NCBI GenBank assembly: GCA_017459565.1
Contig: JAFUCP010000029.1
Coordinates: 1-64,000, forward strand
DNA: 64,000 nucleotides
DNA from: Clostridia bacterium
Lineage (GTDB): Bacteria > Bacillota > Clostridia > Christensenellales > Aristaeellaceae
Reading direction: 5' to 3'
Part shown: piece after piece, positions 1 to 64,000 of the stretch
Position numbering within the stretch: the stretch's first letter is position 1
Layout: the number at the start of each line of letters is the position of its first letter
Notes under the pieces: model-generated
What the model was told of the DNA's origin: nothing
The model's input: only the letters and a program-made list of their open reading frames with translations
Databases searched by the model: none
Translations under genes and position numbers: made by a program

Positions 1-204
1 CTGCAGGCCATACGCGCGATCGTTGAAGAAACCTTCGACCGCAAGTTCGACGAGGTATTCGACAAAAAGCTCGCGCCCCTGATAAAGGATGTTGAATCGA
101 TCAAGGTTGCCGTGCTGGAAATTGACGGGCATCTCAACGATATCAAGGCCGTCGTCGCGCAAAACTCCTATGATATTGCGAGGCTGAAAAGCAGGATCGC
201 GTAA
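1..204 (+). CDS. C-terminal fragment of a coiled-coil hypothetical protein
   Basis: An open frame enters from the left edge and ends with TAA at 202-204, giving the last 67 residues of a protein. The tail is strongly charged with heptad-like hydrophobic spacing (for example VESIKVAVLEIDGHLNDIK) and ends in KSRIA, so it is probably a coiled coil. I do not recognise the family, and the start and any N-terminal domain lie outside the window. A terminator-like hairpin follows directly. Confidence 0.6.
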   Translation: MQAIRAIVEETFDRKFDEVFDKKLAPLIKDVESIKVAVLEIDGHLNDIKAVVAQNSYDIARLKSRIA

Positions 205-220
205 ATGCATATGATACAGC

Positions 221-256
221 AACCCTCCGACCGCGCGGGCCGGAGGGCTTATGTTT
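221..256. terminator. Bidirectional terminator-like hairpin
   Basis: The arms CCCTCCG (223-229) and CGGAGGG (241-247) pair around a short GC loop, followed by CTTATGTTTTC on the plus strand. The hairpin lies between two convergent genes, so it probably ends both transcripts. The T-tract is weak. Confidence 0.5.
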
Positions 257-2215
257 TCAGTTTTCGTCTGAAGTCTCCAAAGCGGTTTCCTGCTGCCGGC
301 CCATGCCGGGCATCGGGCCTGTTATTACGGCCGACGCGCCTTCATCGGAGCTGGTGACGGTGTCCGTCAGCGTAATTTCGGCGCTGGCGTCGCCGCAGGT
401 CACGGTGTAGGCTTCGCCCACGGTGAGCGCGGGGGAGCTGACGACCACGGTTCCGAAGCTCTTTTCAACGCTGCCCGCCAGCACGAGGCCGCCATCCGCG
501 TCCAGCACTCGGATCTCGCCCGCTTCGCCGCTGAGACTGATGAGGAAGGAGGGCTGTTCGGAGGCTTCGGAAAAGCCCTCGGCCATGCCCGACGCGCCCG
601 CGGCGATGACCGTGCCGCCGGAAATAATGGCCGTGCCGTTGTAGTCCAGCGCGCCGTTCATGCTGTTGGCGGGGCCGGATACCACCACCGTGCCGCCGGT
701 GACGCTCAAATCGCCGTTGGAGTCGATGCCGTCGCCGTCCGCGTTCACATACAGTGTGCCGCCGCTGATGGCGATCAGCACGCCCTCCTGGGCGTCGAAG
801 GTCTCCTTTTCAGCGCTGCTGTCGGCGGCGTTCAAGCCGTCGTCCGAGGCGTATACGGATGTGATGCCGCCCTGGATCAGGATGACCGTGCCCTCAAGCC
901 CCTCGGCGCTCTGGCTGATTTCAATGGAGCCGCCGGCGACGGTCAGCGTTCCGTCGGCGTGCAGGCCGTCGTCGCCGCTGGCAATGTGGAGTACGCCGTC
1001 CGCGACGGTGAGACTGCCGTCGGCGTGGAAGGCGTCGTCCGCGGTGTCCAGGTTGAATTCGCCGCCGAGAATGGTTATGTCCCCGCTGGCCTTGAAGCCC
1101 TTGGCGCTGGGCGCGTCCTCCTCCTCGGTCTGGGCTGCATCAAGCGCGTCGAAGCCGCGGGGCATACCGCCCATCTCCATGCCCTCGGGTATCTCGCCCA
1201 TTTCAATCCCCTCCGGGGGCGAAGGCATTTCGCCCATCTCCGCGCCTTCGGGCCTCTCGCCCATATCAAACCTCTCCGGGGGCGAGGGCATATCGCCCAT
1301 CTCAATGCCCTCGGGCAATTCACCCATTTCAAATCCCTCCGGGGGTGTGGGCATATCGCCCAATTCCATGTCCTCTGGCATTTCACCCCCCGCGAAGGCG
1401 CCGCCGGGCATCATGCCGGGGAAGGCGTCCGTCGAAGCGCTTGCGCCGTTGGCTGCGCCGCCGTTGGTGGTGATGGTGAAGCTGCCGCCCCAGATGTAGA
1501 TATAGCCCAAATCATCCTTGGTGTCGTGGCTGGCGCGCACGGCGTCCTCGCCGGATTCGATGGTAAAGCTGCCGCCTGCGATCCGCACGCTGTCGTTGGC
1601 GTTCACGCCGCGCCCGGAAGCGGTGATGGCATAGCTGCCGGAGATGAACTTGATATCGTCGTTGCCGTCGATGCCGTCCCCGGCGGGGGAGATGACGGAA
1701 AGCGCGCCCGTGCCGTTGAAGGTCAGGTCCTCGTCGGAGAAAATCACAGCGCCGACGCCGCTGTCCCCGTCAAAGCCGTTCACGTTGGCAAGGGTGTTTT
1801 CCGTGCCCTCGGCCAGCGTGATAAACACCTTGTCGGCCTGCACGACCCGGATGGCCGCCGAATTCAGGGAAGTGATGCTCACGCCGTTCAGCACCAGCTG
1901 CACGCGCTCGTCGTCCTTGACGTCCACTACAATGCTGCCGTCGCTGAGCGTGCCCGAAAGCACATAGACGCCGCCGTCCATGATGGTGACGGTCCCGCCT
2001 TCCACGCTGACAACATGGGAGGCACATTCGGCGCTGTCGCCGGTGAGGACGATCATCTCCGCCGTGGCGTCCCAGTAGCCGGAAAGGTCGCGCTCTGTAA
2101 AGTAATCGTCAAACTGCGGCAGCGCCCCGGCGGCGCTCTCGCCGATGCCCGCCGTCGCCAGCGCCGCGATGACCAGCGCCGTCAGCAGGGCGATAAATCT
2201 CAATGCATATCTCAT
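257..2215 (-). CDS. Cthe_2159-type carbohydrate-binding domain protein, secreted
   Basis: The product has 652 residues and a Sec signal peptide (MRYALRFIALLTALVIAALA, then AGIGESAAGA) without a lipobox cysteine. The remainder matches the beta-helix Cthe_2159 family: repeated short strands of the kind GGTVTIMDGGVYVLSGTL, ADKVFITLAEGTENTL and many DG/GD turns. The founding member binds polygalacturonic acid. Residues about 275-355 are a Met/Pro/Glu-rich insert made of 21-residue repeats. It is the last gene of a minus-strand cluster after the VTC-domain polymerase and the DUF4956 protein, a grouping I know from other Clostridia. Its function in this cluster is not established. The start ATG has AGGAGGCACGG upstream. 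Confidence 0.8.
   Translation of the reverse strand: MRYALRFIALLTALVIAALATAGIGESAAGALPQFDDYFTERDLSGYWDATAEMIVLTGDSAECASHVVSVEGGTVTIMDGGVYVLSGTLSDGSIVVDVKDDERVQLVLNGVSITSLNSAAIRVVQADKVFITLAEGTENTLANVNGFDGDSGVGAVIFSDEDLTFNGTGALSVISPAGDGIDGNDDIKFISGSYAITASGRGVNANDSVRIAGGSFTIESGEDAVRASHDTKDDLGYIYIWGGSFTITTNGGAANGASASTDAFPGMMPGGAFAGGEMPEDMELGDMPTPPEGFEMGELPEGIEMGDMPSPPERFDMGERPEGAEMGEMPSPPEGIEMGEIPEGMEMGGMPRGFDALDAAQTEEEDAPSAKGFKASGDITILGGEFNLDTADDAFHADGSLTVADGVLHIASGDDGLHADGTLTVAGGSIEISQSAEGLEGTVILIQGGITSVYASDDGLNAADSSAEKETFDAQEGVLIAISGGTLYVNADGDGIDSNGDLSVTGGTVVVSGPANSMNGALDYNGTAIISGGTVIAAGASGMAEGFSEASEQPSFLISLSGEAGEIRVLDADGGLVLAGSVEKSFGTVVVSSPALTVGEAYTVTCGDASAEITLTDTVTSSDEGASAVITGPMPGMGRQQETALETSDEN
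1150..1395 (-). repeat. 63-bp coding tandem repeat (21-residue Met/Pro/Glu units)
   Basis: Within the carbohydrate-binding protein, about 3.6 units of 21 residues follow one another, each of the form PEGxEMGxMPSPPExxxMGE. The units differ from each other mainly at hydrophobic positions, so the repeat is diverged and probably selected at protein level. The insert has no predicted beta-helix character and interrupts the domain. Confidence 0.8.
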
Positions 2216-2251
2216 GTCCGTGCCTCCTTTCGGGGAATCCGTGCCGCAGCG

Positions 2252-2938
2252 TCACAGCTCCGAGGACGTGATTTCGCCCTGGAACATGGCGATTTCAAGG
2301 TTGCCGTTGTGACAGCGCAGCTCGTCGATAAACGCCTTTTCATTCGCGCCGGGCTTGAGGGTGACCTCATAGGTCAGGCGAAACAGGCTGCCCATGTTCA
2401 CGGTCTTGACCTGTTGCAGCTTCCAGCCGGAGCAGTGGGCCTTGAGCGCCCCGTCGAACGCGCCGTCATAGTCCAGATCCTCCGGCACGGTGACGCGCAG
2501 CGTCTTTTTCAGCCCCCGGGCTTCGGGGTCGAAGCGGCCTATGAGCAGGAATATGGCGCACATGATCAGCGCGAACAGCACCGCGTAGGCCAGATAGCCC
2601 ATGCCGGCGATCAGGCCGGCGACCATGGCCATAAAGATCATGGCCATCTCACGGGCCGTGCCGGGGGCGGAGCGGAAGCGCACCAGCGTGAACGCGCCCG
2701 CCGTGGCCACGCCCGCGCCGACGTTGCCGTTGACCATCATGATCGTCACGCACACCAGCGCCGGAAGCGCCGCCAGCGCCGCCAGAAAGCTGTGGGAGAG
2801 GCCGGACTTGCGGGACGCCGTCAGCGCGATGCCCGCGCCGATGATCAGCGATACAGCCATGCAGAGCAGAAACTGGGTTACCGGGATGACCGTCATGGCC
2901 GATGAGTCGAACAGACCCTTGAAAATCGTATCAAGCAT
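2252..2938 (-). CDS. DUF4956 family membrane protein
   Basis: The product has 228 residues with four or five membrane segments in the first 135 (for example FLLCMAVSLIIGAGIALTA, FLAALAALPALVCVTIMMV and the run around MAMIFMAMVAGLIAGMGYLA) and a soluble C-terminal part of about 80 residues. The central stretch GVATAGAFTLVRFRSAPGTA is the typical DUF4956 core. The function of the family is unknown; it is commonly next to VTC-domain polyphosphate polymerases, as here, where its start overlaps the end of that gene by 8 bases. Translational coupling suggests the two proteins work together at the membrane. Confidence 0.85.
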   Translation of the reverse strand: MLDTIFKGLFDSSAMTVIPVTQFLLCMAVSLIIGAGIALTASRKSGLSHSFLAALAALPALVCVTIMMVNGNVGAGVATAGAFTLVRFRSAPGTAREMAMIFMAMVAGLIAGMGYLAYAVLFALIMCAIFLLIGRFDPEARGLKKTLRVTVPEDLDYDGAFDGALKAHCSGWKLQQVKTVNMGSLFRLTYEVTLKPGANEKAFIDELRCHNGNLEIAMFQGEITSSEL

Positions 2939-3656
2939 AGCGCTTACCTCCTGTCACATTTTGCGCCGCCAGCAGCTGCCCGTAGGCGGTTCCGTACTTG
3001 GAATAGGATATCCTGCGGATTTTGTTCTCCGTGAGAAAGTGGGTCATCCACAGCGGGATGCCGCCCGGGGTCTTTAATTCCATCAGAACCTCGTCGCCCT
3101 TAAGAAGCGGCGTGCCCCAGCAGCTTGTCCCCAGGTCGATGTGGTCCGTGCGCCAAAGAAGGTTGTCGTCCAGCGTCACGCGGAAGTCGGTGCCGTCGGT
3201 GGGGTAGAAGGCCTCCCGCTCATAGCTCAGAAACATCGCGGGGCGCAGCGTCGGCCCGTAGAAGGCCCTGAACGCTTCGATTTCCCGGGCGATCTGCCCC
3301 TGCGCCGGGAGGGACTGCCCACTCTTAAGTGCCTCCATCGCCGCGTGGTTCGGCAAAACCAGCCGCCGCTTGTATACCACCGATTCAAATTTCTTCTTCA
3401 GCTCCACAAAGACCTCGTCGTCGGGGCCCGCCTTGCCGTAGGCGCGCACCCGCAGCTTTTCCTTGTACAGCGGCTTTTCGATGGAGCGCCGCACCAGCCG
3501 GAAGCTGTCCGTGTCCAGATAGATGTTGCGGATGGTGGCGTGTCCGAAGCGGTCCGGCGCCATGTGGCCCGCCATCGCCTGCCGCAGCAGCGCCGCCTGG
3601 CGGCGCGTGAGCATGTATTTAATCTCATAGCGCTTGAAAGTCATTTGAGCGTCCAT
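2931..3656 (-). CDS. VTC-domain polyphosphate polymerase
   Basis: This 241-residue protein is of the VTC/triphosphate-tunnel type. Typical basic and acidic strands are visible: FKRYEIKYMLTRRQ near the N-terminus, RNIYLDTDSFRLVRRSIE, EKLRVRAYG, EVFVELKKKFESVVYKRR and a late EVLMELKTPGG. In yeast the VTC4 domain makes polyphosphate from ATP; bacterial stand-alone VTC proteins are assumed to do something similar, but that is inference. It has no membrane segment, and the overlapping DUF4956 protein could supply one. It is the first gene of the minus-strand cluster. Confidence 0.8.
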   Translation of the reverse strand: MDAQMTFKRYEIKYMLTRRQAALLRQAMAGHMAPDRFGHATIRNIYLDTDSFRLVRRSIEKPLYKEKLRVRAYGKAGPDDEVFVELKKKFESVVYKRRLVLPNHAAMEALKSGQSLPAQGQIAREIEAFRAFYGPTLRPAMFLSYEREAFYPTDGTDFRVTLDDNLLWRTDHIDLGTSCWGTPLLKGDEVLMELKTPGGIPLWMTHFLTENKIRRISYSKYGTAYGQLLAAQNVTGGKRYA

Positions 3657-3853
3657 GTCAAATCCCTCCGATTGTATGTTGCCGGATTGGGAGCCGGCGC
3701 TTTGCCGCGCCCCCGGTTGACGATGGCATTATAGGCCGCAAGTCTTGAACGAAGCTTGAAGAATTCAAACATTTCTGTTGCCAATTGGATTTAACAATGC
3801 TATAATATAGATGAAGATAACCCGAACGCAATTGAGAAAAGGGAGGGTTCAGC
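3657..3853. promoter_or_regulatory. Divergent promoter region with a clear plus-strand promoter
   Basis: On the plus strand TTGCCA (3778-3783) and TATAAT (3801-3806) are 17 bases apart, about 48 bases before the kinase-like gene. On the minus strand a perfect -10 (TATAAT, reverse of 3728-3733) faces the VTC gene, but its -35 is not obvious. Between them TTGAAGAATTCAA forms a short inverted repeat that could be an operator. Confidence 0.7.
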
Positions 3854-4471
3854 GTGAACAAGCAGAGCATTGTCATCGACCGTGAATACGGCAGCGGCGG
3901 TCGCGAAGTGGCGCGCATATTGTCGGAAAGACTGGGCATTGAGTTCTATGACGGCAACCTGCTCGCCATGGCGGGCAAGGAGTATGGCATCGAGCTGGGC
4001 GTGATCCAGGAATACGACGAGAAGGGCGTGGGCGGCGTGCTGTCCGATATCGCCATGATGAGCAGCGCCAATACCGGCGGCTATAAGATGGAGGAGGCCT
4101 ACAGCGTGTTTTCCGCCCAGTCCCGCCTGGTGCAGCAGCTGGTGGCGAAGGGGCCCTGCATCTTCCTGGGCCGCTGCACCGCCCACATTCTCAAAACTGA
4201 GGCCCACGTGCCCTTTGTAAACGCCTTTATCTATGCCAGCAGCATGGAGGACCGCGTCCGGCGCGCCCGGGAGGTGGACGGCGTGGATTCAGGCCGGATC
4301 GAGGCCTATATCAAGCGCCGGGACAGCCAGCGCAAGAATTACAACAAGTTCTTCGCCAATAAAACCTGGGGCGATCCCAAAAACTATGACCTGATGCTCA
4401 ATACCTCCGCGCTGGGCTACGAGGGCGCGGCGGAGGCCATACTGGGCGTGATCAGGGCCAGGGAAGAGTAA
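3854..4471 (+). CDS. Cytidylate-kinase-like family protein
   Basis: The product has 205 residues and starts with GTG behind GGGAGGG. The N-terminus IVIDREYGSGGREVARIL is the shortened P-loop of the cytidylate-kinase-like family, and the nearby FYDGNLL resembles its nucleotide-binding loop. A lid-like basic region (RRARE, KRRDSQRKNYNKFFAN) follows. Family members are predicted nucleotide or small-molecule kinases and the true substrate is not known. It has its own promoter and is separated by 290 bases from the next gene. Confidence 0.75.
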   Translation: MNKQSIVIDREYGSGGREVARILSERLGIEFYDGNLLAMAGKEYGIELGVIQEYDEKGVGGVLSDIAMMSSANTGGYKMEEAYSVFSAQSRLVQQLVAKGPCIFLGRCTAHILKTEAHVPFVNAFIYASSMEDRVRRAREVDGVDSGRIEAYIKRRDSQRKNYNKFFANKTWGDPKNYDLMLNTSALGYEGAAEAILGVIRAREE

Positions 4472-4692
4472 TACTCTTCTCAATCAAAAATACACCAATC
4501 AAGGGCTGCTTTTTGGCAGCTGCCGCGCCTGGAAAACTTGACTTGACGCCAGCAAGCCTGCGTTTTCCATTCTTGCATCAACGAAAAATCATCTCCTTGC
4601 TTGATAACATTTTAAACTGAGAATAGAATAAGCTTTGAATTTATGCCAATCGCGTTAAACCAAGGTTTAACGCGATCTTTTATGCCCGGGGC
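4472..4692 (+). other. Intergenic region with a long hairpin (4649-4676)
   Basis: The first 170 bases show only a weak GCTGC/GCAGC hairpin near 4510. At 4649-4676 the 13-base arms ATCGCGTTAAACC and GGTTTAACGCGAT pair perfectly around AA, followed by CTTTTATG. This is probably a rho-independent terminator insulating the TCA operon, although a role as an operator is also possible. Confidence 0.6.
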
Positions 4693-4727
4693 TTGACAAA
4701 GCGTGTATCGATGTATACAATGATACA
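4693..4727 (+). promoter_or_regulatory. TCA-operon promoter with 24-bp palindromic operator
   Basis: TTGACA (4693-4698) and TACAAT (4716-4721) are exactly 17 bases apart. The stretch 4704-4727 reads TGTATC, two bases, TGTATACA, two bases, GATACA, and is symmetric at 20 of 24 positions. It covers the -10 element. GntR regulators of the FCD subgroup bind T-G-T-A-type palindromes, and one is encoded two genes downstream, so autoregulation of the operon is the simplest reading. Confidence 0.8.
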
Positions 4728-4761
4728 AAAATACTCAAATACGACCTCGGGAGATGAGACC

Positions 4762-6138
4762 ATGCTGGAAATGTCCAACAAAACCAACCTGCTGGAACAG
4801 CGGCAGTACAAGTATTCCTTGCAGGATGTGCCCAATCCCAACCTGTACCGGGATATTTATCCCTACGACGAGGTGCCCCGCGTGGCGTTCAACCACCGCC
4901 GCGTGCCCATGGGGATGCCGGAGGACATATGGATCACGGACACCTCCTTCCGCGACGGGCAGCAGTCCGTGGAGCCGTACACCGTCAACCAGATCGTGGA
5001 GCTGTACAAGCTGATGGCGCGGCTGGGCGGTCCTTACGGCATCATTCGCCAGACGGAGTTTTTCGTCTACAGCGAAAAGGACCGCGAGGCCATCGCCCGC
5101 TGCCAGGACCTGGGCTACCGCTTCCCGGAGATCACCACCTGGATCCGCGCCACCCGGGAGGATTTCAAGCTGGTCAAGGACCTGGGCATCCGGGAGACGG
5201 GCATCCTGGTCTCCTGCAGCGATTATCACATCTTCAAGAAGATGCAGATGAGCCGCAAGCAGGTCATGGAGTATTATCTCAGGACCGTGGCGGACGCCTT
5301 TGAGGCCGGGGTCATGCCCCGCTGCCACCTGGAGGACATCACCCGGGCGGACTTTTACGGCTTTGTGGTGCCCTTTGTGAACGAGCTGATGAAGATGAGC
5401 CAGGACGCGGGCATTCCCGTGAAGATTCGCGCCTGCGATACCATGGGCTACGGTGTGCCCTATTCCGAGGTGGCGCTGCCCCGCAGTGTGCCCGGCATCA
5501 TATACGGCCTGCAGCACTATTCCGACGTGCCCAGCGACATGCTGGAGTGGCACGGCCACAACGACTTCTACAAGGCCGTGGCCAACGCCTCCACGGCCTG
5601 GCTGTACGGCGCCTGCGCGGTGAACTGCTCGCTGCTGGGCATCGGAGAGCGCACCGGCAATATCCCGCTGGAGGCCATGGTGATGGAATATGCCTCCCTG
5701 CGGGGGAGCCTGGACGGCATGGACACCACCGCGATCACCGATATCGCCCGCTATTTCCGGGACGAGATCGGCTATGAAATCCCCGTGATGACGCCCTTTG
5801 TGGGCCGCCAGTTCAACACCACCCGCGCCGGCATCCACGCCGACGGCCTGCTCAAGGACGCGGAGGTATACACCATCTTCAACACCCGCAAGCTGCTGGG
5901 GCGCGCCCCCTCGGTGATGATCGGCAAGGCCAGCGGTCTGGCGGGCATCGCCTACTGGATCAACGAAAACTACGGCCTGGAGGGCGATCAGGCCGTGGAC
6001 AAGAAGAGCCCGCTGGTGGTTTCGCTGAAGGAATGGATCGACGCCGAATATGCCGACGGACGGCAGACCACGCTCTCCAACGCGGAGCTGGAAACGAAGA
6101 TCGAAGCGCTGTCCGGCGGGAAATTCCACAGACTGTGA
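4762..6138 (+). CDS. (Re)-citrate synthase / homocitrate synthase-like enzyme
   Basis: The product has 458 residues and belongs to the DRE-TIM metallolyase group that includes homocitrate, isopropylmalate and (Re)-citrate synthases. The DTSFRDGQQ signature is at residues 60-68, the metal-binding HGHND at 264-268 and GERTGN at 295-300. Aconitase and isocitrate dehydrogenase genes follow, so the likely reaction is condensation of oxaloacetate and acetyl-CoA to citrate, as in clostridial (Re)-citrate synthases. No si-type citrate synthase gene is in the window. The frame stays open upstream to 4693, but that lies in the -35 box, so the ATG with CGGGAG in front is the start. Homocitrate synthase is the alternative. 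Confidence 0.8.
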   Translation: MLEMSNKTNLLEQRQYKYSLQDVPNPNLYRDIYPYDEVPRVAFNHRRVPMGMPEDIWITDTSFRDGQQSVEPYTVNQIVELYKLMARLGGPYGIIRQTEFFVYSEKDREAIARCQDLGYRFPEITTWIRATREDFKLVKDLGIRETGILVSCSDYHIFKKMQMSRKQVMEYYLRTVADAFEAGVMPRCHLEDITRADFYGFVVPFVNELMKMSQDAGIPVKIRACDTMGYGVPYSEVALPRSVPGIIYGLQHYSDVPSDMLEWHGHNDFYKAVANASTAWLYGACAVNCSLLGIGERTGNIPLEAMVMEYASLRGSLDGMDTTAITDIARYFRDEIGYEIPVMTPFVGRQFNTTRAGIHADGLLKDAEVYTIFNTRKLLGRAPSVMIGKASGLAGIAYWINENYGLEGDQAVDKKSPLVVSLKEWIDAEYADGRQTTLSNAELETKIEALSGGKFHRL

Positions 6139-6151
6139 GGAGGGTTTGAGC

Positions 6152-6799
6152 ATGATGGATTACAGGACCGTTTCGCTGGCCGACCAGGTGTTTGAACACC
6201 TTGAATCCGATATACTGAGCGGCACCTATCAGCGCGGCGATATCATTACCGAAATGCAGCTCTGCCAGGAGCTGGGCGTCAGCCGCACCCCCATCCGCGA
6301 GGCGCTGCGCCGGCTGTTCCAGGAGCATCTGATCGAGGACACGCCCAAGGGCACCATGGTGCTGGGCATCACGCCCAAGGATTTTAAGGATATGTCCGAG
6401 ATCCGGCTGCGCATCGAGGAGTTGGCCGTGCGCGGCTTTGTGGAAAACGCCACGGAGGATGACCTCAAGGCGCTGAACGAGGCCGTGGATTTCCAGGAGT
6501 TTTATCTTTCCCGAAGCGACGTGGACCAGCTCAAGGCGCTGGACGGGCGCTTCCATGAGATCATCTATTCCGGCTGCGGCAGCATGATTTTGCGGGACAC
6601 GCTGGCCCCGCTGCACAAGAAGATACAGCAGTACCGGCGCAATGCCCTGCGCACGCCGGACCGGGCGGCCCATTCGGTGAGGGAGCATCGCTCCATACTG
6701 GAGGCCATCCAGCAGCGCAACGCGGACCTTGCCGCCGAGCGGATGTATGAGCATATCGAAAACGCCATGGATCGAGGGCTTGAAAAGGAGGACGCCTGA
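6152..6799 (+). CDS. GntR-family regulator with FCD ligand domain
   Basis: This 215-residue protein has an N-terminal winged helix (ITEMQLCQELGVSRTPIREALRRL, about residues 33-55) and an all-helical FCD C-terminal domain with histidines placed as for metal or ligand binding (DGRFHEII and SVREHRSILEAI). It lies inside the TCA operon, 13 bases after the synthase and just before aconitase. It probably binds the palindrome at 4704-4727 and responds to an organic acid, which is inference from the subgroup and context. The start ATG has GAGGAGGG upstream. Confidence 0.85.
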   Translation: MMDYRTVSLADQVFEHLESDILSGTYQRGDIITEMQLCQELGVSRTPIREALRRLFQEHLIEDTPKGTMVLGITPKDFKDMSEIRLRIEELAVRGFVENATEDDLKALNEAVDFQEFYLSRSDVDQLKALDGRFHEIIYSGCGSMILRDTLAPLHKKIQQYRRNALRTPDRAAHSVREHRSILEAIQQRNADLAAERMYEHIENAMDRGLEKEDA

Positions 6800-6800
6800 T

Positions 6801-8735
6801 ATGGGCATGACCATCGCACAGAAGATCATCAGCAAGCACCTCGTCTCCGGGGAAATGATCCCCGGGCGCGAGATCGCCCTGCGCATCGACCAGACCCTGA
6901 CCCAGGACGCCACGGGCACCATGGCCTATCTGGAATTTGAAACCATGGGCATTGAGCGCGTGCGCACCGAGCTGAGCGTGGCCTATATCGACCACAACAC
7001 CCTGCAATGCGGCTTTGAAAACGCCGACGACCACCGCTATATCCAGTCCGTGGCGAAGAAGCACGGCATACGCTTCTCGCGCCCCGGCAACGGCATCTGT
7101 CACCAGGTCCACCTGGAGCGCTTCGGCGTGCCGGGAAAGACGCTGATCGGCTCTGACAGCCATACGCCCACCGGCGGCGGCATCGGTATGCTGGCCTTCG
7201 GCGCGGGCGGCATGGACGTGGCCGTGGCCATGGGCGGCGGCGCGTACTACATCACCATGCCGAAGATGTTCAAGGTGAACCTCACCGGCCGGCTGCGTCC
7301 CTTTGTCACCGCGAAGGATGTGAGCCTTGAGATATTGCGCATCCTCTCCGTCAAGGGCGGCGTGGGAGCGATTATCGAGTGGGGCGGCGAGGGCATCAAA
7401 ACCCTGTCCGTGCCGGAGCGCGCCACGATCACCAACATGGGCACGGAGCTGGGCGCCACCACCTCCATATTCCCCTCCGATGAGATCACCCGGGCCTTCC
7501 TCAGGGCCGAGGGCAGGGAAGAGGACTGGGTCGCGCTTGAAAGCGACGCGGACGCGGCCTATGACCGCGTCATCGATATCGACCTTTCCACCCTGGAGCC
7601 CCTCGTGGCCTGTCCCCACAGCCCGGACAACGTGAAGAAGGTCTCCGAACTGAAGGGCGTCAAGGTGGACCAGGTGTGCATCGGTTCCTGCACCAATTCC
7701 AGCCTCATGGATATGCTCAAGGTGGCCGCGCTGCTTCGCGGCAGGCGGATCGACCCCTCCGTCAGCCTGTCCATATCTCCCGGTTCCCGGCAGGTGCTTT
7801 CGATGCTGGCCGAAAGCGGCGCGCTGAACGACATCCTCGCCAGCGGCGCGCGGGTGCTGGAATGTGCCTGCGGCCCCTGCATCGGCATGGGCTTCAGCCC
7901 CAACAGCGCGGGCATCTCCCTGCGCACCTTCAACCGCAACTTCCTGGGCCGCAGCGGGACCGCAGACGCGGGCGTCCACCTGGTCTCTCCGGAGACCGCT
8001 GTGGCCGCGGCGCTGACCGGCTATGTCACCGATCCCAGGCAGCTGGGCGAAATGCCCGAAATCCACATGCCCGAAGCGTTCAGCGTGGACGACAGCGCCG
8101 TGCTGATGCCCGCTTCAGAGGCAGAGGCCGCGGACGTGGAGGTGCTGCGAGGGCCGAACATCAAGCCCTTCCCGGCCAGTCGCAGCGTGGAGGACGGCAT
8201 CGAAGCGCTGCTGACGCTCAAGGTGGGCGACAACATCACCACCGACCACATCATGCCCGCCGGGGCGAAGATACTGCCCTATCGCAGCAACATACCGCAC
8301 CTATCGCAGTATTGCTTCGCAGTTTGCGACGAGACCTTCCCGGAGCGTGCCAAGGCCGCGGGGGAGAGCATCATCGTGGGCGGCTCCAATTACGGCCAGG
8401 GCTCTTCCCGGGAACACGCGGCACTGGTGCCGCTGTACCTGGGCGTGCGGGCGGTGATCGCCAAGAGCTTCGCGCGCATCCACGTCGCCAACCTGATCAA
8501 CGCTGGCATCCTGCCGCTGACCTTCAAAAATCCGGAGGATTACGACGCCCTCAACCAGGGGGATCGGCTGGCGCTTAAAAACATCCATGCGGGTATGGAT
8601 GCGGGAACGGTCGTGCTGGAGGATTTGGATACCGGCAAGCGCTTTGAGCTGGCCTGTGATTTCACCCAGCGCCAGAAGGATATGCTGAAGGCGGGCGGGC
8701 TGCTCGCCTATACGAAGGAGGCTGCTTCAAAATGA
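6801..8735 (+). CDS. Aconitate hydratase
   Basis: This 644-residue enzyme interconverts citrate and isocitrate through a [4Fe-4S] cluster. The probable cluster ligands are C297 (in GSCTNSS) and C357 and C360 (in CACGPCIGMG). The swivel domain is visible near the end (GGSNYGQGSSREHAAL). The length fits the short monomeric aconitases related to LeuC/LeuD fusions rather than the 900-residue AcnA. The start at 6801 has AAAGGAGG upstream, and the gene begins 1 base after the GntR stop. Its stop overlaps the isocitrate dehydrogenase start (ATGA). Confidence 0.92.
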   Translation: MGMTIAQKIISKHLVSGEMIPGREIALRIDQTLTQDATGTMAYLEFETMGIERVRTELSVAYIDHNTLQCGFENADDHRYIQSVAKKHGIRFSRPGNGICHQVHLERFGVPGKTLIGSDSHTPTGGGIGMLAFGAGGMDVAVAMGGGAYYITMPKMFKVNLTGRLRPFVTAKDVSLEILRILSVKGGVGAIIEWGGEGIKTLSVPERATITNMGTELGATTSIFPSDEITRAFLRAEGREEDWVALESDADAAYDRVIDIDLSTLEPLVACPHSPDNVKKVSELKGVKVDQVCIGSCTNSSLMDMLKVAALLRGRRIDPSVSLSISPGSRQVLSMLAESGALNDILASGARVLECACGPCIGMGFSPNSAGISLRTFNRNFLGRSGTADAGVHLVSPETAVAAALTGYVTDPRQLGEMPEIHMPEAFSVDDSAVLMPASEAEAADVEVLRGPNIKPFPASRSVEDGIEALLTLKVGDNITTDHIMPAGAKILPYRSNIPHLSQYCFAVCDETFPERAKAAGESIIVGGSNYGQGSSREHAALVPLYLGVRAVIAKSFARIHVANLINAGILPLTFKNPEDYDALNQGDRLALKNIHAGMDAGTVVLEDLDTGKRFELACDFTQRQKDMLKAGGLLAYTKEAASK

Positions 8736-9841
8736 GTACGATTGAACAGGCCGTTGAACAGTTCAGAACCCTGATCACGGAACAGCTTGCGCGCACGGAA
8801 CGCATGGAAAATGCCGCGCCCGCCAAGGACTTTGCCGCCCTCGGCAAGGTGACCGTCGGCATCATCGACGGCGACGGCATCGGCCCCATCATTTCCCGGC
8901 AGACCACGCGGGTGCTGGAGGCGCTGCTCAAGGATGAAATCGCCGCGGGCAGCATCGTGCTGAAGCCTATAGAGGGCCTAACCATCGAAAACCGGTTGGC
9001 GAAGGGCGAGGCCGTGCCCAGCGATGTGCTGGCGGAGGTCAAGACGTGCGATGTGCTGCTCAAGGGCCCCACCGAGACCCCCAAGGGCGGCACCATGGAG
9101 AGCGCAAACGTCACCCTGCGAAGGGAGCTGGACCTCTATGCCAACGTGCGCCCCGTGTCCGTGCCGGAGGAAAACATCGACTGGATCTTCTTCAGGGAGA
9201 ATACTGAGGGCGAATATGTGCTGGGCAGCCGCGGCGTGGAACTTCCCGGCAAACTGTGCATGGATTTCAAGGTGACGACCCTGCCGGGCACCCGGCGCAT
9301 CGCCCGGGCGGCCTTTGAGTACGCGAAGAACAACGGCAAGACCAGCGTCGCCATCGTCACCAAGGCCAACATCATGAAAAAGACCGACGGACGCTTCTCG
9401 GAGATCTGTCACGAGGTGGCAAAGGATTATCCGGGCATCGAGGCCGAGGACTGGTACATCGATATCATGACCGCCAAGCTGGTGGACACGCGGGTGCGCA
9501 GCCGCTTCCAGGTGTTTCTGCTGCCCAACCTGTACGGCGATATCATCACCGATGAGGCCGCGCAGCTTCAGGGCGGCGTGGGCACCGCGGGCAGCGCCAA
9601 TCTGGGCGACCAGTATGCCATGTTCGAAGCCATCCACGGCTCCGCGCCGCGCATGATCGAGACGGGGCGCGGCCAGTATGCCAACCCCTCCAGCCTGCTC
9701 CGGGCGGCCGCCATGCTGCTCAGGCACATTGCCCGTTCGGACAAGGCCGCGGCGCTGGAAAGGGCGCTGGACGCCGTGCCCCACGACGGCGACACGGCTC
9801 AGGGCTTTGCCGACCGGCTGATTGCCGCGATCGAGGGCTGA
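8732..9841 (+). CDS. Isocitrate dehydrogenase (isocitrate/isopropylmalate dehydrogenase family)
   Basis: The product has 369 residues. After an extra N-terminal stretch of about 45 residues, the fold starts with VTVGIIDGDGIGP. KGPTETPKGG, RRELDLYANVRPV, FFRENTEGEY and the late LYGDIITDEAAQLQGGVG are typical motifs for substrate and metal binding. The position after citrate synthase and aconitase makes isocitrate to 2-oxoglutarate the likely reaction; isopropylmalate dehydrogenase is less likely since no leucine genes are near. Coenzyme choice cannot be read safely. A hairpin terminator follows. Confidence 0.88.
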   Translation: MSTIEQAVEQFRTLITEQLARTERMENAAPAKDFAALGKVTVGIIDGDGIGPIISRQTTRVLEALLKDEIAAGSIVLKPIEGLTIENRLAKGEAVPSDVLAEVKTCDVLLKGPTETPKGGTMESANVTLRRELDLYANVRPVSVPEENIDWIFFRENTEGEYVLGSRGVELPGKLCMDFKVTTLPGTRRIARAAFEYAKNNGKTSVAIVTKANIMKKTDGRFSEICHEVAKDYPGIEAEDWYIDIMTAKLVDTRVRSRFQVFLLPNLYGDIITDEAAQLQGGVGTAGSANLGDQYAMFEAIHGSAPRMIETGRGQYANPSSLLRAAAMLLRHIARSDKAAALERALDAVPHDGDTAQGFADRLIAAIEG

Positions 9842-9854
9842 CAACAAGCATCAA

Positions 9855-9889
9855 GAACCGACCCGCGCGTATGCGCGAGCCGGTTTTTT
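9855..9889 (+). terminator. Rho-independent terminator of the TCA operon
   Basis: AACCG and CGCGC pair with GCGCG and CGGTT around GTAT, with a small internal mismatch, and the stem runs into TTTTTTA. It sits 14 bases after the dehydrogenase stop. Confidence 0.85.
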
Positions 9890-9897
9890 ATGGGAAA

Positions 9898-10779
9898 TCA
9901 GATTCTGTGTATCACCGTCGGGTCCATGCGGCTCAAGTCGGTGCAGCCGGTGAAGGCCATGGCCTTGCCAAGCTCTGCGTTGGCCCTGACCAGATAGTCC
10001 CGCACGCCGTGTTCCCGGTCCTGCTTGATGGCGGTCATCAGCGGCCGTCCGATGCACACTCCGGAGGCGCCCAGCGCGAGGGCCTTGAAGGCGTCCATGC
10101 CGGTGCGGATCTCGCAATCCACAAACAGCGGCGTGCCGCCCGCCATCGCAGCGATTTCGGGCAGTATGGCCATCGGCGGGATCGCGTATTCGATGCGGTT
10201 GTTGTGGTGGGACAGCACCAGTCCCATCGCGCCTGCGGCCAGGCTGCGCTCGGCGTCTCTGCGGCTCAGCACGCCCTTAACGATCACGGGCAGCCGGGAG
10301 GCCTTGCAGATTTCAGCCAGCTCCGAGGTGCGCAGCGCCGTCATCTCCGTGCCGTCCACGATATCCGGCCCGCCGTCCTCGCCGAAGGGGTGGTCGATAT
10401 CGATGCCCACGGCCAGCAGTCCCAGGGAAGAGGCGTGTTCCAGCTTGCGGTAGATGATGTCGCGGTCGGCATAGGGCTTGATGATTTCGATCATCCGCGC
10501 GCCGGTTGAAGCCAGGCGCTCGATCTCTCCGTCGTCTGCCATGCCGTACCAAAGCACCGCGTTGGCGTCCCTCGCGCCGATGGCCAGCGCATCCGCGGCG
10601 CCGGAAAACATGAAGTGGTCCAGATGGGACAGGGCCGCGGTCATGATGGGCGAGGCAAAGGTCTCGCCGTAGAGCGTGTACCGCAGCGTCGGGGTGGTGG
10701 AATCCATGTAGCGGGTCTCAATGCGAAGGGAGTCGATGTACTCCCGTGTAATGCGGTTGGAATTGCCGATATCAGACAT
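9898..10779 (-). CDS. Alpha-hydroxy-acid oxidase-like FMN protein, divergent
   Basis: This 293-residue TIM-barrel protein resembles the lactate oxidase/glycolate oxidase family. FASPIMTAAL, LPVIVKGVLS and GMDAFKALALGASGVCIGRP match FMN-binding regions. However, the usual catalytic HGGRQLD segment reads HHNNRIEYAIPP, so activity on 2-hydroxy acids is uncertain. The frame begins earlier with GTG at 10797, but that codon is part of the GGAGGAGG ribosome site, so the ATG at 10779 is chosen. It is convergent to the TCA operon, and no partner gene suggests a substrate. Confidence 0.75.
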   Translation of the reverse strand: MSDIGNSNRITREYIDSLRIETRYMDSTTPTLRYTLYGETFASPIMTAALSHLDHFMFSGAADALAIGARDANAVLWYGMADDGEIERLASTGARMIEIIKPYADRDIIYRKLEHASSLGLLAVGIDIDHPFGEDGGPDIVDGTEMTALRTSELAEICKASRLPVIVKGVLSRRDAERSLAAGAMGLVLSHHNNRIEYAIPPMAILPEIAAMAGGTPLFVDCEIRTGMDAFKALALGASGVCIGRPLMTAIKQDREHGVRDYLVRANAELGKAMAFTGCTDLSRMDPTVIHRI

Positions 10780-10812
10780 GTGTTGAACCTCCTCCACGGT
10801 TTCTGCGCTGTT

Positions 10813-10842
10813 ATTATAACATATACTTTACGGATTCGTCTA
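10813..10842 (-). promoter_or_regulatory. Promoter of the oxidase-like gene
   Basis: Read on the minus strand, TAGACG (10842-10837) and a perfect TATAAT (10818-10813) are 18 bases apart, about 34 bases before the start codon. Confidence 0.65.
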
Positions 10843-10865
10843 CCCCGTATCATCCCATATTGCGG

Positions 10866-10894
10866 TTGCCGAGGCAGAAGGGCTGTGGTAGAAT
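10866..10894 (+). promoter_or_regulatory. Promoter of the Y-family polymerase gene
   Basis: TTGCCG (10866-10871) and TAGAAT (10889-10894) are 17 bases apart. The predicted transcript would start near 10901, only a few bases before the ATG at 10907, which favours the downstream GTG as start codon. I see no clear LexA-type site overlapping it. Confidence 0.6.
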
Positions 10895-10924
10895 AGAGGT
10901 AACAGTATGAAAGGGGGCGGTAAG

Positions 10925-12469
10925 GTGAACATCATCGCTATCGATCTGAAATCCTTTTACGCCTCCGTGGAGTGCCGCGAGCGCCGCCTGGACCCGTTGA
11001 CCACCAACCTCGTTGTGGCGGATGCCGCGCGCACGGAAAAGACGATCTGCCTTGCGGTGTCGCCGTCCCTGAAGGCCTATGGCATCCCCGGGCGCGCACG
11101 GCTGTTCGAGGTGGTGGAAAAGGTCAGGCAGGTGAACGCCGGTCGTAAAAAGGAAGCGCCGGGCGGCGTGCTGACGGGAAAATCGGTTTTCGCGGAGGAG
11201 CTTGCGCGCAATCCGTCCCTGGCGGTGGATTATGTCGTCGCCCGGCCCCAGATGGCCCATTATATGAAGATCAGCGCGAAAATCTACGGCATCTATACCC
11301 GCTATATTGCCCCTGAGGACATTCATGTCTATTCCGTGGACGAGGTTTTCATGGATGTGACCCACTATCTGCACCTGTATGCCGCCGATGCGAAAAAGGC
11401 CGGCATGGACGCGGTTCACTACCTTGCCCTCAAGCTGGTGCGCGAGGTGCTGTATGAAACTGGCATCACCGCCACGGCGGGCATCGGCACGAACCTGTAC
11501 CTTGCGAAGGTGGCCATGGACGTGGTGGCCAAGCATGTCGAGCCGGATTCGGACGGCGTGCGCATCGCCGCGCTGGATGAGCGCGGCTATCGCGCACAGA
11601 TGTGGGACCACCGACCGCTGACGGACTTCTGGCGCGTTGGCCGCGGCTATGCCCGGAAGCTGGAGGCCGAGGGCCTGTACACCATGGGGGACATTGCCCG
11701 CTGCTCTTTGGGAAAGCCGGGGGATTACTACAACGAGGATTTGCTGTACAGGCTGTTTGGCGTCAATGCGGAGCTGCTCATCGACCACGCCTGGGGCTGG
11801 GAGAACTGCACCATAGAGGCCATCAAAGCCTATCGCCCCGAAAGCACCAGCATCAGCGTGGGACAGGTGCTGCACTGTCCCTATGCCTACGACAAGGCGC
11901 GGCTGATCGTGCGGGAGATGGCGGACGGCCTGGCCCTGGACCTGGTGGCGAAAAAGCTTATGACCGATCAGCTGGTGCTGTCCGTGGGCTACGATATCGA
12001 GAACCTTTCGAATCCTGAGCTGCGCAGGCGTTACAAGGGCGCCGTGGACACGGATTATTACGGGCGCGAAGTGCCAAAAATGGCCCACGGAAGCCAGAAC
12101 CTGGGCCGGTTCACGTCCTCCTCCCGGCACATCGTCTCCGCCATGGCAGAGCTGTTTGACCGGATCGTGGACAGGAACCTGCTGGTGCGCAGGATGTATG
12201 TGGTGGCCAACCACACCCGGGATGAAGCGTCCGTGGAGGCGGAACGGGCTTCGCAGAGCGTGCAGCTGGACATGTTTACCGACTACGAGGCCCTGGCCCG
12301 GGAGGATGAGCGCAGAAGAGCCGCCCTGGACCGGGAACACAGGCAGCAGCAGACGGTGCTGGCCATCAAGGAAAAGTGGGGCAGGAACGCGATCCTCAAG
12401 GGCATGAACCTGGAGGAGGGCGCCACGGCCAGGGACAGGAACGAACAGGTGGGCGGCCACCGGGCATGA
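10925..12469 (+). CDS. Y-family DNA polymerase (DinB/UmuC/UvrX-like)
   Basis: The 514-residue product is a translesion polymerase. The palm carries IAIDLKSFYASVE with the first catalytic Asp and YSVDEVFMD with the Asp-Glu pair. GIGTNLYLAKVAMD is the helix-hairpin-helix neighbourhood and a little-finger domain follows. It is longer than Pol IV because of an extra C-terminal stretch (about 430-514) with LDMFTDY, which looks like a beta-clamp-binding motif. The GTG start has AAGGGGGCGG in front; the ATG at 10907 is an alternative. It is followed 9 bases later by a small YolD-like gene, as in Bacillus uvrX-type pairs. Confidence 0.85.
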   Translation: MNIIAIDLKSFYASVECRERRLDPLTTNLVVADAARTEKTICLAVSPSLKAYGIPGRARLFEVVEKVRQVNAGRKKEAPGGVLTGKSVFAEELARNPSLAVDYVVARPQMAHYMKISAKIYGIYTRYIAPEDIHVYSVDEVFMDVTHYLHLYAADAKKAGMDAVHYLALKLVREVLYETGITATAGIGTNLYLAKVAMDVVAKHVEPDSDGVRIAALDERGYRAQMWDHRPLTDFWRVGRGYARKLEAEGLYTMGDIARCSLGKPGDYYNEDLLYRLFGVNAELLIDHAWGWENCTIEAIKAYRPESTSISVGQVLHCPYAYDKARLIVREMADGLALDLVAKKLMTDQLVLSVGYDIENLSNPELRRRYKGAVDTDYYGREVPKMAHGSQNLGRFTSSSRHIVSAMAELFDRIVDRNLLVRRMYVVANHTRDEASVEAERASQSVQLDMFTDYEALAREDERRRAALDREHRQQQTVLAIKEKWGRNAILKGMNLEEGATARDRNEQVGGHRA

Positions 12470-12478
12470 GGTGACAAG

Positions 12479-12877
12479 ATGGGCAAATATGACGATATCA
12501 TCGACCTGCCGCGCCCCGTTTCCAGACGACATGCGCCGATGCCCATGCTGAACCGCGCGGCCCAGTTTTCGCCCTTCGCCGCGCTGACGGGCTACGGCGC
12601 CGCCATCGAGGAGGCCGCGCGGCTGACGGACCGCTGGATCGATTTGAGCGAATCCGAAAAGCTGGAGCTGAGCGAAAAGCTGGGCGCGCTGCGGCCCGGC
12701 GACGCGATGGAGTTGACGTATTTCATTCCCGATCTGCGCAAGGACGGCGGGCGCTATGAGACGCAGCGGGTGATTCTCAGGCAGGTCATCCCCTCGGAAG
12801 GGCGACTGACGCTTTCGGACGGGCGCAGCATCGACCTGGACGCGATCCTGGACGTGGAAAAAGCGGAAGCTGAATAA
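12479..12877 (+). CDS. YolD-like small protein
   Basis: The product has 132 residues and begins MGKYDDIIDLPRPVSRRHAP. NRAAQFSPFAALTGYGAAI is the recognisable core seen in small proteins encoded after UmuC/UvrX-type polymerases in Bacillota. The C-terminal half is a predicted beta domain (ETQRVILRQVIPSEGRLTL). A role as a partner of the polymerase is suggested by the shared operon but not proven. A GAGGTGAC ribosome site overlaps the polymerase stop region. Confidence 0.65.
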   Translation: MGKYDDIIDLPRPVSRRHAPMPMLNRAAQFSPFAALTGYGAAIEEAARLTDRWIDLSESEKLELSEKLGALRPGDAMELTYFIPDLRKDGGRYETQRVILRQVIPSEGRLTLSDGRSIDLDAILDVEKAEAE

Positions 12878-12904
12878 AAATTTCTCGATGAACGTGACAT
12901 TTTG

Positions 12905-12933
12905 TTGACATGCGGCTTAAGCTCATATAAAAT
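12905..12933 (+). promoter_or_regulatory. Promoter at the head of the pectin operon
   Basis: TTGACA (12905-12910) and TAAAAT (12928-12933) are 17 bases apart, leaving a leader of about 75 bases before the first gene. The leader holds short G+C-rich inverted segments near 12952-12985 but no riboswitch that I recognise. Confidence 0.7.
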
Positions 12934-13013
12934 AAATTGAGATTATACATCGGCTGCGCCGCGCTCTGCGACGTCGGCCGTCTCTGAACGATCTATTTGC
13001 GGGGGTTTGATGA

Positions 13014-13853
13014 ATGAACATCGGAATAAGACTGCATGACACCGCGCCGGGCACGCTTGAGCAACGTCTGGGCTTTGCCAGTGCGCAGGGCTTTTCCTGC
13101 GCGCATCTGGCGCTGAGCAAGGTGCTGGACAGCTTTGGCATGGGCGACGCGCCCGCGCTGCTCAACGACGAGCTGGCCGACAGAGTTCGCGCGGCCTTTG
13201 CGGACGCGGGCGTGGATTGCGCTGTGCTGGGCTGCTATTTGAGCCTTGCGACCCGCGACGCCGAGGAGCTTGAGCGCACGCGGGATATCTACCGCGCCCA
13301 TCTGCGCTTCAGCCGCATGATCGGCGCGGGCGTCGTGGGCACGGAGACCCCGCCCGCGAAATCGCTGGGCATGGATATCGCCACCGCGGTCAGCTCTGAA
13401 GAGGCGTTCAAGCTGTGGATCGACTGTGTCCGGCCGCTGGTGCGCTGCGCCGAGGAGGAGGGCGCGATCCTGGCCGTCGAGCCGGTGTGCGAACACATCA
13501 TCTCCACGCCCGAGCGCGCCGAGAGGATGCTGGAGACCCTCAATTCCGAAAATGTGCGCATCATACTGGACGCGGTGAACCTGCTGCGATCGGATATGCT
13601 GCCCCGGGCCGACGAGGTCATCGGCGACGCCGTCCGGCGCCTGGGCAACAGGGTCAGCGTGCTGCACATGAAGGACTATGTGGATGCCCCCGGCCAGTTC
13701 CGGCCGCGATCCCTGGCCTGCGGGCTGGGCCACATGCACTATCAAGACCTGCTGAAGCTGGCGCGGCAGCGTCATTTGCCCATGACACTTGAGGATACAA
13801 CGCCCGATAACGCCGAGGCCGCGAGGCTGTATCTGGAAGGCATCGGCCAATGA
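13014..13853 (+). CDS. Sugar phosphate isomerase/epimerase (AP-endonuclease-type TIM barrel)
   Basis: This 279-residue protein has the xylose-isomerase-like TIM-barrel fold. Metal-binding positions look intact: LAVEPVCEHI (Glu), RIILDAVNLL (Asp), SVLHMKDYV (His, Asp) and a final TLEDTTPDN (Glu). Such enzymes isomerise or epimerise keto sugars. Placement before pectinesterase and polygalacturonase genes points to a step in uronate or rhamnose metabolism, though the exact substrate cannot be read. GGGGG lies upstream of the ATG. Confidence 0.75.
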   Translation: MNIGIRLHDTAPGTLEQRLGFASAQGFSCAHLALSKVLDSFGMGDAPALLNDELADRVRAAFADAGVDCAVLGCYLSLATRDAEELERTRDIYRAHLRFSRMIGAGVVGTETPPAKSLGMDIATAVSSEEAFKLWIDCVRPLVRCAEEEGAILAVEPVCEHIISTPERAERMLETLNSENVRIILDAVNLLRSDMLPRADEVIGDAVRRLGNRVSVLHMKDYVDAPGQFRPRSLACGLGHMHYQDLLKLARQRHLPMTLEDTTPDNAEAARLYLEGIGQ

Positions 13854-13911
13854 CCGGGCTTTGCGATTGACGGTTGGATAAACAACACCCCGATATAAAG
13901 GAGAATCAGAT

Positions 13912-16005
13912 ATGAGGCTTGTCGTTGCAAAGGACGGCTCCGGCGATTTCACCACTGTCCAGGCTGCCGTGGATGCCATTCCCAAATCCCCCGACTGGTC
14001 GGAGATATACATTAAAAACGGAGAATACCGTGAGCGCGTGGTGGTCAACAAACCCCATTTGCGCCTGGTGGGCGAATCCGCCGCGGGCGTGGTTATCACC
14101 CATTCGGCCTGCGCCAAGGACAAGTTCCCCGATGGCACGGAAAAAGAGACCTTTCTCTCCTTTACACTCTTAACCGCCGCGCCGGATATCATCGTTGAGA
14201 ACCTGACCGTTCGCAACGACGCCGGCGACGGTCGCATTGTGGGACAGGCCGTGGCCGTGTACGCGGCGGGGGACCGGGGCGTGTGGCGGAGCTGCCGCCT
14301 GATCGCCTGCCAGGATACGCTGTTCTGCGGGCCCTTGATGGAAAAGGTGATCAGGGAGGTCGCTCCCTACGCCTGCGACGCGGAGTGTGTGTTCTTTGTG
14401 GGCAACTGTCCGCCCACCTACAGCCGCCAGTACTTTGAAGGCTGCTTCATACAGGGTGACGTGGATTACATATTCGGGCCCTATCGCTGCTGGTTTGAGG
14501 GCTGCACGCTGTATATGAACGAGCGCGGCGGCTGGTACACCGCCGCCAACACCGCCGAGACCCAGCCCTGGGGCATGGTTTTCCATGCCTGTCGGCTCAC
14601 AGGCGAATGTAAGCCGGGTATGGGCTATCTGGGTCGCCCGTGGCGCGCCTTTGCCCGCACGCTGTTCATGGAATGTGACATGGACGAGCATGTGAGCCCC
14701 CTGGGTTTCGCGGACTGGGACGAGATTCGCGTGGTTACGGATCGTCTGGGCGAGTGGCGCACCACCGGCGCACGGGCGGACCAAAGCGCGCGTCACCCCA
14801 TGCAGAAGCGCATGACGGACGAGGAAGCCGGGGCCGTCACGCTCCAGACGGTGCTGTCCGGATGGACGCCGGAGGGCTGCGCGAGGGATCTGCGCGCCCA
14901 CGTGAGCGATCTTGAGGGCGTCGACGCCTTTGTTAACCGCTTCCTGGAGGATTACGTTCCCTATAAGACCTATTGGAACTATGAAGACGGCTGCGTGCTG
15001 AAGGGCTGCGCCGACCTGTACCGGGCCACCGGCGATGCGGCCTGCCGTGAATACGTCCTCAATTATATGCAAAATTATGTGCTGCCCGACGGGACCATTC
15101 CAAATTTCGAGACGGGCAAGTACAATATCGATTCCATCAACTGCGGCAAGACGCTGTTCTTTGCGCTGGATGAAACCGGCGACGGGCGCTATCGCGCGGC
15201 GGCGGATTTCCACGCCAAACGGCTTGAGACCCATCCCCGGTGCAGCTGCGGAAACTACTGGCACAAGGAGATCTACCCGGAGCAGATCTGGCTGGACGGC
15301 CTGTATATGGCGCAGCCCTTCCGGGTGGAATACGATATGCGCTTCGGCGGTAAACAGCAGGCGGCGGACGTGGTCATGCAGTTCAAAAACGTGCGCAGGT
15401 ACCTGTACAACCCGGAAAAGGGCCTGTACTACCATGCTTGCGACGTGGCGAAGGCGCAGCCCTGGGCCAACCCCGATACGGGCTGCTCTCCGAACTTCTG
15501 GCTCAGGTCCATGGGCTGGTACCTGATGGCCCTGGCGGATTGCCTGGAGCTGATGGACAAGCAGCTGTATGAACACTGGCGCGCGCTGCGGGATCTGTTT
15601 GTGGAGGCCGTCGCTGGCATCAAGCGCTGGCGGGACGATGAAACGGGTCTTTTCTATCAGGTGATCGACCGCGCGGATGTGCCGGACAATTATCTTGAAA
15701 CCTCCGGCAGTGCCATGGTGATCTACGCCCTGCTCAAGGGTGTGCGCCTGGGCGTGCTGGACGGTGAAAAATATGCGGCCCTCGCCCGCGCGGGCTTTGA
15801 AAGCCTCACAGCCCGCAAGCTGCGCCGGGACGGGGACGGCAAGTGGCATTTGCAGGATATTTGCCTGGTGGCGGGCCTGGGTCCCGGCGAAAAGCGGGAC
15901 GGCAGCGTGGCCTATTACCTCAGCGAGCCCAGGGTGGACGACGATGCAAAGGGCGTCGGCCCGTGGATGATGGCGCTGGCCGAGTACAGGAGACAAGAGG
16001 CATGA
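13912..16005 (+). CDS. Pectin methylesterase (CE8) fused to GH105 unsaturated uronyl hydrolase
   Basis: The 697-residue protein has two enzymes in one chain. Residues 1 to about 300 are a pectinesterase: Q112 (QAVAV), Q134-D135 (QDTL), D185 (DYIFG), R242 and W244 (LGRPW). Residues about 335-697 form a GH105 alpha/alpha barrel, with NYMQNYVLPDGTIPN, IWLDGLYMA (probable catalytic D462) and a late ETSGSAMVIYALLKG. The first domain removes methyl groups from pectin and the second releases unsaturated sugars from oligogalacturonide or rhamnogalacturonan fragments. There is no signal peptide, so both probably act on imported oligosaccharides in the cytoplasm. The next gene starts inside its stop codon. 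Confidence 0.9.
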   Translation: MRLVVAKDGSGDFTTVQAAVDAIPKSPDWSEIYIKNGEYRERVVVNKPHLRLVGESAAGVVITHSACAKDKFPDGTEKETFLSFTLLTAAPDIIVENLTVRNDAGDGRIVGQAVAVYAAGDRGVWRSCRLIACQDTLFCGPLMEKVIREVAPYACDAECVFFVGNCPPTYSRQYFEGCFIQGDVDYIFGPYRCWFEGCTLYMNERGGWYTAANTAETQPWGMVFHACRLTGECKPGMGYLGRPWRAFARTLFMECDMDEHVSPLGFADWDEIRVVTDRLGEWRTTGARADQSARHPMQKRMTDEEAGAVTLQTVLSGWTPEGCARDLRAHVSDLEGVDAFVNRFLEDYVPYKTYWNYEDGCVLKGCADLYRATGDAACREYVLNYMQNYVLPDGTIPNFETGKYNIDSINCGKTLFFALDETGDGRYRAAADFHAKRLETHPRCSCGNYWHKEIYPEQIWLDGLYMAQPFRVEYDMRFGGKQQAADVVMQFKNVRRYLYNPEKGLYYHACDVAKAQPWANPDTGCSPNFWLRSMGWYLMALADCLELMDKQLYEHWRALRDLFVEAVAGIKRWRDDETGLFYQVIDRADVPDNYLETSGSAMVIYALLKGVRLGVLDGEKYAALARAGFESLTARKLRRDGDGKWHLQDICLVAGLGPGEKRDGSVAYYLSEPRVDDDAKGVGPWMMALAEYRRQEA

Positions 16006-17567
16006 AATGTTTGTTCGTTTCCTCCAGAAGCTGCACGGTCCTTTTGGACGAGGCGGGGGATTATTATGCCAGGGTGCCCGCGAGGCTGGTGCTGAACGGG
16101 CGCGAGCTGGGACGGGAGGCGCGCTCTGTGGCCTCCCTGTTCTCCCTTGTGCCGGATACAGATTATTGTCTTCGGGCGCTGCGCGAAGGCATGGCCCCGG
16201 AGGAGCTGCGCTTCCGGACGGCACAGGAAAAATGCGTAATGAACGTCCGGCGCTTCGGCGCCAGGGGCGACGGGCTTTCGGACGATACCGCGGCGGTGCA
16301 GGCGGCCATACTTTGCTGCCCGGAGGGGGGCAGGGTCCTCGTGGATGCGGGCGAATACCGCGTGGGGCCGCTGTTTTTGAAGAGTCATATCACGCTGGAG
16401 CTTGCCCGGGACGCGACGCTGCGCCTTTTGACGGACCGTTCGCGCTTTCCCATACTTCCCGGGGCTATTCCCGATGCCGATGGCGAAGGGGAGACGCTGC
16501 TGGGCACCTGGGAGGGTAACCCGCTGGACAGCTTCGCCTCGGCGCTGACGGGCATCGGCGTTGAGGACGTGCGCATCATCGGCGAAGGCGCGGTGGACGG
16601 CTGCGGTCAGATGGGGGATTGGTGGATCAATCCCAAGGTCCCCAGAGGCGCGTTCCGGGGAAGACTGCTGTTTTTGCGCGATTGCGCGAACATCACCGTC
16701 CAGGGCGTGACCTTCAGAAACAGCCCCGCATGGAACCTGCACCCCTGCTTCAGCAAGCGGCTGCGCTTTTTCAACATCGCCGTAGAGGCCCCGGCCAGCA
16801 GCCCCAATACGGACGGCTTTGACCCGGAAAGCTGCCGCGATGTCAAGGTTTACGGCGCGCGCTTTTCGGTGGGGGACGATTGCGTAGCCATCAAGTCCGG
16901 CAAGCTGTACATGGGCATGAAGTATCAGCGCTCCTGCGAGGATGTTGAAATCGCCTGGTGCGCCATGCTGGACGGTCATGGCGGCGTGACAGTGGGCAGC
17001 GAGCTGGCCGGCGGCGTGCGCAATGTGCGCGTCCACCACTGCTTTATGAGGGGCAACGACCGCGGCCTGCGCATCAAGACCCGGCGGGGCCGCGGCAAAT
17101 TCGCCGTGGCGGACGATATCCGCTTTGAGGATGTGCGCATGGAGGGCGTCAAGGCTCCGCTGGTGATCAACTGCCTGTATTTCTGCGACCCGGACGGCCA
17201 TGCCCAGTGGGTGCAGTCCAGAGAGCCGCGGCCCGTGGACGATACCACGCCCACTGTGGGCGAGATTCGCTTTGAGCGCGTCAGCGCCACCGACTGCCAG
17301 GGCTGTGTGGCCTATGTGCTGGGTCTGCCGGAGCGCCCGGTGGAGCGCGTCCTGCTCCGGGACTGCGCGTTTGAATTTGCGGAGGATGCCGCGCCCATGA
17401 CGCCCGCGATGGCAGAGGGCGTAGAGCCCTGCGTGAAGCGGGGCGTGGTGGCCATGTTTGCCCGGAAGGTTGAGCTTGAGGACGTACGCCTTCACGGCGT
17501 GCAGGGCCAGAGCGTGGAGGCCGTGGGCGTGGGCGAGGTGCGCACGCAGCGGATGACCCTCAAATGA
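16002..17567 (+). CDS. GH28 polygalacturonase-type glycosidase, intracellular
   Basis: The 521-residue protein has a short N-terminal beta domain (1-80) followed by the GH28 beta-helix beginning VRRFGARGDGLSDDTAAVQAA. The catalytic set is complete: N269-T-D271, D292-D293 (VGDDCVAIKSG), H326 (GHGGVTVGSE) and R357-I-K359. The lack of a signal peptide and the substrate channel type suggest an exo-acting galacturonidase working on imported oligogalacturonides. The ATG overlaps the stop of the fusion gene (ATGA), so the two are translationally coupled. Confidence 0.9.
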   Translation: MKCLFVSSRSCTVLLDEAGDYYARVPARLVLNGRELGREARSVASLFSLVPDTDYCLRALREGMAPEELRFRTAQEKCVMNVRRFGARGDGLSDDTAAVQAAILCCPEGGRVLVDAGEYRVGPLFLKSHITLELARDATLRLLTDRSRFPILPGAIPDADGEGETLLGTWEGNPLDSFASALTGIGVEDVRIIGEGAVDGCGQMGDWWINPKVPRGAFRGRLLFLRDCANITVQGVTFRNSPAWNLHPCFSKRLRFFNIAVEAPASSPNTDGFDPESCRDVKVYGARFSVGDDCVAIKSGKLYMGMKYQRSCEDVEIAWCAMLDGHGGVTVGSELAGGVRNVRVHHCFMRGNDRGLRIKTRRGRGKFAVADDIRFEDVRMEGVKAPLVINCLYFCDPDGHAQWVQSREPRPVDDTTPTVGEIRFERVSATDCQGCVAYVLGLPERPVERVLLRDCAFEFAEDAAPMTPAMAEGVEPCVKRGVVAMFARKVELEDVRLHGVQGQSVEAVGVGEVRTQRMTLK

Positions 17568-17679
17568 TGACCGTTTTGTGCATAAGAAGGTACGCTTTTG
17601 ACATGTACGATTTATGTCATAAATTTTATAATGATAATAGATTGATTATGTTAACCGGTATGTGCCGGGAGGTGACGAC
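17568..17679 (+). other. Intergenic gap inside the pectin operon
   Basis: This A+T-rich 112-base gap separates the enzyme genes from the transport genes. TTGACA (17598-17603) and TATAAT (17629-17634) are too far apart (25 bases) for a standard promoter, though TAATAG just after could be used. I see no clear terminator. Confidence 0.4.
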
Positions 17680-18276
17680 GTGAGGCGGCAGATGACGGTG
17701 GCGCAGTATCGCGCGATCGATTTGACGCTGTTTGCGCTGATCCTCACCGTAACGGAAACAGTCATCGCCCTCGCGGCAAGGCTCTGGTTCCCGGGGGAGA
17801 TCTACACGGTATCGGCGGTTGCCGCGGTGACGGCCATCGTCATGGCGCGCTGGGGCCCCTGGGCCGCGATCCACGCGGTGCTGGGCGGCGTCGTCTTCTG
17901 CCGCGCGTCCGGGGCGCAGCCGTGGCAATACGCGGTGTATTGCGCAGGAAACCTGCTGGGCTTGGGCGGGCTTTTCGTGATACGCGCCCTCGGGGGCGGC
18001 GAAAAGCTGCGGGCGGACGGCCTGAAATGCGTTGCCTACGCCGTATCGGTGCTGCTCATGATGCAGCTTGGCCGCGCGGCAGTGTCCCTGGCCTTCGGCG
18101 TCAGCCTCGCGGACGCGGTTGGGTTTTTCGCAAGCGATGTTCTTTCTTTGCTGTTTACGGCGTTAATCGTGTGGATCGCCCGGCGGCAGGACGGCCTTAT
18201 TGAAAATCAAAAGCGCTATCTTTTGCGCGTTGCGCAGGAGTTCAAAAGGGAAAAGGAGGATTTTGATGAAAGGTAA
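17680..18276 (+). CDS. Small integral membrane protein of the pectin operon, unknown function
   Basis: The product has about 198 residues and five or six membrane segments (for example LTLFALILTVTETVIALAA, AAVTAIVMARWGPWAAIHAVLGG, SVLLMMQLGRAAVSLAFGV and DVLSLLFTALIVWIA), ending in a charged tail. The segment pattern resembles substrate-specific S components of ECF importers, but I cannot confirm this. The GTG start is chosen because GGGAGGTGA lies 5-6 bases before it; GTG at 17662 is an upstream alternative. Its last 11 bases overlap the permease gene, whose ribosome site AAAAGGAGG lies inside it, so it is coupled to the importer. Confidence 0.6.
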   Translation: MRRQMTVAQYRAIDLTLFALILTVTETVIALAARLWFPGEIYTVSAVAAVTAIVMARWGPWAAIHAVLGGVVFCRASGAQPWQYAVYCAGNLLGLGGLFVIRALGGGEKLRADGLKCVAYAVSVLLMMQLGRAAVSLAFGVSLADAVGFFASDVLSLLFTALIVWIARRQDGLIENQKRYLLRVAQEFKREKEDFDER

Positions 18277-19318
18277 AGCAGTGGATTATCTGGTTTTGGA
18301 TCAAGCCAGCGGCACCTATCATGAAAACCCCGAACAGGTTGTTCGAGATGATGTGGAGAAGCATTACTGGCTTCACGTCGCCCGCACAGTCGCAAAGGAT
18401 TGGCGGCTGTACCTGATGCTGGTGCCCACCATACTCGTATTCCTATTCTGGCGCTACCTGCCCATGTATGAGCTGCTGGGCTCGTTCAAGGTATCTGATG
18501 AGGTCAAGCCGGTGTCGGAGCAGTTCTTCGCGGGCTTCTCCTATTTCAGAACGCTGCTCGTGGGCGGCCAGGGTCTTTCCACGGAATTCTGGCGTTCCCT
18601 GCGCAACACCTTCCTGCTCAGCTTCTATGGCCTGTGCTTCGGCTTCCCGATGCCGATCATACTGGCGCTGTTCTTCAATGAGATCAAATCCGACATTGCC
18701 CGAAGCGCCTACCAGGTCATGACCTATTTGCCCAAGTTCATGTCCACCGTCGTCATGACAAGCCTTGTGACCATGCTGGTCAAGCAGGGATCGCTGACCA
18801 GCAGCATGGGCATCCTTTCCCAGTTCCTTTCCAATATCGGCCTTATTTCCAAGGAAATGGCCCAGAACGGCCTTTTGAACAATCCGAATTACTTCAGGGC
18901 GATTTACCAGATCAGCGGCATCTGGGAGGGCGCGGGCTATGACAGCATCGTGTTCTTCGCGGCCATCATCGCCATTTCGCCCACCAGCTATGAGGCGGCG
19001 CAGATCGACGGCGCGGGCAAAATGTCCCAGATGCGCTATGTGGTGCTGCCCAGCATCCTCTCCACCATTGTGATCATGCTGATTACACGCATCGGTTCGC
19101 TGCTGAACATCGGATACGAAAAGGTGCTGCTGCTCTACAACACCAATACCTACGTTACCGCCGATGTCGTGTCCACCTTCGCGCAGCGCTACGGCCTTGC
19201 CGGCGCTCAAAAGGGCATAGCCTCCGCCGCGGAGATGATGAACAATGTCATCGGTATGCTGCTGGTTATCGGCGCGAATACCATCGCCCGGAAGGCGACG
19301 GACGTTTCGCTGTACTAA
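18266..19318 (+). CDS. Sugar ABC importer permease, LplB type
   Basis: This 350-residue permease of the binding-protein-dependent family has six membrane segments after a soluble N-terminal stretch of about 45 residues. The cytoplasmic EAA loop reads YEAAQIDGAGKMSQMRYVVLPSI. LplB/YtcP-type permeases carry complex oligosaccharides such as oligogalacturonides or rhamnogalacturonan pieces, matching the enzymes upstream. The start at 18266 has AAAAGGAGG in front. Confidence 0.92.
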   Translation: MKGKAVDYLVLDQASGTYHENPEQVVRDDVEKHYWLHVARTVAKDWRLYLMLVPTILVFLFWRYLPMYELLGSFKVSDEVKPVSEQFFAGFSYFRTLLVGGQGLSTEFWRSLRNTFLLSFYGLCFGFPMPIILALFFNEIKSDIARSAYQVMTYLPKFMSTVVMTSLVTMLVKQGSLTSSMGILSQFLSNIGLISKEMAQNGLLNNPNYFRAIYQISGIWEGAGYDSIVFFAAIIAISPTSYEAAQIDGAGKMSQMRYVVLPSILSTIVIMLITRIGSLLNIGYEKVLLLYNTNTYVTADVVSTFAQRYGLAGAQKGIASAAEMMNNVIGMLLVIGANTIARKATDVSLY

Positions 19319-19330
19319 GGAGGTTTCAAT

Positions 19331-20221
19331 ATGAAAAGAAAGCTTGAGATCTCTGAACTCATTTTCAAGGTCATCAGCTATACGCTTTTGACGGTGTTCG
19401 CGCTGGGCTGCCTGTATCCCTTCCTGTATGCCATTTCCGCCTCTATCAGCGGGCGGCACGCGGTGGAGTACGGCGAAATTGTGCTGTTCCCGAAGGATGT
19501 TCAGTTTGACGCCTTCAGCCAGATGTTCGGAGACAACATGTTCTGGAACGCCTATTCCAACACGCTGTTTCTGACCTTCTATGGCACGCTGTGGGCGCTG
19601 GGCGTGGCCATTTTGGGCGCCTACGCGCTGAGCAAGAAGCGCCTGCTGTTCAGAAAGTTTTTCAACTTTTATCTGGTGTTCACCATGTGGTTCGCGGCGG
19701 GCATCGTGCCCCAGTACCTGAACTATCTGGCCACCAAGGATGTTTTCAACTCCATGGGCATCACGGACGACAAGTGGCTGGTTGTCATCGCCATGGGTAT
19801 GGCGGCCATGAACATCATCCTGCTGCGCAACGCCTTTGAAAATGTGCCGGGAGAGATCGAGGAGGCCGCCATCGTGGACGGCGCCAGCGAATTCCAGGTC
19901 CTCCAGAAGGTATTTATTCCCATGTCAAAGTCCACCATCGCGACGGTGGCGCTGTTCTTTGCCATCTCCCGCTGGAACGGATATTTCTGGGCGCGCCAGA
20001 TGATTTCCAACCAGAACGAGCATCCGCTGCAGGTATTCATCAGGCTCAGGCTTGAACAGTATACGGACCCTGAGGCCATGGCGGGCTGGAATTATTCCTA
20101 CGCTTCCGATTCGGTGATCTATGCGCTGATCGTCTGCTCCATCGTGCCGATTCTGATCATCTATCCCTTTATCCAGAAGTACTTCGCCAAAGGCGTTAAC
20201 GTCGGTGGTGTGAAGGAATAA
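19331..20221 (+). CDS. Sugar ABC importer permease, LplC type
   Basis: The 296-residue partner permease has six membrane segments and an EAA loop reading EEAAIVDGASEFQVLQKVFIPM. AAGGAGG precedes the start, 12 bases after the LplB-type gene. It forms the channel with that gene product. Confidence 0.92.
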   Translation: MKRKLEISELIFKVISYTLLTVFALGCLYPFLYAISASISGRHAVEYGEIVLFPKDVQFDAFSQMFGDNMFWNAYSNTLFLTFYGTLWALGVAILGAYALSKKRLLFRKFFNFYLVFTMWFAAGIVPQYLNYLATKDVFNSMGITDDKWLVVIAMGMAAMNIILLRNAFENVPGEIEEAAIVDGASEFQVLQKVFIPMSKSTIATVALFFAISRWNGYFWARQMISNQNEHPLQVFIRLRLEQYTDPEAMAGWNYSYASDSVIYALIVCSIVPILIIYPFIQKYFAKGVNVGGVKE

Positions 20222-20245
20222 ATCAATGCGAGGAGGAACCCATCA

Positions 20246-22333
20246 ATGAAGAAAACCCTTTCCCTGGTCATGGCGCTTGCGCTGGTACTTACGCTCTTTG
20301 CGGGCGCCGCGATGGCGGAATCGACGCTGACCTATGCCGAAGGCACCGTGCTGCGCATGGCGACCGGCTACAACAGCGCCAAGACCGGCATCTCCTTTGA
20401 CGCTGAGACCGCCGGCAGCGGCGTGACTCTGGCCGACGGCAACACCTACAACGCCGGCGACCTGAAGCCCACCTGGGTGGAGGTCGAGAATGTCCTGGGC
20501 GTCAAGTTTGAGGACAAGTACCAGGGCAACAGCGCTGCCAAGGAGTTCGAGTACTGGAAGGATCGCCTGGGCGAGGTCGATATGATCAGCGGCACTGCCG
20601 CCACCCTGTCCGAGTACGGCGAGGCCGGCAGCCTGGTGAACCTGGCCGAGTATCTGGACCAGATGCCCAGCTTCAAGGCCTATCTGGAAGCCAACCCCAT
20701 CGTGCGCCTGTCCATCACCGGCAACACCGATACCGGCGCGATCTACTTCAGCCCCTACTTCGACGGCGTCAACGACATTGAGCGCATGCCCCTGATGCGC
20801 GTTGACTGGGTTGTGAAGCTGCTGGACGGCGAGGGCGAATTCACCGCCGACGCCTGCAACGACCTTCCCGACCCCGTTTACCAGCCCTACATGCCCATCA
20901 GCGGCACCGTCGATATTGATACCGTGACCCTGGACGGCACCGGCACCGAAATCATCACCAAGAACTACGACGCCTTCGGCAATGTGGTGGCCGTGATGAA
21001 CGACGCCGGCGCCCTGACCGGCGTGCAGGCCGTGAACCTGCTGCGCGAGTACATCGATAAGGTGTACGACGGCTACTATGGCACCGCGCGTTCCAACCTC
21101 TTCATCGGCCAGAACGCCGCGTGGGACGTGGATGAGCTGGTCGCGCTGCTGCGCTGCGTGGTCGCCAATCCCCAGACCCTCAACGGCACCGATTCCGTGC
21201 AGGGCCTGTTCTCCCGCGAGGAGAGCAACAACCAGCGCCGCGTGGATATGTTCCGCTTCGCCGGCCACCTGTTCGGCGTGCGCGGCCTGGAGTCCAGACA
21301 GGATTACCTGTACATTGACACCGACGGCAGCCTGCATGACGCCCGCCAGGAGGTTGCCTCCTACGAAGCCGTCGCCCGTATGCACGACATGGCTCAGGAG
21401 GGCCTGATCTCCAAGGCGTTCCTGGACAGCTCCGAGGAGAACAGCGGCACCTATCTGGAAAATGACCTGGGCTTCATGAGCTATGACTACAACCAGACCC
21501 AGACCATCATGAACGCCACCAAGCTGAACGACGGCGAGAAGTACATGGCGGTCATGGTTCCCGTGGCCCGCTGGTACGACGGCACCGACGAGAACGGCGT
21601 GTACATGCGCTTCACCGAGTCTTGGCGTTCTGTCAAGACAGACGGCTGGGGAATCTCCAAGGCCGGCGTCGAAGGCAACCAGGACAAGCTGAACGCCGCG
21701 CTGGCGCTGATCGACTACGCCTACTCCGAGAAGGGCCAGATCCTGATGAGTTACGGCCCGGACGCCTTCATCAAGACCAACGACGACGGCAGCTACGTCA
21801 CCTTCACCTTCAACGGCAAGGAGATGCCCGTCATCGCCGACGCGACCTATGAAGAGCTGTGGGATAAGGCCAACGGCAACTACACCAACTATGCCCGCAT
21901 GTACCTGGGCTCCACCCTGTCCTTCGCCAAGAGCCAGGCCTTCGAGTATCAGTGCACCCACGAGGTCGGCAAGGAAGGCGCCGGCAAGATCTCCGTTGCC
22001 ATCGCTCTGGGCACCATCAACCATCCCGAGCTGGCCGTGATGGACAACGGCTGGTACACCTCCGTGCCCACCGTGCTGCCCAACACCAAGACCGAGAGCG
22101 ACATGATCAACACCTTCAGCGAGCTGACCTCCAGCGGTAAGTTCGCCAGCAACAAGGATGGCGAGAACGTGTTCGTGGACATAATCGTCAAGGGCTTCAC
22201 CGGTGAGAACATGACCAGCGCCGAGGAAGCTGCGGCCACCGTTACCGACAGCTGGGGCGGCACGCAGTACCTGTTCCTGAAGTCCTCCGCGTGGCAGCGC
22301 CTGCAGGCCTACTACGCTTCCCTGAACGGCTGA
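20246..22333 (+). CDS. Extracellular sugar-binding protein of the ABC importer, no lipobox
   Basis: The product is large for a binding protein (695 residues), as usual for partners of LplB/LplC permeases. A Sec signal peptide (MKKTLSLVMALALVLTLFAG then AAMA-ES) ends in a signal peptidase I site; no cysteine is present for lipid attachment. That is odd for a Gram-positive-type importer, where binding proteins are normally lipoproteins. It presumably captures pectin oligosaccharides and hands them to the two permeases upstream. The ribosome site GAGGAGG is strong, fitting high expression. Confidence 0.9.
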   Translation: MKKTLSLVMALALVLTLFAGAAMAESTLTYAEGTVLRMATGYNSAKTGISFDAETAGSGVTLADGNTYNAGDLKPTWVEVENVLGVKFEDKYQGNSAAKEFEYWKDRLGEVDMISGTAATLSEYGEAGSLVNLAEYLDQMPSFKAYLEANPIVRLSITGNTDTGAIYFSPYFDGVNDIERMPLMRVDWVVKLLDGEGEFTADACNDLPDPVYQPYMPISGTVDIDTVTLDGTGTEIITKNYDAFGNVVAVMNDAGALTGVQAVNLLREYIDKVYDGYYGTARSNLFIGQNAAWDVDELVALLRCVVANPQTLNGTDSVQGLFSREESNNQRRVDMFRFAGHLFGVRGLESRQDYLYIDTDGSLHDARQEVASYEAVARMHDMAQEGLISKAFLDSSEENSGTYLENDLGFMSYDYNQTQTIMNATKLNDGEKYMAVMVPVARWYDGTDENGVYMRFTESWRSVKTDGWGISKAGVEGNQDKLNAALALIDYAYSEKGQILMSYGPDAFIKTNDDGSYVTFTFNGKEMPVIADATYEELWDKANGNYTNYARMYLGSTLSFAKSQAFEYQCTHEVGKEGAGKISVAIALGTINHPELAVMDNGWYTSVPTVLPNTKTESDMINTFSELTSSGKFASNKDGENVFVDIIVKGFTGENMTSAEEAAATVTDSWGGTQYLFLKSSAWQRLQAYYASLNG

Positions 22334-22372
22334 TCCTGAACCATTTTCGCGGCTGACGGCCGCAACAACCCT

Positions 22373-22398
22373 GCCCGCCCCGAACAGGGGCGGGCGGG
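22373..22398 (+). terminator. G+C-rich hairpin after the binding-protein gene
   Basis: CCCGCCCC (22374-22381) and GGGGCGGG (22387-22394) pair around GAACA. There is no T-tract, so this is more likely a transcript-stabilising or partial stop element that lets the binding protein be made in excess over the downstream genes. Confidence 0.6.
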
Positions 22399-22427
22399 AA
22401 TCCTACGATAGCGGGGGAAAGATCGTC

Positions 22428-23018
22428 ATGTATAAAAAACAAATGAGTGCGCAGCGCATCATATGTCTTTTGTCAATCGTCGCCAGTGTGCTTGTATTCA
22501 TATACGCGCTTGGGATCATGACAGATATGTATGACAGTCTCAAGCCCACGATGATGAACGATAACGACTATACCCAGACCATGGTGCCCGGCTCCATCGT
22601 CTATTACGACATGCAGCCCTTCAACCGCGTGCTGCTGCGCGTGGGCATCGGGCTGATCCTCCTGTCCTGCCTGCTGTTCATTACGAACACCCATTCGCGC
22701 AGGAAATACTACATCGGCAACTATGTCGCCGTACTGTTGAACGTGGCCGCAAACGTCATCGCGGCAATCTGGGCGCACGGGCAGATCACGGCTTTCCGCG
22801 CGCAGTTCCTTCAGGTCGACTTCGCGGCACTGGAAATGTTCTCCCAGGCCATGAAGACGCTCTATACCGAATCCACCTTCTGGTTTGACGCCCATTACGC
22901 GGTCTTTGCGCTGACGCTCTTCTCGTCCGCGCTGCTGATGGTCAATGTCATCTGGAAGATGAGGCTCATGAAAGAAGAAAGACAGCTGATCGAGGCCGGA
23001 AAGGCGGTGTCGGCATGA
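22428..23018 (+). CDS. Four-helix membrane protein of the sugar-importer operon, unknown function
   Basis: This 196-residue protein has about four membrane segments (residues 9-30, 66-86, 93-116 and 151-172). A predicted extracytoplasmic loop of about 35 residues follows the first helix (MYDSLKPTMMNDNDYTQTMV), and a short charged tail ends the protein. I do not recognise a family. It lies between the binding protein and the ATPase and overlaps the next gene by 4 bases, so it probably belongs to the importer machinery. Confidence 0.65.
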   Translation: MYKKQMSAQRIICLLSIVASVLVFIYALGIMTDMYDSLKPTMMNDNDYTQTMVPGSIVYYDMQPFNRVLLRVGIGLILLSCLLFITNTHSRRKYYIGNYVAVLLNVAANVIAAIWAHGQITAFRAQFLQVDFAALEMFSQAMKTLYTESTFWFDAHYAVFALTLFSSALLMVNVIWKMRLMKEERQLIEAGKAVSA

Positions 23019-23503
23019 ACGAAGAACGCACGATAAAGCTTGATCGCTTGCGCTATACCAAGAACGCAGCTTCCTCGAGGCTGGCGATTTTGGCCATCCT
23101 GCTGGATGTGCTGTTCTTTGTCAGCATCTATAAATCCGATGTGGGCTCATATTATTACAATATCCTCATCGGCGCCTCGATTCTCTATAACCTGATATTT
23201 ATGCTCGCCGCGTTCCTCGCGTCCGAGGGCGTGAAAAACTACAAGGCGAACTATTCCTGGCTGTTGATCGCCCTGGGCGTGATACAGGTGGTGCGAATAT
23301 TCATCATTCCCATGCAGGCCCATTCCGCCACGGTTACGGTGGGCGGCGCGGAGACTGTGGTCATGGGCAGCGGCCAGTTTATCCGGGTGATCATCTATCT
23401 CGTCGCCTCCGCTGCGTGTCTGTTTGCAAGCGCCGTTATCAACCTGCAAAAGAGCCGCGCGCTGGCGCAGCACGTCGCCTCTCTGGGCGAGGCCAAGGCG
23501 TAA
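23015..23503 (+). CDS. Second four-helix membrane protein of the importer operon
   Basis: The product has 162 residues and four membrane segments (about 19-39, 46-68, 80-98 and 120-143). A loop between helices three and four carries SATVTVGGAETVVMGSGQ, and the tail is positively charged. The topology resembles the preceding gene product, but sequence similarity between them is low by eye. The ATGA overlap with its neighbour shows translational coupling. No known family is recognised. Confidence 0.65.
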   Translation: MNEERTIKLDRLRYTKNAASSRLAILAILLDVLFFVSIYKSDVGSYYYNILIGASILYNLIFMLAAFLASEGVKNYKANYSWLLIALGVIQVVRIFIIPMQAHSATVTVGGAETVVMGSGQFIRVIIYLVASAACLFASAVINLQKSRALAQHVASLGEAKA

Positions 23504-23515
23504 GGAGGGGTCACA

Positions 23516-24595
23516 ATGGCAGAACTGAGCTTACAGCATATCGATAAAATATACGACAACAATGTGCAGGCCGTCTTTGATTTCAACATCGACGTGAAGG
23601 ACGGCGAGCTGATCGTATTGGTCGGACCGTCCGGCTGCGGCAAGTCCACCACGCTGCGCATGGTCGCCGGCCTTGAGGATATTTCCAACGGCAAGCTCTT
23701 CCTGGACGGCAGGGATATTACGCAGACCCCCGCCAAGGACCGCGATATGGCCATGGTGTTCCAGAATTACGCGCTGTACGGCCATATGACGATTTATGAA
23801 AATATGGCCTTCTCGCTGACGCTGCGCAAGGAGGACCCCAATGTCATTCACAAGAAGGTACTTGCTGCGGCGGAGATTTTGGGCCTTACCAGCCAGCTGA
23901 ACAAGAAGCCCTCCCAGCTTTCCGGCGGACAGCGCCAGCGCGTGGCGATGGGACGCTCCATCGTGCGCAACCCTAAGGTCTTTCTGTTCGATGAGCCGCT
24001 GAGCAACCTGGATGCGAAGCTGCGCGGCGCTACCCGGCGGGAGATACTGCTTCTGCACAAGCGGCTCAGCGCCACCATGCTCTACGTTACCCACGATCAG
24101 ACGGAGGCGCTGACGCTGGCCGACAGAATTGTTTGCATGTCCATGGGCCACGTGCAGCAGATCGGTACGCCCCTTGAGCTATACGATTCCCCGAACAACC
24201 TGTTCGTGGCGGGCTTTATCGGTTTGCCGCCCATGAATTTCTTTGATGTGACCTTCGAGGATGGAAAGCTCAAGGGCAAGGGCTTTGAAGTGTCTCTTTC
24301 CGACGAGGAAAAATACACGCTGTCCGACTATAACCGCCAGGAGATTACGCTGGGCGTGCGCCCGGAGGACATTGTGGAGGGCGGGACGCTGCATGTGAAG
24401 GTGTTCTCCAATGAAAACCTGGGTATGAACACGCTGGTACACGGTCATATGGGCGCCAACGGAGAAAACCGCATTTCCGCCAAGCTGCGCGGCTGGACGG
24501 ATTATAAAAACGGAGACGAGGCCATGGTCAGCTTCAAGAGGAAGCATTTCTTTGACAAACAGACCACGAATTCGATTCGGAAGGGGGAGAGGTAA
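23516..24595 (+). CDS. Sugar ABC importer ATPase (MsmX/UgpC type), dedicated
   Basis: This 359-residue ATPase has Walker A GPSGCGKST, signature LSGGQRQRVAMGRS, Walker B VFLFDEPLSNLDAK and the switch YVTHDQTEA, followed by a C-terminal regulatory domain. It energises the permease pair upstream. Most LplABC importers rely on a shared ATPase encoded elsewhere, so its presence inside the operon is notable. A second ATPase of the same type lies at 26.8 kb. Confidence 0.92.
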   Translation: MAELSLQHIDKIYDNNVQAVFDFNIDVKDGELIVLVGPSGCGKSTTLRMVAGLEDISNGKLFLDGRDITQTPAKDRDMAMVFQNYALYGHMTIYENMAFSLTLRKEDPNVIHKKVLAAAEILGLTSQLNKKPSQLSGGQRQRVAMGRSIVRNPKVFLFDEPLSNLDAKLRGATRREILLLHKRLSATMLYVTHDQTEALTLADRIVCMSMGHVQQIGTPLELYDSPNNLFVAGFIGLPPMNFFDVTFEDGKLKGKGFEVSLSDEEKYTLSDYNRQEITLGVRPEDIVEGGTLHVKVFSNENLGMNTLVHGHMGANGENRISAKLRGWTDYKNGDEAMVSFKRKHFFDKQTTNSIRKGER

Positions 24596-24598
24596 GTC

Positions 24599-25162
24599 AT
24601 GGCAAAGCAGCCCGGCGGCTTCAAGGAATTTATGCGTAAGCGCATCGTCTCCCTGAAACGCAAGCCACAGATGATTGCGTTTGTGGTGCTGATCCTCGCG
24701 TTTGTATACTATTCTTTGAACCTGACGAATATCTCGAATACGACGGCAAAGATTCAGAGCCCGAACATGGGCCTTTGCGGCTTTGCCACCATGCTGTTTT
24801 CGATTCTTTCGATGGTTTGCTTCCTGAACGCATTTCCCCATCGCAAAAAGGCGAACATTCCCATGCTGGTCATCATGTTTGTGATGATAGGGATCATCAT
24901 ATTCTGTGACAGCTACTATGGCCTCTGCATCACCAGCGCGATCACCCGCGAGAACAACCCCATTGACGCCACGGGCACCAACAGCTATATCGCCGTCGCA
25001 CAGACGGTTCTCGCGGTCCATCGGATTATCGTGATCGTCGGCGTGGCATTGTTGGCGCTCCTGCCTGTCTATTCGAAGCTGCTTCGAAGGATCAACACCT
25101 CCGTCGAGATCGAGGGTAACGGCGGTATGAGTGCAATTGATATCAGCGGAGAGGACGCCTGA
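24599..25162 (+). CDS. Third four-helix membrane protein of the importer operon
   Basis: The product has 187 residues, four membrane segments (about 24-41, 58-79, 88-105 and 139-160) and a basic N-terminus (KRIVSLKRKPQ). The loop before the last helix carries NPIDATGTNSYIAVAQ. The C-terminal 25 residues are acidic (SAIDISGEDA). It starts 3 bases after the ATPase stop. I recognise no family. Like its neighbours it may be an accessory or scaffold subunit, which is inference from position only. Confidence 0.65.
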   Translation: MAKQPGGFKEFMRKRIVSLKRKPQMIAFVVLILAFVYYSLNLTNISNTTAKIQSPNMGLCGFATMLFSILSMVCFLNAFPHRKKANIPMLVIMFVMIGIIIFCDSYYGLCITSAITRENNPIDATGTNSYIAVAQTVLAVHRIIVIVGVALLALLPVYSKLLRRINTSVEIEGNGGMSAIDISGEDA

Positions 25163-25211
25163 GCCTGTGGGCGCCGCGTCGGGCGGATGGTTTGGCGCGA
25201 GGTGAATCGAA

Positions 25212-25838
25212 GTGAAGAGGAAGAAAACGGCGACGGAGGAAAGGCGCTCGGCGGCGGATTATTACAAGCTGAATTTGAAGGCTGTGGACGACCTGGTTAC
25301 GGCGGACAAATCGAATTCGCCCAAGGTCAGCCCGGAGGAGCTTCGGAAGTACCGATCAGGAATCAGGCTTTCGCTGCCGAATTGGCTGAAGGTCGTACTC
25401 ATCAAGGCGTGGTTTGCGGGCTCCGTCTGTTTCTTCTTCCTGTGGGGGTTGGGCAATTATGTGACCGACCAGTTGGACAAGCTGTTCATCGTCGCACTGG
25501 CCCTGGGCGTCGTCACCGATCTGTTGACCAACAACGCGCTGCGCTTTCTGGCCAGGACGCCGGGCGCGAACGACCGCTGGATGATGCTCTCCCAAAAGCG
25601 ATATATATCGCTGCCGCTGAACATACTGTACGCGATGCTGCTGATGTTCTGCGTCGTGACGACCTACAACGCCATCAACGCTGCCATCATAGCGCTGACG
25701 GGCGTGAAGGACAGGATTCCTCTCGGGGTCGGCCCCATATTGTTCGGCGTGTTTACAACGGCCTGGGATTTGCTGTTCCTGGCCATGAAGCGAATGCTCG
25801 GCAGGATGCTGGAGGACGCGAAGCGAACCGCCGGATAG
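25212..25838 (+). CDS. Fourth four-helix membrane protein of the importer operon
   Basis: This 208-residue protein has a hydrophilic N-terminal domain of about 55 residues (YYKLNLKAVDDLVTADKS) and then four membrane segments (about 59-81, 90-107, 133-155 and 170-190). The GTG start has GAGGTG eight bases upstream. It is the last gene of the operon and converges with the AraC gene with only about 10 bases between them. The family is unknown. Confidence 0.6.
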   Translation: MKRKKTATEERRSAADYYKLNLKAVDDLVTADKSNSPKVSPEELRKYRSGIRLSLPNWLKVVLIKAWFAGSVCFFFLWGLGNYVTDQLDKLFIVALALGVVTDLLTNNALRFLARTPGANDRWMMLSQKRYISLPLNILYAMLLMFCVVTTYNAINAAIIALTGVKDRIPLGVGPILFGVFTTAWDLLFLAMKRMLGRMLEDAKRTAG

Positions 25839-25848
25839 GTGGCGCCAT

Positions 25849-26637
25849 TTACGGCACGTCATCGGAATCAAAGGCTTTGCCGAAGACTTCCTTCGAGGCG
25901 AGAATGTGCTGCTCCCGATAGACGCTGGGAGCGACACCGAACTGCTTTTTGAACATTCTGGAGAAGTAGAGCGGCTCGCGGAAGCCGCAGGATCGGCTGA
26001 TATCCGCGACGCTGGAGCCGGTGGCATCGACGAGAGAACGGGCGGATTGCTCCAGCCGGACGTCGTTCAGGAATCTGTGCGGTGTGAAGCCCGTTTCCCT
26101 TTGGAAGAGCTTGCGAATATAATCATAGCTGAACGGAAGGGAACGGAGGTATGTCTCCAGCCTGTAATCGCAGTCGCGAAAGTGCTGTAGAATATCGCGC
26201 TTTATATCCTCCACTACGCTGGGCCTTGGATGGGAGGCGCGCAGCGAGGCGGAAATGTAGCAGCAGACCAGATAGCCATAAGCGCCCAGAAAGCTGGAAC
26301 GGCTGCTGTCCGGCGACTGATAGTGGTACGCGATGGCCGTGAACACATTGCGCATATTGTGTGCGCTGTCATCGCAGGCGACGATGGGCTCTCTGGCTGA
26401 AAATCCAGGTGCGCACATGTGGATTGAGATGGCCTCAAAGCCCGTGGGGCTTAAGCATGTCCGGGTCAGCCCCGGGGGAATCGCAACGGCGTTTCCCGCC
26501 CTGAAGGGCAGGTGCAGTCCGTCAAACACAAGTGTGCCCTCGCCCTGGGTGCAATAGATCAGTTCCCAGTCGTCAAGCGCTTCGCGGGAAACGCTGTACG
26601 CATTGTACAGCTTTGTTACGTGTATTATGTCGTTCAT
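25849..26637 (-). CDS. AraC-family regulator with cupin sensor domain
   Basis: The 262-residue protein has an N-terminal cupin-like sensor (WELIYCTQGEGTLVFDG, FRAGNAVAIPPG) and a C-terminal double helix-turn-helix typical of AraC (SYDYIRKLFQRETGFTPHRFLNDVRL and VADISRSCGFREPLYFSRMFKKQFG). Regulators with this layout sense sugars and activate carbohydrate operons. It is encoded beside the pectin operon, convergent to it, so that operon is the likeliest target. The ATG at 26637 has AAAGGAGC upstream; the frame stays open to 26727 but no site supports that. Confidence 0.85.
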   Translation of the reverse strand: MNDIIHVTKLYNAYSVSREALDDWELIYCTQGEGTLVFDGLHLPFRAGNAVAIPPGLTRTCLSPTGFEAISIHMCAPGFSAREPIVACDDSAHNMRNVFTAIAYHYQSPDSSRSSFLGAYGYLVCCYISASLRASHPRPSVVEDIKRDILQHFRDCDYRLETYLRSLPFSYDYIRKLFQRETGFTPHRFLNDVRLEQSARSLVDATGSSVADISRSCGFREPLYFSRMFKKQFGVAPSVYREQHILASKEVFGKAFDSDDVP

Positions 26638-26697
26638 AGTGGCTCCTTTGGGAGTGGGTCGCGGTGTCAGACGGCGCGGGACTGCGCTGTCCGGGTT

Positions 26698-26726
26698 ATT
26701 ATAGCAGAAAACATCCGTTTTGTCCA
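26698..26726 (-). promoter_or_regulatory. Promoter of the AraC gene
   Basis: On the minus strand TGGACA (26726-26721) and TATAAT (26703-26698) are 17 bases apart, about 60 bases before the start codon. Confidence 0.75.
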
Positions 26727-26797
26727 ATACAGGTCTGAAATGTCCTTATGCGAATGGGGACGGGGTCGTTATCCATGAATATCGAGGAGGCAGTGCT

Positions 26798-27874
26798 ATG
26801 GCGTACCTGACGCTGAAAAACATCAACAAGATTTACCCCAATGGATTCCATGCCGTGCATAATTTCAACCTGGAAATTGAAAAGGGTGAATTTGTTGTTT
26901 TCGTGGGCCCTTCCGGTTGTGGAAAGTCGACGACGCTTCGCATGATCGCCGGGCTTGAGGATATCTCCAACGGCGAATTTCTGATCAACGGGCGCCGCGC
27001 CAATGAACTCGGCCCCAGAGAGCGTGAAATTGCCATGGTGTTCCAGAGCTACGCGCTATATCCCCAGATGACGGTTTATGACAACATCGCCTTTGGACTG
27101 ACGCTGCAGGGCGTGGACGAGGATGTCATTGAGGAGCGGGTCAATAATACCGCGCGGATCCTTGGCCTGACCGATTACCTGGACCGCCTGCCCCGCGCCC
27201 TTTCCGGTGGCCAGCGCCAGCGCGTCGCCATCGGCCGCGCCATCATCCGCAAGGTGGGCGTGTTTCTGATGGACGAACCGCTGAGCAACCTGGACGCGAA
27301 GCAGCGCGTGACCATGCGCTATGAGATTGCCCAGATTCATCGGAACACCGGCGCAACGACGATCTATGTCACCCACGATCAGACGGAGGCCATGACGCTG
27401 GCGGACCGCATCGTGGTGATGAAGGACGGCTATGTGCAGCAGGTCGGCACGCCCTATGAGCTGTATTTCCGTCCCGCAAACGTGTTCGTGGCGGGCTTCA
27501 TCGGGGAGCCGCCTATGAACTTCATTCGCGGCACCGTCAGAAACGGCGCGCTGAAATTCGGCGATACGCCGCTGGAGCTTTCAAGAAAATTCGCGGATAT
27601 CGCCAGGTATGAGGGCAAGGAAATCGTATTTGGCTTCCGGCCCGAGGCCATTCACCTGGGCGCCCGGGAGGATGCCTATGTGTTGACCAGCCGCGTGGAG
27701 CTTACGGAGATGCTGGGCGACAACACCAATGTATACATCCATTCCGGCGAGGACCAGGCCATATTGAAGGTCGATTCCCACGATACGCCTGAAACGGATG
27801 TGGATATCACCTTCTCCATCCCCATGGAGAGTGTCTATCTGTTTGATGGGGAAAACGAAAACGTGATCTGCTGA
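26798..27874 (+). CDS. Stand-alone sugar ABC importer ATPase (MsmX/UgpC type)
   Basis: This 358-residue ATPase has GPSGCGKST, LSGGQRQRVAIGRAI, VFLMDEPLSNLDAK and YVTHDQTEA, plus a C-terminal OB-type domain (GFRPEAIHLG). It has no permease genes of its own, which is typical of the multitasking MsmX ATPases that serve several sugar importers. It could also energise the pectin importer beside the dedicated ATPase at 23.5 kb. The ATG with GAGGAGG in front is chosen over upstream in-frame codons. Confidence 0.9.
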   Translation: MAYLTLKNINKIYPNGFHAVHNFNLEIEKGEFVVFVGPSGCGKSTTLRMIAGLEDISNGEFLINGRRANELGPREREIAMVFQSYALYPQMTVYDNIAFGLTLQGVDEDVIEERVNNTARILGLTDYLDRLPRALSGGQRQRVAIGRAIIRKVGVFLMDEPLSNLDAKQRVTMRYEIAQIHRNTGATTIYVTHDQTEAMTLADRIVVMKDGYVQQVGTPYELYFRPANVFVAGFIGEPPMNFIRGTVRNGALKFGDTPLELSRKFADIARYEGKEIVFGFRPEAIHLGAREDAYVLTSRVELTEMLGDNTNVYIHSGEDQAILKVDSHDTPETDVDITFSIPMESVYLFDGENENVIC

Positions 27875-27916
27875 TCGCGGCCAACCGGTAAAGACAGGTG
27901 AGCAATGCCCATGCCA

Positions 27917-27957
27917 ACGCGCGCGGCGCGCCGGAATGACCGGCATGCCGCGCGCGT
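27917..27957 (+). terminator. Long G+C-rich hairpin between ATPase and alanine racemase genes
   Basis: Arms of 18 bases (27917-27934 and 27940-27957) pair with only two central mismatches around AATGA. No T-tract follows, so it could be a weak terminator or a processing site. Confidence 0.6.
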
Positions 27958-28006
27958 CATCGTTGCGTTATCAAAACCATCCATGATAGTACAGGCGAGG
28001 TATATG

Positions 28007-29149
28007 ATGGATTACGAACAGGCCGCCAGCCGCTGCTGGCTGGAAATCGATCTTGACGCCGTAGAGGCAAACTACGCCTCCGCCGTGCGCCTGTGCGGCG
28101 AAGGCGTGCGGGTGATCTGCGTACTCAAGGGCAACGCCTATGGACTGGGCGCAGCGAAGCTGAGCCGCGTGCTGGCGGCGGCGGGCGCGGATCTGTTCGC
28201 CGTAGCGGAGCTGGGGGAGGCACTGGAGATCAAACGTGCCTGCGGGCGGGACGTGCTGGTGCTGGGGATGGTCGCTCCGGTGCAGCTGGACGCTGCAGTG
28301 CGCTGCGGTGTGATCTTTACGGCCTACTCCCTTCAGGCGGCGCAGGCGATCGATGCCGCCGCCGCGCGCGCCGGGACCGTTGCGCGCGTCCACCTGAAGC
28401 TGGATACAGGTATGCACCGACTGGGCCTCGATGCCGAGAGGGATATGGAGGATGCCTTGGTCATCTGCCGCTTGCCGCATATCAGGTTGGAGGGCTTGTT
28501 TACCCATCTGGCCCTGCGCACGCTGCAGGCGGACGCGGCGCAGATCGGTCGCTTCCTGTTCGCCAGAGACGCGCTGGTGAAGGCAGGCGTGGATTGCGGT
28601 ATGCTGCACGCATCGGACAGCATCGGCATGGTGCGCTATCCCGGATATCGCTTTGACGCCGTGCGCACTGGCGCATGGCTTTACGGCATGGTGCCCAGCC
28701 GCTATCCCAATTCAAACGGCGAGTGTCGAATGGCCCTGCGGCTGATGACGCGCGTGGTGCAGCTGCGCCGCGTAGCGGCGGGGGAATACGTAAGCTATGA
28801 CGAGGACCATCCGCTGTCACGTGACAGCGTCGTCGCCACGCTCTCGGCGGGCTACGCGGACGGCTATCCGAGGATCAACAACACCGGCGCGGTACAGGTG
28901 CGCGGATGCCGCGCGCCCATCGTGGGACTGACATGCATGGACCAGATGACGGTAGACGTGACCGATGTGCCCGGCGTTCAGACAGGGGACGCGGTGACGC
29001 TGATCGGCGACGGCATAGGCATCGCCGAGGTGGCGGATTGGGCGCATACCAATCGAAACGACCTGCTCTGCCGCTTTGGGCGCAGGGTGCCCAGGGTATA
29101 TATGCGCGGCGGGCTCGTGGATGAGGTAGAAGCCGTGGAACAAATTTGA
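28007..29149 (+). CDS. alr: Alanine racemase
   Basis: This 380-residue PLP enzyme converts L- and D-alanine for wall synthesis. VLKGNAYGLG carries the PLP lysine, and SAGYADGYPR carries the catalytic tyrosine of the second half. KLDTGMHRLG and GLFTHLA are typical. The glycine in NAYGLG matches the VanT/serine-racemase-like branch, so serine cannot be excluded as a substrate. GCGAGG precedes two adjacent ATG codons (28004 and 28007); the second has the better spacing. LD-carboxypeptidase follows, fitting a role in wall turnover. Confidence 0.88.
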   Translation: MDYEQAASRCWLEIDLDAVEANYASAVRLCGEGVRVICVLKGNAYGLGAAKLSRVLAAAGADLFAVAELGEALEIKRACGRDVLVLGMVAPVQLDAAVRCGVIFTAYSLQAAQAIDAAAARAGTVARVHLKLDTGMHRLGLDAERDMEDALVICRLPHIRLEGLFTHLALRTLQADAAQIGRFLFARDALVKAGVDCGMLHASDSIGMVRYPGYRFDAVRTGAWLYGMVPSRYPNSNGECRMALRLMTRVVQLRRVAAGEYVSYDEDHPLSRDSVVATLSAGYADGYPRINNTGAVQVRGCRAPIVGLTCMDQMTVDVTDVPGVQTGDAVTLIGDGIGIAEVADWAHTNRNDLLCRFGRRVPRVYMRGGLVDEVEAVEQI

Positions 29150-29167
29150 GCAGAAGGAGAGAAATCG

Positions 29168-30103
29168 ATGATCAAGCCGAAGCCGCTTCACAGGGGCGAT
29201 ACGATTGGACTGGTGGGCATATCCGGCGCGCTGCAAAAGCCGGAGGAAAAGTATCCGAAAATGATGGAGGCCATCGAGAAGATGGGCTATAAGGCCATCG
29301 TGGCGGACAGCTGCCTTGAAAAATACGGCTATCTTTCCGGCACCGACGCCTCCAGGGCAAAGGGCCTCAACCAGATGTTCGCGGACGACCGGGTGGACGC
29401 CGTGGTATGTATGCGCGGCGGCTATGGCGTGGCGCGCATGTTGGATCTGGTGGACTTTGACGTGATCCGCGCAAACCCTAAGATCATGCTGGGTTATTCG
29501 GATATCACGGCGCTGCATACGGCCATCCACCAAAAAGTTGGCATGGTGACCTTCCACGGCCCGATGCCCTCTACCAGCTGGATCAGCTTTGACGCCTATA
29601 CCCGCGACAGCATGGTGCGCGCGCTGACTTCCACAAGCCCCCTGGGAATCATGAGCAACCCGGAGGGGGTGGAGCCGAAGTGCATCGTTCCCGGGCGCTG
29701 CGAGGGGCAGCTGGTGGGAGGCAACCTGTCGCTGATCGCCTCCGCTTGCGGCACGCCCTACGCGCTGGATGTGACCGGCAAGGTGCTGGTTCTGGAGGAT
29801 ATCGGGGAGTATATCTACCGGCTGGATTCCATGCTTACGCAGCTGAGGCAGGCAGGCATGTTCGCCGCCTGCGCCGGAGTGGTGCTGGGGGGCTTCACCA
29901 ATTGTAATGAGGAATATGAGGATTACGCCCTGCACCTTGAGGATATCATCAGGGATATTATCGTCCCGGCGGGCAAGCCGGTGCTGGCGAATATGTCCAT
30001 CGGGCACATGGATACCAAGATGACCATACCGCTGGGTGTAAATTGCGTGCTGGATGCCACCGCCGGAACGCTTACCATTACCGAGTCGGCGCTGTCTGAA
30101 TAG
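29168..30103 (+). CDS. LD-carboxypeptidase (S66 family, LdcA/MccF type)
   Basis: The 311-residue protein belongs to the S66 serine peptidases that remove terminal D-alanine from murein tetrapeptides or cleave microcin C7-like compounds. The nucleophile elbow GYSDITALH, the acid-region EDIGEYIYRLDSML and the late SIGHMDTKMTIPLG fit the Ser-Glu-His triad. The neighbours alanine racemase, M20 amidohydrolase and a peptide importer support peptidoglycan-peptide recycling rather than microcin immunity. Confidence 0.85.
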   Translation: MIKPKPLHRGDTIGLVGISGALQKPEEKYPKMMEAIEKMGYKAIVADSCLEKYGYLSGTDASRAKGLNQMFADDRVDAVVCMRGGYGVARMLDLVDFDVIRANPKIMLGYSDITALHTAIHQKVGMVTFHGPMPSTSWISFDAYTRDSMVRALTSTSPLGIMSNPEGVEPKCIVPGRCEGQLVGGNLSLIASACGTPYALDVTGKVLVLEDIGEYIYRLDSMLTQLRQAGMFAACAGVVLGGFTNCNEEYEDYALHLEDIIRDIIVPAGKPVLANMSIGHMDTKMTIPLGVNCVLDATAGTLTITESALSE

Positions 30104-30116
30104 CGCGCATGATAAC

Positions 30117-30160
30117 AAAGCGCAAAAAATCCGCCTGTTTTCGGCGGATTCTTTGCGCTT
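30117..30160. terminator. Bidirectional terminator
   Basis: AAAGCGCAAAAAATCCGCC pairs with GGCGGATTCTTTGCGCTT around TGTTTTC, with A/T-rich arms on both sides. It separates the convergent LD-carboxypeptidase and M20 genes and can stop transcripts from either side. Confidence 0.9.
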
Positions 30161-30171
30161 GAAATGAACGT

Positions 30172-31344
30172 TTATTCCAACATCCCCATTCGGTCCAGCA
30201 CCAGCGCGCACTGCATGGCGACACCTATGGGCAGGCAGCGCTCGTCGGGCACGAGGTCCTTGCTGTGCAAGCTCGGGGCGGGCAGACTTGCGGAGCAGCC
30301 CAGGTGCCAGAAGGCTCCGGGGACCTTTTCCACAAAGTAGGAAAAATCCTCGCCGCCCATGCTGGGCTCCTCGCGCAGCTGGGCGTTTTCGGGCCCCAGC
30401 AGCTCAGCGCCCAGGCGCAGCACGCGGGCAGCCTCATCCGGGGTGTTCATGAGGGCGCTGTAACCGGTGATGATCTCCACATCGACCTTCGCACCGCAGG
30501 CGGCGGCCACGCCTTCGCAGACCTGGCGTATCCGCGCCTTGAGCAATTCCCGCAGGGCGGGGTCCGCCGTGCGCAACGTGCCCTCAATGCGCACGACGTC
30601 ACACATGATGTTGCGGGCTTCGCCACCGCGAATGGTGCCCAGGGACAGCGCCGCGGGCTTGAGGGGGTCCGCACTGCGGGAAACGACGGTTTGCAGCGCC
30701 GTAATCATTTGCGCCGCGCAAACGATGGCGTCAATGCCCGTGTGGGGTCGGGCCGCGTGGCCGGAAATGCCCCGCACGGTGATGTTGATCTCATCCGTAG
30801 AGCCGTTCAGACAGCCAGGACGGGTGTCGATCTGTCCCACGGTCATGTATGGCTGCACATGCAGGCCGTAGACCGCGTCCACGCCCTCCAGCACGCCTGC
30901 GGCCACCATCGGCTCAGCGCCGCCCAGCGTCTCCTCCGCCGGCTGAAACAACAGGCGCACGTTGCCGCACAGTTCATTTTTCATGCCGAAAAGCAGGCGG
31001 GATGCGGCCAGCAGCACGGTCATGTGCATGTCGTGGCCACAGGCGTGCATCCAGCCGTCATGCTCAGAGCGGAAGGGACAGCCCTCCGGCTCCTGTATGG
31101 GCAGGGCGTCGATATCCGCCCGCAGAGCCACGGTGGGGCCGGGGAGCGCGCCCGCGATATCGCCGACGACCCAGGTTCGGTGGGTGGAATAGGGGATGCC
31201 CAGATTGTCGAGGGTTTGCTTGATGAAGGCCTGGGTCTTGTATTCCTCAAAGCCGTTTTCCGGGATGCGGTGCAGCGAGCGGCGCACCCGGACGGTCCAG
31301 TCCTGGATGGACTGTGCCTGTTCATATAGCTCGTGAATGTTCAT
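30172..31344 (-). CDS. M20-family amidohydrolase (aminoacylase/carboxypeptidase type)
   Basis: This 390-residue zinc peptidase-like enzyme hydrolyses N-acyl amino acids or small peptides. ADIDALPI, HACGHDMHMTVLL, LFQPAEET and SMGGEDFSYF are the metal and catalytic motifs. It is the last gene of a minus-strand operon with an Opp/Dpp importer, so it probably processes an imported peptide. The ATG at 31344 has AAAGGAC in front; the upstream TTG frame extension has no ribosome site. Confidence 0.88.
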   Translation of the reverse strand: MNIHELYEQAQSIQDWTVRVRRSLHRIPENGFEEYKTQAFIKQTLDNLGIPYSTHRTWVVGDIAGALPGPTVALRADIDALPIQEPEGCPFRSEHDGWMHACGHDMHMTVLLAASRLLFGMKNELCGNVRLLFQPAEETLGGAEPMVAAGVLEGVDAVYGLHVQPYMTVGQIDTRPGCLNGSTDEINITVRGISGHAARPHTGIDAIVCAAQMITALQTVVSRSADPLKPAALSLGTIRGGEARNIMCDVVRIEGTLRTADPALRELLKARIRQVCEGVAAACGAKVDVEIITGYSALMNTPDEAARVLRLGAELLGPENAQLREEPSMGGEDFSYFVEKVPGAFWHLGCSASLPAPSLHSKDLVPDERCLPIGVAMQCALVLDRMGMLE

Positions 31345-31368
31345 GCGATGTCCTTTCAAGTATTCCGT

Positions 31369-32337
31369 TCAGTTCATCAGATGGCAGGCCACCCAGTGCC
31401 CCGGCGCGACCTCGCGCATTTCCGGGTTCTTTTCGGTGCAGGCCTTCATGCAGTGGCGGCACCGGCTGGCAAAGGGACAGCCGGCGGGCGGGTCGATGGG
31501 CTGGGGCACGTCGCCCTGCAGCACAATGCGGTTGGACTGCTCTGCCAAATCGGGGTCTGCGATGGGCACGGCGGACATGAGCGCCTGCGTATAGGGGTGC
31601 TGCATGTTGGAGTAAAGCTCCTGGGCGGACGCCAGCTCCACCATATGGCCCAGGTACATCACGCCCACGCGGTGGGAAATGTGCCGCACCATGGAAAGAT
31701 CATGACTGACGAACAGGTAGGTAATGCCCAGGCTGTCCTGCAATTCCTCCAGCATATTGATCACCTGGGCCTGTATGGACACGTCCAGAGCGGAAATCGG
31801 CTCGTCGCACACGATGAATTCCGGACGCATGGCCAGCGCGCGGGCGATGCCAATGCGCTGGCGCTGGCCACCGGAGAACTCATGGGGATAGCGGTTCAGG
31901 TGATCCTTCTTGAGCCCGACTTGCTCCACCAGCTCCGCGACGCGGGCGGTGATTTCATCCTGGACTGCACCCTGCAGCCGCATGGGCTCCCCGATGATGC
32001 TGGAGACGGTCATGCGCGGGTTCAGTGAAGCATAGGGGTCCTGAAAGATCATCTGCATCCTGCGGCGATAGGGCATAACGGCCTTCTCGTCCAGCGGCGC
32101 AATGTCCTCGCCCCGGTACAGAATCTGTCCGTCCGTGGGTTTGTACAGCCGCACCAGAGTGCGGCCCACCGTGGTCTTGCCACAGCCCGATTCGCCCACG
32201 AGTCCGAAGGTTTCTCCGGGGAACAGGTCAAAGCTCACGTCGTCCACGGCCTTAAGCTGCCTGCGCTTTGCAAACAGGGATGTGCCCACGGGGAAGTACA
32301 TCTTCAAATTGCGAACTTGAATCAGCGGTTCCGCCAT
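31369..32337 (-). CDS. oppF: Oligopeptide ABC importer ATPase, OppF/DppF type
   Basis: This 322-residue ATPase has GESGCGKTT, FSGGQRQRIGIAR and a Walker B FIVCDEPISALD. The C-terminal oligopeptide-transporter region holds a cysteine group (CPFASRCRHCMKAC). It starts two bases after the OppD stop, with GGGAGG inside the end of the previous gene. The frame runs open much further upstream, but only as antisense noise over OppD. Confidence 0.92.
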   Translation of the reverse strand: MAEPLIQVRNLKMYFPVGTSLFAKRRQLKAVDDVSFDLFPGETFGLVGESGCGKTTVGRTLVRLYKPTDGQILYRGEDIAPLDEKAVMPYRRRMQMIFQDPYASLNPRMTVSSIIGEPMRLQGAVQDEITARVAELVEQVGLKKDHLNRYPHEFSGGQRQRIGIARALAMRPEFIVCDEPISALDVSIQAQVINMLEELQDSLGITYLFVSHDLSMVRHISHRVGVMYLGHMVELASAQELYSNMQHPYTQALMSAVPIADPDLAEQSNRIVLQGDVPQPIDPPAGCPFASRCRHCMKACTEKNPEMREVAPGHWVACHLMN

Positions 32338-32339
32338 AG

Positions 32340-33332
32340 TCAAACCTCCCTTGCAACCTTGGGCGCTTTGGGGTGCATCAAGTGACAGGATACGGCATGG
32401 GTGTCCGAAAGCACCGTCCTGGGCGGCATGTATTCCCGGCACACTGGCATACAGTATCGGCAGCGCGGCGCGAAGGGACAGCCCTTGGGCGGCATCAGCA
32501 TGTCCGGCGGCGTGCCCTTGATGGGAATCAGCTTTTCCTCCGGGTCGCCGTTGATCCTGGGAATCGAATTCAGAAGTCCCCAGGTGTAAGGGTGCTTCGG
32601 CGCGTAGAAGATTTCCCGTGCGGTGCCCTCCTCGCAGATGGTGCCGCCATACATCACCAGGATGCGGCTGCACATGCTGGCGATCACGCCGAGGTCGTGG
32701 GTGATCATGATGATGGAGGTCTGCGTGGTTTGCTTCAGATGGTTCAGAAGATCCAGAATCTGGGCCTGTATGGTCACGTCCAGCGCCGTGGTGGGCTCGT
32801 CTGCAATCACCATCTTCGGCCCGCAGGCGACGGCGATGGCGATCATCACCCGCTGGCGCAGGCCGCCGGACAGCTCATGGGGATACTGCTTCAGCCGCGC
32901 TTCGGGGTTGGGAATCTCCACCTGTCTTAACAGCTCCAGCGCCCTTGCGCGGGCCTGCGCCTTGCGCATATTGCGGTGTATCCTGAGCGGCTCGGTCAGC
33001 TGGCTCTCCACTGTAAACAGCGGGTTCAAGCTGGTCATGGGGTCCTGAAAGATCATGCCGATCTCGCTGCCGTGCATGGCCCGCAGCTCCCGGGGACTCA
33101 ACTGTGTCATCTCCCGGCCGTCAAAGCGGATAGAGTCGGCGGTAATGGCTGCGTAATTGGGCAAAAGCCCCATCACAGACAGCATGGTCACGCTCTTGCC
33201 GGAGCCGGATTCGCCCACGATACCCACGGATTCGCCCTGATCGACATGGAACGATATGCCGCGCACAGCCTGCACCGTGCCCACCCCGATACTGAACGAG
33301 GTATTCAGATTATTGACTTCCAACAGCTTCAT
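32340..33332 (-). CDS. oppD: Oligopeptide ABC importer ATPase, OppD/DppD type
   Basis: This 330-residue ATPase has GESGSGKSV, LSGGLRQRVMIA and MVIADEPTTALD. It carries the same C-terminal cysteine-rich region as OppF (CPFAPRCRYCMPVC). It pairs with OppF to energise the peptide importer. GGAGGCGGGACG precedes its ATG. Confidence 0.92.
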   Translation of the reverse strand: MKLLEVNNLNTSFSIGVGTVQAVRGISFHVDQGESVGIVGESGSGKSVTMLSVMGLLPNYAAITADSIRFDGREMTQLSPRELRAMHGSEIGMIFQDPMTSLNPLFTVESQLTEPLRIHRNMRKAQARARALELLRQVEIPNPEARLKQYPHELSGGLRQRVMIAIAVACGPKMVIADEPTTALDVTIQAQILDLLNHLKQTTQTSIIMITHDLGVIASMCSRILVMYGGTICEEGTAREIFYAPKHPYTWGLLNSIPRINGDPEEKLIPIKGTPPDMLMPPKGCPFAPRCRYCMPVCREYMPPRTVLSDTHAVSCHLMHPKAPKVAREV

Positions 33333-33344
33333 CGTCCCGCCTCC

Positions 33345-34289
33345 TTACTTCTTGAGCCTCGGGTCCAGGGCGTCCCGCAGACCGTCGCCGATAAAGTTGA
33401 ACGAGAACATGGTCACGCAGATGGCCAGCACGGGGAACAGCATCAGATGCGGGTACATCTGCATGACGGGGATGGCCGCGTTGGCCAGCGAGCCCCAGGA
33501 GGCCATGGGGGCCTGTATGCCGATGCCAAGGAAGGACAGGAACGCTTCTGAGAAGATGGCGTTGGGAATCAAAAAGGCGGTGGAGACGATAATGGGGCCC
33601 ATGGCGTTGGGCACCAGGTGATGGATCAGCAGATGCCAGGTGTTCGCGCCGCAAAGCCTGCTGGCCAGCACGTATTCGGAGTGCTTCAGGTGCATGACCT
33701 CGCTGCGCACCACGCGGGCCGTGCCGATCCAGCTGGTAAAGCACAGCGCCAGGATGACAGAGCCCACGTTGGAACCGAAAATCAGCATGATCAGCACGAT
33801 GTACAGCAGGCTGGGAAGGCTCGAAAGGATATCCACAATGCGCATCATGACCATGTCCGCGCGCCCGCCGATGTAGCCCGACAGGCCGCCATAGACGATG
33901 CCGATCACAAAGTTGATGGCGGCGGCGATGAAGCCGATGGACAGCGATATCCGCGCGCCGTACATGATGCGTATGAACTGGTCGCGGCCCAGCTGGTCGG
34001 TGCCGCAGGGATGGACCAGACTTGGCCCGCTGTTCATGTTCAAATAATCCGCGCCGTCATAGGTATAGGGGGAAACCAAGGGCATGACGATGCACAGCAC
34101 GGTCATGATGAGAATCACAATCAGCCCCGCCAGGGCGAGCCTGTCTTTGCGAAAGCGCTGCCAAACGTCCTGCCAGTAGGTGATGCTGGGGCGGGCGATC
34201 TCCTCCGCGAGGGTATCGTCCGCGCCGATGACAAACATTTCATCGGGCAGGGAAGCGTAGGTTTGAGTATCCGGGATGGTATTGTTCAC
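33345..34289 (-). CDS. oppC: Oligopeptide ABC importer permease, OppC/DppC type
   Basis: The 314-residue permease has a long hydrophilic N-terminus (about 75 residues), then LALAGLIVILIMTVLCIVM and five further helices. The cytoplasmic loop reads EYVLASRLCGANTWHLLIHHLVPN. The GTG start has GGGAGG nine bases upstream. The frame remains open to 34370 without a ribosome site. Confidence 0.9.
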   Translation of the reverse strand: MNNTIPDTQTYASLPDEMFVIGADDTLAEEIARPSITYWQDVWQRFRKDRLALAGLIVILIMTVLCIVMPLVSPYTYDGADYLNMNSGPSLVHPCGTDQLGRDQFIRIMYGARISLSIGFIAAAINFVIGIVYGGLSGYIGGRADMVMMRIVDILSSLPSLLYIVLIMLIFGSNVGSVILALCFTSWIGTARVVRSEVMHLKHSEYVLASRLCGANTWHLLIHHLVPNAMGPIIVSTAFLIPNAIFSEAFLSFLGIGIQAPMASWGSLANAAIPVMQMYPHLMLFPVLAICVTMFSFNFIGDGLRDALDPRLKK

Positions 34290-34306
34290 GCGGTTGTCCT
34301 CCCTTC

Positions 34307-35230
34307 TCAGGCGTTGAGGCGGACGCGGGGATCCACGATGGCCAGCAGTATATCGCTGATCAGATTGCAAATGACCACGAACATGCCGTAAAAGATCACA
34401 ATGCCCATGATCATGGTGTAATCGCGGTCTGAAATGCTGCGCACGAAGTAGTAGCCCAAGCCGGGAATGGCGAAGCGGCTCTCCACAATGAAGGAGCCGG
34501 TGAGCAGCCCGGCCACCAGCGGGCCGAGGTAGGTGATCACCGGAGTCAGCGCGTTTTTGAGGGCGTGCTTGGCTACCACCATGAGTTCGCTGACGCCCTT
34601 TGCCCGGGCGGTGCGCACATAGTCCTGCTCAAGCGCCTCCAGCATGGAGGAGCGCGTCTGCCGGGCGATATAGGCGATGGGGTTCAGGGAAAGGCACAAC
34701 ACCGGCAGTATGTAGCACAGCCAGCTGTCCAGCCCGTAGGTGGGCAGCCAGTTCAGCTTGGCCGAAAACAGATAGCTGAGCAGCAGAGAAACCACGAACA
34801 CGGGTACCGAGATGCCGATGGTGGCAAATGCCAGCGTGGCCATGTCGGCGACCTTGCCGCGGTGGATGGCGGCCAGCAGTCCCAGGGGGATGCCGATGAG
34901 CAGCGAAAAGACGACCGCCAAACCACCCACCATCGCGGAGTTGGGGAAGTGGCCGCTGATCTTTTCATTTACGGTGCCCACGGTCTTGTAGCTGATGCCC
35001 AGGTCGCCGTGGAGCAGGTTGTTCCAATAGCTCAGGTACTGCTTCCAAACAGGCTCATCCAGTCCGTAGCTGGCGGCAATGCGCTCCAGCACCTCCACGG
35101 GCACGTTCTTTTCCTCGGAGGGGCTGAAGGGCCCGCCGGGCATGGCGTGCATCATGAAGAAGGCGACGGTGATCAACACCACCATCGTCAGCACGCCGGC
35201 CAGCAGCCGCTTGCAGATGTATTTCAGCAT
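34307..35230 (-). CDS. oppB: Oligopeptide ABC importer permease, OppB/DppB type
   Basis: This 307-residue permease has six helices and the family loop QDYVRTARAKGVSELMVVAKHALKNA in its second half. It is the first gene of the minus-strand B-C-D-F operon. The ATG at 35230 lies behind GGGAGTGAG; a GTG three codons earlier is part of that site. Confidence 0.9.
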   Translation of the reverse strand: MLKYICKRLLAGVLTMVVLITVAFFMMHAMPGGPFSPSEEKNVPVEVLERIAASYGLDEPVWKQYLSYWNNLLHGDLGISYKTVGTVNEKISGHFPNSAMVGGLAVVFSLLIGIPLGLLAAIHRGKVADMATLAFATIGISVPVFVVSLLLSYLFSAKLNWLPTYGLDSWLCYILPVLCLSLNPIAYIARQTRSSMLEALEQDYVRTARAKGVSELMVVAKHALKNALTPVITYLGPLVAGLLTGSFIVESRFAIPGLGYYFVRSISDRDYTMIMGIVIFYGMFVVICNLISDILLAIVDPRVRLNA

Positions 35231-35280
35231 GTTTCTCACTCCCAGACGAAACAGGATTGTGACAAAAATATACCGTTCCT

Positions 35281-35310
35281 ATTTTACACCCTATTGTCGT
35301 TGAAATGCAA
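35281..35310 (-). promoter_or_regulatory. Promoter of the oppBCDF operon
   Basis: On the minus strand TTGCAT (35310-35305) and TAAAAT (35286-35281) are 18 bases apart, about 50 bases before the OppB start. Confidence 0.55.
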
Positions 35311-35371
35311 TGTAAAACGGTAGAATTTGCATTTTTAACACAATATATCATTTAATCTGGCAAAATATTGA

Positions 35372-35389
35372 ATTAACGCAAGTGTTAAT
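35372..35389. promoter_or_regulatory. Inverted repeat between divergent opp promoters
   Basis: ATTAAC, six bases, GTTAAT form an 18-base inverted repeat just upstream of the -35 of the binding-protein gene. It sits between the two divergent opp transcripts and is a candidate operator for a shared regulator. Confidence 0.4.
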
Positions 35390-35403
35390 ATTCGCGGAAT
35401 TGC

Positions 35404-35432
35404 TTGACAGCGGCACAAAACCTATATAATAT
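35404..35432 (+). promoter_or_regulatory. Promoter of the peptide-binding protein gene
   Basis: TTGACA (35404-35409) is followed by an A+T-rich run with TATAAT at 35425-35430 (15 bases) and TAATAT at 35427-35432 (17 bases). Either could be the -10. Confidence 0.75.
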
Positions 35433-35486
35433 AAGAATTGGACCCGCTTTTGACACGGGTGTGAACACAACAAGGAGGTTTGTGAG

Positions 35487-37073
35487 ATGAAGAAACTGTT
35501 CACCATGCTCCTCATTGCCGCCCTGGCGCTGTCCATCGTGGCGGTGCCCGCGCTGGCTGAGGGCAACATGGTCATCACCGCCATTGCCGATGATCCGCAG
35601 CAGATGGATCCGACCCTGAACTCCTATTCGCGCTCTTCCCAGGTGCTGCAGAACCTGTTCAAGGGACTGTACAAGCTGGACGCGGACGGCGCCACCTATG
35701 TGCCCGCCATGGCCGAGGGAGTTGAGATTTCCGACGATCAGCTGACCTATACCTTCACCCTGCGCGACGGCCTGAAGTGGTCTGACGGCTCTGACCTGAC
35801 GGCCTATGATTTTGAATATTCCTGGCTGCGTGTGCTGGACCCCGAGGTCCTGAGCAAGGCCACCAGCGATATGTGGATCGTGAAGAACGGCGAGGCCTAC
35901 TATCGCGGTGAGTGCGCCCGCGAGGATGTTGGTATCAAGGCCCTGGACGAAAAGACCTTCCAGGTTGAGCTGGCGAACATCACGCCCTGGTTTTTGATGC
36001 TCACCTCTACCACCACCTTCCTGCCCGTTTCCAAGGCCGCTGTGGAAGCCGATGAGAACTGGGCCTGGAGTCCTGAGACCTACGTGTGCAACGGGCCTTA
36101 CATGCTCAAGGAGTATGCTTCCCTGGACAAGATCGTCATGGTGAAGAACCCCAACTACTACAACGCTGACGAGGTCAAGCTGGACGGCGTGCAGTATTCC
36201 ATCATTCCGGAGTCCTCCACCGAGCTGCTGGCCTACAAGAATGGCGATATCAACGTGTCCATCAACCTGGACCAGCAGGGTATCACCGATTTCGCCGGCA
36301 CCGATGAGCTGTATCAGCTGCCCCGCATCGGCATCCAGTATTGCGACTTCAACACCCAGCTGCCCGAGTTCAGCGACAAGCGCGTCCGCCAGGCGTTCGC
36401 CATGTCCATCAACCGCGCGGTGCTGCTGCAGGCCATGGGCGTCGTCGAGAAGCCCGTTTACGGCTTCGTGCCCTATGCCCAGCCGTCCCTGACCGAGGAA
36501 GGCAAGTCCTACCGCGATATCGCCGGCGATATGTTCGCCGAGGATATCGAGGCCGCCAAGCAGCTGATGGCCGACGCCGGCTATCCCAATGGCGAAGGCT
36601 TCCCGACCATCACCATCAAAGTGCAGAACAGCAACCAGCAGAACACCCTGGCGCAGGTCCTGGGCGACATGTGGAAGACCAACCTGGGCGTGAACTACGA
36701 GATCGAAGCGCGTGAGTCCTCCGTCTATTGGGATGAGTTGGACGAGGGCCTGTTCTCCGTGGATCGCAACGGCTATACCTGCGACTACGCTGATCCCTCC
36801 GCGAACCTGAAGATTTGGATCACCGGCTCCAACGCCTATGAAAACGGCTGGGACGATCCTACCTATGACGAGATGTTCAACGCCACCCTGGCGATGACCG
36901 ATCCCGCCGAGCGCGAGGCTGCCCTGATCGAGGCTGAGAAGTACCTGGTGGACGAAATGCCCGCCATGCCCGTGTATTCCATGGAGACCCAGTTCCTGGT
37001 AAAGCCTGAGGTCAAGGGCGTTATCGCGAACCCCATCGGCCATGTGAATTACGAGTACGCTTCCATCGGTTGA
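35487..37073 (+). CDS. oppA: Peptide-binding protein of the Opp/Dpp importer, no lipobox
   Basis: This 528-residue family 5 binding protein begins with a Sec signal (MKKLFTMLLIAALALSIVAV then PALA-EG) with a signal peptidase I site and no lipobox cysteine. Family features include the YELLGSF-like fold region, FTLRDGLKWSDGSDLTAYDF and SINRAVLLQAMG. It is encoded divergently from oppBCDF and presumably feeds that importer. AAGGAGG precedes the start. Confidence 0.9.
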   Translation: MKKLFTMLLIAALALSIVAVPALAEGNMVITAIADDPQQMDPTLNSYSRSSQVLQNLFKGLYKLDADGATYVPAMAEGVEISDDQLTYTFTLRDGLKWSDGSDLTAYDFEYSWLRVLDPEVLSKATSDMWIVKNGEAYYRGECAREDVGIKALDEKTFQVELANITPWFLMLTSTTTFLPVSKAAVEADENWAWSPETYVCNGPYMLKEYASLDKIVMVKNPNYYNADEVKLDGVQYSIIPESSTELLAYKNGDINVSINLDQQGITDFAGTDELYQLPRIGIQYCDFNTQLPEFSDKRVRQAFAMSINRAVLLQAMGVVEKPVYGFVPYAQPSLTEEGKSYRDIAGDMFAEDIEAAKQLMADAGYPNGEGFPTITIKVQNSNQQNTLAQVLGDMWKTNLGVNYEIEARESSVYWDELDEGLFSVDRNGYTCDYADPSANLKIWITGSNAYENGWDDPTYDEMFNATLAMTDPAEREAALIEAEKYLVDEMPAMPVYSMETQFLVKPEVKGVIANPIGHVNYEYASIG

Positions 37074-37099
37074 TTACAGGACATCTGCTTTCACAATGA

Positions 37100-37151
37100 C
37101 ATTAACAGACCGAGGTCGGAACGAATCTGTTCCGACCTCGGTCTGTTAATG
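37100..37151. terminator. Perfect 23-bp stem, bidirectional terminator
   Basis: Positions 37100-37122 and 37129-37151 are perfectly complementary over 23 base pairs around GAATCT. The stem lies between the convergent oppA and YcaQ-like genes. The T-tract is modest on both sides (TTAATG). Confidence 0.8.
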
Positions 37152-37154
37152 ATA

Positions 37155-38345
37155 TTAATGTCTTTGTATCAAATCCATGTTTTCGGGCGCGCAGGGGAGT
37201 GATAGGTATTCGGCGAAGCGACTCATCTCCCGTTCAATGGCCTCCAGCATGGTCCGGCTCGGGCGCACGCCGTCCTCCCACCACCATTGCCTGATTTTGA
37301 ACAGCCCGGCCATGGAGGCGGGCTCAGGGTCAAAGCGGGCGACAAATCGGCTGCCATACATCACGGGCAGCACATAGTAGCCAAATTGGCGCTTGGCCAC
37401 GGGGGTATAGACCTCCCAGCGGTATTTGAAGCCGAACAGCGCCTGGGCCATATCCCGGTCCCAAAGCAGGTTGTCCAGCGGCGCGATGAAGCGCGCCTTG
37501 GGCGTGCGCGAATTGCGCTTCAGCAAATCAAGCGCCTCAGGCACGGCATAGAAGGTTTCTCGCTGTCCCTCCACGCGGCAGCTGATGAGTTGCCCTTGCG
37601 CCACAAGTCGGCCGAGGGCATCCCTGCGCGCCCTTTCGCCGGACAGCACATAGCCCTGCCACGCGCCGCCGCGCCTGGCCCACAGCAAGCCCACGCAGCC
37701 CACGCGACGCCGCACATACCAGTCCGTGAAAGCGTCATCATCCATGGCCGGGCCGTCGAGATACTCTGGCGGCAGTACGCGCCGGGCCAGGTCGAAGCGG
37801 CGTTGGGTGCCCTTTTTTTCGGCAATGCACAGGCTGCCTGAGCGAAACAGATATTCTATGGCCGCGCCGGAGGGCCTGCGCGGCCCCCAGCCGAAATCCC
37901 TGGATTCGCCGATGGCGATATCCGTCAGGGAACACGGCCCCTTTTCAGCGATGATCGCAAGCACCTCATCCAGCATTTCGAAGGCCTCACCCTGTCCTCG
38001 CCCTTCCAGCCATCGCCGCACGTCCCGGGACATCAGCTTGCGCTGCGGCGCGAAGGCGGCAAAATCCCGGGCGGTATAGATGCACATTTCCTTGTCGTAG
38101 CCATCCACGAGATGGTGCCTGTCGTACAACAGATCCTGCAAATGTTCGGGCCTGTAGCCGCGCACCCGGGCGCGCAGCACCAGATCCGCGTTCCTGCCCA
38201 CCACGTTCAAAGGGTCGAACTGTATCGTTCCGATGCGGTCCATCACGGCCCGCGCGCCGTCCAGTCCCTTGAACGTTTCGCCGCCATCCAGATTATGATA
38301 GCGGATCAGCAGCTCCCGGGCATCCCGGTTGGAAAGTGTCAGCAT
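37155..38345 (-). CDS. YcaQ-family winged-helix DNA glycosylase (HTH_42)
   Basis: The 396-residue protein has the three-winged-helix HTH_42 fold of YcaQ/AlkZ. The motif IQFDPLNVVGRNADLVLRARV contains Q-F-D, the Gln-hydrophobic-Asp form of the catalytic motif seen in E. coli YcaQ, rather than the Q-x-Q of AlkZ. YcaQ-type enzymes unhook DNA interstrand crosslinks and remove alkylated bases. The ATG at 38345 follows AAAGGAGG directly. Confidence 0.85.
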   Translation of the reverse strand: MLTLSNRDARELLIRYHNLDGGETFKGLDGARAVMDRIGTIQFDPLNVVGRNADLVLRARVRGYRPEHLQDLLYDRHHLVDGYDKEMCIYTARDFAAFAPQRKLMSRDVRRWLEGRGQGEAFEMLDEVLAIIAEKGPCSLTDIAIGESRDFGWGPRRPSGAAIEYLFRSGSLCIAEKKGTQRRFDLARRVLPPEYLDGPAMDDDAFTDWYVRRRVGCVGLLWARRGGAWQGYVLSGERARRDALGRLVAQGQLISCRVEGQRETFYAVPEALDLLKRNSRTPKARFIAPLDNLLWDRDMAQALFGFKYRWEVYTPVAKRQFGYYVLPVMYGSRFVARFDPEPASMAGLFKIRQWWWEDGVRPSRTMLEAIEREMSRFAEYLSLPCAPENMDLIQRH

Positions 38346-38369
38346 GGCCGCCTCCTTTTTCACGCGCCC

Positions 38370-39740
38370 TTATGCCATCTGCTCCGGGTGAAACACCTCG
38401 TCAAACCGCTCCAGCGTCAAAAAGCCCAGTCTTACGCAGGCTTCCTTGAGACTGATGTTCTCGCTGTAGGCCAGCTTGGCGGTTTTGGCGGCATTGTCAT
38501 AGCCGATGTAGGGGTTGAGGGCCGTGACCAGCATCAGACTGTTGTGCAGGTTGTGGTGCATCCTTTCCCGGTTGGCGGTGATGCCGCTGACACAGTTGTC
38601 GTTGAAGGAACGCACGCCGTCAGCCAGAAGCCGCACGGATTGCAGAAAATTGTAGATCAGCACCGGCATGAACACGTTCAATTCAAAGTTGCCCTGGCTG
38701 GCGGCGATGCCCACGGCGGCGTCATTGCCCATCACCTGTACGGCCACCATGGTCATGGCCTCGCACTGGGTGGGATTGACCTTGCCGGGCATGATGCTGC
38801 TGCCGGGCTCGTTTTCGGGTATGTGAATCTCGCCCAGGCCGCAGCGGGGCCCAGAGGCCAGCCAGCGCACATCGTTGGCAATCTTCATCAGATTGGCCGC
38901 CAGCGCCTTGAGCGCGCCGTGGGCGAATACCAGCGCGTCCTTGCTGGTGAGCGCGTGGAACTTGTTTTCGGCGGTAACAAATGCCTTGCCCGTGAGTTGG
39001 GATACGGCCCTGGCGACCTGCTCGTCAAAGCCCGCGGGGGCGTTCAGCCCCGTGCCCACGGCGGTGCCGCCCAGCGCGAGACGGCGGAGCCGGGGGAGCG
39101 CGACGCACAGCATTTCCCGGGGCTGTTCGATCATTTCCCGCCAGCCGCTGATCTCCTGGGAGAAGCGGATGGGCGTGGCGTCCTGAAGGTGGGTGCGCCC
39201 GGACTTGACCACGTCCGCGTTTTCCGACTCCAGTCGATTAAAGGTTTCGATCAGCCGGTCCATCGCGGGCAGCAGAGCGTCCTCAATGCCCAGCACCGCG
39301 GCGATATGCATGGCGGTGGGGAAGGTGTCGTTGCTGCTCTGGGACATGTTCACATGGTCGTTGGGGTGCAACAGCCTTTCGCCGGCGATTTCGTTGCCGC
39401 GGTTGGCGATGACCTCGTTGGCATTCATGTTGGACTGGGTGCCACTGCCGGTCTGCCACACCACCAGGGGAAAGTGATCGTTCAGCGCGCCGGAGATCAC
39501 CTCGTCGCAGGCGGCGCAAATGGCGTTTAGCCGCCGTGTGTCCATGCGCTCGGGCAGTATGGCGTGGTTGGCGATGGCCGCAGCTTTCTTGAGAATACCG
39601 AAGGCCCGGGTGATCTCCCGGGGCATAAGCTCCCCGCCGATTTTGAAGTTTTGGTAGCTGCGCTGGGTTTGCGCGCCCCAGTAGCGGTTCACGGGCACCT
39701 GCATTTCGCCCATGGAATCCCTTTCAATGCGATATTCCAT
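38370..39740 (-). CDS. fumC: Class II fumarate hydratase
   Basis: This 456-residue enzyme converts fumarate and malate without an iron-sulfur cluster. The superfamily signature [23 protein letters not shown] and [14 protein letters not shown] are all present. Aspartase is a close relative, but the FumC-type motifs and length fit fumarase better. GGGGAGG precedes the ATG. It lies downstream of a hairpin with a T-tract, so it may be expressed partly from readthrough. Confidence 0.9.
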
Positions 39741-39759
39741 TGTAAAGCCTCCCCAAAAA

Positions 39760-39793
39760 GAATGATATTGACGGGCGTATGCCCGACAATATC
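39760..39793 (-). terminator. Terminator after the hexosamine-kinase-like gene
   Basis: On the minus strand, GATATTG and CGGGC pair with GCCCG and CAATATC around a 4-base loop, with one mismatch, starting at the stop codon of the upstream gene. ATTCTTTTT follows. Confidence 0.8.
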
Positions 39794-40910
39794 AGACTCT
39801 GTATTTTTTGATCATTTCGCCGACAATGCATTTCATGTCCTCTTCGTGCGCCTCCATGTCCGTCAGCAGCTTGAACTGGCAGCGCGCCCGGACGAGATTG
39901 TGATCCGGATATTCAATGCGGAAATACCGGTCGCCATCCAGATAGTCGGTCAAAAAGCGCAGACCCACCTCGAAGGTCATGACCAGCGCTCCCAGCGGCA
40001 GACTTTCAAGCTCCAGGGGCGTGAGGTCCCTGGCGGTCTGGCCGATGAAGCCGTCGGAAAAGCCACGGAACAGACCGATGTCTAATTGCACCTTGTCCAG
40101 ATCGCGCTCGTCCTCCTGGGCGGTGGACGCGCCGAAGCGGATGGCGTCGCCATAATCGTACAGCGATGAGCCGGCCATCACCGTGTCCAGATCGACGACG
40201 CACAGCGCCTCGCCGGTGTTGATATCCAGCATGACGTTGTTGATCTTGGTATCGTTGTGGGTGACCCTCAGGGGCAGAGAGCCGTCCGCGATCATTTCGA
40301 CAATGCGGCCCATACGACCCTTTCTGGCGCGAACGAACGCGATTTCATCCGCCACCGAGTCCGCACGCCGCATCACATCCGCCGAAACGGAGCGCTCGAA
40401 GGCCTCCAGGCGCTTGACGGTATCGTGAAAATCGGGAATCGTGTCATAGAGCCTTTCGATCGGGAAATCGGACAGCATGTTCTGGAACTCCCCAAAGGCC
40501 CTGCCGATCTCATAAAACTGTCCGGGGGTATCCACGCGGTTGACGGTCTTGGCGTGGGACACATAATCATAAGCGCGCCAGCACTCCGTGCCATCGAGGA
40601 TCATGGCCCGGCCATCCCTGGTGGGCACCAGGTGCAGCACATGGTTTTCGGGGTCTCGCCCCCGAGCGAGCATGGCCCGGGAAAGATGCTCGGTGATCAG
40701 GCGCACGTTTTCCATGACCTGCTCCGGCTTTTTGAAAGCAAAGGTGTTGATGCGCTGCAGGACATAGCTGCGGCTTGACTTATCCTCAAGAACAAACCGT
40801 AGTCGGTATGTTCTGTTGACATGACCAACCTTGATCTCCTCGCAGGCGGAAAAGCTGCCTTCAAATTCAAAGCGGTCTATGATGGCCTTCAGGTCACCCT
40901 CAAAATTCAT
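39792..40910 (-). CDS. Aminoglycoside-phosphotransferase-fold sugar kinase (NahK-like)
   Basis: The 372-residue kinase of the APH fold resembles N-acetylhexosamine 1-kinases. The catalytic loop reads LRVTHNDTKINNVMLD and the metal loop VVDLDTVMAGSSLYDYGDAIRFG; YVLQRINTFAFKKPEQVMENV is the N-lobe seen in NahK. NahK phosphorylates GlcNAc/GalNAc at C1 in the lacto-N-biose pathway. No phosphorylase gene is near, so the substrate is a guess. GCGAGG precedes the ATG. Confidence 0.78.
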   Translation of the reverse strand: MNFEGDLKAIIDRFEFEGSFSACEEIKVGHVNRTYRLRFVLEDKSSRSYVLQRINTFAFKKPEQVMENVRLITEHLSRAMLARGRDPENHVLHLVPTRDGRAMILDGTECWRAYDYVSHAKTVNRVDTPGQFYEIGRAFGEFQNMLSDFPIERLYDTIPDFHDTVKRLEAFERSVSADVMRRADSVADEIAFVRARKGRMGRIVEMIADGSLPLRVTHNDTKINNVMLDINTGEALCVVDLDTVMAGSSLYDYGDAIRFGASTAQEDERDLDKVQLDIGLFRGFSDGFIGQTARDLTPLELESLPLGALVMTFEVGLRFLTDYLDGDRYFRIEYPDHNLVRARCQFKLLTDMEAHEEDMKCIVGEMIKKYRV

Positions 40911-40959
40911 GGCGTTTTACCTCGCATGGGCTGAATCCGTGGGAAGCGGCAGAGGGCGC

Positions 40960-41862
40960 TCATTCGCCGAAGATTGCGGAAACGAACGCGCCAGCGTCGA
41001 AGGGCTGCATATCGTCCAACTGCTCGCCCAGGCCGATGTAGCGCACGGGCAGGCCAAGCTCATTTCGGATGGCGATGGCGATGCCGCCCTTGGCGGTGCC
41101 GTCCAGCTTTGTGAGGATGATGCCGTCGAGATTTGCCACCTCGCTGAATACCTTGGCTTGGGCCAGGCCGTTTTGGCCGGTGGTGGCGTCGATCACCAGC
41201 AGGGCGCTCAAGCGGGCTTCGGGGTACTCCCGCTCCGCTACGCGGCTTATCTTCTTGAGCTCCTCCATCAAATGGGCCTTGTTGTGCAGGCGGCCCGCGG
41301 TGTCCACCAGAAGGATATCTGCGTGGCGTCCCTTCGCGGCCTGTATGCCGTCAAAAACCACGGCGGCGGGGTCCGCACCCTCCTGGTGCTTGATGATGGG
41401 AACGCCCGCGCGCTCTGACCAAACCGTCAGCTGGTCGGCGGCCGCGGCGCGGAAGGTGTCGCCGGCGCAGATGATCACACGGCGCCCCATGACCTTTAAA
41501 CGGGAAGCAAGCTTGCCGATGGAGGTGGTCTTGCCCACGCCGTTGACGCCGATAATCAGAATCACCATGGGGCTTGTCAGCTGCATGGGTTCGGCCCAAA
41601 GGATCTCTTCCAGGATCTTCTTGAGCGCCTCCCGCGCCTTGGCGGGATTGCCGATCTTTTCAGCCTTGCACTTTTCCCGCAGACGGCTGACCGCCAGCTC
41701 CGATGTGGGAACACCCACGTCGGCCATGATGAGTATGTCGGTCAAATCCTCATAAAAATCGTCGTCCAGCTCCTTGTAGCTTTCCACAAGCTCGTCCATG
41801 CGCCCGGAGAAGACGTTGCGCGTCTTTTGCAGGCCGGATTTGATTTTATCGAATAATCCCAT
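40960..41862 (-). CDS. ftsY: Signal recognition particle receptor FtsY
   Basis: This 300-residue SRP GTPase has a short N domain and a G domain with GVNGVGKTTSIGKLA, DTFRAAAADQL, DTAGRLHNKAHLM and TKLDGTAKGG. It lacks the long acidic A domain of E. coli FtsY, as usual in Bacillota. It targets ribosomes making membrane proteins to the translocon. It is encoded after smc, the conserved order. GGAGG lies nine bases upstream. Confidence 0.97.
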   Translation of the reverse strand: MGLFDKIKSGLQKTRNVFSGRMDELVESYKELDDDFYEDLTDILIMADVGVPTSELAVSRLREKCKAEKIGNPAKAREALKKILEEILWAEPMQLTSPMVILIIGVNGVGKTTSIGKLASRLKVMGRRVIICAGDTFRAAAADQLTVWSERAGVPIIKHQEGADPAAVVFDGIQAAKGRHADILLVDTAGRLHNKAHLMEELKKISRVAEREYPEARLSALLVIDATTGQNGLAQAKVFSEVANLDGIILTKLDGTAKGGIAIAIRNELGLPVRYIGLGEQLDDMQPFDAGAFVSAIFGE

Positions 41863-41912
41863 GTTGCGAAACCTCCATATCCTTTCGGCAGTGCGCGGTC
41901 AATGCCCGCATC

Positions 41913-44900
41913 TCAGCCTGCCGCTTCATTCAGCTTGACGGATACCGTCTTTGAAACGCCCTTTTCCTCCATGACCACGCCGTACAGCGCGTCGCAGCGC
42001 TCCATCGTGCCCTTGCGGTGGGTGATGACGATGAACTGCGTGTTTTCGGAATAGGCCTTCAGATAGTCGGCATAGGTATCGATATTGGCATCGTCCAGGG
42101 CCGCCTCGATCTCATCCAGGATGCAGAAGGGGGTGGGCTTGAGATCGAGTATTGCGAACAGTATGGCGATGGCGGTCAGTGCGCGCTCTCCGCCGGAGAG
42201 CAGGGACAGCATTTGCAGCTTCTTACCCGGGGGCTGTGCCACAATATCGATGCCGCAATTCAGCGCGTCCTTCGGGTCGGCGAGGCGCAGCTCCGCCTTG
42301 CCACCTCCAAACAGCTTTACGAATGTGCGCTGGAAGTTGTCGTTCATCAGGGCAAACTGCTCCTTGAACTGCTTTTCCATCTGATCCTCAAGGTCCGCCA
42401 CGATGCCCTCCAGATCGGCCTGCGCCTTGAGCAGGTCGTCGCGCTGCGTGGAAAGCTCCTCCACGCGCTCGACGGTGCGCCGGTACTCATCCAGCGCTGC
42501 CACGTTCACCGTGCCCATGGCGCGGATGCGCTGGCGGATGGCGGCCACACGCTTTTCAGACTCGGTCAGCTTGAAATCCGGCTGCCGGAAGGCCTCTGCG
42601 CCGGCATAGGTCAACTCATAGTCTTCCCAAATACGGTCCTGGATCTGCTTGAATTCGCCCTCCACGCGTGCCAGCTGCAATTCCGAACGGTGGTGCTTGT
42701 CGCTGAATTCGTCCAGATTTGCGCGCAGCGCGTCGATCTGCTCGGCCAGCGCCTGCAGCTGCTTCTGAACGCCGGTGCGCCGCGCGTCCGCTGCGTCGAA
42801 GTCCACACGGGCTGCGTCCAGCGCGCCCTTGTTGGCCGCGAGGCTTTCAAGGTCGCGTTCCAGCAGCGATGCGTTCTCCTCAAGCTCCTTCAGGCAGCTC
42901 TTGAGCAGCTCCTCCGATTCGGCCATCAGCTTTTCAGTATCCTCGGCCTGGACAGAAAGGCGCTCCCTGTCGCTGACGGCGGCTTCCAGGCCGCGCCGGC
43001 GGGATGCCAGGGCAATGCGATCGTTGCCGACCTCATCCCGCAGGGCCTCTGTCGCGCCGCGCAGGCTGAAGATTTCAGCGGACAGCTGCTTCACCTGGGC
43101 CTGACGGTCGTCGGTGGAGCTTTCCGCACTCTGCTGCTGCTCGTCCAGGGCGGAGAGGGACTGGGTTACATCCTTCAGCTGTTCGCGCAGGCGCTCCCGC
43201 TCGGCGGCCATGCGCTCTACGCGCTGATTGTTGCCGGCCTGTTCGTCCAGCGCGGCCTTCAACTGGGCCTCGGCCCGGGCGCAGACGACCTCCTGCTTGT
43301 GTAACTCGTCGTAAAGCTCGCCGCGCTCCTTTTTCAAATTGGTGCGCTCGTCCTCAATGGCGGCGTATTTTTCCCGCGCCTCGGCAAACTGGGCCTCCAG
43401 CTTCTTCAGCGCAAGCTCGCTTTCCTCGATTTCGCGGCTGCGGGAGAGCAGGCTGGTGACGCGGCTTTGCACGCTGCCGCCGGTCATGGAGCCGCCGGAG
43501 TGCATGACGTCGCCCTCCAGCGTGACCAGCCGGAACTGATATCTTCCGGCCCGCTGTATGGCGATGCCCGCCGTCAGGTCCTCGGCCACCACGGTGCGGC
43601 CCAGCAGGTTGTCGATGACCCCCTGGTACCTGGGATCGAATTCCACAAGCTCCGAAGCCAGGCCCACGCACCCCGGCATGGCCAGCACGCCGCGCTCCTG
43701 CTGGGACAGTGTGCGCCCTCTTACGGAGGAAATGGGGAGAAACGTGGCGCGGCCGAAGCGGTTTGCGCGCAGGTATTCGATCATGCGCTTCGCGTCCTCG
43801 TCCCGGTTGACCACGATATTTTGCAGCGCGCCGCCCAGCACCATGTCCATGGCGCGCTCCAGGCGCGCAGGGACGTGGATGAGGTCTGCCACGACGCCGT
43901 GGACGCCGGCGCTGTCTCCCTGCCTGCGCGCCTGGAGCAGCACCTGTTTGACGGAATTGTTGTAACCCTCGTAATCCCGCTGCATTTCTCTGAGCAGCTT
44001 CAGCCGTGAATCCCGCTGCTGACGCTCGTTCTGCATCCGCGTGACCCGGTCTGAAAGCGCGGCGGATTCATCGCCCAGCGCCTGCACACGTTTTTGCATA
44101 TCGGAAACCTGGCCGTCCAGCTCCGCCTTGCGGGCGTTTTCGGCGTCCATGATTTCCCGCGCGGAATCAACGTGCGCGTTCAGCGCCTCCGAACCGGCCT
44201 GTTCGCGCTTGCGATCGTCCTCCATGGAGGCCAGCTGGTTCTCCAGCGCCGTCTGCATGGCGCTCAGCCGCGCCCGCTGGGATTTCACGTCGCCCAGACG
44301 GTTCATGGCCTGAATGATCTGCTGCTTGGCGCTTTCGGAGGTTTCCTCCAGTTCGGAGAGTTTTTTTTCGGAGGTGTCCAGGGCCGTTTCGCGCTCAGCC
44401 AGCTCCGCGGCGGCCTTTTCAAGCGCCTGAGTCTCTTCTTCGATCCGCGCGCCCATCTCCTCGATCTGGCGGCGTATGCCTTCTCCGCCCTCGGCGGCGG
44501 AAGCATGCTGGCTCTGGATGCGGTCCCGCTCCTTTTCGCCCGCGGCAATGCGCTCGCGCATGACCTGCACGGCGCCCTCGCAGGCCTCCACCTCGCGGAT
44601 CAGACGCTGCACAATCTCGCGCTTTTCGCTGCTCTCCATCTCAAACCTGTCCAGCTCCAGCTGGGACTGGTCACGCTGCGCGCTCTTTTGCTCCAGAGTC
44701 TGGTTGGCTTCCAGTATGGCTTCACCCAGTGTCTGCACGGATTCCTTGAGTTCCTTGATACGCGCCTCATAGCGCTCGGTTCGCAAAAGGAAGATATTCA
44801 AATCAAGACCCTTCAGCTCATCCCGCAGGGAAAGATATTCCCGGGCCTGCTCGCTTTGCTCCTTCAGCGGCGCGACGCGGTCCTCCAATTCGGACAGGAT

Positions 44901-45479
44901 ATCCTCCACGCGGTTCAGGTTTTCCTGGGTGTGCAGAATACGCCGCTGCGCATCCAGCTTGCGGGCCTTGTACTTGACGATGCCCGCGGCCTCCTCGAAT
45001 ACTTGGCGGCGGTCCTCCGACTTGGCTGAGAGAATCTCGTCTATGCGACCCTGCCCGATCAGGGAATAGCCGTCCTTGCCGATGCCGGTATCGCGAAACA
45101 GATCCACGATATCGCGCAGGCGGCAGGACGTGCCGTTGATCTTGTATTCGCCCTCGCCGCTGCGGTATACCCGGCGGGTGACGGAAACCTCGGCAAAGTC
45201 GATGGGCAGGGCGTGGTCCTCGTTGTCGAAGATCAGCGTGACTTCGCAATAGGAAAGACGACGGCGCGTTTCCGTGCCGTTAAAAATAACGTCCTCCATC
45301 TTCGCGCCGCGCAGGGATTTGGCGCTCTGTTCGCCCAGCACCCAGCGCACGGCGTCTGATATGTTGCTCTTGCCGCAGCCGTTGGGCCCGACGACGCCGG
45401 TGATGCCGTCCTCAAAGGAAATCTCCACGTGGTCCGCAAAGGATTTGAAGCCGTGGATGATGAGTTTTTTCAGTCGCAA
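41913..45479 (-). CDS. smc: Chromosome segregation ATPase SMC
   Basis: The 1188-residue condensin subunit has Walker A GPNGCGKSN near the N-terminus, a long coiled coil, a hinge at about 510-670 (GVHGVVADLIHVPARLERAM onward), a second coiled coil, and C-terminal LSGGERALTAIAILFA with Walker B FCILDEIEAALDDANI. The start codon is TTG (MRLKKLIIHGFKSF fits the family N-terminus), with GGAG about 12 bases upstream, a weak site. Confidence 0.97.
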   Translation of the reverse strand: MRLKKLIIHGFKSFADHVEISFEDGITGVVGPNGCGKSNISDAVRWVLGEQSAKSLRGAKMEDVIFNGTETRRRLSYCEVTLIFDNEDHALPIDFAEVSVTRRVYRSGEGEYKINGTSCRLRDIVDLFRDTGIGKDGYSLIGQGRIDEILSAKSEDRRQVFEEAAGIVKYKARKLDAQRRILHTQENLNRVEDILSELEDRVAPLKEQSEQAREYLSLRDELKGLDLNIFLLRTERYEARIKELKESVQTLGEAILEANQTLEQKSAQRDQSQLELDRFEMESSEKREIVQRLIREVEACEGAVQVMRERIAAGEKERDRIQSQHASAAEGGEGIRRQIEEMGARIEEETQALEKAAAELAERETALDTSEKKLSELEETSESAKQQIIQAMNRLGDVKSQRARLSAMQTALENQLASMEDDRKREQAGSEALNAHVDSAREIMDAENARKAELDGQVSDMQKRVQALGDESAALSDRVTRMQNERQQRDSRLKLLREMQRDYEGYNNSVKQVLLQARRQGDSAGVHGVVADLIHVPARLERAMDMVLGGALQNIVVNRDEDAKRMIEYLRANRFGRATFLPISSVRGRTLSQQERGVLAMPGCVGLASELVEFDPRYQGVIDNLLGRTVVAEDLTAGIAIQRAGRYQFRLVTLEGDVMHSGGSMTGGSVQSRVTSLLSRSREIEESELALKKLEAQFAEAREKYAAIEDERTNLKKERGELYDELHKQEVVCARAEAQLKAALDEQAGNNQRVERMAAERERLREQLKDVTQSLSALDEQQQSAESSTDDRQAQVKQLSAEIFSLRGATEALRDEVGNDRIALASRRRGLEAAVSDRERLSVQAEDTEKLMAESEELLKSCLKELEENASLLERDLESLAANKGALDAARVDFDAADARRTGVQKQLQALAEQIDALRANLDEFSDKHHRSELQLARVEGEFKQIQDRIWEDYELTYAGAEAFRQPDFKLTESEKRVAAIRQRIRAMGTVNVAALDEYRRTVERVEELSTQRDDLLKAQADLEGIVADLEDQMEKQFKEQFALMNDNFQRTFVKLFGGGKAELRLADPKDALNCGIDIVAQPPGKKLQMLSLLSGGERALTAIAILFAILDLKPTPFCILDEIEAALDDANIDTYADYLKAYSENTQFIVITHRKGTMERCDALYGVVMEEKGVSKTVSVKLNEAAG

Positions 45480-45561
45480 TTTACTGCTACGCTCCGTTCA
45501 TGACGCCTCGCCCGCTCCGCTCGCACAGGCAGGGCAGGGGATTACGGCGTCCAATGCCTGA

Positions 45562-46236
45562 TCAATTATGCCTGTTGCCCAATTTCTTCAGCGCGTCCCG
45601 CGCGGCGTTCTGCTGCGCGTTTTGCTTGCTGGTGCCGGTGCCTTCACCCAGGGTATGCCCCTCCAGCGTCACGCTGTAGCGGAACTGCGGGGCGTGGGGC
45701 GGTCCCTGCATGGAGATGAACTCATAGCAGGGCATTTCGCCGTCCCGCTGCAAAATCTCCTGGAGGCGTGATTTCGCGTCCAGGTGGTCCTCCAGCATTT
45801 GCGGGTGCAGATCATCGGCCAGCGCCCGGCGAATGACGCTTACGGCGCTGTCAAAGCCCCCGTCGAGGTACACGGCGGCAAGCACGGCTTCCATCACATC
45901 GCACAGTATGGACGGCTTTTCCCGGCCGCCGGAGCGGTCTTCTCCAACGGACAGCCGGATATATTTGCCAAGCTCCAGCCTGCGGGCGGCGCGGCAGAGC
46001 GTTTCCTCCCGCACCAGGCCCGCGCGGATGCGCGTGAGCTTGCCCTCGTCTACCTCCGGGAATTCAAAGTAAAGATGCCGGCTGATGGCCAGCTCCAGGA
46101 CGGCGTCCCCCAGGAATTCAAGCCGCTGGTAGTGCGGCACATGATGATCGCCCCCGAAGGAGGGATGCGTCAGCGCCGTTTCCAGCAGCTTTGGATCCTT
46201 GAAGTTATAGCCCAGCCGGTTGCAAAGCGTATTCAA
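45562..46236 (-). CDS. rnc: Ribonuclease III
   Basis: This 224-residue double-strand-specific RNase has the signature RLEFLGDAVLELAIS, the second catalytic region LCDVMEAVLAAVYLDGG and a C-terminal double-stranded RNA-binding domain (KSRLQEILQRDGEMPCYEFI to KQNAQQNAARDALKKLG). It starts with TTG two bases after the acpP stop. It processes rRNA and some mRNAs. Confidence 0.95.
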   Translation of the reverse strand: MNTLCNRLGYNFKDPKLLETALTHPSFGGDHHVPHYQRLEFLGDAVLELAISRHLYFEFPEVDEGKLTRIRAGLVREETLCRAARRLELGKYIRLSVGEDRSGGREKPSILCDVMEAVLAAVYLDGGFDSAVSVIRRALADDLHPQMLEDHLDAKSRLQEILQRDGEMPCYEFISMQGPPHAPQFRYSVTLEGHTLGEGTGTSKQNAQQNAARDALKKLGNRHN

Positions 46237-46238
46237 AA

Positions 46239-46478
46239 TCAGGCCTTCTTCTCGATGTAGTCCACGATGTCGCCCACGGTCTTGATGCTGCCCAGCACCT
46301 CATCCTCGACGGTGAGGTTGAACTCGGTTTCGAGGTCCATGATGAGCATCATCAGATTGGCGCTGTCCGCGCCCAGGTCCTCCACCATGCGGGCGCTGTC
46401 CACGACCTTGCCGGCGTCCACAGGCAGCTGCATCAGAATGTACTCCTTTACCTTGTCGAAAATAACGTTGCGGTTCAT
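46239..46478 (-). CDS. acpP: Acyl carrier protein
   Basis: The 79-residue carrier has the pantetheine-attachment serine in DLGADSANLM (the usual next residue is Leu; here Ala). It carries growing fatty acyl chains. AGGAGG precedes the ATG at 46478. It lies between plsX and rnc, as in many Bacillota. Confidence 0.95.
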   Translation of the reverse strand: MNRNVIFDKVKEYILMQLPVDAGKVVDSARMVEDLGADSANLMMLIMDLETEFNLTVEDEVLGSIKTVGDIVDYIEKKA

Positions 46479-46518
46479 GTCACATACCTCCTGAAATGAT
46501 TTGATTGTTGATGATAGG

Positions 46519-47535
46519 TCACAGAGTATCGACGAGTCCGTCGAGCCCGGTGCGAATCTTTTCCACCACATTGCCCGCCAGCATTTCCCGCGCCTGCCTG
46601 AGGGCGTTTACGATGGCGGTCTCCCCGGAAGCGCCGTGGGCCTTGACCACCGCGCCGTCGACCCCCAGCAGGGGCGCGCCGCCGATGTTGTTGTAGTCCA
46701 TGTTGCGCTTGAACTTGCGGAAGGCGGGGCGGGAGAGGGCGGCGCCCACCTTCGATACCTTGGAGGAGGAGAGGTTGCTCTTGAGCATGGTCATCATGGC
46801 GTTTACGAGCCCCTCGGTGTACTTCAGGATGATGTTGCCGTCGAAGCCGTCCGCCACCACCACGTCGTAGTCGCCGGTGGGCACATCCCGCGCCTCGGCG
46901 TATCCGGCGAAGTAATAGCTCTTTTGCGCCTTCATCAGCTGATAGGTGTCCTTGGTCAGCTTGTTGCCCTTTTCCTCTTCCGTGCCGATGTTCACCAGAC
47001 CCACGACGGGGCGCTCAATGCCCATGACGCTGGACATGTATACCGAGCCCATCAGGCCGAACTGCTCCAGATATTTGGGCTGGCAATCCACGTTCGCACC
47101 CGCGTCGATGAGCATGAAATGCTGCTTGACGCCGGGCAGCACCGGGGCAAGCGCCGGCCTTTCGATGCCGGGGATGCGGCCGATGCGCAGCATACCGCCT
47201 GCCAGCACCGCGCCCGTGTTCCCGGCGGAAACCACCGCGCCGGCGCGCTTGTCCTTGACGGCCAGCATGGCCTGGACCATTGAGGAATTGACCTTTTTAC
47301 GCACGGCCAGCATCGGGGATTCATCCATTAGGATGACGTCGTCCGCGGGCAGAAAATCGATGCGGTCCATGACGTCTTCCGCCTCGGTCAGAAGTCCCCT
47401 CAACCGCGCCTCGGGCCCGGAAAGCAATATGCGGATATCCTCATATCGCCGCAGTCCCGCAACGGCCCCGGCGACGATCACGTCGGGCGCATGATCTCCC
47501 CCCATGGCGTCCAGCGCAATGATATATTCGCTCAT
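46519..47535 (-). CDS. plsX: Phosphate acyltransferase PlsX
   Basis: The 338-residue enzyme turns acyl-ACP into acyl phosphate, the first step of phospholipid synthesis in most bacteria. IALDAMGGDHAP at the N-terminus, SAGNTGA, GANVDCQP and VADGFDGNIILK are family motifs. It is the first gene of the minus-strand lipid/RNase/SMC block and sits behind a promoter with an inverted repeat. Confidence 0.96.
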   Translation of the reverse strand: MSEYIIALDAMGGDHAPDVIVAGAVAGLRRYEDIRILLSGPEARLRGLLTEAEDVMDRIDFLPADDVILMDESPMLAVRKKVNSSMVQAMLAVKDKRAGAVVSAGNTGAVLAGGMLRIGRIPGIERPALAPVLPGVKQHFMLIDAGANVDCQPKYLEQFGLMGSVYMSSVMGIERPVVGLVNIGTEEEKGNKLTKDTYQLMKAQKSYYFAGYAEARDVPTGDYDVVVADGFDGNIILKYTEGLVNAMMTMLKSNLSSSKVSKVGAALSRPAFRKFKRNMDYNNIGGAPLLGVDGAVVKAHGASGETAIVNALRQAREMLAGNVVEKIRTGLDGLVDTL

Positions 47536-47548
47536 CTATATAACCCCC

Positions 47549-47584
47549 ATTATGATATACCTATGATATTGTATCAAATACAAT
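47549..47584 (-). promoter_or_regulatory. plsX promoter with overlapping inverted repeat
   Basis: On the minus strand TTGATA (47577-47572) and CATAAT (47554-47549) are 17 bases apart. ATTGTAT, three bases, ATACAAT (47568-47584) form a perfect inverted repeat over the -35. It is not the usual FapR site and has the half-site look of GntR operators. Confidence 0.6.
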
Positions 47585-47678
47585 GTAAATTCTCAAGGCA
47601 TACCGCCGCTTTCATTCCCCGATGCGCATGAAATAACGAAAGATTTTGAAAAAAAGATGGCTTTTGAGCATTTTCCAC

Positions 47679-47707
47679 TTGCCATTTTGCCGGATATGGG
47701 CTATAAT
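47679..47707 (+). promoter_or_regulatory. tRNA-Arg promoter
   Basis: TTGCCA (47679-47684) and TATAAT (47702-47707) are 17 bases apart, with transcription expected about 10 bases before the tRNA. Confidence 0.8.
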
Positions 47708-47723
47708 AATATGTGTTGTTCGT

Positions 47724-47800
47724 GTACCCGTAGCGAAGCTGGATATCGCGTCAGACTCCGACTCTGAAGACCGTGGGTTCGAATCCCGCCGGGTACGCCA
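47724..47800 (+). tRNA. tRNA-Arg (anticodon CCG), CCA encoded
   Basis: A 77-base cloverleaf can be drawn. The acceptor arms are GTACCCG and CGGGTAC, the D arm is GCGA...TCGC, the anticodon stem TCAGA/TCTGA has loop CTCCGAC (anticodon CCG, reads CGG), and the T arm is GTGGG-TTCGAAT-CCCGC. The encoded CCA ends at 47800. tRNA genes are common integration sites, and the accessory region begins after it. Confidence 0.95.
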
Positions 47801-47805
47801 CCCTT

Positions 47806-47845
47806 GGTGGTCAACTTTAATACGAAGTTGGCCACCTTTATTTTT
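47806..47845 (+). terminator. tRNA-Arg terminator
   Basis: GGTGG-T-CAACTT pairs with AAGTTG-G-CCACC around TAATACG and is followed by TTTATTTTT. Confidence 0.9.
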
Positions 47846-48026
47846 GCGTCAGAATGATGCTGCTCTGTCAAAAACAGGCGGTTGTATGGTCAGATAAGTT
47901 CAATTTTTGCATACCTGAACTAATAATGATGCAATTTCAAGAAAATGAACGAAATGACTACAGGCTGTACATACCTTGAAAAACGTTCGATTTCTTCCAT
48001 AAAGAGGGATGATTTTCCATATCCGC
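47846..48026. other. Intergenic region between tRNA terminator and repeat array
   Basis: I see no gene here. A short inverted repeat AGTTCA...TGAACT lies around 47897-47921. The weak open frames in both directions lack ribosome sites and start in the tRNA or repeat sequence. Confidence 0.5.
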
Positions 48027-48113
48027 TGACTTGTGATGACTTGTGTTGAGTAGTGATGACTTGTGATGACGAGTGACGACTTGTGACGACTTGTGACGAC
48101 TTGTGACGACGAG
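48027..48113. repeat. 10-bp tandem repeat array (unit TTGTGAYGAC)
   Basis: About 8.7 units follow directly, with variants TTGTGATGAC, TTGTGTTGAG, TAGTGATGAC, GAGTGACGAC and TTGTGACGAC. The period of 10 bases is close to one helical turn. The array lies 14 bases beyond the stop of the last gene of the minus-strand asparaginase operon and is not inside a credible gene. Confidence 0.9.
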
Positions 48114-48126
48114 TATCGCCACATTT

Positions 48127-48330
48127 TCATAACAATAGCTCATCTCCAAAGTCGTCCTCACAGTCCGAGCATGGAAAATATCCCCCAAAGCCATCCTCCT
48201 CCAGCTCCTGCTGATAGAATCGGCAATAGTCTACTTCTCTGTTTGGACAGCTCTGGCACGGGGAGTCCGCGCTGTGGATAAAAGAGGACATATCTTGATC
48301 AATCTCTGAACGTGACATATCATCGATCAT
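48127..48330 (-). CDS. Small cysteine-containing protein, unknown function
   Basis: This 67-residue protein is acidic and has five cysteines: CQSCPNREVDYC and PCSDC. The pattern (CxxC, then C, then CxxC) suggests a small metal-binding knuckle. The ATG overlaps the stop of the gene before (ATGA), so it is probably the coupled last gene of the operon. I do not recognise a family. Confidence 0.6.
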   Translation of the reverse strand: MIDDMSRSEIDQDMSSFIHSADSPCQSCPNREVDYCRFYQQELEEDGFGGYFPCSDCEDDFGDELLL

Positions 48331-48650
48331 AATTCAAACTCATCCTCCATCCGCTTGTAATACAGCCGAGCATTATACTTTGCCTGCGCCTCTTGGCTTT
48401 CCTTCTTTTCACGCCAGGTTTGAATCTCTGCTTTTATTGCCAGCATCTCATCTACAAGCATTTCTTCGGAGCGAGGCTTTGCCTGATAGATATAACTGGT
48501 CATCCGATCAATGGCTTTCGGGCTTCCAAGTTCTTTAGCCATCAGGGAGCCAAACTCCGGGTCATAGCCCAGTGAGGACACGGCCTTTACGAGTCTGTCC
48601 CTTGCTTGTGTCCAAAGAAACTGTTCTGGTGTCATGGTTGCGTTTTTCAT
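48327..48650 (-). CDS. Small helical protein, unknown function
   Basis: The product has 107 residues, is mostly helical and charged, and contains FLWTQARDRLVKAVSSLGYD and SPKAIDRMTSYIYQAKPRSEE. It starts 7 bases after the asparaginase stop. AAAGGA overlaps its first ATG, so the fifth-codon-later ATG at 48635 may be the true start. No family is recognised. Confidence 0.55.
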   Translation of the reverse strand: MKNATMTPEQFLWTQARDRLVKAVSSLGYDPEFGSLMAKELGSPKAIDRMTSYIYQAKPRSEEMLVDEMLAIKAEIQTWREKKESQEAQAKYNARLYYKRMEDEFEL

Positions 48651-48657
48651 CCTTTGC

Positions 48658-49665
48658 TTATACCGTTATTTCCCCGCGCATACTACGCTCCATGCGCACG
48701 CGAATCTCGTCCCTGGATAACCCCCTGCTGAACAGATAATACAGCTTGGCGACTGCCGCTTCCGTTGTGATATCGTATCCGCTGACCGCGCCGGCTTCCT
48801 TGAGCGCGGAGGAGGCTTCATAGGCTCCGAGGGAGACCGTTCCGTGGGGACACTGAGAACAGACGATGATGACGGTGCCGTTGTCGGAGGCCTTGCGAAT
48901 GATGGGAAGCAGGGAATCCGCGTGGCCGGGGATGTTGCCGGCGCCGAAGGTCTCGATGACGATGCCCTTCAGCCGCTCTGTCATGATAGAATCGAAGAGG
49001 TCGAACTGGATGCCGGGGAAAACCTTGATGACGCCGATGGGCACGTTCTTCAGCCGTTGGAAGGCAAACCTTCCCCGATTGGGCGGCAGCAGCGCAGGAG
49101 TGTTGTAGCGGATGGCGATGCCCGCCTCCGCCAGCGCGGGATAGTTCGGCGACTCAAAGGCAATCAGGTCGTCGGCGGAATACTTGATGGCGCGGTTGCC
49201 CCGCAGCAGCTTCCCGCCGAAGTACAGGCATACCTCATGCACCTGCCCGCTGGCCGCGATCAGCAGGGATGTGATGATGTTGTCGCGGGCGTCGTTGCGG
49301 ATCTCACACAGCGGAATCTGCGAGCCGGTCAGGATCACGGGCTTGCCGTTGCCCCGGAGCATGAAGGAGAGGGCCGAGGCGGTGTAGGCCATGGTATCGG
49401 TGCCGTGGAGCACCACAAAGCCGTCGTAGTTGTCGTAGTGATCGGCGATGAGCTGGCCGATGGCGTTCCATTCCACGACGGTGATGTTGGAGGAATCCAG
49501 AAGCGGCTCCATGTCCACGATATCCCAGTGGGGCATGGCCTCGGCGTGAAGCTCGGGAATGCGGTCAAGGAGATTATGAAACGCATCCTTCTCCGGGGCA
49601 TAGCCGGATGGCGTATTGACCATGCCGATGGTCCCGCCGGTATAGATGACAAGGATTTTCTTCAT
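48658..49665 (-). CDS. ansA: L-asparaginase, type I
   Basis: The 335-residue enzyme hydrolyses asparagine to aspartate and ammonia. The first threonine motif ILVIYTGGTIGM and the second VVLHGTDTMAYTASALSFML are intact, and no signal peptide is present, so it is the cytoplasmic type. Three ATG codons are close together; the last (49665) has AGGA at proper distance. It is more G+C-rich than the small genes around it. Confidence 0.92.
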   Translation of the reverse strand: MKKILVIYTGGTIGMVNTPSGYAPEKDAFHNLLDRIPELHAEAMPHWDIVDMEPLLDSSNITVVEWNAIGQLIADHYDNYDGFVVLHGTDTMAYTASALSFMLRGNGKPVILTGSQIPLCEIRNDARDNIITSLLIAASGQVHEVCLYFGGKLLRGNRAIKYSADDLIAFESPNYPALAEAGIAIRYNTPALLPPNRGRFAFQRLKNVPIGVIKVFPGIQFDLFDSIMTERLKGIVIETFGAGNIPGHADSLLPIIRKASDNGTVIIVCSQCPHGTVSLGAYEASSALKEAGAVSGYDITTEAAVAKLYYLFSRGLSRDEIRVRMERSMRGEITV

Positions 49666-49678
49666 GTTCATCATCCTA

Positions 49679-49927
49679 TCAGTACAGCTCTTTCAGTACC
49701 AAAATAGTAATCCCCGGATTGTCGCCGGGCATGATGCGCAGGACTTTTTCGTGGTAGCGATACTCGTCCTGGATCATGCTGCGCAGGCTTGTTCCTCTGT
49801 GGAAGCCGTGGACCAACCTTAGCTGATATGTATACGGCCCTGCGTCGCGGAGCGCCTTATCAATCCTCTTAATCGCGTCCTCACGCATCAGACCGTGGAG
49901 GTCGATAGTCACAAAAGGATCGTTCAT
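49679..49927 (-). CDS. Smr-domain protein
   Basis: This 82-residue protein is a lone Smr (small MutS-related) domain: TIDLHGLMREDAIKRIDKAL at the start and LRLVHGFHRGTSLRSMI in the middle, where most relatives read HGxGxGxLR. Smr domains nick or cleave nucleic acids, including RNA at stalled ribosomes. The altered glycine loop leaves activity open. It is the middle gene of the HD-SseB-Smr-asparaginase operon. Confidence 0.75.
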   Translation of the reverse strand: MNDPFVTIDLHGLMREDAIKRIDKALRDAGPYTYQLRLVHGFHRGTSLRSMIQDEYRYHEKVLRIMPGDNPGITILVLKELY

Positions 49928-49955
49928 TTCAATTACACTCCATTTGTGTTTCCGC

Positions 49956-50450
49956 TTATTCCAACAAGAACTTTGCTATGGCGAGGCTGCGTCTTTCGTC
50001 GCCGGGGTTGAAAATGATGCCGCCTATTGCCCGGCTGCGTTTGACGTAGGCAAGTACTTTCCCGGTGGACACGCGAGCTGTTTCCCCAGCTTCGGTCTTC
50101 CAGGTATTGATGGCACCTTTTTTTCGACGTTTCCCGGAAGGATAGCGCTCCTCCAGATTATCGAAGCTGGGGCCACTGTCATGGGCATCATCCACAGACG
50201 TGGCGGTCGGCACCTTCTTTGCCTGCTTCTCGCTGGTGAAGCAGATCAGATAACGGTTGCCGGCGGCATCTGGGCTTCGTTCGTCGAAGGATGTGAACAG
50301 ATGCTGAATACGGCCATGAGCACGGCGGCAACTGATCAGCAGCGGAAGATCGAGGTGGGCACGGAGCAGATCAGCCGCTTCAAGAAGCCTGTCTGTGCCC
50401 TTGGAGGAAGCCAGTGTGTCGAGACTGGCCCAGTATTGTTCGGTGGTCAT
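49956..50450 (-). CDS. SseB-like protein
   Basis: The product has 164 residues. The segment RYLICFTSEKQAKKVP and the C-terminal VLAYVKRSRAIGGIIFNPGDE resemble the SseB N-terminal domain, found in small accessory proteins of uncertain function. The middle is basic and low complexity (SGKRRKKGAI). The ATG overlaps the stop of the HD gene (ATGA). Confidence 0.55.
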   Translation of the reverse strand: MTTEQYWASLDTLASSKGTDRLLEAADLLRAHLDLPLLISCRRAHGRIQHLFTSFDERSPDAAGNRYLICFTSEKQAKKVPTATSVDDAHDSGPSFDNLEERYPSGKRRKKGAINTWKTEAGETARVSTGKVLAYVKRSRAIGGIIFNPGDERRSLAIAKFLLE

Positions 50451-50878
50451 TCTTCCTCCAGCAGCTTTTTCAGCACCTTGTTGTACTTGGCCTGCCGTTT
50501 GACATCCTTCATGGTGACGTGTGGGATGCGGCTGAGGTTGCTGTTATCGATCAGGTCGCTGATCTTGACCTGGCGTGCCACCGGGTTCGCTGCCACGCGG
50601 TCGATATAATCTGACCAGGCCTCTCCGTCCCTGCGGGATATCGCATCCACGGCGGCGGCGGTCTCCGGGCCGAACTGGTCAGTGATATCCTGCACGGTCA
50701 GGGCTGTGTCCTCAACAGTATCGTGGAGCCAGCCGACAACCTGTGCCTCCGGAGCGGTCAGGCGAGAGGCAACCCTCTCCGGATGGGTGATATAGGGGAG
50801 ACCGGCTTTATCGGTCTGACCTTCGTGGGCTCTCCAGGCGAGAGCTTTTGCAGCTTCTATATCTGTGCTGTATGCCAT
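50447..50878 (-). CDS. HD-domain small alarmone hydrolase-like protein
   Basis: This 143-residue single-domain protein is of the RelA/SpoT hydrolase type. AHEGQTDKAGLPYITHPERVA and WLHDTVEDT (HD-x2-ED) carry the metal ligands, and KISDLIDNSNLSR is the ppGpp-binding region. It should hydrolyse (p)ppGpp or a related alarmone. No synthetase domain is encoded nearby. AGAGGA precedes the ATG at 50878. It leads the operon running to 48127. Confidence 0.8.
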   Translation of the reverse strand: MAYSTDIEAAKALAWRAHEGQTDKAGLPYITHPERVASRLTAPEAQVVGWLHDTVEDTALTVQDITDQFGPETAAAVDAISRRDGEAWSDYIDRVAANPVARQVKISDLIDNSNLSRIPHVTMKDVKRQAKYNKVLKKLLEEE

Positions 50879-50909
50879 CTGTATATCCTCTACTTGTATT
50901 TTTGATTTC

Positions 50910-50938
50910 AGTTTACCACAGGCTTTATTGCTTTGCAA
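50910..50938 (-). promoter_or_regulatory. Promoter of the HD-SseB-Smr-asparaginase operon
   Basis: On the minus strand TTGCAA (50938-50933) and TAAACT (50915-50910) are 17 bases apart, about 32 bases before the start codon. Confidence 0.65.
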
Positions 50939-51099
50939 GATAAGAAGTGCTGGGGAGAGAGGTTCATGTGGACAGCAGAGGCGCTGGGGTACGAGCACCA
51001 TGATTGTGGACAGCAGATGTGAGAAGCGCAGTGGGCAGCTCCCACGCCTGCCTGCCTAAATGCCTGGCTTAAGATGGGATAATCAAGAAATGACTATAA
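50939..51099. repeat. Intergenic region with direct repeats of TGTGGACAGCAG
   Basis: This lies in the 317-base gap between 50878 and 51196. TGTGGACAGCAG occurs at 50967-50978 and 51005-51016. The last 11 bases of the unit recur at 62196-62206, where TGGACA is the -35 of the HU promoter. No gene is seen. Confidence 0.7.
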
Positions 51100-51151
51100 C
51101 AGTTGAAAAATGTCTAAATCAGTTGACTATGTTTCGATCTTTTGATAGAAT
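51100..51151 (+). promoter_or_regulatory. Promoter and candidate operator of the NurA-HerA operon
   Basis: TTGACT (51123-51128) and TAGAAT (51146-51151) are 17 bases apart, 44 bases before the XRE start. CAGTTGA occurs at 51100-51106 and 51120-51126, exactly 20 bases apart, so both copies face the same side of the helix and the second overlaps the -35. This fits binding by the small XRE protein encoded first. Confidence 0.7.
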
Positions 51152-51195
51152 ATAACATGAAATATTGGATCTATTTGCTCATCGGGAGGTGTAGA

Positions 51196-51420
51196 ATGGC
51201 TGTAAGCTACCGGAAATTATGGCATTTGATGTTGGATAAAAAAATAAACAAATCCGGGCTCGAAAAACTTGCCGGCATTTCACATCATTCTATTTTGAAG
51301 ATGAACAGGGATGAAGATGTTTCAACTGAGGTGCTGACGAAGATATGTAGTGCGCTGCAGTGCAATGTCCAGGATATTGTAGAGTTTCTACCAGATAATA
51401 GTCATTCAGAAGAGACCTAA
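51196..51420 (+). CDS. Small XRE-family regulator (operon leader)
   Basis: This 74-residue protein is little more than a Cro/C1 helix-turn-helix: MAVSYRKLWHLMLDKKINKS, then LEKLAGISHHSILKMNRDED and LTKICSALQCNVQDIVEF. It is of the HTH_26/YozG-like type and similar to the protein at 63.1 kb. As first gene of the NurA-HerA-GHKL-radical SAM operon it probably represses it. GGGAGGTG precedes the ATG at 51196. Confidence 0.85.
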   Translation: MAVSYRKLWHLMLDKKINKSGLEKLAGISHHSILKMNRDEDVSTEVLTKICSALQCNVQDIVEFLPDNSHSEET

Positions 51421-51439
51421 GCTGAAAGGAGAAGCTATA

Positions 51440-52606
51440 GTGGCAGATAGGATAATGTCATGCCTTGCCAAAGAAACAGGCGGCACAAGCTACAAGGCTT
51501 TCAAGTACGGTCTCGATCATGCAGATAGACCTACAGTCGATTATGACGAGAACGGTATTATCTGGAAAGCCTACGGCGAAACCCAGCACCTAAAAAAATA
51601 TCGATCTTTGAAAGATCGGGCGAGTGAGTTGCAGGAGAATAACGAATACATTTTGACTTACTTTCTTGATGGCTCACGCCGTGTCTATAAGGTCGATGAT
51701 ATTGCGTATAATTTAGGTGGAAACCGTACCGGAATTTATCCTGCCATTGCAGGTCAGATCGGAGTAGCTTGTACCCACCGCGAGAATAGACGTTTGTCGT
51801 TGGCGCACATAGATCAGGAGATTGTCATAGCACTTCCTGACATGGCTGATAAAGATGGGAGAAACGGCTATTTCAATGCATTGGCGAGGAAGATCAATAC
51901 GCTACCCGTGCTTGCAAACGCTGGTGTTAAAATAGCTGACATTATCAAATATACGACAGACAAAGATACGGAAAAGTTTTCTGACAAAGGGGTGGCCCGC
52001 ATTCAGGAACGGATGATGAAAAAAGAAATTGATATGGTCGCTGCGCTTGTCAGGAATGGTGAAATAAACCAGGACAACTATCTTGTTAAGGATGGGTCGC
52101 TCGAGTATCGACCTTCAACGGAAGACAAACGAGATGAAAAGGCACTGATGAGGTTTAAGCAGAATTATAACTGGGTCATTGGTGTTTCAAAGAGCTTTAA
52201 TCCCGATATTTGTCTGGATGTAGATGGACACGCCAATCCCCGCTTTATTGCTGATTTACCATACCTTCATCGGACACCAGTATCGAAATATGTAAATCCA
52301 AAATGGTTCGGGGATTATTTGGAGTTTGCCGTTTGGTACATTAGGATACGTCCAAAGGAAAGAACCAGAACAGCCTTCGATGGCATTGTAAAAGTCGAAA
52401 AAATCCTTGTGAAGGAGAAAGAAGTTGCTCATGGGATGGACACCGATGACGTTGATACTATTAGCGCCAGCATCATCAATGAACGTGTTCCTGTCTGTTA
52501 TGGTTCAGATTTAAGATGGGCGAATCATTTGTATCCGATTTATTTGACAGAATCTTTACTAAAATCCAAGTACCTAAGCGCGGATGCTTTCCTACATTTA
52601 TTCTGA
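51440..52606 (+). CDS. NurA-like nuclease
   Basis: The 388-residue protein carries NurA-type motifs in the expected order: FLDGSRRV (D77), a second acidic strand HIDQEIVIALPD (about 123-134), DGSLEYRP (D218), VIGVSKS (K251) and a C-terminal YPIYLTESLLKSK. NurA is a Mn-dependent 5'-end nuclease that works with a HerA pump on DNA ends, and a HerA-like gene follows after 13 bases. The GTG start has AAAGGAGAAG upstream. The match is by motif only, so a divergent subfamily is likely. A+T-richer than the chromosome around it. Confidence 0.78.
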   Translation: MADRIMSCLAKETGGTSYKAFKYGLDHADRPTVDYDENGIIWKAYGETQHLKKYRSLKDRASELQENNEYILTYFLDGSRRVYKVDDIAYNLGGNRTGIYPAIAGQIGVACTHRENRRLSLAHIDQEIVIALPDMADKDGRNGYFNALARKINTLPVLANAGVKIADIIKYTTDKDTEKFSDKGVARIQERMMKKEIDMVAALVRNGEINQDNYLVKDGSLEYRPSTEDKRDEKALMRFKQNYNWVIGVSKSFNPDICLDVDGHANPRFIADLPYLHRTPVSKYVNPKWFGDYLEFAVWYIRIRPKERTRTAFDGIVKVEKILVKEKEVAHGMDTDDVDTISASIINERVPVCYGSDLRWANHLYPIYLTESLLKSKYLSADAFLHLF

Positions 52607-52619
52607 GAGGAGAAAGAGG

Positions 52620-54329
52620 ATGAACAGGCTGATTGGCAGGATCATTGCTACCGAGAAAAATCCTACGACGATGGATAAGTTCGTCTTCTGGACGGACTCG
52701 AATTTGAAACTTCATGCGTTTGATATCGTGAAAGTTGAACATCTTGAAGGATCGTTCACATTTGGCGTGGTAGAAAATATATCTCATATCACAGATGCTC
52801 AGAGTTTCTTGACGAATTATATTTCTAATGACTTCGGAGAATTAGATATTGAAGAACCCACGCTGCGCATTGGTATGAATTATGTGGAGGCAGCAGTTTC
52901 CTATAACACAATGGGAAACTATACTCCTGTACATAATAATATGAAAGTTTTCTTGGCGACGGAAGATGAGATAACAGCTGCCCTCGGCTTGAAAGACGTA
53001 AAGAATCCACTTGTATGTGGATCGCTAAAAATGTATGAAGGCACAGACGAAGAGATTGATCTTCCCGTTCATCTCAATTCAGCTTTTCTGCTTGGGCGTG
53101 AAGGTGCGCATCTAAACATTTCTGGCATTTCAGGTCTTGCATCTAAGACATCATATGCGATGTTCCTTCTTAAGGCAATTCAGGAGCGATATACTGGATT
53201 GGATGAAGAAGACGCTGGATCAGTGGCGTTTGTCATTTTCAACGTTAAAGGACATGATCTCATGTCTATTCACAAACCGAACGATTTTATAGATGAACCT
53301 GAAGGGGAAAAAGAACGGGTATTTAAGGCCTATCGTGACTTGGGGCTTACACCTGCTCCATTCAAAGATGTGCATTACTTTATACCTTACACAGCTGAAA
53401 CGACCTCAAAGCAGTCCACATATCTTCCACGAGAAGATGTGGAAACCTATATGCGCCAGAAAAGGCTGAGCAAATTTAAGTATTCCTACATGGACGACAA
53501 AGAAAGTATTGAAATGCTCTTTGCCGACGTAGAAGATCCCCAGCAAACTATGGAATCCATTATCAGCAAGGTAATAGACGAAAGCGACCCAGATTTCAGA
53601 AGTATAAGCAGTTGGAATGGGTTCCTTGAAAAAGTGGATGAGCTCTCTCAGAAGTCCACGACGACATCAAAAGGTACAGCACGATCTAATGAGATCAACA
53701 TCCTCAGCTGGAGAAAATTCAAGAGGATTATCAACAAGGCTTTGAAGAATGATGATATGTTCGCAAATCGGCCTGATGAAACACGTGGCGAATGCAGGCT
53801 TGCAGATTCTGTTATGAGAATTCGTCCGAATGATGTTTTTGTGGTTGATATTGCTAAGTTGCCAGAGGACAAGCAAGCATTCGTATTTGGCGATACAGTT
53901 CGGACGATCTACAACCTAAAACTGGGCGAATTTGATGGTAAGCCTGGAGTAAGGCCACCGTCAAAGATAGTCATTTTTGTTGATGAGCTCAACAAGTACG
54001 CATCAAAAGACACTCCGAAATCATCCCCGATTCTTCGGGAAATCCTTGATGTAACAGAACGTGGCCGTTCTTTGGGTGTCATTTTATTTGGAGCTGAACA
54101 GTTCAGATCCAATATTCATCAACGTGTTACTGGCAACTGCGCAACTCACGCATACGGTAGGACCAACAGTATTGAGACTGCAACTAAGGATTATGGTAGC
54201 CTTCCGTCAACGTATAAGAATATGCTGACGAGGTTGGATCAAGGAGATTATATCATCCAAAACCCTGTGTTCAGATCCCTACTGAAAATCCATTTTCCGA
54301 AGCCGATTTACAAACAACCGACGGATTGA
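52620..54329 (+). CDS. HerA-like DNA-translocating ATPase
   Basis: The 569-residue protein has an N-terminal HAS-barrel-like region (about 1-110), then a RecA-type ATPase core. The P-loop at 169-177 reads G-I-S-G-L-A-S-K-T, one residue longer than GxxxxGK[ST] and without the glycine before lysine. Walker B is KIVIFVDELNKYA, and a HerA-like LGVILFGAEQFRSNI with arginine follows. A long insert (about 225-370) separates the two halves. HerA forms hexamers that drive NurA along DNA. GAGGAGAAAGAGG precedes the ATG at 52620. Confidence 0.82.
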   Translation: MNRLIGRIIATEKNPTTMDKFVFWTDSNLKLHAFDIVKVEHLEGSFTFGVVENISHITDAQSFLTNYISNDFGELDIEEPTLRIGMNYVEAAVSYNTMGNYTPVHNNMKVFLATEDEITAALGLKDVKNPLVCGSLKMYEGTDEEIDLPVHLNSAFLLGREGAHLNISGISGLASKTSYAMFLLKAIQERYTGLDEEDAGSVAFVIFNVKGHDLMSIHKPNDFIDEPEGEKERVFKAYRDLGLTPAPFKDVHYFIPYTAETTSKQSTYLPREDVETYMRQKRLSKFKYSYMDDKESIEMLFADVEDPQQTMESIISKVIDESDPDFRSISSWNGFLEKVDELSQKSTTTSKGTARSNEINILSWRKFKRIINKALKNDDMFANRPDETRGECRLADSVMRIRPNDVFVVDIAKLPEDKQAFVFGDTVRTIYNLKLGEFDGKPGVRPPSKIVIFVDELNKYASKDTPKSSPILREILDVTERGRSLGVILFGAEQFRSNIHQRVTGNCATHAYGRTNSIETATKDYGSLPSTYKNMLTRLDQGDYIIQNPVFRSLLKIHFPKPIYKQPTD

Positions 54330-54339
54330 GGTAATTGAT

Positions 54340-55974
54340 ATGCCGGATTCTTCTGATTACGTCTTTGGCGCAAATATTCTTGATAATCTCACGACAGGAA
54401 TGTATACAGACTCACGGGTTATTTATCGTGAGTATATTCAGAATGCGTGTGATTCTATAGACGCGGCTATCGAAGAAGGCTTGCTGAGTCAGGGGCAGGG
54501 GACAGTTGAAATCTATACAGACGATTCAAGCCGCACCATCACTATTCGTGATAATGGAACAGGAATCTCTGCGCAAGCATTCAGAAGAACCTTAGGCAAT
54601 ATAGCTAATTCAGATAAAACATTGGGTGAATCAAAAGGCTTCAGAGGTATTGGTCGCCTGTGCGGTCTTGCCTATTGTGAAACGTTAGTCTTTTCTTCCA
54701 AAGTAAGCGGAGAGAGCTCAATCTCTTATATGAAGTGCGACGCAAAGATGATGCGTCGGCTGATTAATGAGAACCAAAGCCAGCGCAATGTGAAACTGTC
54801 CGCAGCAGAAGTGTTAGATAGGATCATTACCTATGATAAAAAGGACAGCAAAGATATCTCTGGACATTGGTTTGAGGTTGAACTTATCAATGTGAACGCG
54901 GAGAACCATGAGCTGCTGGCCAGAGAGAGTGTAATCGATTATCTCTCATTTGTTGCTCCGGTTCCATTTAACAAGAATTTCAGTTATCGAACTGCTATAT
55001 ATACATACGTTCAAGCGCATCACTATCACCTATATGAATATGTCATCAAGGTTAATGGAGAACAAATTTTCAAGGACTACAGAACTTATGTGAAAACCAG
55101 CAAAGGTGAAGATCATATATTTCAAGTGCAATTTCATGAAATATATGATGATGACAATGAAGTAATAGCATGGGTGTGGTATGGCCTTAGAAATTTTCAG
55201 GCAGTGATCGACAAGGACAGTCCACAACGCGGACTTCGTCTCCGTAAAGAGAACATCCAAATTGGGGATGAGGATGCATTACAGCGGTTGTTTAAGGAGG
55301 ATCGAGGCACACATTATTTTATCGGAGAAGTCCATGCTATTTCGCGTGACCTAATTCCGAATTCTCAAAGAGACTACTTTAATGAGAATCAGATGCGTAA
55401 TATATTCGAACGTGAAGCAGAACAATATTTTGTAGACACGCTTCACAAATTATATCATGCAGGGAATGACTTTAGTACAGCTGTGGATAAAATTGATGCA
55501 TATGAGAAACAGCGTGAAGAATTTGAACAGAAGAAGCGGAATGGTGATTACATAGATGACCAGCAGCGGAAAGATGCAGAAGCGAAGGTTAACAAGGCAA
55601 AGAGGAATGCTGAGGATGCCAAAAAGAAGATCGTCAATGTAACAGATCGCTATAAAGGTGATCCGGACAGCCCGATATTCAAAGTTGTGTCGCGCATAGC
55701 TAAAGATCGCGGTGCCACGAAATATATAGCCTCCAGTAGTAATGGCGGAGAAGGTTCTACGCCTGTACAGGAGGACAATCCGTCTGGAGAATCACAAGGG
55801 GAACCGAAGAAAGAAGAGCAGCCCAGGAAAAAACAATGGTGGACTGACAGACTGACATCGGTTCCAAAGAATGAACGAAAACTAATTACACGAGTGCTTA
55901 GAGTCGTTCGCAAATGTGTGGATGAGACTACCATGAAGAAGATACTAGATAAGGTAGAGGAAGATTTTAAATGA
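54340..55974 (+). CDS. GHKL (Hsp90/MORC-like) ATPase
   Basis: This 544-residue protein has the Bergerat ATP fold: N-box EYIQNACDSI (E31, N35, D38), DNGTGIS (71-77) and GFRGIGRL (100-107). A transducer-like domain follows to about 380, with SPQRGLRLRKENIQIG and PNSQRDYFNENQ resembling Hsp90-type middle segments. After a charged helical stretch (KQREEFEQKKRNGDYIDD to about 435) and a flexible linker, a short helical end closes the protein. Such ATPases act as clamps; as the third gene of the cassette it could sense or gate the NurA-HerA complex. That role is inference. Confidence 0.82.
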   Translation: MPDSSDYVFGANILDNLTTGMYTDSRVIYREYIQNACDSIDAAIEEGLLSQGQGTVEIYTDDSSRTITIRDNGTGISAQAFRRTLGNIANSDKTLGESKGFRGIGRLCGLAYCETLVFSSKVSGESSISYMKCDAKMMRRLINENQSQRNVKLSAAEVLDRIITYDKKDSKDISGHWFEVELINVNAENHELLARESVIDYLSFVAPVPFNKNFSYRTAIYTYVQAHHYHLYEYVIKVNGEQIFKDYRTYVKTSKGEDHIFQVQFHEIYDDDNEVIAWVWYGLRNFQAVIDKDSPQRGLRLRKENIQIGDEDALQRLFKEDRGTHYFIGEVHAISRDLIPNSQRDYFNENQMRNIFEREAEQYFVDTLHKLYHAGNDFSTAVDKIDAYEKQREEFEQKKRNGDYIDDQQRKDAEAKVNKAKRNAEDAKKKIVNVTDRYKGDPDSPIFKVVSRIAKDRGATKYIASSSNGGEGSTPVQEDNPSGESQGEPKKEEQPRKKQWWTDRLTSVPKNERKLITRVLRVVRKCVDETTMKKILDKVEEDFK

Positions 55975-57866
55975 GTCGGAAAGTTCTCCTAATTGAGCCT
56001 GATTATAAAAACAAATACCCTCCGATGGGGCTCATGAAGATTGCTACTTATTTCCGTCGCTGCGGAGATGATGTGCGATTTTTCAAGGGAGATCTGAGAC
56101 ACTTTGCAGCCCAATTACTCTGTGAGGAATATTTGCAAGAAAACAACGAGCACAGAATCAAAAGGTATTACCCTAACCTCCTCAATTATATAAAGCATGG
56201 TCACCTAAATGATATTGATGTTATCCCGGACTTTATGGGCACATCGTTGCAGGTGAATATTCAGTATTATCATATGCGATATGTGCATAAGGAATATCCA
56301 AAATTTGACTTCATAGGGGTAACAACGCTGTTCACGTTTTATTGGAAAAAAACAGTTGACACTATTAACCAGGCGAAACAGTTTCTCGCTGAGAATGGTC
56401 GCTTTATGGTAGGGGGGATAGCGTCTACGATTCTTCCTGAGCAGCTTTTTAAGGATACTGGTGTCCATCCCCACCTCGGACTATTGGATAAACCCGGAGA
56501 CATTGATGAGGGCAACCCAGATATAATCGACGAACTGCCTCTGGATTATTCGATTCTGCATGAAGTAGATTATCGTTATCCTGTAAGCGATGCCTATTTT
56601 GGATACATGACTCGCGGCTGCCCTCGAAACTGTACCTTTTGTGCTGTAAAAACACTGGAACCGAATTATAAGGACTATATCGGTATTAAGGATCAGTTAC
56701 AGTATATTAATAAGCGGTTCGGAGTAAAACGTGATTTGCTCCTGATGGATAACAATGTATTTGCATCTAAGTGTTTTGCGCAGATTATCGGGGAAATTAA
56801 AAAATGCGGGTTTGAAAAGGGTTCAAAATATGTCCCGAGCGATGAATATGTAATCGCTCTTCAGAATTTGAAGGAAGGGTATAATATTAGAGCTTATCTG
56901 CGTGTTGTAGTTGATATTTATAATAAGATCGCAGAAAAACTCACCAACGAAGAAGCGGGGGGGCTATATCTAAAGAGAGAAGAGCTTGCGCTACTCTATG
57001 CTGAAACAGCAACAGTAGATTCAGTAATACAGTTCGATGCTCTTTTCAGACCCTTTTATGATGCTCATCATAATTTACTCCCTAGAGTTCATCATATCGA
57101 TTTTAATCAAGGGTTGGATGCCAGACTTGCCACAGATGCGAAAATGGCAAAGCTTTCTGAAATATGCATAAAACCGCTGAGAATCGCATTTGACCATTAT
57201 GAACAGAGGGATACTTACTGTCGAGCTATCAGGCTTGCGGCGGCACATGGCATTACTGATATGTCAAATTATCTGTTGTATAATTTCGAGGATACACCCG
57301 AAGAATTATACTACCGTATGAAGATCAATGTTGACCTCTGCCAAGAGTTGGGAGTAAAAATATACTCTTTTCCGATGAAATATCATCCAATACGGGATCC
57401 GGAGTTCTTCGATAACAGAGACTATATTGGAAAGCGTTGGAATCGGAAATTCATAAGAACAATTCAGTGTATTCTGAATTCAACGAAAGGGAAAGTCGGG
57501 GCAAACAAAGCCTTTTTTGAACAAGCGTTTGGTAGAGATGTTGACGAATTTCACCGCTTGCTTTGGATGCCGGAAGAGTTCATCTTATTCCGCAGTAAGT
57601 ACGACGCAGAGTTTCGTGCCAGATTGGCAATCATGAATCCTGATAAGTACACGGCGAAGTCAAAGGACGGAAGTGATTTAGCGAATGAATGGTGGGATGC
57701 ATTCAACAGGCTTGATCCTCAAAAACTGGAAATTGCAAAGGCAATAATAAGCACAAACCAGTTTGATGAAGGGTCATACGAGTGCGATGACGATGAGATA
57801 TCATCATTGCTTGAGTACTATCGAATATCGTCGAATAATGCTCCGAAGATTATTGACGACGATTAG
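55971..57866 (+). CDS. Radical SAM protein with B12-binding-like N-terminal region
   Basis: The product has 631 residues. The N-terminal 170 residues look like a B12-binding-type Rossmann domain (VLLIEPDYKNKYPPMGLMKI, FDFIGVTTLF, GRFMVGGIAST), though the cobalamin histidine motif is not visible. The radical SAM cluster motif CPRNCTFC gives C217, C221 and C224. Later segments (HHIDFNQGLDARL, IAFDHYEQRDTYCRAI) fit a B12-dependent-type barrel. The substrate is unknown. It overlaps the GHKL gene by 4 bases, so it is translated with the nuclease/ATPase genes. Confidence 0.82.
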   Translation: MSRKVLLIEPDYKNKYPPMGLMKIATYFRRCGDDVRFFKGDLRHFAAQLLCEEYLQENNEHRIKRYYPNLLNYIKHGHLNDIDVIPDFMGTSLQVNIQYYHMRYVHKEYPKFDFIGVTTLFTFYWKKTVDTINQAKQFLAENGRFMVGGIASTILPEQLFKDTGVHPHLGLLDKPGDIDEGNPDIIDELPLDYSILHEVDYRYPVSDAYFGYMTRGCPRNCTFCAVKTLEPNYKDYIGIKDQLQYINKRFGVKRDLLLMDNNVFASKCFAQIIGEIKKCGFEKGSKYVPSDEYVIALQNLKEGYNIRAYLRVVVDIYNKIAEKLTNEEAGGLYLKREELALLYAETATVDSVIQFDALFRPFYDAHHNLLPRVHHIDFNQGLDARLATDAKMAKLSEICIKPLRIAFDHYEQRDTYCRAIRLAAAHGITDMSNYLLYNFEDTPEELYYRMKINVDLCQELGVKIYSFPMKYHPIRDPEFFDNRDYIGKRWNRKFIRTIQCILNSTKGKVGANKAFFEQAFGRDVDEFHRLLWMPEEFILFRSKYDAEFRARLAIMNPDKYTAKSKDGSDLANEWWDAFNRLDPQKLEIAKAIISTNQFDEGSYECDDDEISSLLEYYRISSNNAPKIIDDD

Positions 57867-58156
57867 GGAAAAAGAGTGTGTGACCACCCCAATGTTCAAT
57901 CATCACGAAATAATCCGCATCGCCTTATCGGCTGTGAGTATGGAGAGTACCATCGAAAGGAACAACACCTTCGTTGAGATAGAGCAGTTTTCTTCATACT
58001 CCTTTGCCTCGGTTGGAACAGCAGCCAACTGGGGCTTATTATTCATTGACCGGATGACCATCCTTGGGGTATAATGGATACCAAGAAATAAACTGACGCC
58101 AGTGGATGAAATTTGCATCCAGATGGTAAATGAGCAGCGGCGCAAGGAGATCGAGT
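57867..58156 (+). other. Intergenic region after the NurA-HerA operon, with promoter at 58046-58075
   Basis: TTGACC (58046-58051) and TATAAT (58070-58075) are 18 bases apart and serve the next gene. An open frame at 57892-58074 (60 residues, MFNHHEIIRIALSAV...) has no ribosome site and is left unannotated. I see no strong terminator after the radical SAM gene. Confidence 0.55.
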
Positions 58157-58658
58157 ATGAAGAAATACGGTTGGACTGAAAAAGGGATTGTAGGCTTCAT
58201 TTTCACCCCTTTGGGCTTGATCTTCCTGGCTGTAGGCGCAATAGTCACACATGCCGGGGCGGTTGATCCTGAGGAGCGCTTAGCTTTCCTGAGCAGCTTT
58301 GTCGGCGTTGGCGCTGTGTTTTTTTGTCGGACTGGTACTCCTTTTCCTGGATCTCCGTCGGCGGAGACTCCAAAGATCAGCCTACGAGGGCGGTCATTAT
58401 GTGATGGGCAAGGTGGCTGGCTTCAAAACTATAACACGGGTGAATATGGGCTGGACGCATCCGGTTGTTGTGGAGGTGCATTATACGGATCCGGATACAG
58501 GGACGGTGCATGTCTATTTCAGCCGCTATTTGTATGTCAACGTCGCTGATGTGCTGACGGGAGATGAAGTCCCGGTATATCTGGACCGTGACAGCGGAGT
58601 CGGCTTTGTGGACATTGATGCCGTACTGCCGAAGATTGAGGTACATAGACCAATATAG
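58157..58658 (+). pseudogene. Membrane protein gene with frameshift in a T7 run
   Basis: The gene starts at ATG 58157 behind AAGGAG and encodes a membrane helix (GIVGFIFTPLGLIFLAVGAI), then reaches a run of seven T at 58319-58325. Reading one T fewer continues in the frame FVGLVLLFLDLRRRRLQRSA and then a soluble beta domain (YVMGKVAGFKTITRVN to KIEVHRPI) ending at 58658. Each piece alone is incomplete. The cause may be a real mutation, phase variation or a sequencing error. The intact protein would be about 166 residues with two helices and an unknown function, somewhat like DUF3592 proteins. Confidence 0.75.
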
Positions 58659-58690
58659 AGCAATACTACGGACTACGGAGGATCAACTGA

Positions 58691-59407
58691 ATGTTCTACT
58701 TTCTGTTACCGACACTGATGACCTACGACTTTATACTGCTGGCTGCTGCAGTCATCCCAGCAGTTTTTCTGATGGTGAAGGTGTATCGTTCTGATCGCCT
58801 TGAGCGAGAAAGTCCCTTTATGCTGTGGGCATTGGTTCGCGCCGGCATCTTCTCCTCCCTGATCGCCATGGTTGCGGAACGCATTCTCAGCGCAGTACTC
58901 GGTGCGGCTGTGTCCAATTATGAGTTGTACCAATTTCTGCTTTACTTTGGCGTCGTGGCGTTTTCTGAGGAAGGCGCAAAGTACTTCATGCTGCGCCGGT
59001 CCTCCTGGAATTCCAGAGAATTCAACTGTCAGTATGATGGCGTTGTGTATGCCGTATTCGTCTCACTGGGCTTTGCCGTCTGGGAGAATATCAGCTACGT
59101 CATGCATTATGGCTTCTCAACGGCGGTTGTGCGTGCCCTTACGGCTATCCCCGGCCATACATGCTTCGGCGTCTTTATGGGCATTTTCTACGGCATTGCC
59201 CGAAAGTATGCCAACAGAGGCAACTGGGAGCAGGCAAAGGCGTTTCAGATTCTGGCGGTAGTTATCCCGGCTATCCTGCATGGAGCATATGATTATATCG
59301 CAAGCACGGAAACCAGCAGCGGCTATTTCGTGGGGTTTATCATCGGGCTGTTTATTCTCTCATATCTGCTGGTCGTGAGAAGCTCAAAGCAGGATAGGTA
59401 TATTTGA
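58691..59407 (+). CDS. PrsW-family intramembrane metalloprotease
   Basis: The 238-residue protein has about seven membrane helices and the PrsW motifs: VAFSEEGAKYFML (EE-x2-K), GFAVWENISYVMH (FA-x2-EN) and IPGHTCFGV with a later PAILHGAYDYI. PrsW in Bacillus cleaves the anti-sigma factor RsiW. No sigma/anti-sigma pair with a membrane anchor is nearby. GGAGG precedes the ATG. Confidence 0.9.
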   Translation: MFYFLLPTLMTYDFILLAAAVIPAVFLMVKVYRSDRLERESPFMLWALVRAGIFSSLIAMVAERILSAVLGAAVSNYELYQFLLYFGVVAFSEEGAKYFMLRRSSWNSREFNCQYDGVVYAVFVSLGFAVWENISYVMHYGFSTAVVRALTAIPGHTCFGVFMGIFYGIARKYANRGNWEQAKAFQILAVVIPAILHGAYDYIASTETSSGYFVGFIIGLFILSYLLVVRSSKQDRYI

Positions 59408-59458
59408 CAACGAGAAGAGTGCCCCTATCAACCGAAGAAAAAAGAGGAGGATGCGAGT

Positions 59459-59860
59459 ATGTCAAACGTGACAAAGATCAATGACTTTCTGGACAAAGCC
59501 AAGACGTTTTACTTTCTGACTACAGACGGTGACCAACCCAAGGGCCGGCCTTTTGGCTTCCATATGCTGGTGGACGATAAGTTGTACTTTGGCTGCGGTA
59601 CGTTCAAAAACGTATTCAAGCAGCTGATGGCGAATCCGAAAGTTGAGGTGCTGGCTGTGAACGGCGGCGAGTTCCTGAGGTATGACGGCGAAGCTGTGGT
59701 AGTGAGGGATGAAGCTCTGACCGCTAAGGTGCGTGAAATGAGCCCGCAGATCATGGCCATGTATGATAAAAACGGCTGGGAAATGGGCCTTTTCTATCTG
59801 AAGAACGGCCATGCTGAAATCCGTGGCATGATGGACTTGAAGGAGGAATTTGACGTATGA
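59459..59860 (+). CDS. Pyridoxamine 5'-phosphate oxidase-fold flavin protein
   Basis: This 133-residue split-barrel protein begins VTKINDFLDKAKTFYFLTT and has GDQPKGRPFGFHML and KNVFKQLMANPKVEV, typical of FMN-binding PNPOx-like reductases. The substrate is unknown. It is the first of three coupled flavin-type genes. AGAGGAGG lies upstream. Confidence 0.85.
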   Translation: MSNVTKINDFLDKAKTFYFLTTDGDQPKGRPFGFHMLVDDKLYFGCGTFKNVFKQLMANPKVEVLAVNGGEFLRYDGEAVVVRDEALTAKVREMSPQIMAMYDKNGWEMGLFYLKNGHAEIRGMMDLKEEFDV

Positions 59861-60474
59861 AGGTATTGATGATCAACGGCAGCCCCGACACCAAGGGCTG
59901 CATCCACACCGCGCTGACGCTTGCCGCTGAGGTGCTGAACGCAGAGGGCATTGAGACAGAAGAGATCATCGTCGGGAACAAGGACATCCGTGGCTGCATT
60001 GGCTGTCGCAAATGCCGGGAGATCGGCAAGTGCGTGTTTAATGACCTGGTGAACGAGACCTCTCCGAAGCTGGCTGAGGCGGACGGCATTATCGTGGGAA
60101 CGCCCGTCTACTATGGCAACCCAAACGGCACAGTGCTCTCCTTCATGCAGCGCTTGTTCTATAGCTGTGGATGCAACCTGCACATGAAGGTTGGCGCTTC
60201 GGTGGTTTCCTGCCGCCGGGGCGGCAACAGCGCCACCTTTGAGGCCATGAACCAGTTCTTCGGTATCAGCGGGATGCCCACAGTACCCGCTACCTACTGG
60301 AACGACGTCCATGGCTACAAGGCCGAGGATGTGCTCGCAGACGTGGAAGGCGTGGAGACGATCCGCAATATGGCAACCAACATGGCCTTTATGATCAAGT
60401 GCATCCAGGCGGGCAAGGAGCAGATCGGCAAGCCGGATGTGCGCCACACTCAGTTTATGAATTTCATACGATAA
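59857..60474 (+). CDS. Iron-sulfur flavoprotein (NADPH-dependent FMN reductase family)
   Basis: The 205-residue flavodoxin-like protein has KVLMINGSPDTKGC with the phosphate-binding loop, and the compact cysteine motif CIGCRKCREIGKC (C-x2-C-x2-C-x5-C), which in archaeal and clostridial Isf proteins binds a [4Fe-4S] cluster. GTPVYYGNPNGTVLSFMQR is the usual flavin region. It probably shuttles electrons or detoxifies oxygen species, a guess from the family. It overlaps the PNPOx-like gene by 4 bases. Confidence 0.88.
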   Translation: MKVLMINGSPDTKGCIHTALTLAAEVLNAEGIETEEIIVGNKDIRGCIGCRKCREIGKCVFNDLVNETSPKLAEADGIIVGTPVYYGNPNGTVLSFMQRLFYSCGCNLHMKVGASVVSCRRGGNSATFEAMNQFFGISGMPTVPATYWNDVHGYKAEDVLADVEGVETIRNMATNMAFMIKCIQAGKEQIGKPDVRHTQFMNFIR

Positions 60475-60494
60475 AACCAATGGGGGGCAACATC

Positions 60495-61040
60495 ATGAGC
60501 ATCGAATTTGCGGGAAACAAGTCTGTCATCACGCCCGAGGGCGTATTCATCATCGGCACCTACGATGAAAATGGCGTGCCCAACGCCATGAACGCTGCCT
60601 GGGGCATGCAGAGCGACATGGGCGAGATCACGCTGATGCTCGCCAAGCATAAAACCACCGAGAACTTTGAGAAGACAGGTGCGTTTACCGTAGCCTTCGG
60701 AACTGCTGACACAGTTCTAATCTCCGACTATTTCGGTGTGGAGACTGGAAAGAAGGTCAACAAGATCGAGAAGGCGGGCTGTCACGTCCATAAGAGCGCG
60801 CACGTCAACGCTCCCATCATTGAGGAGTATCCCCTGACGCTGGAATGCAGGGTTAGAAGCTGGGATACGGAGACCGGCTATCTGATTGGCGAAATTGTCG
60901 CCTCCCAGGCGGATGAGTCCATTCTCACGGATGGAAAGGTCGAACTGCGTCCAATCATCTTTGACCCGTCTTTCAATGCCTATCGTGTGATTGGCGAGGT
61001 CGTCGGGAAGGCCTTTGGAGACGGTCTGAAATTGAAATAA
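60495..61040 (+). CDS. Flavin-reductase-domain protein
   Basis: This 181-residue protein of the flavin reductase-like (DIM6/NTAB) fold has GVFIIGTYDENGVPNAMNAAW and LAKHKTTENFEKTGAFTVAF, the usual FMN-binding segments, and a late VIGEVVGKAFGDGLKLK. It is the third gene of the flavin trio. The ATG at 60495 has GGGGGG upstream. Confidence 0.85.
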   Translation: MSIEFAGNKSVITPEGVFIIGTYDENGVPNAMNAAWGMQSDMGEITLMLAKHKTTENFEKTGAFTVAFGTADTVLISDYFGVETGKKVNKIEKAGCHVHKSAHVNAPIIEEYPLTLECRVRSWDTETGYLIGEIVASQADESILTDGKVELRPIIFDPSFNAYRVIGEVVGKAFGDGLKLK

Positions 61041-61074
61041 ACCGCCATCGAGCGGCCAAGAAAGGAATGGTTAC

Positions 61075-61293
61075 ATGCCCCGTGGAAGGAAGAAAGTCGT
61101 CAACACTGCCGAGAAGATCGAGGCCGTAAAGGCCGAAATTGAGAGTCTCAGCACCCAGCTGAAGGAGAAGAAAGCTGAACTGAAGAAGTTGGAAGCTGAG
61201 CAAGCCGAAGAAGACAAGGCCAAGCTAATGGAGGCCTTTGCTGCCAGCGGAAAGTCTGTGGATGAAGTCATTGCCTGGCTGAAGGGAGAATAA
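61075..61293 (+). CDS. Small basic/coiled-coil protein, unknown function
   Basis: The product has 72 residues. The start MPRGRKKVVN resembles an AT-hook, followed by a coiled coil (EKIEAVKAEIESLSTQLKEK...) and a short C-terminal helix ending in IAWLKGE. It could bind DNA and dimerise. AAAGGA precedes the ATG. Confidence 0.6.
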   Translation: MPRGRKKVVNTAEKIEAVKAEIESLSTQLKEKKAELKKLEAEQAEEDKAKLMEAFAASGKSVDEVIAWLKGE

Positions 61294-61370
61294 CTCTTCG
61301 GGCAGATGGCGCGGGAAACCGCTGTAAACCTTGGTAGGTTCCCGTATTCCAATAATGTGCTCCTGACGGT

Positions 61371-61399
61371 AATATGTGCTCACATTGAAAGCACATATT
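61371..61399 (+). promoter_or_regulatory. Inverted repeat before the sigma-like gene
   Basis: AATATGTGCT (61371-61380) and AGCACATATT (61390-61399) pair perfectly across 9 bases, ending just before the ribosome site AAAGGAG. A further ATGTGCT copy lies at 61355-61361. This may be an operator or a translation-controlling hairpin. Confidence 0.6.
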
Positions 61400-61418
61400 G
61401 CTGAAAGGAGCATTTTTC

Positions 61419-62108
61419 ATGACCAATGAACAGATTTATGCGGATATGGTTGAAAACAGGATTAGCCTCGACCAGGGCATAGAGGCACTTGTGCAGCACC
61501 TTCGCCCCATCATCATAAACGCCAGCCGGGGATTCCTCCGAGTCTTCTCCTGGACCTGGGACGATGCCCTCCAGGAGGCGCGGATCCTTCTTTGGGAACT
61601 GGTGGAGAAGCAGCGCTTCCGCCCCACAGAGGGCAAGCGTGGCGGCCAGGTGGCCTTCCACAACTTCTTCGCGCATTGCTTTTCCAACCGATTGAGTAAG
61701 CTCTACCGCGACACGCTGCTCAGGAATCCGATCATCATCGGCTCCCACAAGGTAGGCTATGCTGCACACGAAGAGGTGTGGGTCGGGGTTGTCGCTTTCG
61801 ATGAGGCTTACATCACCACCTACAAAGCAGCCCAGGCAGAGCGCAATCGTCGTCTCTACGATAAGCGACTGGCAGCAGAAGGGCGGTCCCGCCAGCTCAT
61901 CCTCACAGAGGAAGAGCGTGCAGAGAGACGCGAAGCGGCGAAGGAAAGGGCCAAGGAGAGGACGTTGGCTTGGCAACGTGCCAACAGAGAAGCGTACAAC
62001 GCGCGGAGGGCTGAGATTCGTCGGGAGAAGAAGGCGGGGACGTTCGTGGATCGGAGGAAAAAAAGCGCTGCCTGTTTATGGGGAGTTCATGATTGCGGAT
62101 TAGAATAA
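61419..62108 (+). CDS. Sigma-70 region-2-like protein with charged C-terminus
   Basis: The product has 229 residues. The N-terminal half contains FSWTWDDALQEARILLWELV and FHNFFAHCFSNRLSKLYRD, with the helix pattern of sigma-70 region 2. The second half is strongly charged (TEEERAERREAAKERAKERT) without a visible region 4, so it may be a degenerate sigma factor or another DNA-binding protein. The ATG at 61419 has AAAGGAG in front. Confidence 0.5.
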   Translation: MTNEQIYADMVENRISLDQGIEALVQHLRPIIINASRGFLRVFSWTWDDALQEARILLWELVEKQRFRPTEGKRGGQVAFHNFFAHCFSNRLSKLYRDTLLRNPIIIGSHKVGYAAHEEVWVGVVAFDEAYITTYKAAQAERNRRLYDKRLAAEGRSRQLILTEEERAERREAAKERAKERTLAWQRANREAYNARRAEIRREKKAGTFVDRRKKSAACLWGVHDCGLE

Positions 62109-62153
62109 AGCATCAGCTCAGGCAGGGCTGTTCACATATCTCCCCCTTTGACT

Positions 62154-62177
62154 GCCCCCGGCATCGCTGGGGGCTTT
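62154..62177 (+). terminator. Weak terminator
   Basis: GCCCCC (62154-62159) and GGGGGC (62169-62174) pair around GGCATCGCT-like loop bases and are followed by TTT only. Confidence 0.45.
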
Positions 62178-62196
62178 GCCATGCTTGTAACAATGG

Positions 62197-62225
62197 TGGA
62201 CAGCAGTAACAGATTATGCTATACT
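62197..62225 (+). promoter_or_regulatory. HU promoter
   Basis: TGGACA (62197-62202) and TATACT (62220-62225) are 17 bases apart, about 30 bases before the HU start. Confidence 0.7.
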
Positions 62226-62254
62226 GTAGTAAATCAACATAGGGAGAGATGAAA

Positions 62255-62527
62255 ATGAACAAGCAAGAACTGATTTCCAAGATTGCCGAAAAGGCAGGCA
62301 TCTCCAAGAAGGATGCCGGTGTCGCCTTGACTGCGTTGACGGCTACAATCACCGAAGAACTCAAGGCCGGCGAGAAGATTGCCATCTCCAACCTGGGTAT
62401 CTTTGAGGTGCGCGAGCGCGCGGCCCGTACCGGCCACAATCCCCGGACCGGTGAAACCGTGGAAATCGCCGCGAAGCGTATTCCTGCTTTTAAGGCAGCG
62501 AAGGCTCTAAAGGACGCTGTAGAATAA
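62255..62527 (+). CDS. DNA-binding protein HU
   Basis: The 90-residue histone-like protein starts MNKQELISKIAEKAGISKKD and has NLGIFEVRERAARTGHNPRTGE, the beta arm with the intercalating proline region, and IAAKRIPAFKAAKALKD. It bends and compacts DNA. The second ATG (62255) is chosen because AGGGAG lies at the right distance and the length then is the HU standard. Confidence 0.95.
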   Translation: MNKQELISKIAEKAGISKKDAGVALTALTATITEELKAGEKIAISNLGIFEVRERAARTGHNPRTGETVEIAAKRIPAFKAAKALKDAVE

Positions 62528-62559
62528 TATCAATAAACAACCACAAGGAGGAGAAACCC

Positions 62560-63075
62560 ATGCCCAGAGCGAAGAAAACCATCGATGCCGCTATCGAGGA
62601 AGTGAAGAAGACCGGGCGCAAGGCGAAAGCCAAGATCGAAGAGGCTGCTGAGAAGGCCGCCGACACTGCTGCCGCTGTGGAAGTTGAAGTGAAGAAGACC
62701 ACCCGCGCCGCTGGCCGCAAGGCAAAGGCCAAGGTTGAAGAGGCTGCCGAGCAGATGGCCGAGAAGGTCGATGCTGCCGCCGCCGCTGCCGAGATCGAGG
62801 CCGGCAAGGCTAAGGCGAAGCGCACCAGAAAGGCTGCCGAGGCGAAGCAAGCTGTGGAGACGGCTGTGGAAGAAGCCAAGAAGCCGGCGCGTAAGGCGCG
62901 TACTGCCAAGCTCGACATCGTCATCCAGAGCGTCATGGGCGGCGCGATCACCCCCGAGGAGATCGCTGCGAAGGTTCCGAAGGATGCAATTTCTGCCTAT
63001 GTGAAAGTGGAAGAGAACAAGATCTACTGGGTGAACAAAGCCGGCGACACCGGCGACGTGGAGATCTGGGGCTAA
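62560..63075 (+). CDS. Histone-H1-like DUF6465 protein
   Basis: The product has 171 residues. Residues 1-115 are a Lys/Ala-rich tail with two copies of a GRKAKAKIEEAAE-like segment, as in bacterial H1-type proteins. The last 55 residues form a folded domain (LDIVIQSVMGGAITPEEIAA, AISAYVKVEENKIYWVNKAG) seen in DUF6465 proteins. It probably binds DNA. It follows HU after 32 bases and has an AAGGAGG site, so both chromatin-type proteins may be made together. Confidence 0.75.
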   Translation: MPRAKKTIDAAIEEVKKTGRKAKAKIEEAAEKAADTAAAVEVEVKKTTRAAGRKAKAKVEEAAEQMAEKVDAAAAAAEIEAGKAKAKRTRKAAEAKQAVETAVEEAKKPARKARTAKLDIVIQSVMGGAITPEEIAAKVPKDAISAYVKVEENKIYWVNKAGDTGDVEIWG

Positions 63076-63085
63076 TACATAATAA

Positions 63086-63119
63086 AAGCGGCGGCGTATG
63101 ATTATGCGTCGCCGTATAC
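63086..63119. terminator. Terminator-like hairpin between convergent genes
   Basis: GGCGGCGTAT (about 63090-63099) pairs with ATGCGTCGCC around GATT, with one mismatch. The hairpin lies between the DUF6465 gene and the minus-strand XRE gene and may serve both. Confidence 0.55.
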
Positions 63120-63127
63120 TTATGCGC

Positions 63128-63343
63128 CTATCGGATGCGCGTCGGGAAGCCTCTGAAGGAGCATATGTCACCGATGTCCGCATTAAGGGCGTTGCAGACC
63201 CTTTCCAGAACATCCAAGCGGACAGCCTCTCCCTTGACCAGCTTTTGGTAGGTGGATTCACTGATTCCGGCAAGGGATATGATGTCGCGCTGTGTATAGC
63301 CGCGTCGGGAGAGGAGCAACCATAGCTTTTTGTAGCTGATCAT
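63128..63343 (-). CDS. Small XRE-family regulator
   Basis: This 71-residue helix-turn-helix protein reads MISYKKLWLLLSRRGYTQRD, then LAGISESTYQKLVKGEAV and LERVCNALNADIGDICSF. It is clearly related to the leader gene of the NurA-HerA operon at 51.2 kb. It is divergent from the next small membrane protein gene. AGAGGAGG precedes the ATG. Its target is unknown. Confidence 0.85.
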   Translation of the reverse strand: MISYKKLWLLLSRRGYTQRDIISLAGISESTYQKLVKGEAVRLDVLERVCNALNADIGDICSFRGFPTRIR

Positions 63344-63508
63344 GCCATCGGCCTCCTCTGTGTGGGCGATACCTGTGCCTTGAAATGGGGCACAGCGCGT
63401 GGGGGTGGACTTCTATTCTACCACAGAAGAGCGTGGAGGCGAGTGACAACAATACGGCCTTTTCCTATCAGTTTTCTTACAGATGTGACAGAGAACGGAG
63501 GAATCTCC

Positions 63509-63793
63509 ATGAACCCATTTTCAATCATGATGTTCTGCTTCTCAGGGGCGTTGTTTCTCTATGCGGTGCTGCTGTACACGACGAGGGACTACAAGTTGAT
63601 TCCGCGCGGCAATGCATCCAAGACAGACGATAAAAAGGCATATGCGAGGCAGGTTGCGGAGATTGTTGCGCTGGTGGCTGTTGCTCCGGCGCACTGCGGA
63701 TATGTCGCGCTGTTCTCGATGGCCTGGAGCGTGGTCGTGCTGGTTGTGGAGATGGTTCTTGCCATTTGGGTGGGGACAAAGATCATGGAGTGA
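63509..63793 (+). CDS. Small membrane protein, unknown function
   Basis: The product has 94 residues and two or three membrane segments (MNPFSIMMFCFSGALFLYAV and ALFSMAWSVVVLVVEMVLAI) with a charged loop between (KLIPRGNASKTDDKKAYARQ). ACGGAGGAA precedes the ATG. No family is recognised. Confidence 0.65.
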   Translation: MNPFSIMMFCFSGALFLYAVLLYTTRDYKLIPRGNASKTDDKKAYARQVAEIVALVAVAPAHCGYVALFSMAWSVVVLVVEMVLAIWVGTKIME

Positions 63794-63794
63794 C

Positions 63795-63824
63795 TGGACT
63801 TTTCCCGGAGATTTATGGTATAAT
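63795..63824 (+). promoter_or_regulatory. Promoter of the last gene
   Basis: TGGACT (63795-63800) and TATAAT (63819-63824) are 18 bases apart, starting right after the previous stop codon. Confidence 0.65.
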
Positions 63825-63870
63825 CGCTCCTGCTGCGGCCGTGGAGCCGCGACAGAACAGGAGTAAATGA

Positions 63871-64000
63871 ATGTACGGAATCAAAGTCACCAGTAACGGA
63901 ATTGTAGGTTGGATTGTGGGGAAGGACGCGGATATCTGGCTCTTCAAAGATAAGGCCAGCGCCGCTGCAGAGCTGAAAAGACTGAAGAGCGATGATCGGT
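63871..64000 (+). CDS. N-terminal fragment of a hypothetical protein
   Basis: The ATG at 63871 has CAGGAG seven bases upstream. Forty-three residues are visible before the window ends: MYGIKVTSNGIVGWIVGKDA and then DIWLFKDKASAAAELKRLK. The short repeated beta strands and helix recall small gut-Clostridia proteins of unknown function. Confidence 0.55.
   Translation, partial: MYGIKVTSNGIVGWIVGKDADIWLFKDKASAAAELKRLKSDDR

Follow-up and report, generated by a model that had tools for sequence, protein, structure and literature searches.

A mobile NurA–HerA–GHKL–radical SAM cassette in a Clostridia bacterium as a candidate restriction-modification-like system

Genes of the cassette and their products

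The window analyzed here is a stretch of 64,000 nucleotides from a Clostridia bacterium (contig JAFUCP010000029.1), and a four-gene operon, namely NurA, HerA, a GHKL ATPase (GHKL), and a radical SAM enzyme (rSAM), is found at positions 51440-57866 of its plus strand and is preceded by an XRE gene. The features of the locus are as follows.

51123..51151, plus strand: promoter-like site, TTGACT-17-TAGAAT, with TG before the -10 (extended -10); a consensus match only
51196..51420, plus strand: XRE/HTH_26 small DNA-binding protein, 74 aa (Pfam HTH_26, E 3e-17)
51440..52606, plus strand: NurA-type nuclease, 388 aa, GTG start (profile, AF2 model, Foldseek, and invariant residues)
52620..54329, plus strand: HerA-type DNA translocase (DUF87, PADLOC mad8, P-loop, and Walker B)
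54340..55974, plus strand: GHKL ATPase with an Hsp90-like N-terminal domain, 544 aa (HATPase_c_3 and HtpG structures)
55971..57866, plus strand: radical SAM enzyme with a B12-binding-type N-terminal fold, 631 aa (cysteines, AF2, and Foldseek)
58006..58035, plus strand: terminator-like hairpin at the end of the operon; a consensus match only
51050..58000, no strand: low-G+C island with the cassette (G+C profile; absence from 12 same-genus genomes)

When the window was checked for open reading frames (ORFs), all five genes were located on the plus strand at the positions reported in an earlier examination of this DNA (the sequence-only reading), and the spacing was also verified: the gaps are 19 bases between XRE and NurA, 13 between NurA and HerA, and 10 between HerA and GHKL, and GHKL and rSAM overlap by 4 bases. 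The open frame of HerA extends from 52584, and we took 52620 as the start, which gives the 13-base gap, because the homologues begin at this ATG. One promoter-like site was found ahead of XRE by consensus matching. Also, as had been noticed before, the cassette is richer in A+T than the chromosome; the G+C content is 0.41-0.43 across 51-58 kb against about 60% for the chromosome, the values over the first 46 kb being mostly 0.54-0.65 and those beyond 58 kb 0.51-0.57.

The product of the gene at 51440-52606 has no Pfam match, and its proposed assignment as NurA was confirmed by a profile match to the NurA structure 7f6d (E 6e-6) and by the predicted fold; namely, the AF2 model (pLDDT 90), for which, as for that of rSAM, the alignment rows were without plasmid or phage records, matched 7f6d and Sulfolobus NurA 2ygk in Foldseek with E values of 2.7e-12 and 2.1e-8, respectively. 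Among 48 sequences, D77, G78, S79, E196, D218, D357, R359, H363, and Y365 are invariant, and D77, D218, and H363 are presumably the catalytic residues by analogy with archaeal NurA. In HerA, DUF87 was matched only at E 0.08 and the PADLOC model mad8 at E 6e-7, which was the sole match of the cassette to MADS, with no other mad model being hit. HerA is also 32% identical to a gene annotated as HerA in Marinitoga camini virus 1 and has the conserved GISGLA-x-KT P-loop and the D467-E468 Walker B. The window cassette hence combines a NurA fold with catalytic residues and an adjoining HerA ATPase, the parts of a NurA–HerA complex. GHKL matches HATPase_c_3 in Pfam (E 1e-9) and HtpG structures (profile A2, E 2.5e-10), and its conserved residues include the N-box E31/N35, D71-N72-G75, and G100-R106.

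As for rSAM, the Pfam matches were B12-binding and Radical_SAM, both below the Pfam cut-offs. Among 55 sequences, the cysteines of the CxxxCxxC motif (C217, C221, and C224) are invariant, and the motif D377-F-N-Q-G-x-D-A-R is nearly so. The AF2 model (pLDDT 94) is closest in Foldseek to TsrM (7e-8), AprD4 (1e-6), and MiaB (1e-5), and the nearest structures are those of modifiers of amino acids, sugars, tRNA, or ribosomal protein. A B12-binding domain fold together with a radical SAM core, the combination that marks cobalamin-dependent radical SAM enzymes, is thus found in rSAM; the DxHxxG motif is absent from the N-terminal consensus, and AprD4 is an example of the B12-domain fold without B12. 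In NCBIfam, neither viperin nor any other radical SAM equivalog model was over the cut-off, no DNA-binding domain was recognized in rSAM, which, like the substrates of the nearest structures, counts against a DNA target, and the only name given in PHROGs was phrog_9298, “radical SAM domain protein.”

Recurrence, mobility, and comparison with known systems

Of 79 homologous loci, at least 46 have the order NurA-HerA-GHKL-rSAM intact, as do 40 of the 57 loci with more than 5.5 kb of upstream sequence, and the intact loci come from Bacillota, Synergistota, Planctomycetota, Bacteroidota, and one archaeon. The cassette is therefore not a product of chance. Several loci, among them L073 and L075, seemed to lack genes, but these losses were artefacts of ORF calling and were removed by tblastn. 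While a cassette of five genes had been proposed in the sequence-only reading, it is the four genes that recur in order; XRE lies upstream of NurA in only 5 of 40 other loci and was rejected as a core part. XRE, which is probably an autoregulator, is accessory and not a constant part of the cassette, and we therefore describe the system as one of four genes plus an accessory regulator.

Strong rSAM matches were obtained in 7 of 398 Bacillota genomes drawn evenly, and the cassette DNA is absent from 12 same-genus genomes, where the flanking genes are not syntenic and a clean empty insertion site was not found. The homologous loci have defence genes as neighbours (AbiE, Lamassu LmuB, AbiL, and PDC families) and are found in mobile contexts (relaxases, integrases, and viral contigs), in line with the defence setting suggested previously. 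Carriers for which isolate genomes exist include Frisingicoccus caecimuris DSM 28559 (L024) and Acetobacterium dehalogenans DSM 11527 (L101). The cassette is a real, recurring, and mobile four-gene unit. The set is unnamed in Pfam, NCBIfam, PADLOC, and PHROGs, and the four-part combination is undescribed in the literature searched, the scope of which excluded bioRxiv and most subscription papers. Neither an existing name nor a housekeeping pattern of rSAM, both of which had been considered in the sequence-only reading, was found.

Parts of the cassette are nonetheless shared with known systems. The NurA–HerA end-resection complex of archaea and Deinococcus (7f6d and 2ygk) has in common the NurA fold, the acidic/His pattern, and the adjoining HerA gene, but the window cassette is a mobile operon of patchy distribution with GHKL and rSAM and without Mre11-Rad50 genes, and its HerA belongs to a divergent subfamily with the GISGLA-x-KT P-loop. 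NurA–HerA is known mainly for DNA-end resection, a point counting against a restriction-like reading. Homologous adjoining NurA and HerA (25-42% identity) also occur in operons with Eco57I/N6 and N6_N4 methyltransferases (L018-L022), where the modification slot is occupied by these DNA methyltransferases instead of GHKL-rSAM. MORC/paraMORC GHKL proteins belong to R-M operons (PMC2292703) and resemble our case in having a GHKL ATPase in a restriction-type operon; the window operon, however, has no SF2 helicase or methylase, its GHKL is closest to Hsp90/HtpG structures, and the partner is rSAM. A HerA-class translocase is also a component of HerA-FtsK capture systems and DndFGH, where it is thought to pull invader DNA to a nuclease (PMC10853773), but no Orc/Cdc6, DndG, or DndF-like parts were seen in the window cassette, its nuclease is NurA, and rSAM is undescribed in that work.

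Exchange of rSAM among restriction modules and its one-sided survival

All seven strong rSAM matches in the 398 Bacillota genomes sit in restriction-type operons, namely four NurA-HerA-GHKL-rSAM and three PbeABCD-rSAM operons, with the reservation that some of the context counts were obtained in searches anchored on rSAM, which are biased towards its intact form. Two of the three PbeABCD-rSAM operons have GHKL, and one of these two also has a DndB/DpdB-like gene. PbeABCD (CxC-DndE), of which a subset of loci has this rSAM family, some of these together with GHKL, is otherwise accompanied by phosphorothioate genes or cytosine methylases (PMC10853773). The Pbe restriction module consists of an HKD nuclease-SF2 helicase, an ABC ATPase, and DndE, none of which is in the window cassette; the pair of DndD/PbeC ABC ATPase and DndE/PbeD was found in the relatives L224-L229. 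Also absent from the window cassette are the DrmA helicase and DrmB (DUF1998) of DISARM, both of which (E 3e-161 and 1e-52, respectively) accompany rSAM-GHKL in a single contig, L106. DISARM normally includes a methyltransferase, but no DNA methyltransferase was recognizable in the parts of L106 read. In plasmid and prophage loci, ParB-nuclease-like-SNF2-ParB(-DndB) is joined to rSAM-GHKL, and phage rSAM genes come after ParB-fold genes, the best phage families of which include ParB-DNA methyltransferase. The reciprocal swap was observed as well; five of nine NurA–HerA matches in 299 Bacillota genomes are with Eco57I/N6 and/or N6_N4 DNA methyltransferases, and rSAM of this family is found in none of the five. 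Because the same rSAM takes the place of the DNA-marking enzyme in several defence systems that are unrelated to one another, rSAM probably marks self DNA and is, from its gene context, a predicted DNA-modifying enzyme.

GHKL accompanies rSAM in four different restriction modules, and the methyltransferase-carrying NurA–HerA pairs are without GHKL; therefore, GHKL is more probably associated with rSAM than with NurA–HerA. GHKL as a partner of NurA–HerA was accordingly rejected, and the earlier idea that it gates NurA–HerA does not agree with this distribution.

HerA and rSAM are not mostly apart, a possibility that the sequence-only reading had kept in view; among 189 genomes of a selenomonad family, HerA was found in 30, rSAM in 44, and both in 29 (hypergeometric P 5e-22), and the corresponding numbers among 151 Synergistota genomes were 10, 11, and 8 (P 1e-9). 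When the two censuses are pooled, rSAM is present in 37 of 40 HerA genomes. In the tree, rSAM without NurA–HerA arose independently at least six times within the clade of the cassette, where the orphan counts come partly from incomplete MAGs and rSAM of L228 and L229, with very long branches, is left out. HerA was found nowhere in the genome in the seven rSAM-only genomes tested. The conserved residues are retained in the orphan rSAM of such genomes, and its dN/dS of about 0.1-0.2 shows purifying selection. HerA without intact rSAM was found with damaged NurA in three loci, which represent few events because all are from related Synergistota; in the two whole-locus cases without rSAM (L253 and L254), NurA lacks residues such as D218, D357, R359, or H363. 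Another HerA-only candidate, G706, was rejected, as GHKL runs off the contig end. G451 (L256) is a counterexample, in which rSAM is a pseudogene and NurA keeps the active-site residues; it is forbidden by a strict lethal-without-modification rule unless GHKL (P340L) or HerA is disabled.

Proposed function and its alternatives

We propose, with a probability of roughly 0.6, that the cassette is a mobile restriction-modification-like system against invaders. rSAM, usually with the translationally coupled GHKL ATPase, which may help rSAM, would put a chemical mark on own DNA and thereby protect it, while the HerA hexamer and the NurA nuclease would translocate on and degrade unmarked DNA such as that of an incoming phage or plasmid; XRE would be an optional autoregulator. 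Marking of self DNA, one of the options in the sequence-only reading, is now the best-supported role of rSAM in light of partner swapping, co-occurrence, and asymmetric survival. The chances are even that rSAM, usually with GHKL, constitutes an unrecognised DNA-modification module with new chemistry, exchanged among NurA–HerA, PbeABCD, DISARM-core, and ParB-SNF2 modules; phages carry short versions beside ParB genes, perhaps marking their own DNA.

Alternatively, rSAM might make a small molecule (a viperin-like nucleotide analogue, a signal, or a toxin), with NurA-HerA-GHKL acting as a separate or signal-gated effector; indeed, the viperins of prokaryotes are antiviral enzymes of the radical SAM type that produce modified nucleotides (PMC12926258), and HerA-type ATPases are paired with effectors in other immune systems. 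We regard this as improbable, however, given the lack of an equivalog match over the cut-off, the B12-domain type of the fold, the recurrent DNA-handling partners (ParB/DndB-fold, Pbe, DISARM, and SNF2 proteins), and the long life of orphan rSAM without effectors; a toxin or signal fits less well than DNA marking. To a similarly low degree, rSAM-GHKL might mark, damage, or strip the invader DNA for degradation by NurA–HerA in a type IV-like logic. The same DNA-directed contexts and the HNH genes found next to GHKL or in its place (L052, L054, and L091) would suit this, but it leaves unexplained both the exchange with self-methylating enzymes and the selection on orphan rSAM as opposed to the damaged NurA in HerA loci without rSAM. 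Slightly less probable again is modification of a protein (e.g., NurA, HerA, or a host factor) that switches the nuclease on or off; while TsrM- and RimO/MiaB-type relatives include modifiers of amino acids, proteins, and tRNA and an Hsp90-like GHKL could present a client, GHKL is the only protein common to the NurA–HerA, Pbe, DISARM, and ParB-SNF2 modules with which this rSAM family is used, and rSAM is kept in orphan loci without any such module. Housekeeping or element-encoded resection of double-strand-break ends with rSAM as a repair enzyme is very unlikely, since, even though end resection by NurA–HerA is known from archaea and Deinococcus (PMC9960219) and spore photoproduct lyase is a radical SAM enzyme repairing DNA, the cassette is patchy and mobile (12 same-genus genomes without its DNA; rSAM in 7/398 Bacillota), lies in a low-G+C island, has defence-type neighbours, and contains no Mre11/Rad50.

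If the restriction-modification-like reading is correct, rSAM would represent a new class of DNA-modifying enzyme. DNA marks in immunity have so far been mainly methylation, phosphorothioation, and 7-deazaguanine, and one radical SAM family marking DNA for several unrelated restriction machines would mean an undiscovered DNA-modification chemistry. Common gut anaerobes and the phages that infect them would have this chemistry, and the DNA of the carriers would contain a detectable unknown nucleotide. NurA–HerA would then have a role in immunity, which would be a further reason why some anaerobes resist foreign DNA.

The cassette in its genome and its proteins

Inspection of the open reading frames in the window reproduced the arrangement described by the sequence-only reading: namely, five genes with gaps of 19, 13 and 10 bases and a final 4-base overlap, where HerA most likely starts at 52620.

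51196-57866, forward strand: cassette encoding XRE, NurA, HerA, GHKL and the radical SAM enzyme (rSAM)
63128-63343, reverse strand: second small HTH_26-like protein, similar to the cassette XRE, ~5 kb downstream

The cassette block has a G+C content of 41-43% versus roughly 60% for the chromosome, with a single promoter-like site ahead of it and a terminator-like hairpin at its end. Its own genome has one copy of the cassette DNA, which was absent from all 12 same-genus genomes searched.

While a Pfam search gave no match for NurA, its profile matched Deinococcus NurA (E 6e-6), and the predicted structure (pLDDT 90) matched 7f6d, a HerA-NurA complex (E 2.7e-12), and 2ygk, the NurA of Sulfolobus (E 2e-8), with no other match below E 0.001. 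By sequence, the HerA protein is a divergent member of its family. The ATP-binding domain of GHKL is Hsp90-like, and its motifs are conserved. The rSAM model (pLDDT 94) resembles TsrM, AprD4 and MiaB and points to a B12-domain-type radical SAM enzyme; its CxxxCxxC cysteines are invariant across 55 relatives, phage ones among them. Relatives variously methylate, methylthiolate or dehydrate, and the structure does not single out one chemistry for rSAM.

Recurrence and exchange of restriction partners

At least 511 relatives of rSAM were retrieved from 84,980 species genomes. The best loci, taken together with two viral contigs, number 79, and 46 of them keep NurA-HerA-GHKL-rSAM in exactly this order (40 of the 57 with sufficient upstream sequence); the four genes are a recurring unit. 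The ordered cassettes span Bacillota, Synergistota, Planctomycetota, Bacteroidota, Cloacimonadota, Melainabacteria and one Methanomicrobiales archaeon, with median gaps of 11 and 12 bases, and GHKL abuts or overlaps rSAM. The neighbors examined, picked by eye with no background control, include AbiEi/AbiEii, Lamassu LmuB, AbiL-like and PDC candidates as well as relaxases and integrases. An HNH endonuclease gene replaces or adjoins GHKL in some cassettes (L052 9162-10001, L054 8386-9219 and L091 7662-8366). In Synergistota, the cassette, its remnants or an orphan rSAM adjoin clpB (L042, L044, L045, L051, L080, L253 and L254), an apparent integration hotspot.

Across 398 evenly drawn Bacillota genomes, all seven strong rSAM matches adjoin a restriction module, four with NurA-HerA-GHKL and three with PbeABCD, a CxC-DndE-type defense module. 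The DndD/CxC-DndE core was shown to take up either phosphorothioate or methylase genes (Rakesh and colleagues, PMC10853773); the rSAM family of the cassette is not described there. In plasmid and prophage loci, rSAM-GHKL lies downstream of, or facing, genes for ParB, a small protein assigned by eye as PD-(D/E)XK-like, an SNF2 helicase and a second ParB, joined in some cases by a DndB-like gene (L107-L109, L114, L116, L117, L119 and L123; on plasmids, L012 and L013). The second ParB and rSAM co-occur in the same plasmid records, and this recurring set looks like a further unnamed defense system. A single case, a 38-kb contig, pairs rSAM-GHKL with the DISARM core and a NERD-helicase; a C5 methylase is absent from the whole contig, and no methyltransferase was recognized within the parts read.

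IMGVR_UViG_2619619281_000003 (L106 / L259 / L326): DISARM-like operon of GHKL, UvrD, beta-solenoid protein, DrmA, DrmB, NERD-helicase, rSAM and GHKL

Next to this operon is a gene set similar to an ABC-type three-component system. Since the DISARM-, Pbe- and ParB-SNF2-associated members form one clade in the rSAM tree (support 100/100), partners have been exchanged among close rSAM relatives.

In phages, short rSAM genes are preceded by a ParB-fold gene and lie just ahead of the terminase. The cassette's own genome also has a short phage-type rSAM of 306 aa (G000:C187:14448-14897; L227 8227-9147), which is located in what looks like a prophage, ahead of a terminase-like gene. The phage Marinitoga camini virus 1 (L014) carries NurA-HerA and a convergent short rSAM annotated as hypothetical. 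In Bacteroides phages (L196, L197 and L199), the short rSAM adjoins Dam-like methyltransferase genes, with a PAPS-reductase-like gene near; DndC is related to the PAPS-reductase family. In L392, L393, L271 and L275, rSAM comes after a gene of roughly 520-560 aa. The L393 gene is ParB/GmrSD-like, as is, by eye, that of L392, which adds another genomic case of ParB paired with rSAM.

Co-occurrence, asymmetric loss and the predicted mechanism

As rSAM-anchored retrieval favors intact rSAM, HerA-anchored censuses were added. Among 189 genomes of a selenomonad family, HerA was found in 30, rSAM in 44 and both in 29 (P 5e-22), the sole HerA without rSAM being at a contig end; among 151 Synergistota genomes, the numbers were 10, 11 and 8 (P 1e-9). 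Many of the genomes analyzed throughout are MAGs. In seven genomes where the rSAM locus lacks NurA-HerA, HerA was found nowhere in the genome. According to the rSAM tree, NurA-HerA was lost at least six separate times, nested inside the NurA-HerA clade, and the orphan rSAM genes are intact (dN/dS near 0.1-0.2). Conversely, in Synergistota, L253 and L254 have HerA but no rSAM, and rSAM is frameshifted in L080; NurA of these three loci is altered at positions kept in 46-47 of 47 cassettes (D218S, H363D/Y, D357 and R359 among them), while HerA is mostly conserved, with a stop codon in L254. The three belong to one Synergistota lineage retaining HerA and GHKL. Survival of rSAM and damage to NurA without it would be the behavior expected of a restriction-modification pair; nonetheless, in one genome (G451) rSAM is broken although NurA seems functional, and the damage is hence a tendency but not a rule.

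Five other NurA-HerA pairs are accompanied by Eco57I-type and N6_N4 methyltransferases without rSAM of the cassette family and, unlike the cassette, without GHKL. A different B12-type radical SAM gene is two genes from one such operon (L018 1927-3537, reverse strand). Because GHKL is missing from these loci and accompanies rSAM across four restriction modules, we assign it to rSAM but not to NurA-HerA. Strong endonucleolytic activity is reported for Deinococcus NurA-HerA (PMC9960219), and an extra nuclease would thus be unnecessary in principle. In the simplest model, rSAM, aided by GHKL, would mark host DNA, and HerA would load onto DNA and feed it to NurA unless blocked by the mark.

What the first reader, a model, noticed from the sequence alone, without database searches (positions are those of the whole stretch)
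55971..57866. Radical SAM enzyme translationally coupled to a GHKL ATPase
A radical SAM protein with C217/C221/C224 and a B12-type N-terminal region overlaps the GHKL gene by 4 bases. Radical SAM enzymes in immunity are known mainly from viperins; this one is much larger (631 residues), lacks viperin-like length and motifs by eye, and is tied to nuclease genes.
Basis: partly seen in the sequence, partly recalled or inferred. Interest (0 to 1): 0.7.

Follow-up and report, generated by a model that had tools for sequence, protein, structure and literature searches.

The report
Radical SAM module in restriction cassette
A bacterial gene cassette pairs a DNA-shredding machine (NurA nuclease and HerA motor) with an unusual radical-chemistry enzyme and a GHKL ATPase; the same enzyme recurs in several other phage-defence cassettes, often where a DNA-marking enzyme would be expected, so it may be an undescribed way for bacteria to mark their own DNA.

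Summary
In detail: 55971-57866 encodes a 631-aa radical SAM protein (C217/C221/C224) whose ATG overlaps the GHKL stop by 4 nt. It ends a low-GC operon, NurA-HerA-GHKL-rSAM (51440-57866). Of 68 assessable homologous loci, 60 carry all four genes. All 7 other genomes whose HerA was found in a class-wide search also have the rSAM. The rSAM has a B12-binding-like Rossmann domain plus a radical-SAM barrel (best folds MgmA, AprD4, TsrM). It is not a viperin by model search, has no close paralogue in the genome, and is patchy.

The rSAM, usually with GHKL, also occurs with DISARM-like DrmA/DrmB, with PbeA/PbeC, with a PD-lambda-5_A-like ParB protein, and with ParB/SNF2/DpdB-like genes. Known versions of several of these carry a DNA methylase or phosphorothioation enzyme. 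In rSAM-bearing DISARM and Pbe loci none was found (0/6, versus 15/30 without rSAM; p=0.028, small, not phylogeny-corrected).

Best explanation (inferred): rSAM makes a DNA modification or self-signal that restrains a NurA-HerA restriction complex, as phosphorothioation is thought to do for TdpAB, whose nuclease matches the NurA model (Z 15). Chemistry and substrate are unproven. Rivals: maturase, antiviral effector, repair. No description found in the open-access library.

The parts
51197..51420 (+). Cro/C1-type HTH regulator (HTH_26; the ORF can extend to TTG 51142; ATG 51197 follows GGGAGGTG)
   Evidence: Pfam HTH_26 E 5.3e-17, VanU-like E 3e-16, below cutoff; an HTH gene at this place in only some relatives; sequence
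51440..52606 (+). NurA-like nuclease, 388 aa (GTG start); residues invariant or nearly so include D77-G78, E196, K217-D218-G219, K251, H363
   Evidence: AlphaFold pLDDT 87; Foldseek 7f6d_G NurA E 6.7e-12; VIA Z 20.9 to 7f6d, 15.4 to 2ygk, 15.2 to TdpAB 8wet; conservation in 61-62 of 62; sequence-only PDB match weak, E 0.21
52620..54329 (+). HerA-type hexameric ATPase, 569 aa from ATG 52620 (the listed ORF begins at 52584); Walker A-like GISGLASKTS, Walker B-like IVIFVDELNKY, sensor Q506, arginine fingers (numbering from 52584)
   Evidence: hmmsearch vs PDB 7f6d_B HerA E 3.7e-51; 569 aa is a common length in homologues; motifs
54340..55974 (+). GHKL (HSP90/HtpG-like) ATPase, 544 aa; E31, N35, D71, G75, G100xxGxG motifs conserved; C-terminal half without an assigned domain
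   Evidence: HATPase_c_3 E 1.1e-9; HtpG models E 3.9e-11 and HtpG structures E 2.5e-8; motif conservation in 70-71 of 71
55971..57866 (+). Radical SAM enzyme, 631 aa: B12-binding-like Rossmann region 1-~180, radical-SAM barrel ~205-520 with a helical insertion ~285-370, helical C-terminus
   Evidence: residues 100% conserved in host and phage forms: G216, C217, C221, C224, E230, D260-N261-N262, D377-FNQG381, D383, R404, D408, N438, W490

Best explanation
The window carries a horizontally acquired, four-gene, probable anti-invader cassette, NurA-HerA-GHKL-rSAM. Shown by sequence, fold model and gene order: a NurA-like RNase H-fold nuclease, its HerA translocase, a GHKL ATPase and a B12-fold radical SAM enzyme, conserved together. 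Inferred: HerA hexamers feed DNA to NurA dimers for degradation, and the rSAM supplies the self/non-self signal by making a radical-dependent modification, most likely on DNA, that restrains NurA-HerA. GHKL would act as the ATP-gated clamp or switch that couples recognition to restriction or to modification. The rSAM+GHKL pair would thus be a portable modification (or modification-sensing) module that also serves DISARM-like, Pbe-like and ParB-based restriction machinery. The precedent for the logic is the Tdp system, in which phosphorothioation gates a HerA/NurA-like TdpAB complex (function from my own knowledge; the structure 8wet is in the PDB).
For: (1) The full operon is present in 60 of 68 assessable loci across several phyla; the 7 other genomes with a HerA hit (8 of 391 including the window's) all also have NurA, GHKL and rSAM. 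(2) NurA and HerA both match the D. radiodurans HerA-NurA complex best, and NurA also matches TdpAB 8wet, Z 15.2. (3) The rSAM+GHKL pair occurs with DrmA (E 2.8e-161) and DrmB (E 1e-52) in L128/L220/L221 and with PbeA (E 3.4e-243) and PbeC (E 5.6e-226) in L258 (L259 alike by homology); L260 has PbeA/PbeC-like genes and rSAM but no GHKL found. The rSAM is paired with PD-Lambda-5_A-like ParB proteins in L125, L127 and L219 (no GHKL there), and with ParB, SNF2 and a DpdB/DndB-like protein plus GHKL in alphaproteobacteria. (4) Known versions carry modification enzymes: PD-lambda-5_B is a D12 DNA methylase; DISARM has DrmMI/DrmMII (PMC9142583); Pbe pairs with DndCDEA, and MTases lie near many (PMC6459918). 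(5) In Pbe/DISARM loci a DndC-like or MTase gene was found in 0/6 with rSAM and 15/30 without (p=0.028). (6) Phage homologues keep the same catalytic residues, and 9 have a ParB-like gene directly upstream. (7) Partner modules change repeatedly on the rSAM tree. (8) Flanks of the NurA-HerA loci hold restriction, AbiE, Old, pAgo and AriA genes; cassette GC 41.9% vs 57.4% for the window.
Against: No experiment shows defence or modification. The rSAM has no recognised DNA-binding domain. The substitution test is small, rests on motif and homology detection, is not corrected for phylogeny, and 15 of 30 non-rSAM loci also lack a detected modification gene, so absence alone is weak. Solitary PbeAC loci exist anyway (PMC6459918). 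L127 has a Dam-like gene about 8 kb away. Two Synergistota loci carry an intact rSAM alone beside clpB (L046, L057). The GHKL association would also suit a maturase or chaperone role. Cobalamin binding is unproven.
Confidence: 0.45

Rival explanations
1. The rSAM is a maturase: it modifies a protein of the cassette (GHKL, HerA or NurA) and is needed for assembly or activation, with GHKL as its chaperone or partner.
For: The rSAM is translationally coupled to GHKL and is most often found with it across modules. Among its nearest folds are enzymes that modify amino acids or proteins (MgmA, RimO).
Against: The rSAM also occurs without GHKL, next to PD-Lambda-5_A-like ParB proteins (L125, L127, L219) and in phages. 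NurA and HerA are not shared by all partners, so the only constant protein substrate would be GHKL.
Confidence: 0.2
2. The rSAM is an antiviral effector or signal maker, acting on nucleotides or on invader nucleic acid in the manner of viperin, alongside the nucleases.
For: It sits in defence-like cassettes and islands, and radical SAM viperins set a precedent.
Against: No PADLOC model matches the rSAM. Phages carry relatives with all catalytic residues intact, near ParB-like and terminase genes, which suits modification of their own DNA better than an antiviral toxin.
Confidence: 0.15
3. The cassette repairs or processes DNA or RNA (end resection by NurA-HerA plus a lesion- or RNA-modifying rSAM, as spore photoproduct lyase or MiaB do) and is not an immune system.
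For: Archaeal and Deinococcus HerA-NurA are studied as end-resection machines (PMC12977600). MiaB and RimO are among the fold neighbours.
Against: Patchy, low-GC, laterally distributed. Partners in related loci are restriction or defence components. PMC12977600 itself raises destruction of foreign DNA as a role for HerA-NurA.
Confidence: 0.12

Closest known systems
TdpABC (HerA/NurA-like TdpAB plus phosphorothioation enzyme TdpC; PDB 8wet, 8wfd)
   Same: NurA-fold nuclease (VIA Z 15.2) with a HerA-type motor, and a neighbouring enzyme that could mark DNA; the working logic proposed here is the same
   Different: No PP-loop DndC-like TdpC was seen in the cassette; a radical SAM enzyme and a GHKL ATPase instead. 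The function of Tdp is from my own knowledge; that paper was not held.
Deinococcus/archaeal HerA-NurA end-resection complex (7f6d, 2ygk, 9x1m)
   Same: Best sequence match for HerA (E 3.7e-51) and best fold match for NurA (Z 20.9)
   Different: GHKL and rSAM follow in the same operon here; accessory and patchy. Whether the known operons carry such neighbours was not checked here.
DISARM (DrmA/DrmB plus methylase)
   Same: Some relatives pair the rSAM with clear DrmA and DrmB
   Different: No DNA methylase found in the stretches examined; NERD-helicase, a UvrD-like helicase and a solenoid protein accompany them, and two GHKL genes where both ends were read
Pbe/CxC systems (PbeABCD)
   Same: PbeA, PbeC and a small ~150-aa gene precede rSAM in L258-L260 (GHKL follows in L258 and L259)
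   Different: No DndC-type or methylase gene found; an extra ~1100-aa gene leads
PD-lambda-5 (ParB-like A plus D12 DNA methylase B)
   Same: ParB-like A protein is next to rSAM in L125, L127 and L219
   Different: rSAM stands beside A where the known pair has the methylase
Class B (B12-fold) radical SAM enzymes: MgmA, TsrM, OxsB; AprD4
   Same: Domain order and fold (VIA Z 12.8-14.6)
   Different: 11-17% identity, family-specific DNN and DFNQG motifs, ~85-residue helical insertion; B12 binding untested
Prokaryotic viperins
   Same: Radical SAM enzyme in a defence setting
   Different: No model match, 631 aa, B12-like N-domain, fixed nuclease partners

Membership tests
Radical SAM superfamily | CxxxCxxC [4Fe-4S] motif in a TIM-type barrel | tested here: met
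   C217/C221/C224 in 67/67 homologues; fold match. Pfam below cutoff.
Cobalamin-dependent (class B) radical SAM methyltransferases | N-terminal B12-binding Rossmann fold | tested here: met
   B12-binding 21.9 bits, below cutoff; model aligns with TsrM, OxsB and MgmA from residue 1-4 on
Cobalamin-dependent (class B) radical SAM methyltransferases | Bound cobalamin and methyl transfer | not testable with these tools
   AprD4 and MiaB score alike
Viperin | Match to a viperin profile | tested here: not met
   PADLOC-DB scan: 0 families for the rSAM at E<=0.1
MiaB/RimO methylthiotransferases | UPF0004 and TRAM domains | tested here: not met
   Neither detected by Pfam, despite fold resemblance
HerA-NurA complex | HerA motor of the HerA family | tested here: met
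   7f6d_B E 3.7e-51
HerA-NurA complex | NurA fold with conserved acidic catalytic residues | tested here: met
   Z 20.9 / 15.4 to NurA structures; D77, E196, D218 and H363 conserved in 61-62 of 62; assignment of these as the catalytic set is from my knowledge of NurA
TdpABC | DndC-like PP-loop phosphorothioation enzyme beside HerA/NurA | tested here: not met
   No such gene among the cassette ORFs
DISARM | DrmA and DrmB | tested here: not met
   Absent from the window cassette; present only in related loci
Restriction-modification type system | Modification enzyme that protects self DNA | not testable with these tools
   Inferred from gene context

The most novel reading that the evidence does not exclude
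The rSAM family installs a previously unknown radical-dependent DNA modification, used as the self mark by several different restriction modules (NurA-HerA, DISARM-like, Pbe-like, ParB/DpdB-like, PD-lambda-5-like) and carried by phages as a counter-measure.
Probability: 0.35. Interest if true: 0.92.

Novelty: new variant of a known kind. Interest (0 to 1): 0.72.

Why it matters
Known restriction-type systems mark self DNA with SAM-dependent methylases, phosphorothioation or 7-deazaguanine. A radical SAM enzyme in that role would add a new class of modification chemistry, could explain some DISARM and Pbe systems that lack an evident modification gene, and would make a defined four-gene cassette testable. 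It would also give a function to an uncharacterised phage protein family (PHROG 9298).

Tried and rejected
Viperin: no PADLOC match for the rSAM. Housekeeping enzyme: no close paralogue, patchy. Methyl-cysteine mechanism through C457: dropped, the residue is not conserved across the family. Weak rSAM hits in other Pbe loci (L268, L275; a similar protein in L279) were left out of the counts: 43-65 bits or none; those of L275 and L279 resemble each other and look like a different clostridial rSAM family. NPPY/SPPY motif hits in L282 and L289 were not counted as methylases after looking at the sequences. Sequence-profile search of the rSAM against the PDB gave nothing. Empty-site comparison in same-genus genomes failed, as only one flanking gene aligned in each relative. 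Literature: no open paper joins HerA, NurA and radical SAM in defence; two papers wanted for Tdp and for phage thymidine hypermodification were not held. A ParB-methylase-terminase slot in phages was only partly supported: Pfam saw ParB_N in 2 of the 75 neighbours, although 9 direct upstream neighbours fall in one ParB-like cluster.

Full report
OBSERVATION. The ORF at 55971-57866 is as described: ATG start, 631 aa, C217/C221/C224, and its first four bases overlap the end of the GHKL gene 54340-55974. Pfam sees both the Radical_SAM and the B12-binding domains only below the curated cutoffs; PHROG 9298 gives E 4.5e-37. The three cysteines are present in 67 of 67 aligned relatives, and the AlphaFold model (pLDDT 89) aligns over residues 1 to about 520 with MgmA, AprD4, TsrM, OxsB and MiaB (Z 12-15).

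THE CASSETTE. Upstream lie a Cro/C1-type regulator, a 388-aa gene, a HerA-like ATPase and the GHKL ATPase. The 388-aa gene had no convincing Pfam family, but its model (pLDDT 87) matches D. radiodurans NurA (Foldseek E 6.7e-12, VIA Z 20.9), S. solfataricus NurA (Z 15.4) and TdpAB (Z 15.2); D77, E196, D218 and H363 are conserved in 61-62 of 62 relatives. The second gene matches HerA of the same D. radiodurans complex (E 3.7e-51). The GHKL protein is HtpG-like at its N-terminus. The cassette is 41.9% GC in a 57.4% GC window.

CONSERVATION. 216 stretches encoding a relative were found in one genome scan; 80 were kept. Of these 80 loci, 60 have the full order NurA-HerA-GHKL-rSAM, 12 cannot be judged because the contig ends, and 8 are incomplete. 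A 4-nt GHKL/rSAM overlap is the commonest junction (26 loci). In a class-wide search HerA was found in 8 of 391 genomes including the window's own; all seven others carry NurA, GHKL and rSAM beside it. In the order, 18 of 396 genomes have any rSAM-like match at E<=0.001, and two same-genus genomes have none. This is an accessory, laterally moving unit.

THE rSAM ELSEWHERE. Related rSAMs, usually with GHKL, occur in other settings. In L128, L220 and L221 they follow DrmA (E 2.8e-161 in L128), DrmB (E 1e-52) and a NERD-helicase gene, with a UvrD-like helicase and a solenoid protein upstream. In L258, L259 and L260 they follow PbeA (E 3.4e-243 in L258), PbeC (E 5.6e-226) and a ~150-aa gene; GHKL was found in L258 and L259 but not in L260. 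In L125, L127 and L219 the rSAM is beside a ParB-like PD-Lambda-5_A relative. In alphaproteobacterial plasmids and contigs it occurs with ParB, a small protein, an SNF2 helicase, a second ParB and a DpdB/DndB-like protein. On the rSAM tree the partner label changes 16 times, against 8 at least, and NurA-HerA appears in more than one place (quick tree, some long branches).

WHY A MODIFICATION ROLE. Known forms of several of these systems contain a DNA-marking enzyme: a D12 methylase is PD-lambda-5_B; DISARM has DrmMI/DrmMII (PMC9142583); PbeABCD works with DndCDEA, and 155 of its 320 dnd-less loci lie near methylase genes (PMC6459918). I compared Pbe and DISARM loci from the same phylum sample, plus three rSAM-bearing DISARM loci found by other searches. 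Among loci without the rSAM, 6 of 16 Pbe loci have a full DndC-like gene and 9 of 14 DISARM loci have a methylase; among loci with it, 0 of 6 have either. The one-sided Fisher p is 0.028, or 0.014 if two further PP-loop genes are counted. The sample is small, loci are related, and half of the non-rSAM loci also show no modification gene, so this is suggestive only. Phage relatives keep every one of a set of residues that is invariant in the host forms, and nine have a ParB-like gene directly upstream.

MECHANISM, COMMITTED. Inferred: rSAM, with GHKL, makes or maintains a self mark, most likely on DNA; HerA translocates unmarked DNA into NurA for degradation. From my own knowledge, TdpC phosphorothioation gates the HerA/NurA-like TdpAB complex in this way. 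Not shown: that the cassette defends, that rSAM acts on DNA, or that it binds cobalamin. Rivals are a protein maturase (0.2), an antiviral effector (0.15) and a repair system (0.12).

NOVELTY. No paper in the open library joins these genes; subscription papers and preprints were not searchable, so prior description cannot be excluded. I rate it a new variant of a known kind (a modification-gated restriction system), with a more novel reading if the chemistry is new.

Noticed in passing
L128:2-14726; L220 with L264; L221 with L265: DISARM-like cassettes with a UvrD-like helicase, a bactofilin/FapA-like solenoid gene, DrmA, DrmB, NERD-helicase, rSAM and GHKL (a second GHKL in L264 and L265), and no methylase found.
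   Followed up: partly
L029:11912-14151, L031:11915-14140, L126:7726-9987, L070:11895-14164: A small ~250-aa gene (weak guanylate-cyclase match in L029) directly precedes a further GHKL gene beside the rSAM; it may be another linked module.
   Followed up: no
L046:10001-11806, L057:10001-11791: Intact rSAM alone, a short distance downstream of clpB in two Synergistota loci; no NurA, HerA or GHKL found within 10 kb.
   Followed up: partly
L258:532-3999, L259:11261-14623: A ~1120-1156-aa gene with a sigma-70 region 4-like segment (in L258) leads the Pbe-rSAM clusters; function unknown.
   Followed up: no
L034:6987-8261: A gene that looks like an insertion-sequence transposase lies between HerA and GHKL in one cassette, on the opposite strand.
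   Followed up: no
L119 (MT836743.1): An 8.9-kb scaffold filed as 'Bacteriophage sp.' carries the whole NurA-HerA-GHKL-rSAM cassette; it may be bacterial or prophage DNA.
   Followed up: partly
L268:4800-6056: A different-looking rSAM (65 bits) on the same strand just after PbeC in a Pbe cluster; possibly another radical SAM partner.
   Followed up: partly
window 58691-59407: PrsW-type intramembrane protease gene downstream of the cassette, with homologues in several same-genus genomes; may mark the edge of the insertion.
   Followed up: partly
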